This document shows positions 1 to 38,835 of a stretch of 38,835 nt of DNA, in pieces; the first letter of the stretch is position 1, and every line of letters begins with the position of its first letter. The stretch is from a bacterium CG_4_9_14_3_um_filter_65_15. Its GTDB lineage: Bacteria > Krumholzibacteriota > Krumholzibacteriia > LZORAL124-64-63. The translations under genes and the position numbers were made by a program. The stretch covers positions 209,305 through 248,139 of the forward strand of contig PFVX01000035.1 of NCBI GenBank assembly GCA_002790835.1, in the 5' to 3' direction. Under the pieces are notes generated by a model. It did no database searches, was not told the DNA's origin, and saw only the letters and a program-made list of their open reading frames with translations.

Positions 1-10
1 TTTCATGCAA

Positions 11-36
11 AAGGCCGCGGCAACCACCGCGGCCTT
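11..36 (-). terminator. Rho-independent terminator after tonB
   Basis: A perfect 10-base inverted repeat (11-20 against 27-36) encloses a 6-base loop. Read on the minus strand, the GC-rich stem is followed by a short run of T. It begins 22 bases beyond the tonB stop codon, so it most likely ends the exbB-exbD-exbD-tonB transcript. The T-run is short, so termination may be partial. Confidence 0.8.
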
Positions 37-57
37 CGCCAAACGCATCGACTCGAC

Positions 58-711
58 CTAGTGCAGACGGAAAACGTACGGCAGGGCCATCCAGGCTTTC
101 ACGGGAATGTTCCGCTGCTTCCCCGGAATGAAGGTGCACTTGCGGGCGGCCTTGAGGGCCTCCCGGTCCACGATGGGGTTGACGCCGCGTAGCAGAACCG
201 CCTGTTTCACGGTCCCGTCCGGTCCCACCAGAACCTTGACCAGCACCGTGCCCTCGATGGAGGCACGCCGCGCCATCTCCGGGTAACCGGGCTTCTCGAA
301 ATGGAGAATCTTGGGATTCTCGGAGGAAGCCACAAAACCCTCGTCCCCGCCGGTATCGTACGACGGCATGGAACTGCTGATCGCCGTGTCCAGATCCATG
401 AGGGTGTCGGCGATCTCCACGTCGTCGGCGACCTCGTCGTCGGGGGCGGCCTCGATCACCTGGGGCGGTGGCGGCGCTTCGACCGGCGGCGGCGGCAATT
501 CGATGACCTCCTGGTCCTCGATGTTCACCATCTCCATCTCCTGCTGCCGCAGCTTGTACGGGTTCGGCGTATAGTTCGGGCTGAGCAGGAAACCGAGCAG
601 GGTCAGCACCACGGCGATGAGCGCAGACCAGCGCAGGACCTTATTGTACATGGCCTTGAACTGGTCGTTGGCCGATACGAAGAGTGGAGTGTTCACCGAC
701 TGGGTGCTCAT
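58..711 (-). CDS. tonB: TonB family energy-transducing protein
   Basis: A 217-residue TonB protein that would pass proton-motive energy from an ExbB/ExbD motor in the inner membrane to outer-membrane receptors. Seen directly: one N-terminal membrane segment (about residues 28-44), a proline-rich linker (72-83, ELPPPPVEAPPPP), an acidic spacer (90-110), and a C-terminal TonB domain (about 138-217) with the typical PGYPEMAR start and GTVLVKVLVGPDG strand. The start ATG at 711 has AGGAGG four bases upstream. It is the last gene of an operon with exbB and two exbD genes and is followed by a terminator. The nearest TonB-dependent receptor lies about 8 kb upstream on the same strand, a likely client but not proven. 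The family assignment is secure; the receptor served is inferred. Confidence 0.95.
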   Translation of the reverse strand: MSTQSVNTPLFVSANDQFKAMYNKVLRWSALIAVVLTLLGFLLSPNYTPNPYKLRQQEMEMVNIEDQEVIELPPPPVEAPPPPQVIEAAPDDEVADDVEIADTLMDLDTAISSSMPSYDTGGDEGFVASSENPKILHFEKPGYPEMARRASIEGTVLVKVLVGPDGTVKQAVLLRGVNPIVDREALKAARKCTFIPGKQRNIPVKAWMALPYVFRLH

Positions 712-718
712 GACCCTC

Positions 719-1141
719 CTAGTACTTCGCGCCGGGGCGGGATTCGATGTCGTTGTTGAAGAAGACCCGCACGGCGTTGACTTCCTTGAGTTCCTCCATC
801 ACGTCGCTGACCACCCCGTAATCGGTGTAGTTGTCCGTCTTGAAGGCCACCACCAACTGGGGATTTTCGCTGATCTTCTGACCGATCAAGTCCGAGACGA
901 AGCGGATCTGGATCAGGCGGTCGTCGATGGAGATCTGTCCCTGGCGATTAATGTAGATGTTGGAGACGAGCTCCCGGTTGACCTCTTCTCCGGCCTCGGC
1001 CCGCGGCAATTCCACCGGCAGACCACTCTCTTCGCGGAAGATCGTGGTCACCATGAAGAAGATCAGAAGCAGGAAGGCGATATCGCCCATGGACGAAGTC
1101 GGGATGAAGGTCTCTTTCTTGGTGTTGCGGCCAAAATCCAT
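719..1141 (-). CDS. exbD: ExbD/TolR biopolymer transporter, copy 2
   Basis: A 140-residue inner-membrane protein of the ExbD/TolR family, part of the proton-driven motor that powers TonB. It has a short cytoplasmic N-terminus, one membrane helix (about 20-36, IAFLLLIFFMVTTIF) and a periplasmic domain. Asp20 at the start of the helix matches the essential proton-carrying Asp of ExbD. The start ATG at 1141 follows AAGGAGG, a strong ribosome site. It lies 7 bases before tonB and 13 bases after the other exbD. The two ExbD copies differ in sequence (this one ends in a basic tail, RPGAKY), so they may form mixed pentamers or dimers; that is inference. Confidence 0.95.
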   Translation of the reverse strand: MDFGRNTKKETFIPTSSMGDIAFLLLIFFMVTTIFREESGLPVELPRAEAGEEVNRELVSNIYINRQGQISIDDRLIQIRFVSDLIGQKISENPQLVVAFKTDNYTDYGVVSDVMEELKEVNAVRVFFNNDIESRPGAKY

Positions 1142-1154
1142 CTCCGCCTCCTTC

Positions 1155-1571
1155 CTACTTGGTTGCGGTTTTCAACGACACCTTGGTGGCGTTGGCCAGT
1201 TTCAGTTCGTCCAGACACGCCACCATGTAGCCGTAATCGGCATCCGGGTGGACCTTCAGCAGCACCACCAGCTTGGGGTTGGAGTAGATCCGGTCTTGGA
1301 TGGAATTCATGATGTGATTGATGACGATGGGCTTGCCGTCGAGCGTTACCGAATCGTCAGCCTGCACGAACAAGGTGGCAATGTTGCTCTGCTTCACCTT
1401 GACGGTATTCTCTTGCTTCTGCTTGCCGGGCAAGACAAGGGTCAAGCCTTGCTCGGCGGCGAAGATCGTCGTCACGATGAAGAAAATCAGCAGAAGAAAA
1501 GCGACGTCGGCGGTCGAGTCCATGCGCAACTCGCCAAGCGCCTCCTTCTTCTTTTTTTTCATCAGGCCCAT
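1155..1571 (-). CDS. exbD: ExbD/TolR biopolymer transporter, copy 1
   Basis: A 138-residue ExbD/TolR-family protein. A lysine-rich cytoplasmic start (MKKKKK) precedes one membrane helix (about 22-37) with Asp22 in the place of the conserved proton-pathway aspartate. The periplasmic part follows, including an LVLPGK motif after the helix. The start is uncertain: ATG at 1571 has a poor ribosome site, and ATG at 1562 (MKKKKKEALG) is also possible, three residues shorter. It sits between exbB and the second exbD in one operon. Two tandem exbD genes after a single exbB are common in FCB-group bacteria. Function is inferred from the family and the gene order. Confidence 0.94.
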   Translation of the reverse strand: MGLMKKKKKEALGELRMDSTADVAFLLLIFFIVTTIFAAEQGLTLVLPGKQKQENTVKVKQSNIATLFVQADDSVTLDGKPIVINHIMNSIQDRIYSNPKLVVLLKVHPDADYGYMVACLDELKLANATKVSLKTATK

Positions 1572-1622
1572 ATGTCCACGCCTTTCCCGGCCGCGCCCGC
1601 AATGCGGACGTGCGCCGGCCCC

Positions 1623-2498
1623 TTAACCGTTGATCCGCTCCAACTCATCGATCAGCTCGGCACTGGTCTCTTCCATTTCGATCACGAAACGGTCGATGGC
1701 CGAAACGAAGTAGTTGTAGCCGATGGTTGCGGGGATGGCCACGACCAGACCGGTGGCGGTGGTGATCAGGGCCTCGGAGATACCGGAGGCCACCAGCTTG
1801 GCGTTGACCTGCTCACTGGCGGCAATGGCCTCGAAGGCGTTGATCATACCGGACACCGTCCCAAGGAACCCGATCAAGGGGGCGATGGTGGTCACCGAGG
1901 AGATCCAGATCAGACCGCGCTCGAGGAAGGACATCTCGATGGTGCCGGCCGTCGCGATGGCCTTCTCCACGGATTCACGGCCCTTGTCGGCCTTCTGCAG
2001 ACCGGAGTACAGGATGGCCGCGATGGGACCGCGCACCTTCTGGCACTCTTCGGCGGCAGCCTGGACCCCGTCGTTGCGCAGGGTCGTGATCACGGTGCCG
2101 ATCAGACGGCGCGTGTTGACCCGGGCGCGGTTGAGAGTCCACAAACGCTCGATGAGGAAGACGAAGCCGACCAGGGCCACGGCAAGCAGCCACCACATGA
2201 ACTGGCCGCCCTTGACGAACAGTTCACCGGCCCCCGTCTTGCCGAGGGGCGAGCGTTCGACAACGCCCATCAGGCCGCCGGTCGCTTCGATGATCTGGGG
2301 AATTTCTTTCATGGAATCGGCCGCGGAAGAACCGAAGCCCAAGGAGTCGCTGGTGGCCTGAACCTTGGCGAACTTGTCGATGTTGCCTTCGGCATCCCCT
2401 TCATCCCGAGCCAGAGCTGGTCCGGCCAATGTGAGGGCCAGAAGCCCACAGGCGATCAAGAGGAAAATGGCATTTCTAATCGTACCCTGACGAGCCAT
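1623..2498 (-). CDS. exbB: ExbB/TolQ/MotA family proton channel protein
   Basis: A 291-residue ExbB/TolQ protein, the channel subunit of the TonB motor. From the chosen start there is a signal-like segment (about 8-30, ending in GPALA), a periplasmic stretch, then three membrane helices near 100-118, 200-218 and 242-262. The last two carry the family motifs GTVSGMINAF and SEALITTATGLVVAIPA. The frame is open further upstream to 2549, but ATG at 2498 has GGGAG at a good distance and puts the signal sequence at the N-terminus, so I prefer it. An extra N-terminal signal segment is typical of ExbB forms in FCB and Gram-negative gliding bacteria. It is first in the operon exbB-exbD-exbD-tonB and has its own candidate promoter at 2669-2698. 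Confidence 0.94.
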   Translation of the reverse strand: MARQGTIRNAIFLLIACGLLALTLAGPALARDEGDAEGNIDKFAKVQATSDSLGFGSSAADSMKEIPQIIEATGGLMGVVERSPLGKTGAGELFVKGGQFMWWLLAVALVGFVFLIERLWTLNRARVNTRRLIGTVITTLRNDGVQAAAEECQKVRGPIAAILYSGLQKADKGRESVEKAIATAGTIEMSFLERGLIWISSVTTIAPLIGFLGTVSGMINAFEAIAASEQVNAKLVASGISEALITTATGLVVAIPATIGYNYFVSAIDRFVIEMEETSAELIDELERING

Positions 2499-2668
2499 TG
2501 TGCAAGTCTCCCTTTCCATGGATGGACCCTTGTAATCTGGTGCCGACAACCGGACAGCGTGCAGGTGGGGGCCGCGGTTCCGCTGACGGTGAGGGCCCCG
2601 TATCCAGTGGTGCGCAAGCGCACGGGGGGCCTCGATTCACCCGGTCGATGGAGTCTAGTCGCTTGATA

Positions 2669-2698
2669 TAATTAGTGCAGGTGGGGGTACCAAGTCAA
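2669..2698 (-). promoter_or_regulatory. Sigma70-type promoter for exbB-exbD-exbD-tonB
   Basis: On the minus strand, TTGACT (2693-2698) is followed after 18 bases by TAATTA (2669-2674), in an AT-rich patch that stands out from the GC-rich surroundings. It lies directly beyond the stop codon of the GWxTD gene and about 170 bases before the exbB start. It suggests the TonB motor operon can be expressed separately from the upstream surface-protein genes. Confidence 0.6.
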
Positions 2699-2700
2699 AC

Positions 2701-4341
2701 CTATTCTTCCCCCTGGATCAGGTTGGAGGATTCCAGTTCATACTCCCCTGACCCGCTCCGGTCCACGAACAGGAACCGCTGCCCCATCCCCTTGTGGGCA
2801 AACCTGTTCACGAACAGGGGCTGCCCGCCTCCATCGTATTTCCAAAGCTCGAAGGCGTGGTTGAGGCTGGCACGATAGCGGAGGGTGCCGAGGTGCTCTT
2901 GCGCGAAGACGGAAGACGGCAAGGGAATGCCGTCGCTGTTGTCGTAGGGGTCCCGCGGCTGAGACGTCCCCTCGTTGCTGGAGCCCTTGGACCAGGCTCC
3001 CTCCCGGTCCGGCGCAAAGCGCCGAAAAACCTTGACCAGGGCGTCTTCCTGATCCCGTTCGTTCATGGGCAGCCGCTCGGCCTGGACCTCGTCCGGAGGC
3101 CCGAGCAGGAGGAACACTTCGCCCCGCGCGTCGTAGGCGCCGAACTCGCCGAAGCCACCCAGGAATTGGCGGACATAAGCCAGCCGATAGCGGAACTCCA
3201 GTTCCGGAACGTTGACGCCGTCTGCGGGATCGGTGTCGAGTCCGGCCCAGAAATCGTCCAGCATCCCGTCCTGTTCGGCAGGGCTCGCCGCCAGGAAACG
3301 ATCCATCTGGCCACCGTGAAATACCATACGCCCGGTGCCGATGACTTCGGCGCGGCTGCGGCCGAGGTGGCCGAGTTGCCAGACGACTTCGATGTCCTTG
3401 AGCACGCCCCTGCCGAACCCTCCCAGCGGCGCCAGATTCAAACGGTAGAGCCCTTCGGGAAAAATGCTCATATCCAGGGAGTAGAACACCCCCGCAGGCC
3501 TGCCCGCGGCAAAAGCAACCTTGCCGCGCTTGTCGAAGACGATGGTGTCGTTGACCACGAAGTCCATGTCCAGGTTCGTGATCTGCACCCGCAGGTCGGG
3601 CACGTCCTGGTCCAGAGGGATGCCTCCGGCCGGAGGCCAAACCGGCATGTAGAGTTGAAGGTGATCGGCCGTCAAGCCGAAGCGGCGGGCCGGATTGGAG
3701 TAATCGTGGATGAATCCGCCGGACAGGTCGGAGTCATCCATGTGGTCCGGATTCCAGGCCTCCAGGGGAGCAGTCGACAGGAAAAGGGGGTCCTCCAGGG
3801 CGATGCCCCGGTCGGCTCGGGGGGTGTTCTCGGCATACCAGAGGGTCGTGCATTCGCTGGAGGCCAATTGCCCGCGCATCTGGTTCAGCAACCCGGGCTT
3901 CACCCGGTTCACATCCCGCAAATAGACACGCAGACGACCGGAGCGGAAAGGAACATCCTCGAAAATGGCCCCGAAACGCTGGAAGAGGGTCGAACTGGAC
4001 GCCTCGGCCTCGGACAGGGGCCGGGTGCGCACGGGGTGGGACTCGGCCAGGGTCTCGCCGTCGGGCCCTTCGAGGGTGACTTGGAGGTTCAAGCGCCCCA
4101 GCAGGCCGCGATCGGCCTTGTCGTAAGCGAGATCGGCATTATCCACCTCCACCAGGACCAGGACGTCGAGGCGATCCTCGCTGCGCCAGCGGTTGATCAC
4201 CTCCACGCGGCTGGGGAAATGCCCCTTGCCAACCAGAGGCACCAGGACCGCACGGGCGATCCGGGGCGTCAACCCCAGCAGAAAAAATGTCAGAACGATG
4301 TGGAGAAACACGCCGCGGAAGCGGTTAGTGGTCGCAGCCAT
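2701..4341 (-). CDS. GWxTD domain-containing secreted protein
   Basis: A 546-residue protein with an N-terminal signal peptide (about 1-30, hydrophobic VFLHIVLTFFLLGL). The C-terminal third shows the GWxTD-domain pattern: a paired-arginine helix (FRYRLAYVRQF) followed by DARGEVFLLLGPPDEV, and a late ELWKYDG motif. The name-giving GWxTD motif itself is degenerate (GAYDARG). The middle part looks beta-rich. The frame is open up to 4599, but ATG at 4341 places the signal peptide at the N-terminus and lies just downstream of a candidate promoter. GWxTD proteins are known by name only, mainly from FCB and Acidobacteria genomes; their role is not established. It is separated from the upstream PorV-like gene by a terminator and from exbB by a promoter. 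Confidence 0.8.
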   Translation of the reverse strand: MAATTNRFRGVFLHIVLTFFLLGLTPRIARAVLVPLVGKGHFPSRVEVINRWRSEDRLDVLVLVEVDNADLAYDKADRGLLGRLNLQVTLEGPDGETLAESHPVRTRPLSEAEASSSTLFQRFGAIFEDVPFRSGRLRVYLRDVNRVKPGLLNQMRGQLASSECTTLWYAENTPRADRGIALEDPLFLSTAPLEAWNPDHMDDSDLSGGFIHDYSNPARRFGLTADHLQLYMPVWPPAGGIPLDQDVPDLRVQITNLDMDFVVNDTIVFDKRGKVAFAAGRPAGVFYSLDMSIFPEGLYRLNLAPLGGFGRGVLKDIEVVWQLGHLGRSRAEVIGTGRMVFHGGQMDRFLAASPAEQDGMLDDFWAGLDTDPADGVNVPELEFRYRLAYVRQFLGGFGEFGAYDARGEVFLLLGPPDEVQAERLPMNERDQEDALVKVFRRFAPDREGAWSKGSSNEGTSQPRDPYDNSDGIPLPSSVFAQEHLGTLRYRASLNHAFELWKYDGGGQPLFVNRFAHKGMGQRFLFVDRSGSGEYELESSNLIQGEE

Positions 4342-4393
4342 GACCCGGCCCTTGCTGGTAGTGCGTCCCGATCCCCCTCGATCGGACACCATG

Positions 4394-4422
4394 ATACTAC
4401 GGAAAACCCCGGCTCCTGGCCA
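4394..4422 (-). promoter_or_regulatory. Candidate promoter for the GWxTD gene
   Basis: On the minus strand, TGGCCA (4417-4422), 17 bases, then TAGTAT (4394-4399). It lies after the terminator of the upstream gene and about 50 bases before the ATG at 4341. The -10 matches 4 of 6 consensus bases and the -35 also 4 of 6, so support is moderate. Confidence 0.45.
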
Positions 4423-4450
4423 GCAGGGATTCGTGATCAACCTGACGCCG

Positions 4451-4481
4451 AAAAAAACCGCCCCGCTTTGCAGCGGGGCGG
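4451..4481 (-). terminator. Rho-independent terminator after the PorV-like gene
   Basis: A perfect 10-base GC-rich stem (4458-4467 against 4472-4481) with a 4-base loop. On the minus strand it is followed at once by seven T (4451-4457). It starts 48 bases after the stop codon of the PorV-like gene and is the clearest intrinsic terminator in the window. It ends the receptor, cargo and barrel transcript. Confidence 0.93.
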
Positions 4482-4528
4482 AGGGCGATCCGGCAGCGGA
4501 GACCTGGAGGTCATCCCGCGCAGCGGAT

Positions 4529-5461
4529 CTAGTAGGTAACCGACAGGCTGACCCGGTGGACGTATCCCAGGGGCCCCATGTCCACGGCGCTATAGTCACC
4601 CTGCAGACGCGTGGCCGTACCCGTAGTCAGGGCGGCACCAAACCCGAAGGCAAGGCCGTCGGTGTCGTAGTTGATGTTGTAGCCGCCCCGCACGAAGAAC
4701 ATCTCGCTCAAGGCGAACTCCCCGCCCACGTTGGCGCGCTCCAGGTTATCCGAAGGATGCTGGAACTCAAAGGCCAGGGTTAAGCGCTGGTTGTCGGTCT
4801 TGTAGGGGTTGAAGCTGGTTCCAACCTTGAAGGCCACCGGCAACTTGGATTCCCGCTCGTCGAAGGTGAACTTGCTGCCCAGGTTCTGGATGGTCATGCC
4901 CAGCTTGAGATCCTTGATCCCGATGCGGTACATGATGCCGAAGTCCAGGTAACCCGTATTGACCGCAACCTCGGCCAGGGCCATATGCAGATAGTTCACG
5001 GTCATGCCGGCAGAGAACTTGTCGGTGAAGAAGCGGGAATAGCACAAGCCGAAGGTGGTCGTCCCGGAGTCGAAAGTCTCCCCTGTTCCCTCGGGATTGT
5101 AGGCGGTCCGCACCAACTGCGGATCCATCCAGTAGGATCGCACGGAAAACGCGAAAGTCCCCGGAATGGAACGCGGGTTGAAAGCCAGGATGGCGGTGCT
5201 CAACTTGGTATCAGCCGCCCAGGCCACATGGTTGACGGAGACCTCGTTGCCGACCACGTTGACCAGCCCGCCCGGGTTCCAGAAGGCCGCCGAGGCATCG
5301 TCGGCCAACCCGACGAAAGCCGAGCCCATCCCCGTTGCACGGGCACTGACCCCGATCTTCAACTCCTGACCCCCGAAGGTGCCTACCTTCGCAAAACCGG
5401 CGGCCCCGGCCAGGGAAGGCACTGCCAGCAACACGGCGATCAGAATCGCGATGCGTTTCAT
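4529..5461 (-). CDS. PorV/PorQ-family outer-membrane barrel protein
   Basis: A 310-residue predicted outer-membrane beta-barrel. A signal peptide (1-21, ending SLAGAAG) precedes the family's N-terminal block: KIGVSARATGMGSAFVG, then ADDASAAFWNPGGL, the typical PorV/PorQ (UPF0164-type) pattern. The rest consists of alternating beta strands, ending in an aromatic residue (SLSVTY). ATG at 5461 has GGAGG five bases upstream; the frame extends further but without a signal peptide at its start. In Bacteroidetes, PorV is the shuttle that brings cargo with C-terminal sorting domains to the type IX secretion machinery. Here the neighbour (5524-8379) carries such a domain, so a cargo-shuttle pairing is likely but inferred. 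No gliding or type IX core genes are in the window. Confidence 0.85.
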   Translation of the reverse strand: MKRIAILIAVLLAVPSLAGAAGFAKVGTFGGQELKIGVSARATGMGSAFVGLADDASAAFWNPGGLVNVVGNEVSVNHVAWAADTKLSTAILAFNPRSIPGTFAFSVRSYWMDPQLVRTAYNPEGTGETFDSGTTTFGLCYSRFFTDKFSAGMTVNYLHMALAEVAVNTGYLDFGIMYRIGIKDLKLGMTIQNLGSKFTFDERESKLPVAFKVGTSFNPYKTDNQRLTLAFEFQHPSDNLERANVGGEFALSEMFFVRGGYNINYDTDGLAFGFGAALTTGTATRLQGDYSAVDMGPLGYVHRVSLSVTY

Positions 5462-5523
5462 GGAAACCTCCAGATCCGTCCTCCGACGGAGTTGACGACT
5501 ATCTGCCCCAAACAAGATCCTAC

Positions 5524-8379
5524 CTACCTGACGACGACGAACTTGCCGACAAAGTCGTCAAAGCGATCGTCGTCCGATTGCACGGAGTACAGATAGACCC
5601 CGCTGACGATTTCCTGACCGTTCCGACTCATGAGATTCCAGCTCAAATGGCCGCTCCCGGTCGTACCGTCATGGTCAATGGTCTGCACGAGGTCGCCACT
5701 CACCGTGAAGATACTGATGGTGTTATGGGCCTCGGGAAGATTGGTGAAAGTCACCCTGACACCGGTGGGGTCGTCCCCGTTGGGATAGAGCTGTTGGTAA
5801 TCAGCCAGTGCATCCCGTGTGGCGGGATTCGGGTAGACATAGATGTTCGCCCCGAACTTGGCCCGCTCATCCGGAGTCTGGCTCTTGGTGCCGGGCACCG
5901 CATTGGTGAAAGAAGAGGTGGGATCACCGGCCAAGCCCGCGCCGGTCGGGAACCGGTTCACATGCCCGTCGATGATGGTTCCTGCGGGCGACATGGCGTG
6001 ATCCGAGGCGGTCACCGAGTAGAAGTATATGAACCCGTTGTGGATGTCCCGGTCGATATACTCGAAGTACTCGGTGGAATGCTTCTCCTTGATGCCCTCG
6101 CCGACATTCGGCGCCCGATAGGTAACGGCGAAGAAGGTATCCAGCACGTCCGGGAATGTCTCCCACGGCGCAAGACCACTGTATTCGGGTAATTGTCGTC
6201 CTTCGGGATCCCGCAAATCGGGCCGCGTGACGAGTTCGTTCTCGGGGTCGTTGTCCACAACCACCTGCATGGCCTCGGCCAAACCCTCGAACTGCGGATC
6301 GTCCAGGACCCGCGGCCGGTAGGAAATGGCATCCAGCCCCGTGTTGGTGCCCAGAGGGATGGTGTCCACGTAGGTCTGGTTACCGACGTCGCGGTAGGTG
6401 ATGAAACTGTCGACCACGTCATACTCTGCGATCATCTGCCAGAGTGAATTCTCGGGGCCGTTGACGATCGACGAGCCAAAGGGACGATCCCAGTTGTCGG
6501 CTCTCCAGATGCGGTAGGATTCGAAATCGATCTTCTGCAACCGGATATCCTTGGTGATCATGCTCACGTCATCCCAAAAGACATGCACGCGGCCGTCGGC
6601 AGGCCACAAGCGCAGCCCCGGGGGCGGCGGCGCCATTCCCACCAGCCAGTGGATCTGGGATTCGTTGCCGTCGATGCCCGTGCAACCCTTTTTGTCTTCC
6701 TCACTGGCATCGGGATCGTTGCACTTCCACTTGGATTCCTCGAAATCTGCGGACTCACACCAGTGCCCAAGGTGCCTCGCGCACTCGAAGCAGTTATCCA
6801 GGTTGAACATGGAACAATTCTTGGTCGTTCCGTTGACATCGATCCTGAAGACTTCCGCATCCGTGATCCGGGGCTGCGAGGTCGCCCAATTGGGATCCAT
6901 GCAGCTGGTGTCACCAAAATCCGGGGACAGCTGATCGAATTTTCCCGGCGGGAAATCCTCTCGGCACAATATGGTTTCCCGACCCAGGGAACCGGGATTG
7001 ACCTCTCCCCCGGGGGTCTCCTGGGGGCCCAGCTTGTCCAAATAGATGCCGTACCAGGTCAGGGCCGCCTCGGCGCAGTTGGCCAGCAGCCCGTCCAACC
7101 CCGCGCCCATGACCATACCGACCTGGAAACTGAGCTGGTCGCTGGGGGACAGCACGGAAAACGGACCGGCCGAAACCAGGAAACGGAAATCGTTTTGCTT
7201 GCCGTCCTGGGTGTCCCCGTCCCACTCATCGAGGGGAGCACTCAAAAGCTGGTAGGCCTCATCGTCGTTGGTCGGGTCTCCGCCCTGGGCAAAGTTCTGC
7301 TGCCCGGAAAACCTCTGGAAGGTCCGCATACCCACCCTGGTCGGAGCCTTGAACCCGGTCGGGTCGATGTCGTGCCCGAGGAACAGGATACCGTAGTATC
7401 CGGGCAGCGGAGCGCTCTCGGCCCCGTCGTACATGTAACCGACCTGAATGGGGACATAGCTGCCGTCCGACGCCAGGACCATGCCGGGGTTTCCGTGGTT
7501 GGTCGGCCAGGACCCGGCCATGTCGTCACCCGCGCCGCCGCTGGTGCCGCGCGCAGCGATGTCGGCATCGGCGTAGAATCCGATGTAGACGTTTTCGATC
7601 TCCGTCACGCCGATATTCTTGATGGTGTACTCGAAGCCCACGAAGTCGTCGACCTGGTCGTTTTCCCACTGGTAGGTCTGCCGGACGATCTGGAGGTTCA
7701 AGGGCGTATGATCCGGGTGATCCTCCCGCGCCAGGCTCGTGTTGTCGTACATGGTGGCAACCATCATCTGGTTGCCGATCTGGCCGAAATCCTCGTCGAT
7801 CAGGCCGTCGCCGTCATCATCGTGCCCGTTGAGGATTTCCTCGTCGATGAGACCGTCATCGTCGTCATCCGGATTGGGACCCGGCTCCCGGTTGCCGCTG
7901 GCATCGGTGTTTCCCGCGGGTCGCAACAGCGCACCGGCCTGGGCCTCGTAGATCGTCGATTCCACTTCGTCCTTGGGGTAGATCTCGCTGATGTAATCCG
8001 CGCCACCGGCGGTCACCAGGCGCTCGCCCAGGACAACACCCCCGACCCAGAGGCCCGCCGCCCACAGGTATTCGTCGCCCGATCCGGCCGGCCACTGGCA
8101 GGACGGGGCACCGGAAAAACGGCGAGCGCTGGAGTACATCGACCCGATGAGGCCGAAGTTGGTCACGTTGATCTGCACTTCCCCCACGTTCATGACGAAT
8201 TTGCCGTTGAGGGTGAAAGCGCCGTTGGGGTTATAGGTGATCCCGGGCGACGAACCCGCCCCCTCCATCACGGCACCGGCCGGCACGGCGAGGCAAACCG
8301 CAAGCAGGACCGCCGCCGTCATCCCGGCGAAGATTCCTCCCTGGCGCCATTTCACTTGGCTTACCTTGGCTTGCACCAT
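5524..8379 (-). CDS. Large secreted protein with type IX-like C-terminal sorting domain
   Basis: A 951-residue protein of unknown function. A signal peptide (about 15-37) is followed by a long beta-rich body. Residues about 169-198 hold two tandem acidic loops (DDDDDGLIDEE and DDDGDGLIDED) of the thrombospondin type 3 / EF-loop kind, likely calcium sites. A cysteine-rich patch lies near 460-570. The last 80 residues form a FlgD-like / type A sorting domain: VRVTFTNLPEAHNTISIF, then GVYLYSVQS and a basic C-terminal end. The start is taken as ATG 8379, with AAGGA upstream; GTG at 8394 in frame would add five residues. It sits between the receptor and the PorV-like gene, so it is probably exported and anchored at the cell surface. 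Substrate or partner is unknown. Confidence 0.82.
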   Translation of the reverse strand: MVQAKVSQVKWRQGGIFAGMTAAVLLAVCLAVPAGAVMEGAGSSPGITYNPNGAFTLNGKFVMNVGEVQINVTNFGLIGSMYSSARRFSGAPSCQWPAGSGDEYLWAAGLWVGGVVLGERLVTAGGADYISEIYPKDEVESTIYEAQAGALLRPAGNTDASGNREPGPNPDDDDDGLIDEEILNGHDDDGDGLIDEDFGQIGNQMMVATMYDNTSLAREDHPDHTPLNLQIVRQTYQWENDQVDDFVGFEYTIKNIGVTEIENVYIGFYADADIAARGTSGGAGDDMAGSWPTNHGNPGMVLASDGSYVPIQVGYMYDGAESAPLPGYYGILFLGHDIDPTGFKAPTRVGMRTFQRFSGQQNFAQGGDPTNDDEAYQLLSAPLDEWDGDTQDGKQNDFRFLVSAGPFSVLSPSDQLSFQVGMVMGAGLDGLLANCAEAALTWYGIYLDKLGPQETPGGEVNPGSLGRETILCREDFPPGKFDQLSPDFGDTSCMDPNWATSQPRITDAEVFRIDVNGTTKNCSMFNLDNCFECARHLGHWCESADFEESKWKCNDPDASEEDKKGCTGIDGNESQIHWLVGMAPPPPGLRLWPADGRVHVFWDDVSMITKDIRLQKIDFESYRIWRADNWDRPFGSSIVNGPENSLWQMIAEYDVVDSFITYRDVGNQTYVDTIPLGTNTGLDAISYRPRVLDDPQFEGLAEAMQVVVDNDPENELVTRPDLRDPEGRQLPEYSGLAPWETFPDVLDTFFAVTYRAPNVGEGIKEKHSTEYFEYIDRDIHNGFIYFYSVTASDHAMSPAGTIIDGHVNRFPTGAGLAGDPTSSFTNAVPGTKSQTPDERAKFGANIYVYPNPATRDALADYQQLYPNGDDPTGVRVTFTNLPEAHNTISIFTVSGDLVQTIDHDGTTGSGHLSWNLMSRNGQEIVSGVYLYSVQSDDDRFDDFVGKFVVVR

Positions 8380-8425
8380 CGTTATCCTTTCCACCCCGGC
8401 CCCAGCGCCGGGTCATCAGCCCCTG

Positions 8426-11400
8426 TTAGAAGTAGTACCCGATTCCCAACCGGAACAAACGGTGTTGACCGAACGTCCGCGGGTCGACGATGGGAATGTA
8501 TTCGTCCTCGCCATCGCCGTTGGCGTCCTGGAGCAACGCAGAACCGAATTTCCCGGTCTCAGTAAGATAACCGATGCCGAGACTGTTGGCCCCGTTGATC
8601 ATTCCGGGCGAGATGCCTCCGCCGCCTTCAGCGACGACGACGTCCTGGTTCAAGAGGTTGAGCCCCTGAAGCTGCAGGGACAGCCGCTTGCCGTAGAGGT
8701 TGATATTCCGCTCGAACTGGATGCTCAGGGAGTAGGTTGCCGGCAGGCGCTCACTGTTCTCCAGCAGAGGATCCTGCCGCCTGGAGAAGCGGTCGAACGG
8801 CGTCCAGGGGAAACCGCTGCCGTAGGAGAACGTGAAGGAGGTCGACCAGACCCTCGGCTTGGTAAAGAGAACCAGGAGGTTCAGGGTGTGGCGCTGATCC
8901 CAGTCCAGAGGCAATTCCTGGTTGGGCAGGTACTGCAACCCCTCGGGAGCCGAACCGAACGCCGTGTCCGAAGCCACGCCGTCGGCGAAGGAATAGGTGT
9001 AGGTGAAGCGGAACTGGTAATTGTGGCTGTAACGCTTCTCCAGGGTGATCTCGATGCCCCGCGCCGAGGCATACGCCTTGTTGATGTAACGGGCCAGGGT
9101 CTGGCCGGTCGACTCGTCGGTGACCTGGGTGGAGGCGATCAGGTCATAGATGTCCTTGCTGTAGAGCGAGAACTGGCCGGCGATGTAGTCGGTGAACTGG
9201 TGCTTGATGCCCGCCGAATACTGGACCGTGGACTGGGGATCCAGGTTCGGGTTGCCCAGGATGCCCGAATTGCCCACGGGATCCTGGCTGGCGAACAGGA
9301 ACTCGCGTTCGGGGAACTGGACGAATCGCCCGTAATGGAAATGGAACCCGTCGCGGTCGGTGATGGGGAAGGCGAAGCCCAGACGCGGCTGGAAGCTGGT
9401 CTTGTACTTGGTGACGTTCTGGTTCACGTCTTCATTTTCCAGTTGGATTGCCGCGGCCGACCCAGGCGAGAACATGTCCCACCGCAGGCCGTAGTTCACA
9501 ACCATACCTTCGTACTCCCAGCGATCCTGGAGATACCAGTACCCCTCCGGGTTGTAGGTGTGGAACACGTTGCGGTTGGCCCCCTGGGTCCACTCGTTGG
9601 TATACCGGCCCTCACGCATGATCGCGGGATAGACCAGGTTGTACCGCTCGAGGTCGTTGTAGCGAACCCCGACTCCGGTCTCGACGAAATGTCCTCTCCA
9701 GCGCGCGGAAACCAGCTCGAAGCCCAGGCTGTAGGTCCGGCTGTACTCCTCGCCGTAGAAGAAGTTGTCACTGGTGGTCACGAAGTAGGGACTCAACGGA
9801 TCGGTGTAGTAATCCGAGCCCACCTGATAGATCCGGTGCTGGCCGAAGAACAGCCCCGGAGACCAGATACCGCCGTGGTTGTATTCCCAGGGATCCTTGC
9901 CGGCCACATCGGTGCGGGTATCGAAAGCCACCAGGCCGAGGCGAAGGGTGTAGAAGGTGTCGTTGGAAAGGTTGTGACGCCAGACGATCTTGCCCACCTG
10001 TCCGACACTCCTGGAGCTCGTCAGGTTATCGGCACTGTTGAAGGACGTGTAGGAACTGTCCTCCGCCACGGTGGAATAGGATGAGTACGGATACTTGAAA
10101 CCATCGAACTCGGCGTGGGCGATGACGGTGTGGATACTGTTGTCGACGGCGCTGCGCACTTCGAGGATGGGCATGGCCGAACGCAACTCGCTGGAGTTGC
10201 GGGTATCCACAACCAGGGCCGAACGGGAGTTTTGCAGCAGGGTGTCGTACCAGGGCCCGTAGTAGACAGGAACGGTACCGCCGGTCGCGAACCAGGTTTG
10301 ATCCCGGTTACGCTGGATGACCTCGGGCATGTAAAGCACCCGCTTCGCGTAACCTTCCACGCTCCAGTTGGGCCGGTATGATTCGGCAAGGCTCGTCGAG
10401 TAGGAATATTCGACCGAGACCTTTTTGTTCTCCGAAACGGTATAGGCCAGCTTGGCCGAACCCTTGGCGGAGTTGAACTGCCGGCGACGGAACTTGAAGA
10501 GGGTCGTGTTGCCCAGGTTGACCTTGTACTCGGGACGGTCGGCCACCGAGGTGTTTTCGCCGTCATCGAAAGCCAAATCCCCGGACAGGTAATAGGTCAG
10601 ACCCTTGATCATGCTGGGCCCGCCGAATCCGTACTCGAAACGGTCGAAATTGGTGTAGGTCTTGTCCTGACGGCCCCAGTCGTTGGTCAGGTAGCGGATG
10701 CCGCCGCCGAATTTCTCGCCACCCTCTTTGGTGGTGATGTTGACCACGCCCGACAAGGCGTTGCCGTACTTGGCGTCCAGTCCGCCCGTGATGAAGCTCA
10801 TGTTTTCCACGGCCAGAGAGGAAACTTCCAACGAACCGGTGCCCAGGGGATTATCCACCGAGACGCCGTCGATCTGCATGGTGACCTCGCCGGAACGGCC
10901 GCCACGGACGAAGAGCTGGCCCGCCCGATAGACCACACCGGCGGTTTTCGACAAGGCCTCTTCCACCGAATCGATCGCGTATTTCTCGAAGGTCTCCGAG
11001 CCGACGTTCTGTTCCGTGGTGGCGGTATTGACATCCACCATGTATTCCTCGCCCTCGACCTCGAACGGGTTGAGGGTCTCCACGATGACGGCTTTCATAT
11101 CGAAGACCAGGTTTTTGATATCACCTGCGGCCAGCTTCACGGTCTGTTCGACCGGAGCATAACCGAGATACAGAACCTTTACGGTGTAGGTGCCGGGAGC
11201 CATTCCCTTGAAGTAGAACACGCCTCCGCCAAGGGACATTGTCCCTCGCGTCGTGCCAACAAGCAGGACATTGGCATAGTCGAGCAGGTCTCCGGATTCG
11301 GAATCACGGACAACACCTTTGATGGAAGCGGGCGCGCCCTGCGCGGCGACCTCAATCGGAAGGATGGCCGATGCCAAAACCAGAAGAATGCCGCAAGACC

Positions 11401-11431
11401 AAAGCCACTTGATCCGGTGACGCCGGAGCAT
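8426..11431 (-). CDS. TonB-dependent receptor with carboxypeptidase-regulatory-like N-terminus
   Basis: A 1001-residue outer-membrane receptor. A signal peptide (1-31) precedes a carboxypeptidase-regulatory-like Ig fold (about 36-114, IKGVVRDSESGDLLDYANV), then a plug domain (about 130-250, with LFVRGGRSGEV and DGVSVDNPLGTG) and a 22-strand-type barrel ending in an aromatic residue (LGIGYYF). This layout is that of the CarboxypepD_reg/plug/barrel receptors common in FCB bacteria. ATG at 11431 has GGAG seven bases upstream and gives the signal peptide; a GTG at 11515 in frame would add 28 unlikely residues. No lipoprotein partner typical of SusD lies nearby. The ligand cannot be told from sequence. 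It is expressed from the strong promoter at 11632-11660 and is probably cotranscribed with the two genes downstream. Confidence 0.93.
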   Translation of the reverse strand: MLRRHRIKWLWSCGILLVLASAILPIEVAAQGAPASIKGVVRDSESGDLLDYANVLLVGTTRGTMSLGGGVFYFKGMAPGTYTVKVLYLGYAPVEQTVKLAAGDIKNLVFDMKAVIVETLNPFEVEGEEYMVDVNTATTEQNVGSETFEKYAIDSVEEALSKTAGVVYRAGQLFVRGGRSGEVTMQIDGVSVDNPLGTGSLEVSSLAVENMSFITGGLDAKYGNALSGVVNITTKEGGEKFGGGIRYLTNDWGRQDKTYTNFDRFEYGFGGPSMIKGLTYYLSGDLAFDDGENTSVADRPEYKVNLGNTTLFKFRRRQFNSAKGSAKLAYTVSENKKVSVEYSYSTSLAESYRPNWSVEGYAKRVLYMPEVIQRNRDQTWFATGGTVPVYYGPWYDTLLQNSRSALVVDTRNSSELRSAMPILEVRSAVDNSIHTVIAHAEFDGFKYPYSSYSTVAEDSSYTSFNSADNLTSSRSVGQVGKIVWRHNLSNDTFYTLRLGLVAFDTRTDVAGKDPWEYNHGGIWSPGLFFGQHRIYQVGSDYYTDPLSPYFVTTSDNFFYGEEYSRTYSLGFELVSARWRGHFVETGVGVRYNDLERYNLVYPAIMREGRYTNEWTQGANRNVFHTYNPEGYWYLQDRWEYEGMVVNYGLRWDMFSPGSAAAIQLENEDVNQNVTKYKTSFQPRLGFAFPITDRDGFHFHYGRFVQFPEREFLFASQDPVGNSGILGNPNLDPQSTVQYSAGIKHQFTDYIAGQFSLYSKDIYDLIASTQVTDESTGQTLARYINKAYASARGIEITLEKRYSHNYQFRFTYTYSFADGVASDTAFGSAPEGLQYLPNQELPLDWDQRHTLNLLVLFTKPRVWSTSFTFSYGSGFPWTPFDRFSRRQDPLLENSERLPATYSLSIQFERNINLYGKRLSLQLQGLNLLNQDVVVAEGGGGISPGMINGANSLGIGYLTETGKFGSALLQDANGDGEDEYIPIVDPRTFGQHRLFRLGIGYYF

Positions 11432-11631
11432 ACGCGGGCTCCTTTCCGAGGGAACATATCCGGCCGAATCGGGGTTCCGCACGGAACCTGGAATCTGAAT
11501 TCTCTTCTTGTTCACTGGACCTTGCCGGGCAGTGTGGGGGTGCCTGATTCAACCAGTGTTGCCGCCATTTCCGAGGGACAAATCGGCAACCTCGAACCGG
11601 TCCGGGGCAGCCGCGCCGCAACTGGTGTTTG

Positions 11632-11660
11632 AATATAGAGATTGGCCCATATCGTGTCAA
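11632..11660 (-). promoter_or_regulatory. Near-consensus sigma70 promoter for the receptor operon
   Basis: On the minus strand, a perfect TTGACA (11655-11660), 17 bases, then TATATT (11632-11637), the closest match to consensus in the window. Transcription would start near 11625, leaving a leader of about 195 bases before the receptor ATG. The leader includes a 6-base stem, 11473-11488. The ABC operon upstream has no visible terminator before this point. Confidence 0.85.
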
Positions 11661-11679
11661 TAAATTGTGAGAGGAGGCC

Positions 11680-13308
11680 TCAAGGCAGTTCGCTGCACCG
11701 CACCCAATGCCCCGCACGAAGTTCCGCCAAGGGCGGCAAACCCTTGGCACAGTTCGCGGTGGCGAGACCGCACCGCCCCAGGTAGGGGCAAAGACCCGGC
11801 TGGGCCAAAGGCCGGGACCCCAGGGCCGCCGTGGCAGCGATCGAAATGTCCAACAGGGATTTTGTGTACGGATGCCAAGGTTCGTCGCCCCCGGCGAAGC
11901 GTTCCAGAATCAGACCGTCCAGCATGACCAGGGTTTCCCGGCAGGTCCTGCGCAACAAGGGCAGGTCGTGCGAGATCAGCAGCACGGCAAGTTTCCGCCG
12001 CCCGCATATCTCGAGCAACAATTTGAGAATCCGATCGCGCGAAACAGGGTCGAGCTGGGTTGTCGGTTCATCGGCGATCAGCACCGCGGGACTCGCCGCC
12101 AGGCAGCGGGCCAGGGCGACCCTTTGCCTTTGTCCTCCGGACATCATGTGCGGCAGACGCGCGCTCAACTTGCGCTCCAACCCCACCTCTTCCAGGAGCC
12201 GCTCGCAGAGTCCGGCGCCGGCCGGACCCGCAGCCTCGGCGAGAGCGTCCTCTACGGTCTGCCGCGGATCGAGGCTCCCGCCGGGGTCCTGGAACAATAC
12301 CTGGATGCGACGGCGTGCGCGGCGCAACGGCGCACCCTGGAGGGCCAGGAAATCCCTGCCCTCCAGGGTGACGCGGCCGGCGGTGGGGACCAGATGCCCG
12401 GCCATCGCCAGGGCCAGGGATGACTTGCCGCAGCCGGATTCCCCGGCCAACCCCGTGACCATCCCGGGGCGCAAGCTCAGATCGACGCCCGACACGGCCT
12501 CGCGGCTGCGGGTGCCCGGTTTGCCGTGGACCACCACCAAGTGTTCGACCTGAAGAACGGGACTGGTCTCGTCGAAGTCGGGGACCTCCGACGCGCAGAA
12601 AGATTCCGCCTCACCCGACACCGCCGCCAACACACCTTCGCGAAGTTCGAGCAGTGGATACCCCTGGCGACGCGCCAGCGCCAGGTCATGCGTGATCAAC
12701 AACAGGGCCATGTCGCGACGCCGGCGAATCTCCTCGATCAGCGCCAGGACCGCGCCCCGGGTCTCGGCGTCGAGGGCCGAAGTGATCTCATCGGCCACCA
12801 GCAGGCGCGGCCGGCAGGCCAGGGCGCAGGCCAACAACACCCGTTGCCGCATGCCACCGCTCAACTGATGCGGGTAGGCGGTGCCGACCTGTTCAAGATC
12901 GTCCAGCCGCACCTCATCCAGCAGGGCCCTGACGGCCTCATGACGCTCCCGGCCCTTCAGGCCCTGGTGCAGACTCAAGGTCTCCCCCAGTTGCCGGCCC
13001 ACGCTGAGTACGGGATTGAGAGCGGTACGGGGTTCCTGCAGGATCATGGTCATCCCCTTGCCGCGCACACCCCGCCAATCCTTCGCCTGCCGCAGGGTTC
13101 GCCCCTGCCAGAAAATGTCTCCCGACCAGCGGACCCCGGGAGGATTCAGCCCCATCAGGCAACGAGCCAGGAGGGTTTTTCCGGCTCCCGAAGGGCCGGT
13201 TACGGCCAGCGACCCACCGGCCGCCAGGTCCAGATCCAATCCGTTGAGAACGGTCCGGTCCCCGAAGCCCAACTGCAGATTCCTGATTTCCAGCAGGGCT
13301 TCAGACAC
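11680..13308 (-). CDS. Dipeptide/oligopeptide-type ABC transporter, fused double ATPase
   Basis: A 542-residue protein carrying two complete ABC ATPase domains in tandem, equivalent to a DppD-DppF or OppD-OppF fusion. First domain: Walker A GPSGAGKT (38-45), signature LSGGMRQR (149-156), Walker B with DE at 173-174. Second domain: GESGCGKS (289-296), MSGGQRQR (389-396), Walker B with DE at 413-414. The tail after the second domain has the cysteine-rich end of peptide ABC ATPases (CPYLGRCGLATANC), which in relatives can bind an iron-sulfur cluster. The start overlaps the end of the upstream permease by 8 bases, so translation is coupled. Substrate could be peptides, nickel or another small solute; no binding protein lies beside it to decide. 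Confidence 0.92.
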   Translation of the reverse strand: MSEALLEIRNLQLGFGDRTVLNGLDLDLAAGGSLAVTGPSGAGKTLLARCLMGLNPPGVRWSGDIFWQGRTLRQAKDWRGVRGKGMTMILQEPRTALNPVLSVGRQLGETLSLHQGLKGRERHEAVRALLDEVRLDDLEQVGTAYPHQLSGGMRQRVLLACALACRPRLLVADEITSALDAETRGAVLALIEEIRRRRDMALLLITHDLALARRQGYPLLELREGVLAAVSGEAESFCASEVPDFDETSPVLQVEHLVVVHGKPGTRSREAVSGVDLSLRPGMVTGLAGESGCGKSSLALAMAGHLVPTAGRVTLEGRDFLALQGAPLRRARRRIQVLFQDPGGSLDPRQTVEDALAEAAGPAGAGLCERLLEEVGLERKLSARLPHMMSGGQRQRVALARCLAASPAVLIADEPTTQLDPVSRDRILKLLLEICGRRKLAVLLISHDLPLLRRTCRETLVMLDGLILERFAGGDEPWHPYTKSLLDISIAATAALGSRPLAQPGLCPYLGRCGLATANCAKGLPPLAELRAGHWVRCSELP

Positions 13309-14155
13309 GGGCGCCCTTTCCGCGCCGGGGATCCAGCCGCTCGCGCAGCCCGTCTCCCAGCAGGTTGTAACCCACCACGGTCAGGGTGATGGCCAGCCCC
13401 GGGAACGTCACCAGCCACCAACCCTCCAGGAGGTGATTCCGCCCCTGTTGGATCATCTGGCCCCAGCTGACGACGGGGTCCTGGACTCCCAGCCCCAGGA
13501 AGCTGAGAAAGGACTCGGCGAGGATGGCGCCGCCCACCCGCAAGGCGGCGGCAACGATGACGGTGGGCATCAGGTTCGGCAGCACGTGACGCCAGGCGAT
13601 TCGCCAGGGCGAGAGGCCCAGCCCGCGGGCGGCGGCGACGAAATCGCGCTCCCGCAGACCGAGGGCCTCGGCCCGCACCAGCCTGGCCACGGGCATCCAG
13701 CCGGTCAACCCCAGCACCAGGATGATCAGTCCCGCCGACGGCGCGGACAGGGAGATCAGCAACAGGACCAGGAAGATGCGCGGGAATGCCATGAAAGCGT
13801 CGGTGATTAGCATCAGCGCCCGGTCCATGCCTCGCGCCCCGAGCCCGGCGGCCAAGCCCACCCCCACCCCGAGGACCAAGGCAACCAGGACCGACATCCA
13901 GCCGATCACCAGGGAGATGCGACTGCCCAGAATGAGGCGTGACAGGACGTCCCGACCCAGCACGTCGGTCCCCAGGGGATGACCCGAGCCGGGCGGAGCC
14001 AACCCCAGGGTGCTCATCGCCGCAGGATCCCGCGGCACGAGCCAGGGCGCCGCCACCGCGACCAGCAGCAGGGCGCCACAGATGACCATGCCCACGGTCA
14101 GGACCGGGCTGGACCACCGCCCCCTCTTGCCCCTGCCCTGCCCGCCGGGAGTCAT
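13301..14155 (-). CDS. ABC transporter permease, DppC/OppC type
   Basis: A 284-residue inner-membrane permease. A basic N-terminus precedes the first helix (about 18-38) and the DppC-type segment PGSGHPLGTDVLGRDVLSR. The binding-protein-dependent transport domain follows, with an EAA-type cytoplasmic loop (RARGL equivalents in FVAAARGLGLSPWRIAWRH). The frame is open much further upstream, but ATG at 14155 overlaps the stop of the other permease in an ATGA arrangement, which is typical of coupled translation and fits the family's length. It pairs with the DppB-type permease to form the membrane channel and with the double ATPase downstream. Confidence 0.93.
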   Translation of the reverse strand: MTPGGQGRGKRGRWSSPVLTVGMVICGALLLVAVAAPWLVPRDPAAMSTLGLAPPGSGHPLGTDVLGRDVLSRLILGSRISLVIGWMSVLVALVLGVGVGLAAGLGARGMDRALMLITDAFMAFPRIFLVLLLISLSAPSAGLIILVLGLTGWMPVARLVRAEALGLRERDFVAAARGLGLSPWRIAWRHVLPNLMPTVIVAAALRVGGAILAESFLSFLGLGVQDPVVSWGQMIQQGRNHLLEGWWLVTFPGLAITLTVVGYNLLGDGLRERLDPRRGKGARV

Positions 14156-15159
14156 CGCCCGACCTCCCCATCCGCTGCGATCCGGATGCGGGGATCCAGC
14201 AGGTGGTAACCGATATCGGCGAGCAGCGAACCGGTCACGACCAGCATGGCGGCCAGGGAGGTTGTGGCCATGATCAGCGGATAGTCCCGACTCCAGATCG
14301 CATCCACCGTAACCCTTCCCATGCCCGGCCACCCGAATACCGATTCCACCACCACGGCTCCCCCCAGGAGGAAGGGAAGGTGCAGACCCATCTGGGTCAC
14401 CAGAGGCAGCAGGGCGTTGCGCAGGGCGTGACGCCACAATACGAGCCGTTCGGGAATCCCCCGGGCGCGGGCGGTCAGGATGTAATCCTGGTCCAGGGCC
14501 TCTTCCAGGGATGCCCGCAGGAACCGGGCGGTGCCCATGTACGAAACCAGGGCCAGGACCCCGGCGGGCAGGACCAGGTGTCGGCACAGGTCCAGGAAAC
14601 CCGTCCACGGCCCCATGAAGGCCGCGTCCGGAGCGTGCATGCCGCCGAGAGGAAACCAGCCGGCCTTGGCCCCGAGGACCAGGATGGCCATCAACCCCAG
14701 CCAGAACGAGGGCAGGGAATAGAGGGTCAGCCCGGTCAGATTGAGCCAACGTTCGAGCGCCCTCCCGCGCCCCACAGCCATGCCCATCCCCACGACCAGC
14801 GCCAGGAGCAGGTGCGCCAGGTAGGCGGTCACCGTCAGCACCAGGGTCGCCGGTACGGTCTCGGCCAGGATGTCGCGAACGGGCCGGTGCTGGCTGATGC
14901 TGTTGCCCCAGTCGCCCTGCAGCGCCGCTCCGGCCCAGTGCAGGTACTGGCCGGCCAGAGAACCGTCCAGACCCAGTTGTTGCCGCATAAGGGTCTGGTC
15001 GGCTCGGGACATCCCTTCGCTCACCATCTGGTCCAGGGGATCCCCGGGCGCCAGCCGCACGATCCAGAACACCGCGGACATCAGCACCACCAGCAGCAAA
15101 GCCGTCGTGGCGATCCGTTGCAGGACCCAGATTCCCAGGTTTTCGGGAGAATGGCTCAT
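14152..15159 (-). CDS. ABC transporter permease, DppB/OppB type
   Basis: A 335-residue permease of the DppB family. It starts with the family's first helix and the conserved loop (VFWIVRLAPGDPLDQMV), and has about six membrane helices and an EAA loop (QDYILTARARGIPERLV). The periplasmic stretch includes the LGLDGSLAGQYLHW segment common to DppB proteins. The start codon has only a weak ribosome site. It is the first gene of the three-gene importer operon, with a candidate promoter at 15227-15256 about 70 bases upstream. There is no substrate-binding protein gene on either side: the gene beyond is divergent and unrelated. Confidence 0.93.
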   Translation of the reverse strand: MSHSPENLGIWVLQRIATTALLLVVLMSAVFWIVRLAPGDPLDQMVSEGMSRADQTLMRQQLGLDGSLAGQYLHWAGAALQGDWGNSISQHRPVRDILAETVPATLVLTVTAYLAHLLLALVVGMGMAVGRGRALERWLNLTGLTLYSLPSFWLGLMAILVLGAKAGWFPLGGMHAPDAAFMGPWTGFLDLCRHLVLPAGVLALVSYMGTARFLRASLEEALDQDYILTARARGIPERLVLWRHALRNALLPLVTQMGLHLPFLLGGAVVVESVFGWPGMGRVTVDAIWSRDYPLIMATTSLAAMLVVTGSLLADIGYHLLDPRIRIAADGEVGR

Positions 15160-15226
15160 GGCGCGGGCTGCGGCCTTCCTGATGGTCCGTCGGCGGGGAC
15201 CGGGTGTTCCGGTACCGAGGCTGTTG

Positions 15227-15256
15227 ATAGTAGTGAGCCCGGGCGGTGGCGGTCAA
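15227..15256 (-). promoter_or_regulatory. Candidate promoter for the ABC importer operon
   Basis: On the minus strand, TTGACC (15251-15256), 18 bases, then TACTAT (15227-15232). The -35 matches 5 of 6 consensus bases, the -10 matches 4 of 6. The first inverted repeat of this region lies 20 bases upstream of the -35, well placed for an activator or operator. Confidence 0.55.
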
Positions 15257-15275
15257 GGTCGGGTGCGGGTCTATG

Positions 15276-15313
15276 CAGGATGCACCTCGGGCAGGCGAAC
15301 CCGTTGCATCCTG
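15276..15313. repeat. 9-base inverted repeat, candidate operator
   Basis: CAGGATGCA at 15276-15284 and TGCATCCTG at 15305-15313 are perfect reverse complements, 20 bases apart. Inside, CGGG (15288-15291) can pair with CCCG (15300-15303), so the transcript could also fold into one interrupted hairpin. It lies between divergent genes, just upstream of the ABC promoter. Confidence 0.5.
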
Positions 15314-15391
15314 AGCGGCCTTGCGGTTCCTCGTCGTTTCCGCTCATGCCCTCCCGACTTCATCCTTCCCTTTAGTGCCGCGCCAATCCTC

Positions 15392-15433
15392 CGATGAAGA
15401 ACCCGCACCCAGGATGGAATGGTTCTTCCATCG
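15392..15433. repeat. 12-base imperfect inverted repeat
   Basis: CGATGAAGAACC (15392-15403) is the reverse complement of GGTTCTTCCATCG (15421-15433) except for one extra base; the loop is 17 bases. It lies about 85 bases upstream of the lipoprotein gene, in its presumed leader or promoter. No T-run follows on either strand. Confidence 0.5.
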
Positions 15434-15517
15434 CGAAAGAAATGCAGCCCGCAAGGCGGGTGATTCGCACGTCTCGAACAAATCCCCGGTTCCGCACAGG
15501 GAAGAAACGGAAACCAG

Positions 15518-17584
15518 TTGAATCAAGGGACAGCGAAAACCAGCGGCCCCGGCCGCCCCCGCACCATCGCCAAGGGGATGATTCTGACCGGCTGGAGCGC
15601 GGCCGCGTTGATCCTCGGCGGCTGCGACCTCGCCAAACCCGAACTGCCCAGTTTCGACACCCGCCTGACCCTCCCCCTGGGTACGGAGGTCCTGACGGTG
15701 GCCGAAGCCGTGGCGGATGATTCCACCCTGGTGACCGATGGAGAGGGCGGGATCAGCTTCGTGACAGGCGGCCAGCCGCAGACGATCGACCTGGGGATCG
15801 GCATGGAAGTCCAGATTCCCGCCCAGACGATCCGTCAGACCGTCGGTGTCTTTGCGGTCGCTTCACCGGCGCCGTTGACGGTTGACGAATCCCTGGCCGA
15901 AGTCTGGCCCGAGGCGGTCACCCTCGCGGGATCCACGACCCTCGTTCCGCAATTCGACTTCACCGTGGACGCCGGCGACCTGGCCCTCTCCGGTATCGAA
16001 GCGGTGGCTCTCGCAAGCGGCGTGATCACCTGCGCGGTGACCAGCAGCTGGCCCGTCGGCATCAGCGGCAGCGGCCAGGGCGATCCGCTGTTGATGGTCC
16101 TGCGCAACGGAGGAACCGGGGCCGACCTGATGACCATCTCCCTGGGTCCGGTCAGCGCCGGAGGATCGACCCGGACCGAAGTCTCCCTGGCCGGGATGAC
16201 CCTGCCGTCCCGGCTCGAGGTGAGCATCGTCGGTCACGGGGACGGCGCCCTCTCCCCGGTGCCCATCGCCGGCGACGAGTCCCTCTCCGTCGAATTGTCC
16301 TTTTCCGAACTGTCCGCCACCAGCGCCACCGCAGCGGTCGAGGCTCAAACCTTCGACCTGGAATTCACGGCCGATCTGAGCGACGGTGACGCCATCACCC
16401 ACGCCGCCGTCGGCACCGGTTCCCTATCCTTCTACCTCCGCAACGAATTGCCCCTGGACGTGGCGGTGGATCTGGCCTGGGACCGGGTGATCAGGCAGGA
16501 CGGAACGGCGTTGACCACTTCAGCCGTGGTCCCGGCGGCCGGTTCCGTCGTCGTCACCGTCCCGTTTTCGGCCGGCGAGATCGTCGGCACCGGCGATCCG
16601 ATGACGACCTTGACCGCCACGGCACAAGTCAGAACCTCGGGCAGCGGGGGTGAAACCGTCGCCTTGTCCTCCACCCAGGGGTTGGCGGTCGACCTCGCGC
16701 CCGGGGTTCTTTCCTTCACCGAGATCAGCGGCTGTTTCGCCCCCGACAGCTGGGACCTCGACCCTGTCACCGAACAGATCTCCTATCCCGACGACAGCGA
16801 GGGCCTGACCTTCACGCAGGCCGCCCTGGTCATCGAGCTGGGCAACACCGCGGACATGGGAGCCGACCTCGACCTGCGGTTGACCGGAGTCCCCGACCAG
16901 GGCGAGCCGGTCTATCTGGAGGTCCACGAATTCGTCGACCCGGCCGGGGACGGAAGCGGAAAAACCATCCTGATTCTGGACGAGAACAACAGCGAACTGG
17001 TGGATTTCCTGAACACCCGGCCGCAGACCATTTCCCTGGGCGGAACCGCCGGCGTGGCCGATGGAGCCAATTGCGGAACCCTCAGGTCAAGCGACACGCT
17101 GGAAATCTCCTGGCGCTTGACGGTCCCGGTGGTGGTGACCCTGGAGGGCACGAGCCTCGCTGGGGACCCCGAACCCCTGGAGTTGGACGCCGACCTGCAA
17201 TCGGCCATCTCCGACCATGCCGGCGCCGCCGAATTGCAGGCCACCGTCACCAACCACCTGCCCGCCGGATTGCAGCTGTGGGTCCTGGTTGCGGACCGGC
17301 CCGAGGACCTTCCCGGCAACCCCTTGTTGACGGTGGGACCCTTGACCGTGGACGCCGCCCTGATCGACCCCTTTACCGGCGAGGTTGCCGCCAGCGTCGT
17401 CAGCCGGCCCAGCGCCTCGCTGACGGCCGAGGAATCCCGTCTCTTCGGACGCCCCGGCCTGCACACCTTGTATCGGGTCCGGATTCCGGCCAGTGACGGG
17501 ATCCCGGTGAGGTTGATGAGCACGGACTTCCTGGAGGTCTCCGGCTTGCTGGCCATGGACCTGCGCATCGACGAGGAGCTTTGA
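15518..17584 (+). CDS. Unrecognised 688-residue secreted lipoprotein
   Basis: I do not recognise a named family. Seen directly: a basic N-terminus, a hydrophobic stretch and a lipobox ending LGGC (Cys36), so it is most likely a lipoprotein. The mature part opens with PELPSFDTRLTLPLGTEV and is otherwise a long run of predicted beta strands, rich in Val, Thr, Asp, Ala and Gly, without obvious catalytic motifs. Only a few cysteines occur. The TTG start at 15518 is uncertain; ATG at 15578 would give a compact lipoprotein signal but has a poorly spaced ribosome site. It is separated by one base from the outer-membrane barrel gene downstream, so the two are almost certainly co-translated. From memory, lipoproteins with this kind of opening recur in FCB-type genomes, but I cannot verify that here. 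Probable location: outer membrane, face unknown. Confidence 0.75.
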   Translation: MNQGTAKTSGPGRPRTIAKGMILTGWSAAALILGGCDLAKPELPSFDTRLTLPLGTEVLTVAEAVADDSTLVTDGEGGISFVTGGQPQTIDLGIGMEVQIPAQTIRQTVGVFAVASPAPLTVDESLAEVWPEAVTLAGSTTLVPQFDFTVDAGDLALSGIEAVALASGVITCAVTSSWPVGISGSGQGDPLLMVLRNGGTGADLMTISLGPVSAGGSTRTEVSLAGMTLPSRLEVSIVGHGDGALSPVPIAGDESLSVELSFSELSATSATAAVEAQTFDLEFTADLSDGDAITHAAVGTGSLSFYLRNELPLDVAVDLAWDRVIRQDGTALTTSAVVPAAGSVVVTVPFSAGEIVGTGDPMTTLTATAQVRTSGSGGETVALSSTQGLAVDLAPGVLSFTEISGCFAPDSWDLDPVTEQISYPDDSEGLTFTQAALVIELGNTADMGADLDLRLTGVPDQGEPVYLEVHEFVDPAGDGSGKTILILDENNSELVDFLNTRPQTISLGGTAGVADGANCGTLRSSDTLEISWRLTVPVVVTLEGTSLAGDPEPLELDADLQSAISDHAGAAELQATVTNHLPAGLQLWVLVADRPEDLPGNPLLTVGPLTVDAALIDPFTGEVAASVVSRPSASLTAEESRLFGRPGLHTLYRVRIPASDGIPVRLMSTDFLEVSGLLAMDLRIDEEL

Positions 17585-17585
17585 G

Positions 17586-18836
17586 ATGCCGTCGCGTTCC
17601 ACCCGGTTCATCCGCTGCATCCCGGTTCTTCTTGTTCTGGCAACCGGCGCCTCCTCCTCCGTCCGGGCCCAGGGGCAGGTCCAGGCCTGGGGCATGGGTG
17701 GAGCCGTGACCGCCTCTGCGCGGGGTCTGGCCGCGGTGCAGTACAACCCCGCCAACCTGGCCCTGTCAGGCGGAACGGACATCGGCCTGGCATCCGCCGC
17801 GGCGGTGGTCGGGAACAACTCCCTGAGCCTGGACCGTTACAACGAGATCACCGGCAGTTATCTCGACACCGCCGACAAGGACCGACTGCTGGCGGACATC
17901 CCCGCCGGAGGATTCAACCTGAATGCCGACGCCCGGGTCTCCCTGGCCGGGATCCGCAGCGGCAACTTCGCCTTCAGCGTGGGCGCCCGGGGCCACGGTC
18001 GGGGCAACCTGGACCACGACTTTTTCGATCTGCTGCTCTACGGGAATTCCGTCGATCAGACGGTGGACTTCAGCAACACCCGGGGCGGCGGATACGCCGT
18101 GGGCACCGCGACGGTAAGCTGGGGTACGGCCCTGCACCGCGGCGAGAGGGACCTGGTGGCAGCCGGCATCAACCTGCACTACCTGCACGGCCTGTACGAA
18201 CTCCACATCGCCAAGGCCGGCGGCACCCTCGACACGCGCATATCCGGCCTGGACGGGAACGCCTACGTGGACGCCGTCAGCGCCGAGGGCGGCAAGGGCT
18301 ACGGTGTGGATCTGGGGCTGGCCTGGCAGCGCGGAACCTGGACCCTGGGAATGGCCGCCGAAAACGTGACCGGGAGCATCGCCTGGGACAGCGGCCTGCA
18401 GGAGGATTCCTATTCGGTGACCGCGACGCAGGTCACCCTGCTGGACGGAGACCTGGAAACGGCGGTTCTGGACCAGCACTTGACCGCTCCCGCCGACCCC
18501 TATGACACCCGGTTACCCCGCACCTTGCGGGCGGGACTGGCACGGACTTCGGGCCCGTTTACCGTCGCGGTCGACCTGGCCCGCGAAGACGGGTACACCG
18601 CCGGACAGACCGCCAGCACCAGCGTGGCCTGGGGGGCCGAATGGAGACTGGTATCCTGGTTCACCCCCCGGGTGGGCCTGCGTCACGATGACGCCATGGG
18701 TACCGGAGGATCCGTCGGGCTGGCGGTCGGAATCGGCCCCTGGGTCATCGACGCCGCAGCCATGACCGTGGGCGGATTGAATCCCGGCAGCGCCCAGGGG
18801 TTCGGCGCCGCGGCGGGCACCCACCTGGCCTTCTGA
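17586..18836 (+). CDS. Outer-membrane barrel protein, DUF5723/PorV-like
   Basis: A 416-residue predicted outer-membrane barrel. A signal peptide (about 1-30, ending SVRAQG) is followed by GMGGAVTASARGLAAV and QYNPANLAL, the short-helix plus NPA pattern found in PorV, TraF-like and DUF5723 proteins. It then runs as alternating strands to an aromatic C-terminal residue (GTHLAF), as expected for BAM-assembled barrels. The start ATG lies one base after the stop of the lipoprotein gene, with GAGGAG upstream inside that gene. Pairing of a large lipoprotein with a barrel suggests a two-part surface complex, perhaps for display or export; this is inference. The DUF5723 name is a best guess from the N-terminal pattern. 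Confidence 0.75.
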   Translation: MPSRSTRFIRCIPVLLVLATGASSSVRAQGQVQAWGMGGAVTASARGLAAVQYNPANLALSGGTDIGLASAAAVVGNNSLSLDRYNEITGSYLDTADKDRLLADIPAGGFNLNADARVSLAGIRSGNFAFSVGARGHGRGNLDHDFFDLLLYGNSVDQTVDFSNTRGGGYAVGTATVSWGTALHRGERDLVAAGINLHYLHGLYELHIAKAGGTLDTRISGLDGNAYVDAVSAEGGKGYGVDLGLAWQRGTWTLGMAAENVTGSIAWDSGLQEDSYSVTATQVTLLDGDLETAVLDQHLTAPADPYDTRLPRTLRAGLARTSGPFTVAVDLAREDGYTAGQTASTSVAWGAEWRLVSWFTPRVGLRHDDAMGTGGSVGLAVGIGPWVIDAAAMTVGGLNPGSAQGFGAAAGTHLAF

Positions 18837-18840
18837 AGTT

Positions 18841-19581
18841 TCAAATGGTTTCGCTGGTCGGCTCGAGATCGAGGGCGGCGGCGAAGGCCTGTGCCAGTTC
18901 ATCCCCCAGACGTTCCAGGTCGGCCGGTTCCAGGGTGCGTCCCAGCTGCTCCTGAAGGTCGGTGGTCCCGGCCTGCAGTTCCTCGCCCTGCTGCGCGCGG
19001 GCGGTCGGATCCAGATCCAGGTAATCCACCAACCGACGATGTTCCGGTCCCGCCAGGATGGAACCGTGCTGCAGGAACACCCCCCGCAGGCGGCGCTGGG
19101 CGCTGCCGACGAGCTTGCGGCCTCGGACGCGGATCTCGTGACGGCCGGCGCTGCGGAAACACACCGGGGACCGGGCGGCTTCCCTGCTCTCCCCCGACGA
19201 AACGTCCGCGTCGATCCCCAGCCCCGACAGGAAACGCAGCAAGGCGCGGTTGATGGTCATGTAGGCGTCGTGCAGGGAGCTTCCGAACAGCGGGCCCGGC
19301 GAGGTTCCGATCACGGCGTAGGTCAATTCGTGGGCGTGCAGGATGGCGCGGCCGCCGGTGGGCCGGCGCACCAGGTCGTAACCGGCGGCGGTGACGTCCG
19401 CCGCGGCAAAGGCTTCTTCCCGCTGGTTGTACCCCAGGGTGAGACAGGGAGGATTCCACTGGTAGATCCGCAGGATGGGGTCGTCGCCCGGCTGATGGGC
19501 GTGCAGCAGCGCCGTGTCACGCTCCATGTTCCAGTCGCCGGCACCGGATCCGTCCCGCAGGATGCGCAGCCGGCCGCTCAC
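18841..19581 (-). CDS. lipM: Lipoate/octanoate protein ligase family, LipM-like octanoyltransferase
   Basis: A 246-residue member of the biotin/lipoate protein ligase fold. Motifs: RRPTGGRAILH (72-82), HELTYAV, a Cys-Phe pair (Cys141), then GRKLVGSAQRR with Lys156 and LQHGSI. The Cys-Phe followed by GRKLVGSAQ is the LipM pattern, where the cysteine carries the octanoyl group from acyl carrier protein to GcvH; LplA ligases lack this cysteine. The start is GTG at 19581, four bases after the gcvPB stop. Its place at the end of the glycine cleavage operon, next to the H protein it would modify, supports LipM over a free lipoate ligase. Lipoyl synthase (LipA) is not in the window. Confidence 0.82.
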   Translation of the reverse strand: MSGRLRILRDGSGAGDWNMERDTALLHAHQPGDDPILRIYQWNPPCLTLGYNQREEAFAAADVTAAGYDLVRRPTGGRAILHAHELTYAVIGTSPGPLFGSSLHDAYMTINRALLRFLSGLGIDADVSSGESREAARSPVCFRSAGRHEIRVRGRKLVGSAQRRLRGVFLQHGSILAGPEHRRLVDYLDLDPTARAQQGEELQAGTTDLQEQLGRTLEPADLERLGDELAQAFAAALDLEPTSETI

Positions 19582-19585
19582 CCGA

Positions 19586-21088
19586 TCACCCGCAGTTGCA
19601 GGGGCCGAGTTGCGACAGGTCCGGATTCCGGGCGGCGCGGGCCTCGTCCATGCGGCCCACCGGAGTGGTCTCGGGCGCGTGGTGCAGAATGTCCGGATCC
19701 CGTTCGGCTTCCTCGCGGATGGCCTTCAGCGCGGCGACGAAGGAGTCCAGGCTCTCCTTCGACTCGGTCTCGGTGGGCTCGATCATGATGGCCTCTTCGA
19801 CGATCAACGGGAAGTAGATGGTCGGGGCGTGCACGCCGTAGTCGAGCAGGCGCTTGGCGATGTCCAGGGTGTTGACGCCGAGTTCCTTTTTCCACGTTGA
19901 GCCGCTGGCCACGAACTCGTGCATGGTCTCGCCCGAATGGGCGGCCGGCAGGATGTCCTCCAGGGCCGCCTGCAGGTAGCGGGCGTTGAGGACCGCGCAC
20001 TCGCTGACCCGGGTGAGCCCGTTGCCGCCGCAGCGCAGGATGTAGGAGAAGGCGCGCAGGCACACCCCCACGTTGCCGGAGTAGGCGTGGATGGCCGTGT
20101 CCCCCTCGCCCGGGTTCCGCTCCAGCGCGTAGACACCGTCTGCGGTCGGGACGATCCGCGGTCCGGGCAAAAAGGGAGCGAGTTCGGCGGTGACGCAAAT
20201 GGGGCCGGCGCCCGGGCCGCCGCCGCCGTGGGGCGTGCTGAAGGTCTTGTGCAGGTTCAGGTGCACCACGTCGAAGCCCATGTCCCCGGGGCGGGACTTG
20301 CCCATGATGGCGTTCATGTTGGCGCCGTCCATGTACAACCGCCCGCCGGCCTCGTGCACGATGCGCGCGATTTCGACGATGTCCTTTTCGAACAGGCCCA
20401 GGGTGTTGGGATTGGTGATCATGATGCCCGCGGTCCGCGGTCCCACCGCGGCCTGCAGGGCGGCCACGTCGATGCGCCCATCGGGTTTCGAGGTGATGGT
20501 CCGGGGCACGAGGCCGGCCAGGACCACCGAAGCGGGGTTGGTGCCGTGGGCCGAATCGGGGATCAGAACCTCGGTGCGTTCGAGGTCGCCGCGGGAACGG
20601 TGGTATTCCCCGATGACCAGCATGCCCAGGTACTCGCCCTGGGCGCCGGCCGACGGCAGCAGGCTGCAGGCCGCGAACCCGGTGATTTCGCACAGGGCGC
20701 CTTCCAGCCGGTGCAGGATGTCCAGCAATCCCTGGATGTCCTCCACGTCCTGATCGGGGTGCAGGTCCGCCAGTCCAGGCAAGGCCACCACCTGTTCGTT
20801 CAGACGCGGGTTGTACTTCATCGTGCAACTGCCCAGGGGGTACATGCCGCGTTCGATGTGGTGGTTCAGGCTGGACAGCCGCGTGAAGTGGCGCATGACC
20901 TCGGGCTCGCTGAGCGCGGGCAGGTCCGCGGGTTCGGCGCGGCGGTCGGCCTCCGACAATTGCGCCGCAGGTGCTCCGCTCCAGCTGCCGAAACCCAGGG
21001 CCCGCCGTCCGGGCGCCCCCTGGACGAAAATGCTGTCGGGCAGGGTGGCGTTCCACCGTCCGGTCATGCCGTTTGCCTGGTTGCTCAT
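19586..21088 (-). CDS. gcvPB: Glycine dehydrogenase (decarboxylating) subunit 2
   Basis: A 500-residue P-protein beta subunit. It carries the pyridoxal-phosphate site: Lys281 in HLNLHKTFSTPHGGGGPG, after the MDGANMNAIMG segment. With GcvPA it decarboxylates glycine and passes the aminomethyl group to lipoylated GcvH. The N-terminal GMYPLGSCTMKYNP segment is highly conserved in this subunit. The start ATG overlaps the gcvPA stop (ATGA), so the two subunits are translated together in fixed ratio. The split form of the P protein is typical of Gram-positives, archaea, thermophiles and several FCB lineages, in contrast to the fused form of Proteobacteria. Assignment is secure. Confidence 0.97.
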   Translation of the reverse strand: MSNQANGMTGRWNATLPDSIFVQGAPGRRALGFGSWSGAPAAQLSEADRRAEPADLPALSEPEVMRHFTRLSSLNHHIERGMYPLGSCTMKYNPRLNEQVVALPGLADLHPDQDVEDIQGLLDILHRLEGALCEITGFAACSLLPSAGAQGEYLGMLVIGEYHRSRGDLERTEVLIPDSAHGTNPASVVLAGLVPRTITSKPDGRIDVAALQAAVGPRTAGIMITNPNTLGLFEKDIVEIARIVHEAGGRLYMDGANMNAIMGKSRPGDMGFDVVHLNLHKTFSTPHGGGGPGAGPICVTAELAPFLPGPRIVPTADGVYALERNPGEGDTAIHAYSGNVGVCLRAFSYILRCGGNGLTRVSECAVLNARYLQAALEDILPAAHSGETMHEFVASGSTWKKELGVNTLDIAKRLLDYGVHAPTIYFPLIVEEAIMIEPTETESKESLDSFVAALKAIREEAERDPDILHHAPETTPVGRMDEARAARNPDLSQLGPCNCG

Positions 21089-22455
21089 CCGTCCTCCCGC
21101 TGGGCCTGACCCAGATATTCACCCAGCAAATCGCCCCACAACGCAATTTCTGCGGCCGTCCGCTTCTCCGTGACCGCAACCAGCAGGTCCCCCGGACCGC
21201 AACCGGGACAGCCGTCCACGGGGACACCCGCCAGCACGCCGCGGGATCGCGCGAACGACCGGAATTGTACCGCCGTTCCGTGCTGCAGGCGCACCACGGC
21301 CTCGTTGAAGACCGCGCCGCCGAAGGGCAGCTCGGCACCGGCCGTATCCCGGACCAGACCACGCACCATCTCGATGCGCGCCCGATTGGCCTCTCCCAGC
21401 TCCAGGAATCCGTCCCGACCCAGCATGGACAGGTAGATGGTGGCGCGCAGGGCGTTGATGCCCTGGTTGCTGCAGATGTTGCTCGTGGCTTTCTCGCGGC
21501 GGATATGTTGCTCGCGCGTCTGCAGGGTCAGCACGTAGCCCTCGTTGCCGCGGGAATCGGTCGTGCGGCCGACGATGCGACCGGGAATGCGTCGCTTGTA
21601 GGCGTCGCTGCAGGCGAGGAAACCCAACAGGGGACCGCCCCAGCAAGGAGCCAGACCGAAGGGCTGGGCCTCGCCCACCGCCAGGTCGGCACCGTACTCC
21701 GCCGGGCTGCGCTGCAGCGAAAGGCTGACGGGATTGACGACCGCGACCAGGGCCGCGCCGCAATCCCGGATCATCCCGCCCAGCTCCATGACCGGTTCGA
21801 TCAGCCCCAGGTAGTTGGGGTTGGTCGTCACCACGGCCCCGGTCCGGTCATCCAGTATGGCCCGCAGGGCGACCAGGTCGGTGGTTCCGTCCGGGCCGGC
21901 GGGAGCCGTCTCCAGTTCCAGGCCCCGGTGTTTCAGGATCGTGCCCACGACCCGTGCGTAGCGCGGGTTCAACAGCGCCGGCAGGATGACCCGGCTGCGC
22001 CTGCGGGTGTCGCAGGCCACGACCACGGCTTCGGCCAGGGCGGTCGCGCCGTCGTACATGCTGGCGTTAGCCACGGTCAATCCGGTCAGGCGGCAGATGA
22101 AGGACTGCCACTCGTAGATCACCTGCAGGGTTCCCTGGGAGACCTCGGGCTGATACGGCGTGTACGCGGTGAGGAATTCGCTGCGGGAAGACAGGGCGTC
22201 CACGGCGGCGGGGATGACGCTGTCGTAGACTCCGGCGCCGAGGAAGGAGACCAGTTCGCCCTGACCGTGGTTGCGGCGGGCTGCCTTCAGGAAGTCCCGG
22301 CGCACCTCTTCCTCGCTCAGACCGTCCGGCAAGTCCAAGGGGCGATCCAGGCGGACCCCGGCAGGCAGGTGGCTGAACAGGTCATCCATCTTGTCCTTGC
22401 CGATGGCCGCCAGCATGGTCCGGATGTCCCCGGGGCCGTGGGGCACGTAGGGCAT
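21085..22455 (-). CDS. gcvPA: Glycine dehydrogenase (decarboxylating) subunit 1
   Basis: A 456-residue P-protein alpha subunit. The N-terminus MPYVPHGPGDIRTMLAAIG is the family's standard opening, which fixes the start at 22455; the frame is open upstream but only through the gcvH gene. Further family motifs are FLGAGVYDSVIP, YTPYQPEVSQGTLQ and ASMYDGATALAEA. It forms the heterodimeric P protein with GcvPB. The start codon lies six bases after the gcvH stop, and the G-rich end of gcvH (GGGGGG) serves as its ribosome site. Assignment is secure. Confidence 0.97.
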   Translation of the reverse strand: MPYVPHGPGDIRTMLAAIGKDKMDDLFSHLPAGVRLDRPLDLPDGLSEEEVRRDFLKAARRNHGQGELVSFLGAGVYDSVIPAAVDALSSRSEFLTAYTPYQPEVSQGTLQVIYEWQSFICRLTGLTVANASMYDGATALAEAVVVACDTRRRSRVILPALLNPRYARVVGTILKHRGLELETAPAGPDGTTDLVALRAILDDRTGAVVTTNPNYLGLIEPVMELGGMIRDCGAALVAVVNPVSLSLQRSPAEYGADLAVGEAQPFGLAPCWGGPLLGFLACSDAYKRRIPGRIVGRTTDSRGNEGYVLTLQTREQHIRREKATSNICSNQGINALRATIYLSMLGRDGFLELGEANRARIEMVRGLVRDTAGAELPFGGAVFNEAVVRLQHGTAVQFRSFARSRGVLAGVPVDGCPGCGPGDLLVAVTEKRTAAEIALWGDLLGEYLGQAQREDG

Positions 22456-22460
22456 GGGTA

Positions 22461-22850
22461 TCAGCCCCCCAGCAGTTTGCCGTAGGCGGCGGCGTCCAGG
22501 AGGGTTTCCAGTTCGCCGGGCTCGGCCAGACGAATCTTGAACAACCAGCCCTCGTCCAGGGGGTCGCTGTTGACCAGCTCGGGACTTTCCACCACGGCGT
22601 CGTTGATGGCGACCACTTCCCCGGAAACGGGCAGGAAGAGATCGGCCACGGCCTTGACGGACTCGATGGTGCCGACGGGATCCTTCTGGGAATATTCCGA
22701 CCCGATCTCGGGCAGTTCGACGAAGACCACGTCGCCCAGTTCGCCGGCGGCGAAATCGGTCACGCCCACCATCCCGATCTGCTCGCCGTCCTCTTCCTCG
22801 ACCCGCACCCACTCGTGATCTTCGGTGTACATGCGATCGTCCGGTACCAT
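22461..22850 (-). CDS. gcvH: Glycine cleavage system H protein
   Basis: A 129-residue lipoyl carrier. The lipoylated residue is Lys66 in GTIESVKAVADLFLPVSG, the standard H-protein motif, and the N-terminus shows YTEDHEWVRVE. It moves the aminomethyl group from the P protein to the T protein and carries electrons to the L protein. ATG at 22850 has AGGAGG in the best position; the frame reaches 22949 but overlaps the gcvT end. It lies 25 bases after gcvT and directly before gcvPA. The LipM-like enzyme at the end of the operon would attach its octanoyl group. Confidence 0.97.
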   Translation of the reverse strand: MVPDDRMYTEDHEWVRVEEEDGEQIGMVGVTDFAAGELGDVVFVELPEIGSEYSQKDPVGTIESVKAVADLFLPVSGEVVAINDAVVESPELVNSDPLDEGWLFKIRLAEPGELETLLDAAAYGKLLGG

Positions 22851-22875
22851 CTCGGCCTCCTGCTGGGTTGCTGCC

Positions 22876-24027
22876 TCAGGCGGGCAGGTTGCGTTCCGCC
22901 CGCGGATCACCCTTGGTCCGCGCGGGCAAAAAAGGGAAAGGAACGACATGGCAGGCCAGGCGCTTGCCCCGGACCTCCACGCTCAAATCGGATTCATCCA
23001 CCGGCGCCCGCACCAGGGCCAGGGCCAGGGCGACCTTGAGGCTCGGGCTGAAGGTGCCGCTGGTCACCGCGCCCACCTGTTCGTCGCCGTGCAGCACCGG
23101 GGCGCCGGGGCGCGCGATGCCCCGCTCGTCCAGGGCCAGGCCGACCAGGCGGCGGGGAATCCCTGCGGCCTTCTGCGCCAACAGGGCGTCACGCCCGGTG
23201 AAAGCGTCCTTCTTCAGCTTCACCGCCCAACCGATGCCCGCTTCCAGGGGCGAGATGTCTTCGGCCAGCTCGTGACCGTAAAGGCAGTAGCCGACCTCGA
23301 AGCGCAGGGTGTCGCGGGCCCCCAGGCCGATGGGTTCGACGCCCAGATCCTTCCCCTCGGCGATCAGTTCCTCCCACACGGCCACCGCGTCCGCGAAGGG
23401 TAGGTAGATTTCGTAACCGTGCTCGCCGGTGTAGCCGGTGCGGGAAACGACCCAACGCCCGCCGGGCCCGTCGCAGGTCAAGGCCGTGTAGAAATCCAGG
23501 GCCGCCATGTCAGCGGTCCGGTCGGACAACACGCCCACCCGCCCCATGAGGGCGGGGCTGTCGGGTCCCTGCACGGCGATCAGGGCGATCCCGTCGGAGA
23601 GATCCTCCAGTTCCACCCCCTGTGCAGGGCGGTGCTCCACCAGCCAGGCGGCGATCTTTTCGTGGTTGGAAGCGTTGCACACGACCAACCAGTCCTCGTC
23701 GCCCAGACGGTAGATCAGCATGTCGTCCAGCACGCCGCCGTCGGGACGGCACATGGCGGTGTAGACGACCTTGCCGGGGGCGACAACGGCAACCCGGTTG
23801 GTCACCAGGCCGTCCAGCCACGCGCCGGCCTGCGGACCCGTAACGGCGATCTCCCCCATGTGGGTGATGTCGAAGATCCCCACCCGGCTGCGGACAGCCT
23901 CGTGCTCGGCCAGAACCCCGCGGTATTGCACGGGCATTTCGAAACCGGCGAAGGGGACCATGCGGGCGCCGTGCGCCCGGTGCCAGTCGGTCAGGGGTGT
24001 TGTCTTGAGGGAGGAAGAATCGGCCAC
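22876..24027 (-). CDS. gcvT: Aminomethyltransferase (glycine cleavage T protein)
   Basis: A 383-residue T protein, which takes the aminomethyl group from GcvH, releases ammonia and forms methylene-tetrahydrofolate. It opens with TPLTDWHRAHGARMVPFAGF and VGIFDITHMGE, and has the folate-binding YTGEHGYEIY and LRFEVGYCLYGHEL segments. The start is GTG at 24027 with GGAG seven bases upstream. It is the first gene of the gcv operon. The 111-base gap before it has a weak candidate promoter (24093-24121). I see no glycine riboswitch pattern there. Confidence 0.97.
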   Translation of the reverse strand: MADSSSLKTTPLTDWHRAHGARMVPFAGFEMPVQYRGVLAEHEAVRSRVGIFDITHMGEIAVTGPQAGAWLDGLVTNRVAVVAPGKVVYTAMCRPDGGVLDDMLIYRLGDEDWLVVCNASNHEKIAAWLVEHRPAQGVELEDLSDGIALIAVQGPDSPALMGRVGVLSDRTADMAALDFYTALTCDGPGGRWVVSRTGYTGEHGYEIYLPFADAVAVWEELIAEGKDLGVEPIGLGARDTLRFEVGYCLYGHELAEDISPLEAGIGWAVKLKKDAFTGRDALLAQKAAGIPRRLVGLALDERGIARPGAPVLHGDEQVGAVTSGTFSPSLKVALALALVRAPVDESDLSVEVRGKRLACHVVPFPFLPARTKGDPRAERNLPA

Positions 24028-24092
24028 GGATCAACTCCAAGGTCCAGGGGTGCGCCTTGCCGACGACCTTTCCGCCGCCGGCTGACGGCCTC

Positions 24093-24121
24093 AAAGTAAT
24101 TCCGCCCGGACCGAATTCCAA
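24093..24121 (-). promoter_or_regulatory. Weak candidate promoter for the gcv operon
   Basis: On the minus strand, TTGGAA (24116-24121), 17 bases, then TACTTT (24093-24098). Both boxes match poorly, but spacing is ideal and this is the only AT-rich stretch in the gap between uvrA and gcvT. The gcv genes may also be read from the cyclophilin-uvrA transcript, as no terminator is visible after uvrA. Confidence 0.35.
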
Positions 24122-24138
24122 GGGGGAATCCCGAACCC

Positions 24139-27000
24139 TCAGCCCTGTCCGGAGGCGAAGAACTCCCGCAACATGACCCCGGTGTAGGAGTCCGCGGCGG
24201 CCATGATGGCGTCCGCACTACCGGACGCGACGGTCCAACCGCCGCCGTCGCCGCCCTCGGGACCGAGATCGATGATGTGGTCCGCGCGCCGGATCACCTC
24301 CGGGTGATGCTCGATCACGATGACCGTATTGCCCCGTTCCAGCAGGCGCCCCAACACCTCCAGCAGACGGTCGACGTCCGTCATGTGCAGGCCGGTGGTG
24401 GGCTCGTCCAGGATGTACAGGGTGTGGCGCGTCCCCTGCCGGGCGAGTTCCTTGACCAGCTTGATACGCTGGGCCTCGCCGCCCGAGAGGGTCCCCGCCG
24501 ACTGGCCCAGATGCAGGTAGCCCAACCCCACCCCGCTCATGATCTCCAGGATCTTGCGGCAGGCGGGAATGTTTTCGAGCACGGCCAGGGCCTCATCCAC
24601 CGTCATCTCCAGCAAACTGGCGATGTCGTGGCCCTTGAAGCGCACCTCCAGGGTTTCGCGGTCGAAGCGCCGGCCACCGCATTCGCCGCACTGGACATCC
24701 ACGTCGGGCAGGAAATCCATTGTCAGACGGCGCACCCCCGCGCCCTCGCACACCGCGCAGCGACCGCCGGTGGTGTTGAAACTGAAGCGCCCGCTGCCGT
24801 AGCCGCGCAGGCGAGCCAGCGGCGTCTGGGAATAGATGCGCCGGATCTGGTTGAACAGCCCGGTGTAGGTGGCCGGTGTGGAACGGGCCGATCGCCCGAT
24901 GGGCTTCTGGTCCACCAGGACCACCCCGTGGACGTCCTCGTGACCGGTCAGCGCGTCGTGGGGTTCGGGCCGGCGCAGGGCGCGGTGCTTGAGCGCGGCC
25001 AGGGCCCGGTAGAGGGTGTCGTTGACGGCCGTGCTCTTGCCCGATCCGCTCACCCCGGTGACCACCGTCAGACACCCCAGGGGGATTTCCAGGTCGATGC
25101 CCTTGAGGTTGCGGCCCCGCATGCCGTGGACCTTCAGGAAACCGGCAACGCCGCTGCCCCCGGTCAGGGGATCGGGCCCACCCATGCCGACGCGTCCGGC
25201 CAGATAGTCGCCGGTGGGATTGCCCACCACCGCCGCCACTTCCGCCGGGGTTCCCTGGGCCTGGATCTCGCCGCCGCGATCCCCCGCCCCCGGCCCCAGG
25301 TCCAGCAGGTGGTCCGCCGCCAGCATCACGTCGCGGTCGTGCTCCACGACGATCACCGAGTTGCCGCGGTCCCGCAGGGCCTTCAGGGTTCCGATGAGGC
25401 GGCCGATGTCGCGATGGTGCAACCCCACGCTGGGCTCGTCGAGAATGTACAGCACGCCGGTGAGTTGGGAGCCGACCTGGGTGGCCAGGCGCACCCGCTG
25501 CCCCTCGCCACCGGACAGCGTCCCCACGGGCCGGTCCAGGGACAGGTAATTGACGCCCACCTGGAGCAGGAAGCGCATGCGGTGGCGGATCTGTTCCAGG
25601 ATGGGTTTCGAGACCGCGATCTCGCGCGGCGTGGTGAAGGTCAGACCGTCGATCCAGGCGGCGAAGGCTTCCAGATCCAAAGCCGCGGCCTGGCCGATGT
25701 TCAGCGTCCCCACCATCACGGCCAGGGCCTCGGGCTGCAGGCGGTAGCCCCCGCAAGCCGGGCAGACACTCCGAGTCATGAGGCGTTCGAGGGCATTGCG
25801 CACCTTCTCCGACTTGGTCTCGCGATGGCGCCGGATCAGTTCCGGGACCAGCCCCTGCCAATCCCGCAGGAAGGCGTTGAAGTGCGGGTGTTGCGCCAGT
25901 TCCTTGCGCAAGTCGGACGAAAAGCCGAGCAGCAGGGCCGTGCGCGCGGACTCGGACAGCTCGCCGAAGGGGGTGTTCAGATCGAAACCCATGGCGCCGG
26001 CCAGGGCCTCGACCTGCACGTAGATCCAGCTGCTCTCCTTGCCCTTGAGGAACTCCACGGCACCGGCCTTGATGCTCAAGGCGGTGTCGGGAACCAGGTA
26101 CTCCGCTTCGATGGAGCGCAGGTGTCCCAACCCGTTGCACTCGGGGCAGGAGCCGGCCGGAGAATTGAAGGAGAACAAACGCGGTTCGGGGACCGCGAAG
26201 CCGCGTCCACATCCGGGGCAGGCGGCGCCTCGGCTGTAGCGGGTCTCCCCGGCGGAGGTGCGCACGATGACCGTGCCCTGCCCCACCTCGGCCGCGCGCT
26301 CGAGACTCTCGCGCAGGCGCCCCCCCAGATCCGGGCGCGCCTTCATCCCGTCCACCACCACCGCGATGTCGTGGACGTTGTGCCGCTGCAGGCGAACATC
26401 CCCGTCCAGTTCCACCAGCTCGCCGTCGACCACCGCGCGCAGGAAACCCTGGCTGCGCAGGTCGTCCAGCAGTTGGCGGTGCTCGCCCTTGCGACCCCGG
26501 ACCACGGGGGCCAACAGGTGGAATCGCGTGCCCTCGGGCAAGGAGGCGATCTCATCGCGGATGTCGGCCAGGGAGCGCCCCCCCACCGGCACGTGGCAAT
26601 CCGGACAGTGGACCGTGCCGCAGCGGGCGTACAGCAGGCGCAGGAAGCTGAAGATCTCCGTCACCGTGCCGACGGTGGAACGGGGGCTCGACCCCAGCCC
26701 CTTCTGCTCGATGGCCAGGGCGGGCGAGAGTCCCTCGATGCGGTCGACGTCGGGCTTGGCCAGCTGGTCCAGGAACTGGTGGGCGTAGCTGGAAAGGCTC
26801 TCGATGTACCGGCGCTGCCCCTCGGCGTAGAGGGTGTCGAAGGCGAGGGAGCTTTTGCCCGAACCGCTGGGGCCGGTAATCACCACCAGGCTCCGTCGCG
26901 GCAGCTTCAGATCGAGATTCTTCAGGTTGTGGACCCGGACACCCTTGATGACGATGTCCGGGTTTCCCGCCGCCGGCTTCAGGGCGCTTTTTTCACTCAT
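24139..27000 (-). CDS. uvrA: Excinuclease ABC subunit A
   Basis: A 953-residue UvrA, the damage-recognition ATPase of nucleotide excision repair. It has two ABC ATPase halves: Walker [14 protein letters not shown] near 43-55 and [13 protein letters not shown] in the second half, signatures [12 protein letters not shown] and [12 protein letters not shown], each followed by a DEP Walker B. Zinc sites appear as CPGCGRGF with CPECNGLGH, and CAVCEGAG with CGECGG. Length and order are normal. It starts one base after the cyclophilin stop codon, so the two genes share a transcript; a functional link between them is not expected. Confidence 0.98.
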
Positions 27001-27001
27001 T

Positions 27002-27745
27002 TCACGGCTGGTGCTGCAGTTCGGGCGCCAGTTCGTTCCAGGCCAGGTTTTCCTCGGGGGTCAGGTCGCCCGTACCATGGAGGATCTCCATGCCCGTGAT
27101 GTGGACCGGTACGGCGGGATGATCACGACCGGCGGCGGGATCGAGCTCCGCGCCCACGATGGTGTCGGCCACGTCCATGCCGCTGACCACGTGCCCGAAG
27201 ACCGTGTACTGGTTGTTGAGCGACGAGGCTTCCGCCACGCAGATGAAGAACTGGCTACCGGCCGAATCGAAGCTGCGGCTGCGGGCCATGCTCAGGGTTC
27301 CCCGCGTGTGGGGCACCTCGTTGAACTCCGCCTTCAGGCTGGCCTGACCCTGCAGACCCGCGTAACCCCGGGCCTCCAGCAGGGCGTTGACCTTTTCCAC
27401 TTCCTGCCAGTCCTGGTCGTCCAGAACGTCCTTGAGGGTCGGGCCGCCGGTGCCGTCGTTGCGCGGGTCTCCGTCCTTGGTATTCGGATCCCCGCCCTGG
27501 ATCATGAACCCGGGAATGACACGGTGGAAGTACGTCCCGTTGTAGAACCCGGTCTCGGCCAGATGGGTGAAATTCGTCACGTGAAACGGGGACAGATCGG
27601 GGTACAACACGAGCAGGATCTCCCCCGCGTCGGTCTGCATGCGGGCGAAGGTGGGCTCGGCGGCGGCGCTGCCGGCCAGGAAACAGCCGAGGGTCAACAG
27701 GGCGATCCCCGCCGCGAGGCGGGGAGACGTGCGCAAGGTGTGCAT
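27002..27745 (-). CDS. Exported cyclophilin-type peptidyl-prolyl isomerase
   Basis: A 247-residue cyclophilin. A signal peptide (1-29, ending GSAAA) places it in the periplasm. The isomerase domain runs from about 33 to 222 and shows YFHRVIPGFMIQGGDP (catalytic Arg75), RGTLSMAR, GSQFFICV and YTVFGHVVSGMDV. A 35-residue stretch (about 103-137, acidic then Gly-rich) is inserted between the GGP turn and the KAEFN strand, which most small bacterial cyclophilins lack. ATG at 27745 has GGAGG at the right distance. It starts a transcript that continues into uvrA, from a promoter shared in part with the divergent gene. Confidence 0.93.
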   Translation of the reverse strand: MHTLRTSPRLAAGIALLTLGCFLAGSAAAEPTFARMQTDAGEILLVLYPDLSPFHVTNFTHLAETGFYNGTYFHRVIPGFMIQGGDPNTKDGDPRNDGTGGPTLKDVLDDQDWQEVEKVNALLEARGYAGLQGQASLKAEFNEVPHTRGTLSMARSRSFDSAGSQFFICVAEASSLNNQYTVFGHVVSGMDVADTIVGAELDPAAGRDHPAVPVHITGMEILHGTGDLTPEENLAWNELAPELQHQP

Positions 27746-27804
27746 GGTTCCTCCAGGCAGGTGAGGGTGCCGGACGCGGTGGGCGTCGGCACCCCGGTTG
27801 CGGT

Positions 27805-27833
27805 TTGCATGGGTCAGGCCGAACACATAGTAT
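27805..27833 (+). promoter_or_regulatory. Plus-strand promoter sharing its -10 with the opposite gene
   Basis: TTGCAT (27805-27810), 17 bases, then TAGTAT (27828-27833), about 50 bases before the GTG start of the desulfurase-like gene. The -10 overlaps, on the other strand, the -10 of the cyclophilin promoter by five bases. Confidence 0.45.
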
Positions 27834-27856
27834 GGCCGGAATGGCTTTTCTGGCAA
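27827..27856 (-). promoter_or_regulatory. Promoter for the cyclophilin-uvrA transcript
   Basis: On the minus strand, TTGCCA (27851-27856; 5 of 6 consensus bases), 18 bases, then TACTAT (27827-27832). The same TACTAT with 18-base spacing is seen before the ABC operon. The leader before the cyclophilin ATG would be about 75 bases. Confidence 0.55.
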
Positions 27857-27891
27857 GGAGTGACCCTCGCCTCGGGTACCGGGAGGCTGCT

Positions 27892-29049
27892 GTGATCTAC
27901 TGCGACAACGCCGCCACGAGTTTTCCCAAGCCCCCGTCGGTGGCCCGGGCCATGGCCGACCACCTGGAAAACGAAGCGGTGAACCCCGGGCGCTCCAGCT
28001 TCGACCTCGCCATCCAGGCGGCCGCCCGCATCGACGCCCTGCGTGTCGAATTGGGCCGACTTTTCGGCAACCCGGCAGACGACCCCAACCGCACGATCTT
28101 CACATCTGGTGCCACCGCCGCCTTGAACCTCACGGTGGGCGGGCTCTGCGCCCCCGGGGACCACGTGGTTGCCGAAGCCACCGCCCACAATTCGGTCCTG
28201 CGACCGCTGCACGAACTGCGCCGCCGCGATCGCCTGGACTTCGCCATCGCCCCCTGCGACGGGTCCGGCCGGGTCGATCCGCAGGACATCGCTCGCCTCA
28301 TCACTCCCACCACCCGACTGGTCGTCCTCAACCACGCCTCCAACGTGACCGGGACGCTGCAGGACGTCGCCGCGGTGGGCCGCTTGTGCCGCGAGCGGGA
28401 GATCCTGCTGGTGCTGGATTGCGCCCAGACCGCCGGCACCGTGGACATCGACATGGCCCGGGACCTAGTGGACGTGGCCGCCTTCACCGGTCACAAGGGG
28501 CTCCTCGGCCCCACGGGAACCGGCGGGCTGGTGCTCGGACCGCGGGCCGAACCCGAAGGCACCGTCTGGGGCGGCACCGGGGTGCGGTCCGAAGAACTGG
28601 AGCAACCGCGCGCGCTCCCCTACCGTCTGGAAGCCGGCACCCTGAATGCGGTGGGCCTGGTCGGTCTGGCCGCGGGTGTGGCCTGGCTGGCGGAGCAGGA
28701 ACCGGGCGCCGTCGCTGCCTCGGAACGGGAATTGGCGGAGAACTTCGCCGCCGGCTGTCGGGAAATTCCCGGGGTGCGCACCACGGGACGCACCGCGGGG
28801 GACGGCGAGGAACACGTGGCGGTGGTTTCGCTGGAGTGTGGGGACATCCCCGCGGAAAAGGTCGGTGTCCTGCTCGACGTGCAGTGGGAGATCGCCGCCC
28901 GCACGGGGCTCCACTGCGCCCCCCTCATCCACACCGCGCTGGGCACCTCGCCGGGCGGGACAGTGCGTTTCAGTTTCGGTCCCTTCAACACAAAGGATCA
29001 GCTTCCCCGGCTGCACCAGGCCATCACGGCCATCGTGCGGGGAAGCTGA
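27892..29049 (+). CDS. Cysteine desulfurase family protein (class V aminotransferase fold)
   Basis: A 385-residue pyridoxal-phosphate enzyme of the NifS-like group. It starts MIYCDNAATSFPKPPSV and has the cofactor Asp176 (LVLDCAQTAG) and Lys202 in FTGHKGLLGPTGTGG. Near the end lie GLHCAPLIHTALGT (Cys342, the likely persulfide cysteine) and VRFSFGPFNT. This is the pattern of the stand-alone cysteine desulfurase-like family (TIGR01977 type) rather than IscS. The GTG start at 27892 has GGAGG five bases upstream; ATG at 27841 in frame has no such site. No scaffold (IscU/SufU) gene adjoins, so its sulfur acceptor is unknown. Confidence 0.9.
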   Translation: MIYCDNAATSFPKPPSVARAMADHLENEAVNPGRSSFDLAIQAAARIDALRVELGRLFGNPADDPNRTIFTSGATAALNLTVGGLCAPGDHVVAEATAHNSVLRPLHELRRRDRLDFAIAPCDGSGRVDPQDIARLITPTTRLVVLNHASNVTGTLQDVAAVGRLCREREILLVLDCAQTAGTVDIDMARDLVDVAAFTGHKGLLGPTGTGGLVLGPRAEPEGTVWGGTGVRSEELEQPRALPYRLEAGTLNAVGLVGLAAGVAWLAEQEPGAVAASERELAENFAAGCREIPGVRTTGRTAGDGEEHVAVVSLECGDIPAEKVGVLLDVQWEIAARTGLHCAPLIHTALGTSPGGTVRFSFGPFNTKDQLPRLHQAITAIVRGS

Positions 29050-29054
29050 TCCTT
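28993..29054. repeat. Perfect 17-base inverted repeat across a stop codon
   Basis: AAGGATCAGCTTCCCCG (28993-29009) is exactly repeated in reverse complement at 29038-29054, with 28 bases between. The right arm contains the TGA stop (29047-29049) of the desulfurase-like gene. It lies in the junction with the convergent OmpA-like gene (33-base gap). There is no T-run, so it is not a classical terminator, though the stem could block read-through or protect the 3' end of the transcript. Confidence 0.85.
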
Positions 29055-29081
29055 GCGGCCCAGCGCCGAACCGAAGATGTC

Positions 29082-29726
29082 CTACATTTCCGGCCGGTGC
29101 ATGACCACGCGCACCATGCGGTTCTGCTTGCGGCCCTCGGGCGTATCGTTGCCGGCCACCGGCCGGAAGGGGCCGTAGCTGACCGCGGCAAAACGCTCGG
29201 CGGGCAGTTCCAGGTCGTTGGTCATGTAACGCACCACGGCCGCGGCCCGGAAGGCGCCCAGCTCCCAGTTGGTGGGCCAGTACTCCTGGTACTCTTCGCT
29301 GATCTTCTTGTTGTCGGTGTAGCCCTCGACATAGACGTCCCAGTCCGGGTGATTCCTCACCGCCGAAGCGATGGCCTGCAGGGTGGGGACCATGGTGTCC
29401 AGCACCATGACCTGGCCGGAGGCGAAGCCCAGCTGGTCGGGAATGGTGATCATGACCACTTCCTCGGATTGCTCCACCAGCACGGCGTTCTCGGTCTGGC
29501 AATCCTTGAGGGAGCCGGTGAGCTCTGCCGCGATCTGCTCCCGCTCCGAGATGACGGCCTCGCGGTCGGAAACATCCTGCTGCAAGGCCGCAACCTGGGC
29601 GTTGAGTTGGTCGATCTGCAGCAGCTGGTCCTTGCAGGACGAGCATCCGCCCAGCCCGAGGGCCAGGACCAGCACGGCCAGCAGGGTCAGGTTGCGGACC
29701 AGGGCCAGAGATGTCGGGTTCCTCAT
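29082..29726 (-). CDS. OmpA-family lipoprotein
   Basis: A 214-residue cell-envelope lipoprotein. The signal ends in a lipobox LGGC (Cys28). Residues about 33-75 look like a heptad-rich coiled coil (a short spacer, as in Lpp or Pal-like proteins). The OmpA/MotB domain covers about 90-210: GYTDN with Asp138 and the helix NWELGAFRAAAVVRYM with Arg160 match the pair that grips the diaminopimelate of peptidoglycan. It would tether the outer membrane to the cell wall. ATG at 29726 has AAGGAG seven bases upstream. It is a single-gene unit, divergent from the gene at 30023. Confidence 0.93.
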   Translation of the reverse strand: MRNPTSLALVRNLTLLAVLVLALGLGGCSSCKDQLLQIDQLNAQVAALQQDVSDREAVISEREQIAAELTGSLKDCQTENAVLVEQSEEVVMITIPDQLGFASGQVMVLDTMVPTLQAIASAVRNHPDWDVYVEGYTDNKKISEEYQEYWPTNWELGAFRAAAVVRYMTNDLELPAERFAAVSYGPFRPVAGNDTPEGRKQNRMVRVVMHRPEM

Positions 29727-29831
29727 GGGTCACTCCTTTGTCCGAATTGGAGGCCCACATCGACGCCTCCGTCACAGCCAAAGCGGCAGGTATCATCGCG
29801 CCGCCGCCTCTGACATCCTTCAGTGCACCTG

Positions 29832-29861
29832 ACATTAGCGGCACCGACCGCATGGGGACAA
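29832..29861 (-). promoter_or_regulatory. Candidate promoter for the OmpA-like gene
   Basis: On the minus strand, TTGTCC (29856-29861), 18 bases, then TAATGT (29832-29837). A run of eight A lies just upstream of the -35 on that strand, similar to an UP element. The leader to the ATG is about 100 bases. Confidence 0.45.
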
Positions 29862-29888
29862 GTTTTTTTTCGTCTTCCGTCGAGGCAA

Positions 29889-29926
29889 TTTCCCGCTAAA
29901 TCTCGCCGGGAAATGGGCGATATAAC
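29889..29926 (+). promoter_or_regulatory. Inverted repeat next to a -10 box before the TPR gene
   Basis: TTTCCCG (29889-29895) and CGGGAAA (29907-29913) form a perfect 7-base inverted repeat with an 11-base spacer. TATAAC (29921-29926) is a good -10, but its -35 position (29898-29903, AAATCT) falls inside the repeat and does not fit consensus. A regulator bound to the repeat may therefore decide use of this promoter. The TPR gene starts about 90 bases downstream. Confidence 0.5.
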
Positions 29927-30022
29927 CCGGGAACCGTCCGCACGACGACCCATGCTCCGGCCGGGTGTGGCACCGCGGATCCACCTAGGCTGAACGGGAA
30001 ACCCACCTTCAGCGGGAGAGAT

Positions 30023-32098
30023 ATGCGCACATTCAATCGTCTCCACAGCGGCAGCGCGATGTCCGGCGCAGGAAGCCTGATTCTCGTCCCGGTTCTTTTC
30101 GGGATCCTGCTTGCGGCGACCACGCCCGTCCTGGGAATCCAGGCTCCCCTGGACACCCTGAAGACGCCTGCTCCCGTCGACCAGGCCGTGGCGGCTGCCG
30201 CAGCCGTGGGCCCCATGAGCCGCTCCAACCTGCCGGCAATCACCGCGACCCAGGTACCGAATCATCGGGCCACCGGGCGGCCGCCGCGCCTCGAAGATCC
30301 CCAGAGCGCCCAGCTGCATTATCGCATCGCGCGCCGGGCGGCCCTGGCCGGCGACCCCGCTGGTGTCGATCAGAACCTGGCCCGGGCCATGGAGGCCTCG
30401 GGGTCGCAGCCGGACATCGTCCTGTGGCAGGGTCTGCAGGCGGTGAAATCATTCGACACCGGAGTATTCCTGAAGGCTGTTCCCCGTTTCGTCCTGGCGC
30501 TCGTGCACTCCCCCGTCGATCAGGGCCGGTTGTTGATCGGATTGCAGCAGGCCGGCGTGCTGGCCACCGCCATCTTCTGGAGCCTCTTGCTGGCGGCCCT
30601 CTACTTCGCCAACTGGCGGTATCTCGCCCATGACATGACCGCCCTGATGTTGCGCAGCCGGTCCCACTTTCCCATGCGGTGGCTGCCATTTTTGCCTCCC
30701 CTGATCCTGCTGGCCTTCCTGCCGGGCTGGCTGGCCTTCCTCGCTCTGGCCTCCGTTCCCCTGGCCGTCCGCTGCCGCACGCGCGGTCGGTGGCTTCTGG
30801 TTGCGACCTGGATGGTCGCCCTCGTCCTGGTCTTCCCCTGGTGGCCGCCCCTGCGGCAGGCCGTGCCGACCATCGATCCCGAGAGCGAAGTGGCGACCCT
30901 GCACCGGGCCTGCACGAGTGGCCCGATGGCATCCCTGCGCACCAGCTTGACCGATCGGCTGGCCAAAGCCCAGAACCCCGCCCAGCAGGTGCGTCTGCTG
31001 ACGGCCCTGGCCATCCAGGAAGCGCGCAGCGGCGCCTACGACTCCAGCAATCGCCATCTCGACGCCGCCCTGGCCATGCAGCCTGATTGCCTGCCCGCCC
31101 AGGTCGCCAAGGGCAACAACGTCTACTACCAGGGCCGGCTCGACACGGCGATGAAGCTCTACAAGCAAGCCGTCCAGGACCACCCCAATTGTGGGGAAGC
31201 CCATTACAACCTCGCCCAGGTCTACTTCCGCAAGCTCTTCGTCCCCGAAGCCACCGCCGAGCTGGAAACATCCCGCAAGCTGGGCTTCGATCCCGGCCCC
31301 AAAGCCGTGACCCAGGTCCAAAAGGGTTACGCGGCGGTTGTCTACCCCGGTCTGACCCGCAGCAGCTATCTCGACGCCTGCCGGGACGAGGCCCCCACCT
31401 ACGCGGCCCAGATCACCCTCGCCGCGTGGATACCCTTGCTGGGTCTGCCGGCGCTGCCCCTGTACGCCACGGTGGGACTGCCGCTGCTGCTGACCATCAT
31501 GATCATCATGGGCAAGGGTCCGGAAAAGGGTCCGCGCGAGTGCGCCAACTGCGGCGTGCCCCTCTGCGGCATCTGCCGCAAGGTCCGTGACGGGGCCAGC
31601 ATGTGCGCGGTCTGCGGCGAGATCGCCCAGCGCGCCCAAAGCGAAATGATCCTGGCCACCCTGCTCAAGAACCGCAGCCGCAGCGAAGGCATGGCCACGA
31701 CCCAGCGCATCGCCCTTTTGGGCCGTCTGCTGCCGGGCACGGGCCACCTCGCCGGTGGCCGCCTCGGGGCCGCATGGTTGCGCCTGTCCCTCCTTGCGGG
31801 CGGGTTGTTCCTGATGGCCGCGAGCTGGGCCTTCGGTGGCGGTTCCACCCTTGCCACGGCGGCGGTCAGGCTGCCGGCCGAGCTGATCAATCCCCAGTGG
31901 TGTCCCCTGCCCGCGGCCCTGTGGCCGGGCTGGACCGCACTGCCCTTCCTGGTGGGCATGGCCCTCGTCGTGGTCGCCGGGCTCATCGCCTTGACCGACG
32001 GTCGCCGGCTCTACCGCGTGCAGCCCGACCGCTATTCCCTGATTCCCGTCGCCGCGGTTGAAGATGTTGTTCCCAGTTACAACGCGAGCTTGCGTTAA
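30023..32098 (+). CDS. Polytopic membrane protein with TPR and zinc-ribbon segments
   Basis: A 691-residue protein of unknown function. An N-terminal signal or membrane segment (about 17-38) is followed by a TPR-like stretch (95-150), membrane helices near 178-197, 218-250 and 256-273, then a clear TPR region (about 325-425). Two further helices lie near 460-497. Residues 507-531 hold three CxxC pairs (Cys507/510, 515/518, 528/531), a likely zinc ribbon. The end carries RLLPGTGHLAGGRLGAA (glycine-rich, as in TM2-type membrane hairpins) and two to three helices. ATG at 30023 has GGGAG upstream. The gene lies 10 bases before the DUF4388 gene in one operon. A membrane scaffold or assembly role would fit the parts, but that is a guess. 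Confidence 0.8.
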   Translation: MRTFNRLHSGSAMSGAGSLILVPVLFGILLAATTPVLGIQAPLDTLKTPAPVDQAVAAAAAVGPMSRSNLPAITATQVPNHRATGRPPRLEDPQSAQLHYRIARRAALAGDPAGVDQNLARAMEASGSQPDIVLWQGLQAVKSFDTGVFLKAVPRFVLALVHSPVDQGRLLIGLQQAGVLATAIFWSLLLAALYFANWRYLAHDMTALMLRSRSHFPMRWLPFLPPLILLAFLPGWLAFLALASVPLAVRCRTRGRWLLVATWMVALVLVFPWWPPLRQAVPTIDPESEVATLHRACTSGPMASLRTSLTDRLAKAQNPAQQVRLLTALAIQEARSGAYDSSNRHLDAALAMQPDCLPAQVAKGNNVYYQGRLDTAMKLYKQAVQDHPNCGEAHYNLAQVYFRKLFVPEATAELETSRKLGFDPGPKAVTQVQKGYAAVVYPGLTRSSYLDACRDEAPTYAAQITLAAWIPLLGLPALPLYATVGLPLLLTIMIIMGKGPEKGPRECANCGVPLCGICRKVRDGASMCAVCGEIAQRAQSEMILATLLKNRSRSEGMATTQRIALLGRLLPGTGHLAGGRLGAAWLRLSLLAGGLFLMAASWAFGGGSTLATAAVRLPAELINPQWCPLPAALWPGWTALPFLVGMALVVVAGLIALTDGRRLYRVQPDRYSLIPVAAVEDVVPSYNASLR

Positions 32099-32108
32099 GG
32101 AGGCAGCC

Positions 32109-33179
32109 ATGGCCCTCGAAGGGCAATTGAGCGATTTCAATCTGGCCGAAATTCTGCAGTTGCTGGCCAGTCAACAGAAATCCGGATTCCTGAATCTCGA
32201 AGGAAAACGAGAGATGGTCTTCGTCTTCGACAAGGGCCTCCTCATTTCCACCCGGGACCGCCGCTCCCGCAGCGAGGATCCTTTCGAATCCTATTTGAAG
32301 GCCTACGGGTTCTTCACGGGCGAGGAATGGGATCACATCGAGTACGTGAAGGCCAACAGCTCCCTGGATCTGACCGAGATCCTCATCAGCGAAGGTCTGA
32401 TGAACGAGAACGAGTTGAATCGGTCGCTGCAGGGACTGGCCCAGGAAATGACCCAGATGGGCATGCGCATGCGTCACGGGCGGTACAACTTCAACCCCAC
32501 CCAGGACACGCCTCCGGGTGTGAAGTGGAAGCTCAGGCTGGACGTGCAGGGTCTGCTCATGGAGTCGGCCCGGCGCATGGACGAGGAAACCCAGCTGCGC
32601 GATTTCTTCTCCGGGCCGAACGTCACCTTCGCCCAGGGCAGCAAGGTGTTCCCACCGGAAAATCTGGGCGAAACGGGTACCCGCATCATGGAAATGGCGC
32701 TGGCGGGCCTGCCCCTGGGCCGGATCATCAGGCAGGGCCGCAGCGAAAGCTTCGTGGTGCGCGACCTGCTGAAGAAATGGTGTTCCGACGGGGTCCTGAA
32801 GGTGATGGAAACCGAAGCCGAAGACGAAACCGAAGGTCGTGGCGACGGCAAGGACCGCCGCAACTGGACCAAGAACAGCCTGCGCTCGGCTCCGCTGACC
32901 ATGCTGGTGGTCCTGCTGCTGGCAGGCATGGGGTGGATGCGCTGGACCGCCCTGCCCCCCGGTGACACCACCCTGGGGCACGACCTGCGCACGCGCCAGA
33001 TCAGGGACGAGGTGGTCGAGGCGGCCCGTCTCTATCGTTTCGCCCACGACAGCTGGCCAGCCACCCTGCAGACCATGGTCGACGAGGGTGAGCTCCCGCC
33101 CACGGTCCTGGGCACGATCCAAGCCCTGGGCTGGTCCTACCAGGTGGAATCCTCCGGCCGCAGTTTCACTCTGGGTTGA
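32109..33179 (+). CDS. DUF4388 (PATAN) protein with membrane anchor and pseudopilin-like tail
   Basis: A 356-residue protein. The N-terminus MALEGQLSDFNLAEILQLL with QKSGFLNLEG is the DUF4388/PATAN domain seen in regulators of motility and signalling. A second block at 86-108 (LDLTEILISEGLMNENELN) resembles the N-terminal domain of GspE/PilB-type ATPases. A winged-helix-like end follows (about 195-232), then an acidic linker and one membrane helix (261-279). The C-terminal 64 residues (293-356: EAARLYRFAHDSWPATL, LGWSYQVESSG) look like the globular part of a type II pseudopilin. ATG at 32109 has AAGGAGG six bases upstream; the longer frame lacks this. A link to pilus or secretion control is likely but inferred. 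Confidence 0.85.
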   Translation: MALEGQLSDFNLAEILQLLASQQKSGFLNLEGKREMVFVFDKGLLISTRDRRSRSEDPFESYLKAYGFFTGEEWDHIEYVKANSSLDLTEILISEGLMNENELNRSLQGLAQEMTQMGMRMRHGRYNFNPTQDTPPGVKWKLRLDVQGLLMESARRMDEETQLRDFFSGPNVTFAQGSKVFPPENLGETGTRIMEMALAGLPLGRIIRQGRSESFVVRDLLKKWCSDGVLKVMETEAEDETEGRGDGKDRRNWTKNSLRSAPLTMLVVLLLAGMGWMRWTALPPGDTTLGHDLRTRQIRDEVVEAARLYRFAHDSWPATLQTMVDEGELPPTVLGTIQALGWSYQVESSGRSFTLG

Positions 33180-33213
33180 ATCAGGCCCACCCTGCACGGG
33201 CGAGCAGACCGGG

Positions 33214-34524
33214 CTATGCCGTTGGGGAAGGCTCGGGGCCGTGGACGGCGATGAGCAGGGCGTCGGGATCGAAGTAGCGCCCGGAGCACTCCAGGATGTC
33301 CTTTTCCGTCACTCCGTCGATCAGATCAACGATTTCCGCCACCGGCACGAAGCGCCCGTAGTAGATCTCGTTGCGGGCCAGCCGGAACATGCGGTTGACC
33401 ATCCCCTCGAGGCTGAAGATGAGCTGGCTCTTGAGCTGGGCGCGGTTGCTTTCCAGTTCGTCGGCCCCGATGCCCTCGCCCTGGAGCCGGCCGTACTCGG
33501 TGCGGATCACCTCGAGCAGGCGGGGAAACTTGTCCGGGCTACACGAGCCGGCGCAGCTGACCAGACCGATATCCCGTCCCATGTCCGCGTAGTTGTAGAC
33601 GGTATAGGCCAGGCCCTCCCGCTCACGCACCGCCTGGAAAATGCGGCTGCTCATGCCGCCACCCAGCATGTTGTTGAGCAGATACACGCCCATGCGGTCG
33701 GGGTGGTCAAAGCGCACGCCCAGGTTGCCCAGTTCGAAATAGGCCTGGATGATGGGGCTGGTGATTTCGAGCTGGAAGGCGTCCTCGCCCGGCGTCGTCA
33801 TCGCCACGGTTGCCGCGGCCGAGGCGGCCGGTTGTTCGACATTCGCGGCAACGGCCGGCACCGGAGCCGGACCCAGCTGGGCGAAAGCCTCGGCCACCAG
33901 CTCGGTGAAACCCTTCTGGATATTCCCGGACATCGCCAGGACCACATTCGGCCCCGAAAGGAGTCGGCTGTGATGCTCATGCAGCTGGTCCTGCCCGAAG
34001 TTGGCCACGGTGAACTCGGTGCCCAGGATCGGCCGGCCGCGGCCATGGCCCTGGTACAGGCGCCCGGAGAAGGCGTCGTGCAGCCGGTCCTCGGGGGTAT
34101 CCAGGGCTTCCTGGATCTCCTCGATGACCACCTCGCGCTCCATGTCCACCAGGTCCGCAGAGAACGTCGGCCGCAGGAGCATGTCCGCCAGGAGATCGAC
34201 GCCCTGGCGGAAGTATTCCGGCAGCACCTTGATGGTGAAGGCGACCATGTCCTTGGTGGTGAACGCGTCGACCACCGCGCCGAGGGCATCGAACCCCGCC
34301 GCCAGATCGAAGGCCGAGTGGCGCTCGGTGCCCTTGAAGACCATGTGTTCGATGAAATGGGATATGCCGCTGGTGGCGGCCGTCTCGTCCTGGCTGCCGG
34401 ACCGCAGGAACACGCCCAGGGTCACCGCGTGGGCGGTTTCGATGGGCGAAGACAGCAGGACAGCCCCGCCGGGTAACACTTCCCGACGGGGCGCCTGTTC
34501 GTTGCGATAGGGAGCCAGGTTCAT
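33214..34524 (-). CDS. M16 family zinc metallopeptidase
   Basis: A 436-residue insulinase-family peptidase. The inverted zinc motif HFIEH is present (His56, Glu59, His60), followed some 75 residues later by the third ligand in VVIEEIQEALD (Glu135 or Glu136), so this copy should be catalytically active. A second, non-catalytic M16 half follows (about 215-430), with the YYGRFV and ERE-type segments of the family. The length fits a single two-domain subunit like MPP-beta or PqqL-type bacterial forms. It is the third gene after rpsO and pnp, an order also found in Bacillus and many other bacteria. There it may help with protein turnover, but the substrate is unknown. Confidence 0.95.
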   Translation of the reverse strand: MNLAPYRNEQAPRREVLPGGAVLLSSPIETAHAVTLGVFLRSGSQDETAATSGISHFIEHMVFKGTERHSAFDLAAGFDALGAVVDAFTTKDMVAFTIKVLPEYFRQGVDLLADMLLRPTFSADLVDMEREVVIEEIQEALDTPEDRLHDAFSGRLYQGHGRGRPILGTEFTVANFGQDQLHEHHSRLLSGPNVVLAMSGNIQKGFTELVAEAFAQLGPAPVPAVAANVEQPAASAAATVAMTTPGEDAFQLEITSPIIQAYFELGNLGVRFDHPDRMGVYLLNNMLGGGMSSRIFQAVREREGLAYTVYNYADMGRDIGLVSCAGSCSPDKFPRLLEVIRTEYGRLQGEGIGADELESNRAQLKSQLIFSLEGMVNRMFRLARNEIYYGRFVPVAEIVDLIDGVTEKDILECSGRYFDPDALLIAVHGPEPSPTA

Positions 34525-34536
34525 GGAGCTCCCAAC

Positions 34537-36738
34537 CTAGCGCCGGCCGCCACGGCTGGGCCCGCGGCCACCGCCACGGCCTCCGCGGTCACGGCCGCCA
34601 TCACCGCGGTCACGCGGCCGATCGTCCCGGGGCATGTTCTCCATACCCTCGGGCACCGGCAACAGGGCCTTGCGGCTCAGGCGCACCTTGCCGGTGCGAC
34701 TGTCGATCTCCACGACCTTCACGTCGACCTTGTCGCCGACCTGCAGAACGTCCTCCACGTTCCCGACCCGGAAGTGCTCCAGTTCGGAAATGTGCAGCAG
34801 ACCGTCCTTGCCCGGCAGGAACTCCACGAAGGCGCCGAAGTCCACGATGGTCTTGACGGTGCCGTGGTAGACCTTGTCCAGCTCGGGCTCGGCCATCAGA
34901 CCCACGATGAACTCGAGGGCGGCCTTGCCGCTCTCCTGGTCCGTCGAGGAGATGAATACCATACCCTCGTCGTCCACCTCGATGGTGGCGCCGGTCTCTT
35001 CCTGGATCTGCTTGATGACCTTGCCGCCCGGCCCGATCAGCGCGCCGATCTTCTTCACCGGGATCTGGATGGTCTCGATCTTCGGCGCGTAGGGGCTCAT
35101 GGTCTCACGCGGTGCGGGCATGGCCTCTTCCATGACGTCCAGGATGTGGTTACGCGCCGTGCCGGCGTCCCGCAGGGCCTCGGTCATGATCTCGCGGCTG
35201 ATGCCGGCGATCTTGGTGTCCAGCTGGAAGGCGGTGATGCCCTTGCGCGTGCCGGTGACCTTGAAGTCCATGTCGCCCAGGTGATCCTCGACGCCCAGGA
35301 TGTCGGTCAGCACGGCGATGTCGTCGCCTTCCTTGATCAGGCCCATCGCCACACCGGCCACCGCAGCCTTGATGGGTGCGCCGGCGTCCATGAGAGCCAG
35401 ACAGCAGGAACACACCGTGGCCATGGAGCTCGAGCCGTTGCTCTCCAGCACGTCCGAGACCAGGCGGATGGTGTAGGGGAAGTCCTCGATGTCCGGCAGG
35501 ATGGGCCGGATGGCGCGCTCGGCCAGCTTGCCGTGGCCGATCTCCCGCCGGCCGGTGCCGCTGTAGCGTCCGACCTCTCCCACGCTGAAGGGCGGGAAGT
35601 TGTAGTGCAGGTAGTACTTGGACCAGTACTGCTCACCGTTCAGGGGCTCGACCCGCTGCTCGGCCTGCTTGCTGCCCAGGGTGACGGTGCCCAGACTCTG
35701 GGTCTCGCCGCGGGTGAACAGGCAGGAGCCGTGGGCCCGGGGCAGGATGCCGTTCTCGATGGTGATGGGCCGGACCGTGGTCAGGTCGCGGCCGTCGGTG
35801 CGCTTGCGCTCGGTGAGGATCATGCTGCGCATGGTCTTCTTCTCGACCGCGCCCAGGGCCTCCATGGCCTTCGGGTCGGGACCGCCGTCCTCGGTGGTGA
35901 ACTCGGCCGCCACCTTCTCCTTGATCTCGGCCAGCGCCCCGGCGCGCTCCATCTTGCCCTTGACCACGATGGCCTGCTTCAGCTCGGCGCCGACGAAGGC
36001 CGCGACCTTCTCCTCGAGCGCGGAGTTGTCGGGCACCGCGGGCATGTCCCACTTGGGCTGGGCCGGAACGAGTTCCAGCATCTGGCGCTGGAGGCCGTTG
36101 AGCTTGCGGATCCATTCGTGGGCGAATTCGATGGCGTCCAGCAGGCGGTCCTCGGGGATCTCCTCGCACTGGCCCTCGATCATGCACACGATGTCGTCCG
36201 TGCCCGCCACGACCAGGTCCAAGGTGGATTCATCGAGCTGGCTCATGCTGGGATTCGGGATGAACTCCCCGTCGACTTCCGCCACGCGCACGCCCGAAAC
36301 GAGGGTCGTGAAGGGAACGTCCGAAAGGTTCAGGGCCATGCTGGCGCCGGTGATGCTCAGGGTGTCGGCGTGGAAGTCCGTGTCGGCCGAGATGATGAAG
36401 GCCACGATCTGGGTCTCATGACGATAGCCCTCGGGAAACAGGGGCCGCAGGGGCCGGTCGATGAGCCGGCAGGTGAGCGTCTCGCGCTCGGTGGGTCGGG
36501 CCTCCCGCTTGAAGAATCCGCCGGGGATCTTGCCAGCAGCGTAGGTCTTGTTCCGGTACTCGACGAACAGGGGCAGGAAGTCCCGATCGCTGGGCCTCTT
36601 GTCCGCGGTGACCGTCACCAGGCTCATGGTATCGCCCATGCGGACGACCACCGAACCGTTGGCCTGCTTGGCCATGCGACCGGTCTCCAGGGAGAAGGTC
36701 GTTCCGTTCATTTCCAGGCTGACAACTTGCTTTTCCAT
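34537..36738 (-). CDS. pnp: Polyribonucleotide nucleotidyltransferase (PNPase)
   Basis: A 733-residue PNPase, a phosphate-dependent 3'-5' exoribonuclease. It has two RNase PH cores with an RNA-contact GGFFKREARPTERE loop in the first and catalytic aspartates near GDMDFKVTGT in the second. A KH domain (about 556-615, IGPGGKVIKQIQEETGA) and an S1 domain (about 628-698, VKTIVDFGAFVEF) follow. The C-terminus is an Arg/Gly-rich tail of about 35 residues, such as GGRGGGRGPSRGGRR, which is longer than in many PNPases and may bind RNA or partners. ATG at 36738 (MEKQVV) has an AGAGGA site seven bases upstream. The gap before it (36739-36919) holds two strong stem-loops, as expected for autoregulated pnp. 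Confidence 0.98.
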   Translation of the reverse strand: MEKQVVSLEMNGTTFSLETGRMAKQANGSVVVRMGDTMSLVTVTADKRPSDRDFLPLFVEYRNKTYAAGKIPGGFFKREARPTERETLTCRLIDRPLRPLFPEGYRHETQIVAFIISADTDFHADTLSITGASMALNLSDVPFTTLVSGVRVAEVDGEFIPNPSMSQLDESTLDLVVAGTDDIVCMIEGQCEEIPEDRLLDAIEFAHEWIRKLNGLQRQMLELVPAQPKWDMPAVPDNSALEEKVAAFVGAELKQAIVVKGKMERAGALAEIKEKVAAEFTTEDGGPDPKAMEALGAVEKKTMRSMILTERKRTDGRDLTTVRPITIENGILPRAHGSCLFTRGETQSLGTVTLGSKQAEQRVEPLNGEQYWSKYYLHYNFPPFSVGEVGRYSGTGRREIGHGKLAERAIRPILPDIEDFPYTIRLVSDVLESNGSSSMATVCSCCLALMDAGAPIKAAVAGVAMGLIKEGDDIAVLTDILGVEDHLGDMDFKVTGTRKGITAFQLDTKIAGISREIMTEALRDAGTARNHILDVMEEAMPAPRETMSPYAPKIETIQIPVKKIGALIGPGGKVIKQIQEETGATIEVDDEGMVFISSTDQESGKAALEFIVGLMAEPELDKVYHGTVKTIVDFGAFVEFLPGKDGLLHISELEHFRVGNVEDVLQVGDKVDVKVVEIDSRTGKVRLSRKALLPVPEGMENMPRDDRPRDRGDGGRDRGGRGGGRGPSRGGRR

Positions 36739-36800
36739 TTTCTTTCCTCTCATGCCGCTTGCAGCATTGGCGCGGCAGCCTATTCCGCCTGCGCCGTTTT

Positions 36801-36819
36801 GGGCGGCACCTTGCCGCCC
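36801..36819 (-). ncRNA. Stem-loop 2 in the pnp leader
   Basis: A perfect 7-base GC stem (36801-36807 against 36813-36819) with a 5-base loop, about 60 bases before the pnp start. On the minus strand it is followed by AAAA rather than T, so it is not a terminator. It may serve in mRNA processing or in autoregulation of pnp. Confidence 0.55.
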
Positions 36820-36859
36820 GGGGATAACTCATTCTTCAACTTACCGCAGAAACACGGAC

Positions 36860-36884
36860 CGGTCGCGACACCAGGTCACGACCG
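36860..36884 (-). ncRNA. Stem-loop 1 in the rpsO-pnp gap
   Basis: A 10-base stem (36860-36869 against 36875-36884, with one G-U pair in the minus-strand RNA) and a 5-base loop, about 35 bases after the rpsO stop. No T-run follows. Position and shape match the E. coli rpsO-pnp gap, where RNase III cuts such a stem and PNPase then degrades its own leader. Confidence 0.6.
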
Positions 36885-36919
36885 ATCCGAATACCTCACA
36901 CCATAGGAAAACGGGATGA

Positions 36920-37189
36920 TCAACCGCGGATACCCAAATCCTTGATGAGGGCGCGGTAGCCTTCCAGATCCTTCTTCTTGAGATAGGAAAGCAACCGTTT
37001 CCTCTGTCCGACCATCTTCAACAGACCGCGGCGGGAATGATGATCCTTGCCGTGCATCTTGAAGTGGGCGCTCAGTGTGTTGATGCGTTCGGTCAACAGG
37101 GCGATCTGCACCTCGGGAGAACCGGAGTCCCCCTCGTGCTTCCGGTACTTGCCGATCACCTGTTCCTTTTGATCCTTGGTCAGCGCCAT
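36920..37189 (-). CDS. rpsO: 30S ribosomal protein S15
   Basis: An 89-residue S15, the normal length, which binds the central domain of 16S rRNA. It starts [21 protein letters not shown] and has the family's [14 protein letters not shown] and [19 protein letters not shown] segments. ATG at 37189 follows GGAGG at nine bases; the longer frame adds 13 unlikely residues. It has its own promoter about 200 bases upstream, with a structured leader between, and is followed by pnp. In other bacteria S15 controls its own translation through leader structures. Confidence 0.99.
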
Positions 37190-37385
37190 CGTCCAGAACC
37201 TCCTCGAAACGTCACGCGCTTGCGTCACGATGGCCGCAGGTCCGCCATGGACGTTCCGGTTGCTGTTGGTTCACCGGTATACGCCACAGGATCGATTCTC
37301 CGGACGGTGTGCATCCGAGAAGTCGCAGACCCGCTAAGAAAGCCCGCCCGCCGGACATACCCATACGTCCGGCCCGGAACGGGCT
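37190..37385 (-). ncRNA. Structured rpsO leader, possible S15 autoregulatory element
   Basis: About 195 bases between the likely transcription start and the rpsO ATG. Near the 5' end is a strong hairpin with 10-base arms (about 37345-37368, GCCGGACGTA paired with TATGTCCGGC in the minus-strand RNA). Further down lies a CACCG/CGGTG-closed arm with an inner GGA/TCC. Such long leaders with several stems are known for S15 autoregulation in different phyla, but the structures differ between groups, so I cannot assign this to a known class. Confidence 0.45.
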
Positions 37386-37391
37386 GGGACG

Positions 37392-37420
37392 AATATAGAG
37401 AAAATGAATTCTCCCTGCAA
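37392..37420 (-). promoter_or_regulatory. Promoter for rpsO-pnp-M16
   Basis: On the minus strand, TTGCAG (37415-37420), 17 bases, then TATATT (37392-37397). The surrounding ten bases of the -10, CTCTATATTC, are identical to those of the TonB receptor promoter (11631-11640). It lies three bases beyond the stop codon of the O-antigen-ligase-like gene. Confidence 0.75.
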
Positions 37421-37422
37421 GT

Positions 37423-38697
37423 TTATTCGGCAGGCAAAGGGCGCGGTTGATCCGAATTCGCTCCCGGGCGGTCAGCCCGGGCCAGCGCGCCCACCGCGGC
37501 GGCAACTCCGCACCCCAGAATGAAATAGAGCAGCATCTCCGGTTCATCGTCGGTCTGGAAGACCTGGAACACCCCCCCCACCAGGGCCGCGACCTGGCAC
37601 GCCATGGCCCCGGCCATGAGCCCGCCCGGATCCCCCCAGCGCAGACGCATGCGCCAGAGCAGGCCGAAGATCTCGCCGTGCAGCCAGAGGAAGGCCAGCA
37701 GCCCCGGAACCCCGGAGTTGACCGCCTGCATCAGGAAGTCGTTGTGGGCGTGGCCGCGCACCTCGTAGTAGCCGGGGTACTCGTGCTCGGCCAGCAGGCG
37801 GTCGAAGTTGCCCGGACCCCAGCCCGTCACCGGCCGCGCGGTGATTCCGGCGACGGAACTGCGCCAAAGGTTCAACCGGGTGACTTCCTTGGGATTGGTG
37901 AAGGTGGCCAGCATCCGTCCCCGCAACGACGGTGTCAAGGCCACCGCCAGGACCCCCGCCACAAGCAGCGCCGAGCCCAGCCGGCGCGAACGCCCGGTCT
38001 GGATGACCACCAGGAAGACCCCCGCCGCGCCCACGGCCAGCAGGCTGCTGCGGGCCAGGGACCACACCAGGGCCAGGAGAATCAGGGCCGTGGCCGCAGC
38101 CGGACCGATCCAGCGGCGCACACCCCCGGCAGCGGCGGCCAAGGTCACACCGGCGGCGGCGGCGGCCAGGTACATAAGCTGGCCGCCGAAACTCAGATGG
38201 TGCCCGGTGAAACCCACCGTCAGGAAGCTGCCCTCGGTGGTTTGCAGGGCGCGGTGCCGCCACAGGTCCTGTCCCGTGAAATGCTGCAGGATGCCGTAGG
38301 CCGCGATGAAGCTCCCGCCGGCCAGCAGGGTGGCCACGACGTGGCTCCGTCGCCGGCCGGCGCCGGCCAGCACCAGGGGCACGGCCAGGACCATGAGCTT
38401 CATCCACCACTCCTCGCCCAGCTTGAGCCACTGGCGGTCGCCACCGGCCGCGAAGACGCAGCTCACCGTGTTCCAGACCAGGACCGCCAGCAGGGCCAGG
38501 GCGATGCGCCGCAGGGCGGACGGGTTCACCGCCCGCCGCCGCAGCAGGGCCGTTGCGCCGGCAAGGACCACCAGGGCGGCGGTCAGGTTGCCGCCGGCCA
38601 CGGACACAGGCGCGCTCAGGGCGAACAGGAACAACGGCAACAGCCACAGATCGGACACATCCAGCTCCCGCAGGTCGGTCGGTTCCAGGTTGGTCAT
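37423..38697 (-). CDS. O-antigen ligase / polymerase family membrane protein
   Basis: A 424-residue polytopic inner-membrane protein with about ten helices and a large periplasmic loop in the second half. The loop contains TGWGPGNFDRLLAEHEYPG and then RGHAHNDFLMQAVNSGVPG, the typical Wzy_C / WaaL-type motif with a key histidine. Such proteins join or extend lipid-linked sugar chains at the outer face of the inner membrane. The order of helices and the loop allow either an O-antigen ligase (WaaL) or a glycan polymerase (Wzy); sequence alone cannot decide. The ATG at 38697 has no ribosome site, and a possible promoter ends only a few bases upstream, so a leaderless message is possible. The downstream rpsO operon is separate. 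Confidence 0.88.
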   Translation of the reverse strand: MTNLEPTDLRELDVSDLWLLPLFLFALSAPVSVAGGNLTAALVVLAGATALLRRRAVNPSALRRIALALLAVLVWNTVSCVFAAGGDRQWLKLGEEWWMKLMVLAVPLVLAGAGRRRSHVVATLLAGGSFIAAYGILQHFTGQDLWRHRALQTTEGSFLTVGFTGHHLSFGGQLMYLAAAAAGVTLAAAAGGVRRWIGPAAATALILLALVWSLARSSLLAVGAAGVFLVVIQTGRSRRLGSALLVAGVLAVALTPSLRGRMLATFTNPKEVTRLNLWRSSVAGITARPVTGWGPGNFDRLLAEHEYPGYYEVRGHAHNDFLMQAVNSGVPGLLAFLWLHGEIFGLLWRMRLRWGDPGGLMAGAMACQVAALVGGVFQVFQTDDEPEMLLYFILGCGVAAAVGALARADRPGANSDQPRPLPAE

Positions 38698-38704
38698 TTA
38701 TTGG

Positions 38705-38734
38705 CATTTAGGCGCAAGCGGTCCCGTCAGGCAA
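38705..38734 (-). promoter_or_regulatory. Possible promoter giving a leaderless transcript
   Basis: On the minus strand, TTGCCT (38729-38734), 18 bases, then TAAATG (38705-38710). Transcription from it would start at or beside the ATG at 38697, which lacks a ribosome site. Box matches are modest. Confidence 0.3.
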
Positions 38735-38735
38735 G

Positions 38736-38765
38736 AAAAAGCGGACCGCCCGGAAGCTGCCCGCT
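38736..38765 (-). terminator. Weak candidate terminator
   Basis: AGCGG (38740-38744) can pair with CCGCT (38761-38765), and on the minus strand the stem is followed by five T. The stem is short with a large loop. It would end a minus-strand transcript that enters from beyond the right edge; 38798-38833 is an open minus-strand frame ending in TAG, too short to name. Confidence 0.3.
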
Positions 38766-38835
38766 CTCGATGCAGAGGATCATCCGGCGGAACCCGCCTA
38801 GTGCTCTGTCAGAATTTGCCTTTCGGGTAGAGTGA

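Follow-up and report, generated by a model that had tools for sequence, protein, structure and literature searches.

A large lipoprotein and an outer-membrane barrel carrying the DUF5723 domain are always encoded side by side in Krumholzibacteriota, the phylum of the host genome, and they come and go together. This strict association suggests that the two proteins work together, and it is very probable that they form one functional unit. We read them as a two-gene outer-membrane unit in which a barrel of the FadL superfamily has a dedicated large lipoprotein partner, and assign this reading as a whole, transport included, a probability of about 0.4. To our knowledge, DUF5723 has no known function, and a full-text search found no literature on DUF5723 together with the outer membrane. 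A strict genetic partner offers a concrete handle on this domain.

The two genes lie on the forward strand of the window (the whole stretch of DNA that was analysed, 38,835 nucleotides), at 15518–17584 for the lipoprotein (688 residues) and 17586–18836 for the barrel (416 residues), which agrees with the reading frames proposed in an earlier, sequence-only reading. The TTG start codon of the lipoprotein was inferred from the position of the lipobox and places the signal peptide and lipobox (residues 1–36) at 15518–15625. At the junction the window reads TGAGATG, that is, the stop codon of the lipoprotein, a single G and the barrel ATG at 17586. The pair occupies a 3681-bp interval (15160–18840) between dppB (14152–15159) and lplA (18841–19581); both flanking genes are on the reverse strand, and the two-gene unit is isolated. 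The earlier proposal of translational coupling stood in part: it fits the one-base gap in the window, but the stop-to-start distance ranges from −4 to +80 bp in the 21 loci measured, and tight coupling is confined to some genomes. A GC-rich inverted repeat was seen by eye in the spacer of five loci (L052, L053, L057, L058 and L059); such repeats could lead to different levels of lipoprotein and barrel.

How strict is the association? We surveyed 80 genomes of the phylum, several of them incomplete, for profile matches to both proteins. The lipoprotein profile matched in 42 genomes. In 41 of these the barrel follows immediately downstream, on the contig and strand of the lipoprotein, its match starting 1–127 bp past the lipoprotein match; the 42nd carrier (G019) holds only a lipoprotein fragment of about 60 profile positions. 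Weak matches to the barrel profile occurred in nearly all 80 genomes, as expected because the barrel belongs to a PorV/FadL-like superfamily. Strong barrel matches (E 2.4e-17 or better) were found in 41/80 genomes, every one a lipoprotein carrier, and no strong barrel match without the lipoprotein was found in the 80 genomes. A Fisher test of this co-occurrence gave p 4e-22, a value to be taken as a description rather than a probability because the genomes are related. Wherever homologues of both genes were detected, in 41 genomes, they are thus neighbours, clearly the opposite of the rare adjacency that would have spoken against a joint complex. Since the pair recurs in 41 of the 80 genomes, the pairing is not due to chance. 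When only genomes at least 90% complete were considered, the lipoprotein was present in 27 of 46 and the pair absent in the other 19.

Most loci read with their flanks share a common order: TonB receptor, ABC transporter, dppB, the pair, lplA, gcvT and uvrA. Five pair-less genomes (G004, G006, G009, G026 and G050) have their lplA and dppB matches only 79–231 bp apart, compared with the 3681 bp of the window. Because lplA adjoins dppB in these genomes, the pair behaves as a single cassette, and lipoprotein and barrel are gained or lost together, as a unit. Conversely, the pair is present without its usual neighbours at five loci (L042, L046, L047, L048 and L054), and the annotated flanking genes of L046, L048 and L054 are unrelated to one another. 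Both observations support the earlier view that the pair is separate from the receptor block to its left. The empty-site genomes also provide natural comparisons.

The two proteins also diverge in parallel. Their pairwise distances correlate with r 0.89–0.91, and the partial correlation was 0.72–0.82 after each of five syntenic control genes (18–23 genomes each); saturation of fast-evolving proteins could inflate these values. Neighbouring genes can show correlated divergence without contact.

As the sequence-only reading had stated, the lipoprotein belongs to no named family: searches of Pfam, NCBIfam and PADLOC returned no match. Its signal peptide carries a lipobox (LGGC) that ends in Cys36, and this cysteine is invariant in 29 aligned relatives. 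An AlphaFold model (mean pLDDT 87, pTM 0.59) gives confident domains in a less confident arrangement; it is nearly all beta strand and forms beta-sandwich domains, confirming the description of a beta-rich 688-residue protein with a lipobox. Residues 150–260 and 270–400 form an internal repeat (15965–16717; hhalign probability 98.3, E 2.3e-14), to which residues 540–688 give a weaker match (82–83%, hhalign). A profile search of solved structures yielded chance-level matches only. Among the best 50 fold matches, the nearest solved structure was BDI_1231 of Parabacteroides distasonis (4h3w, E 3.4e-10, probability 1.00). However, BDI_1231 has 312 residues against 688, shares 13% identity and is itself uncharacterised; a literature search returned nothing for BDI_1231 and only unrelated work for 4H3W.

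We infer that the lipoprotein resides in the outer membrane or at the surface. Residue +2 after the lipobox cysteine is D or E in all members of its family (f1) that were listed, and G, S, T or V in more distant members. In E. coli, D or E at this position can hold a lipoprotein in the inner membrane, which counts against an outer-membrane location. Surface-exported lipoproteins of Bacteroidota carry an export signal of the C-X-K-(D/E)2-X type (PMC5080379). The window reads C-D-L-A-K-P-E-L-P and so lacks the K-(D/E)2 element of this Bacteroidota signal, which may not apply in Krumholzibacteriota. The N-terminal tail of the lipoprotein is conserved, with the pattern [DE]I..PE.P.F.

The barrel scores 53.2 bits against DUF5723 (PF18990; gathering cut-off 26.8), and the same domain was matched at E up to 0.001 in 31/31 barrel members, as well as in a control genome, Bacteroides ihuae. 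The NPA motif and aromatic C-terminus noted earlier are both there: the motif reads NPANL (residues 54–58), with P55 invariant and N54 and A56 at least 90% conserved in 31 relatives, and the protein ends in LAF. Modelled alone (mean pLDDT 85, pTM 0.79), the barrel matched the folds of FadL and TodX first, followed by BamG from three species (chains 9n2d_B, 9hiv_F and 9hjm_F among the matches) and PorV, with probability 1.00 and TM 0.37–0.53. Thus, the nearest folds of this NPA-bearing barrel are FadL/TodX-type channels for hydrophobic compounds (TM 0.43–0.53, rmsd 7–15), and the surface-display or export route suggested by the sequence-only reading finds no support. The low TM values count against a FadL-type assignment; identity to FadL and TodX is 10–15%, and the barrel has the DUF5723 rather than the Toluene_X profile. 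It further differs from them in having a large lipoprotein gene next door.

What could the unit do? A barrel of the FadL type would suggest movement of small hydrophobic molecules, and so strict a lipoprotein partner suggests capture, gating or stabilisation. Both proteins would lie in or at the outer membrane, bound to each other, and by analogy with the tail of BamH on BamG the [DE]I..PE.P.F tail of the lipoprotein may touch the barrel. The barrel would then move a small hydrophobic compound that the sandwich domains of the lipoprotein might capture or gate. Such a transport mechanism is our first choice for the pair, held tentatively and at somewhat less than even odds. A FadL-type barrel can also be an anchor for a lipoprotein, as BamG is for BamH (PMC12611786). 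If the two proteins described here bind, they would be a further case, next to BamG-BamH, of a FadL-type barrel partnered by a lipoprotein. A more specific version, in which lipoprotein and DUF5723 barrel form an obligate complex, a lineage-specific machine of BamG-BamH-like design whose different job is to take up a hydrophobic compound or deliver it to the surface, seems to us rather doubtful.

The resemblance to BamG-BamH could instead extend to function, with the barrel serving as a scaffold next to BamA while the lipoprotein forms a canopy on the surface and aids the folding of certain outer-membrane proteins. BamH is a lipoprotein anchored by BamG, itself a barrel of the FadL family (PMC12611786), the pair shares this composition, and BamG is among the fold matches of the barrel. 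However, BamG and BamH are described as essential, universal in Bacteroidota and conserved in six of another seven FCB phyla (PMC12611786), whereas the pair is patchy, being absent from those 19 of the 46 genomes at least 90% complete. Moreover, a sequence-profile search of the PDB with the barrel gave no BamG chain among the matches listed (E up to 10), and the genes of the pair are adjacent, whereas BamG and BamH have locus tags that lie apart, Fjoh_1412 and Fjoh_0823 (PMC12611786). We therefore regard an accessory role of this kind as unlikely. By sequence profile, the only solved protein matched below E 0.001 was PorV (6h3i_F, E 4.4e-05), the shuttle protein of type IX secretion. PorV-family proteins are abundant and SprA is found in 80/80 genomes of the phylum, so a PorV-like barrel could work with a lipoprotein that holds secreted proteins at the surface. 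This is less likely still: the barrel scores 23.1 bits against the curated PorV_fam cut-off of 90 (NF033709), FadL/TodX and BamG outrank PorV among its fold matches, and the pair, in 42 of the 80 genomes, does not track SprA.

Distribution also speaks against a central part for the pair in type IX secretion or BAM: it is present in about half of the genomes, and SprA in all 80. The two genes might also be transcribed together yet encode outer-membrane proteins that are independent and do not interact. The −4 to +80 bp spacing, with an inverted repeat in some spacers, would suit this arrangement. On the other hand, across the 80 genomes no strong barrel match came without the lipoprotein, and the pair is also found again among unrelated neighbours; independence thus appears improbable, and a FadL-type barrel with a dedicated lipoprotein partner remains our preferred reading. 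As to the type IX system itself, a SprA-like translocon gene is found in genome G000 (contig C68, 32774–36694). The window itself encodes, within 4529–8394, a PorV-like protein that falls just under the cut-off of the PorV profile; it adjoins a 956-residue protein whose C terminus weakly matches FlgD_ig/type IX sorting domains.
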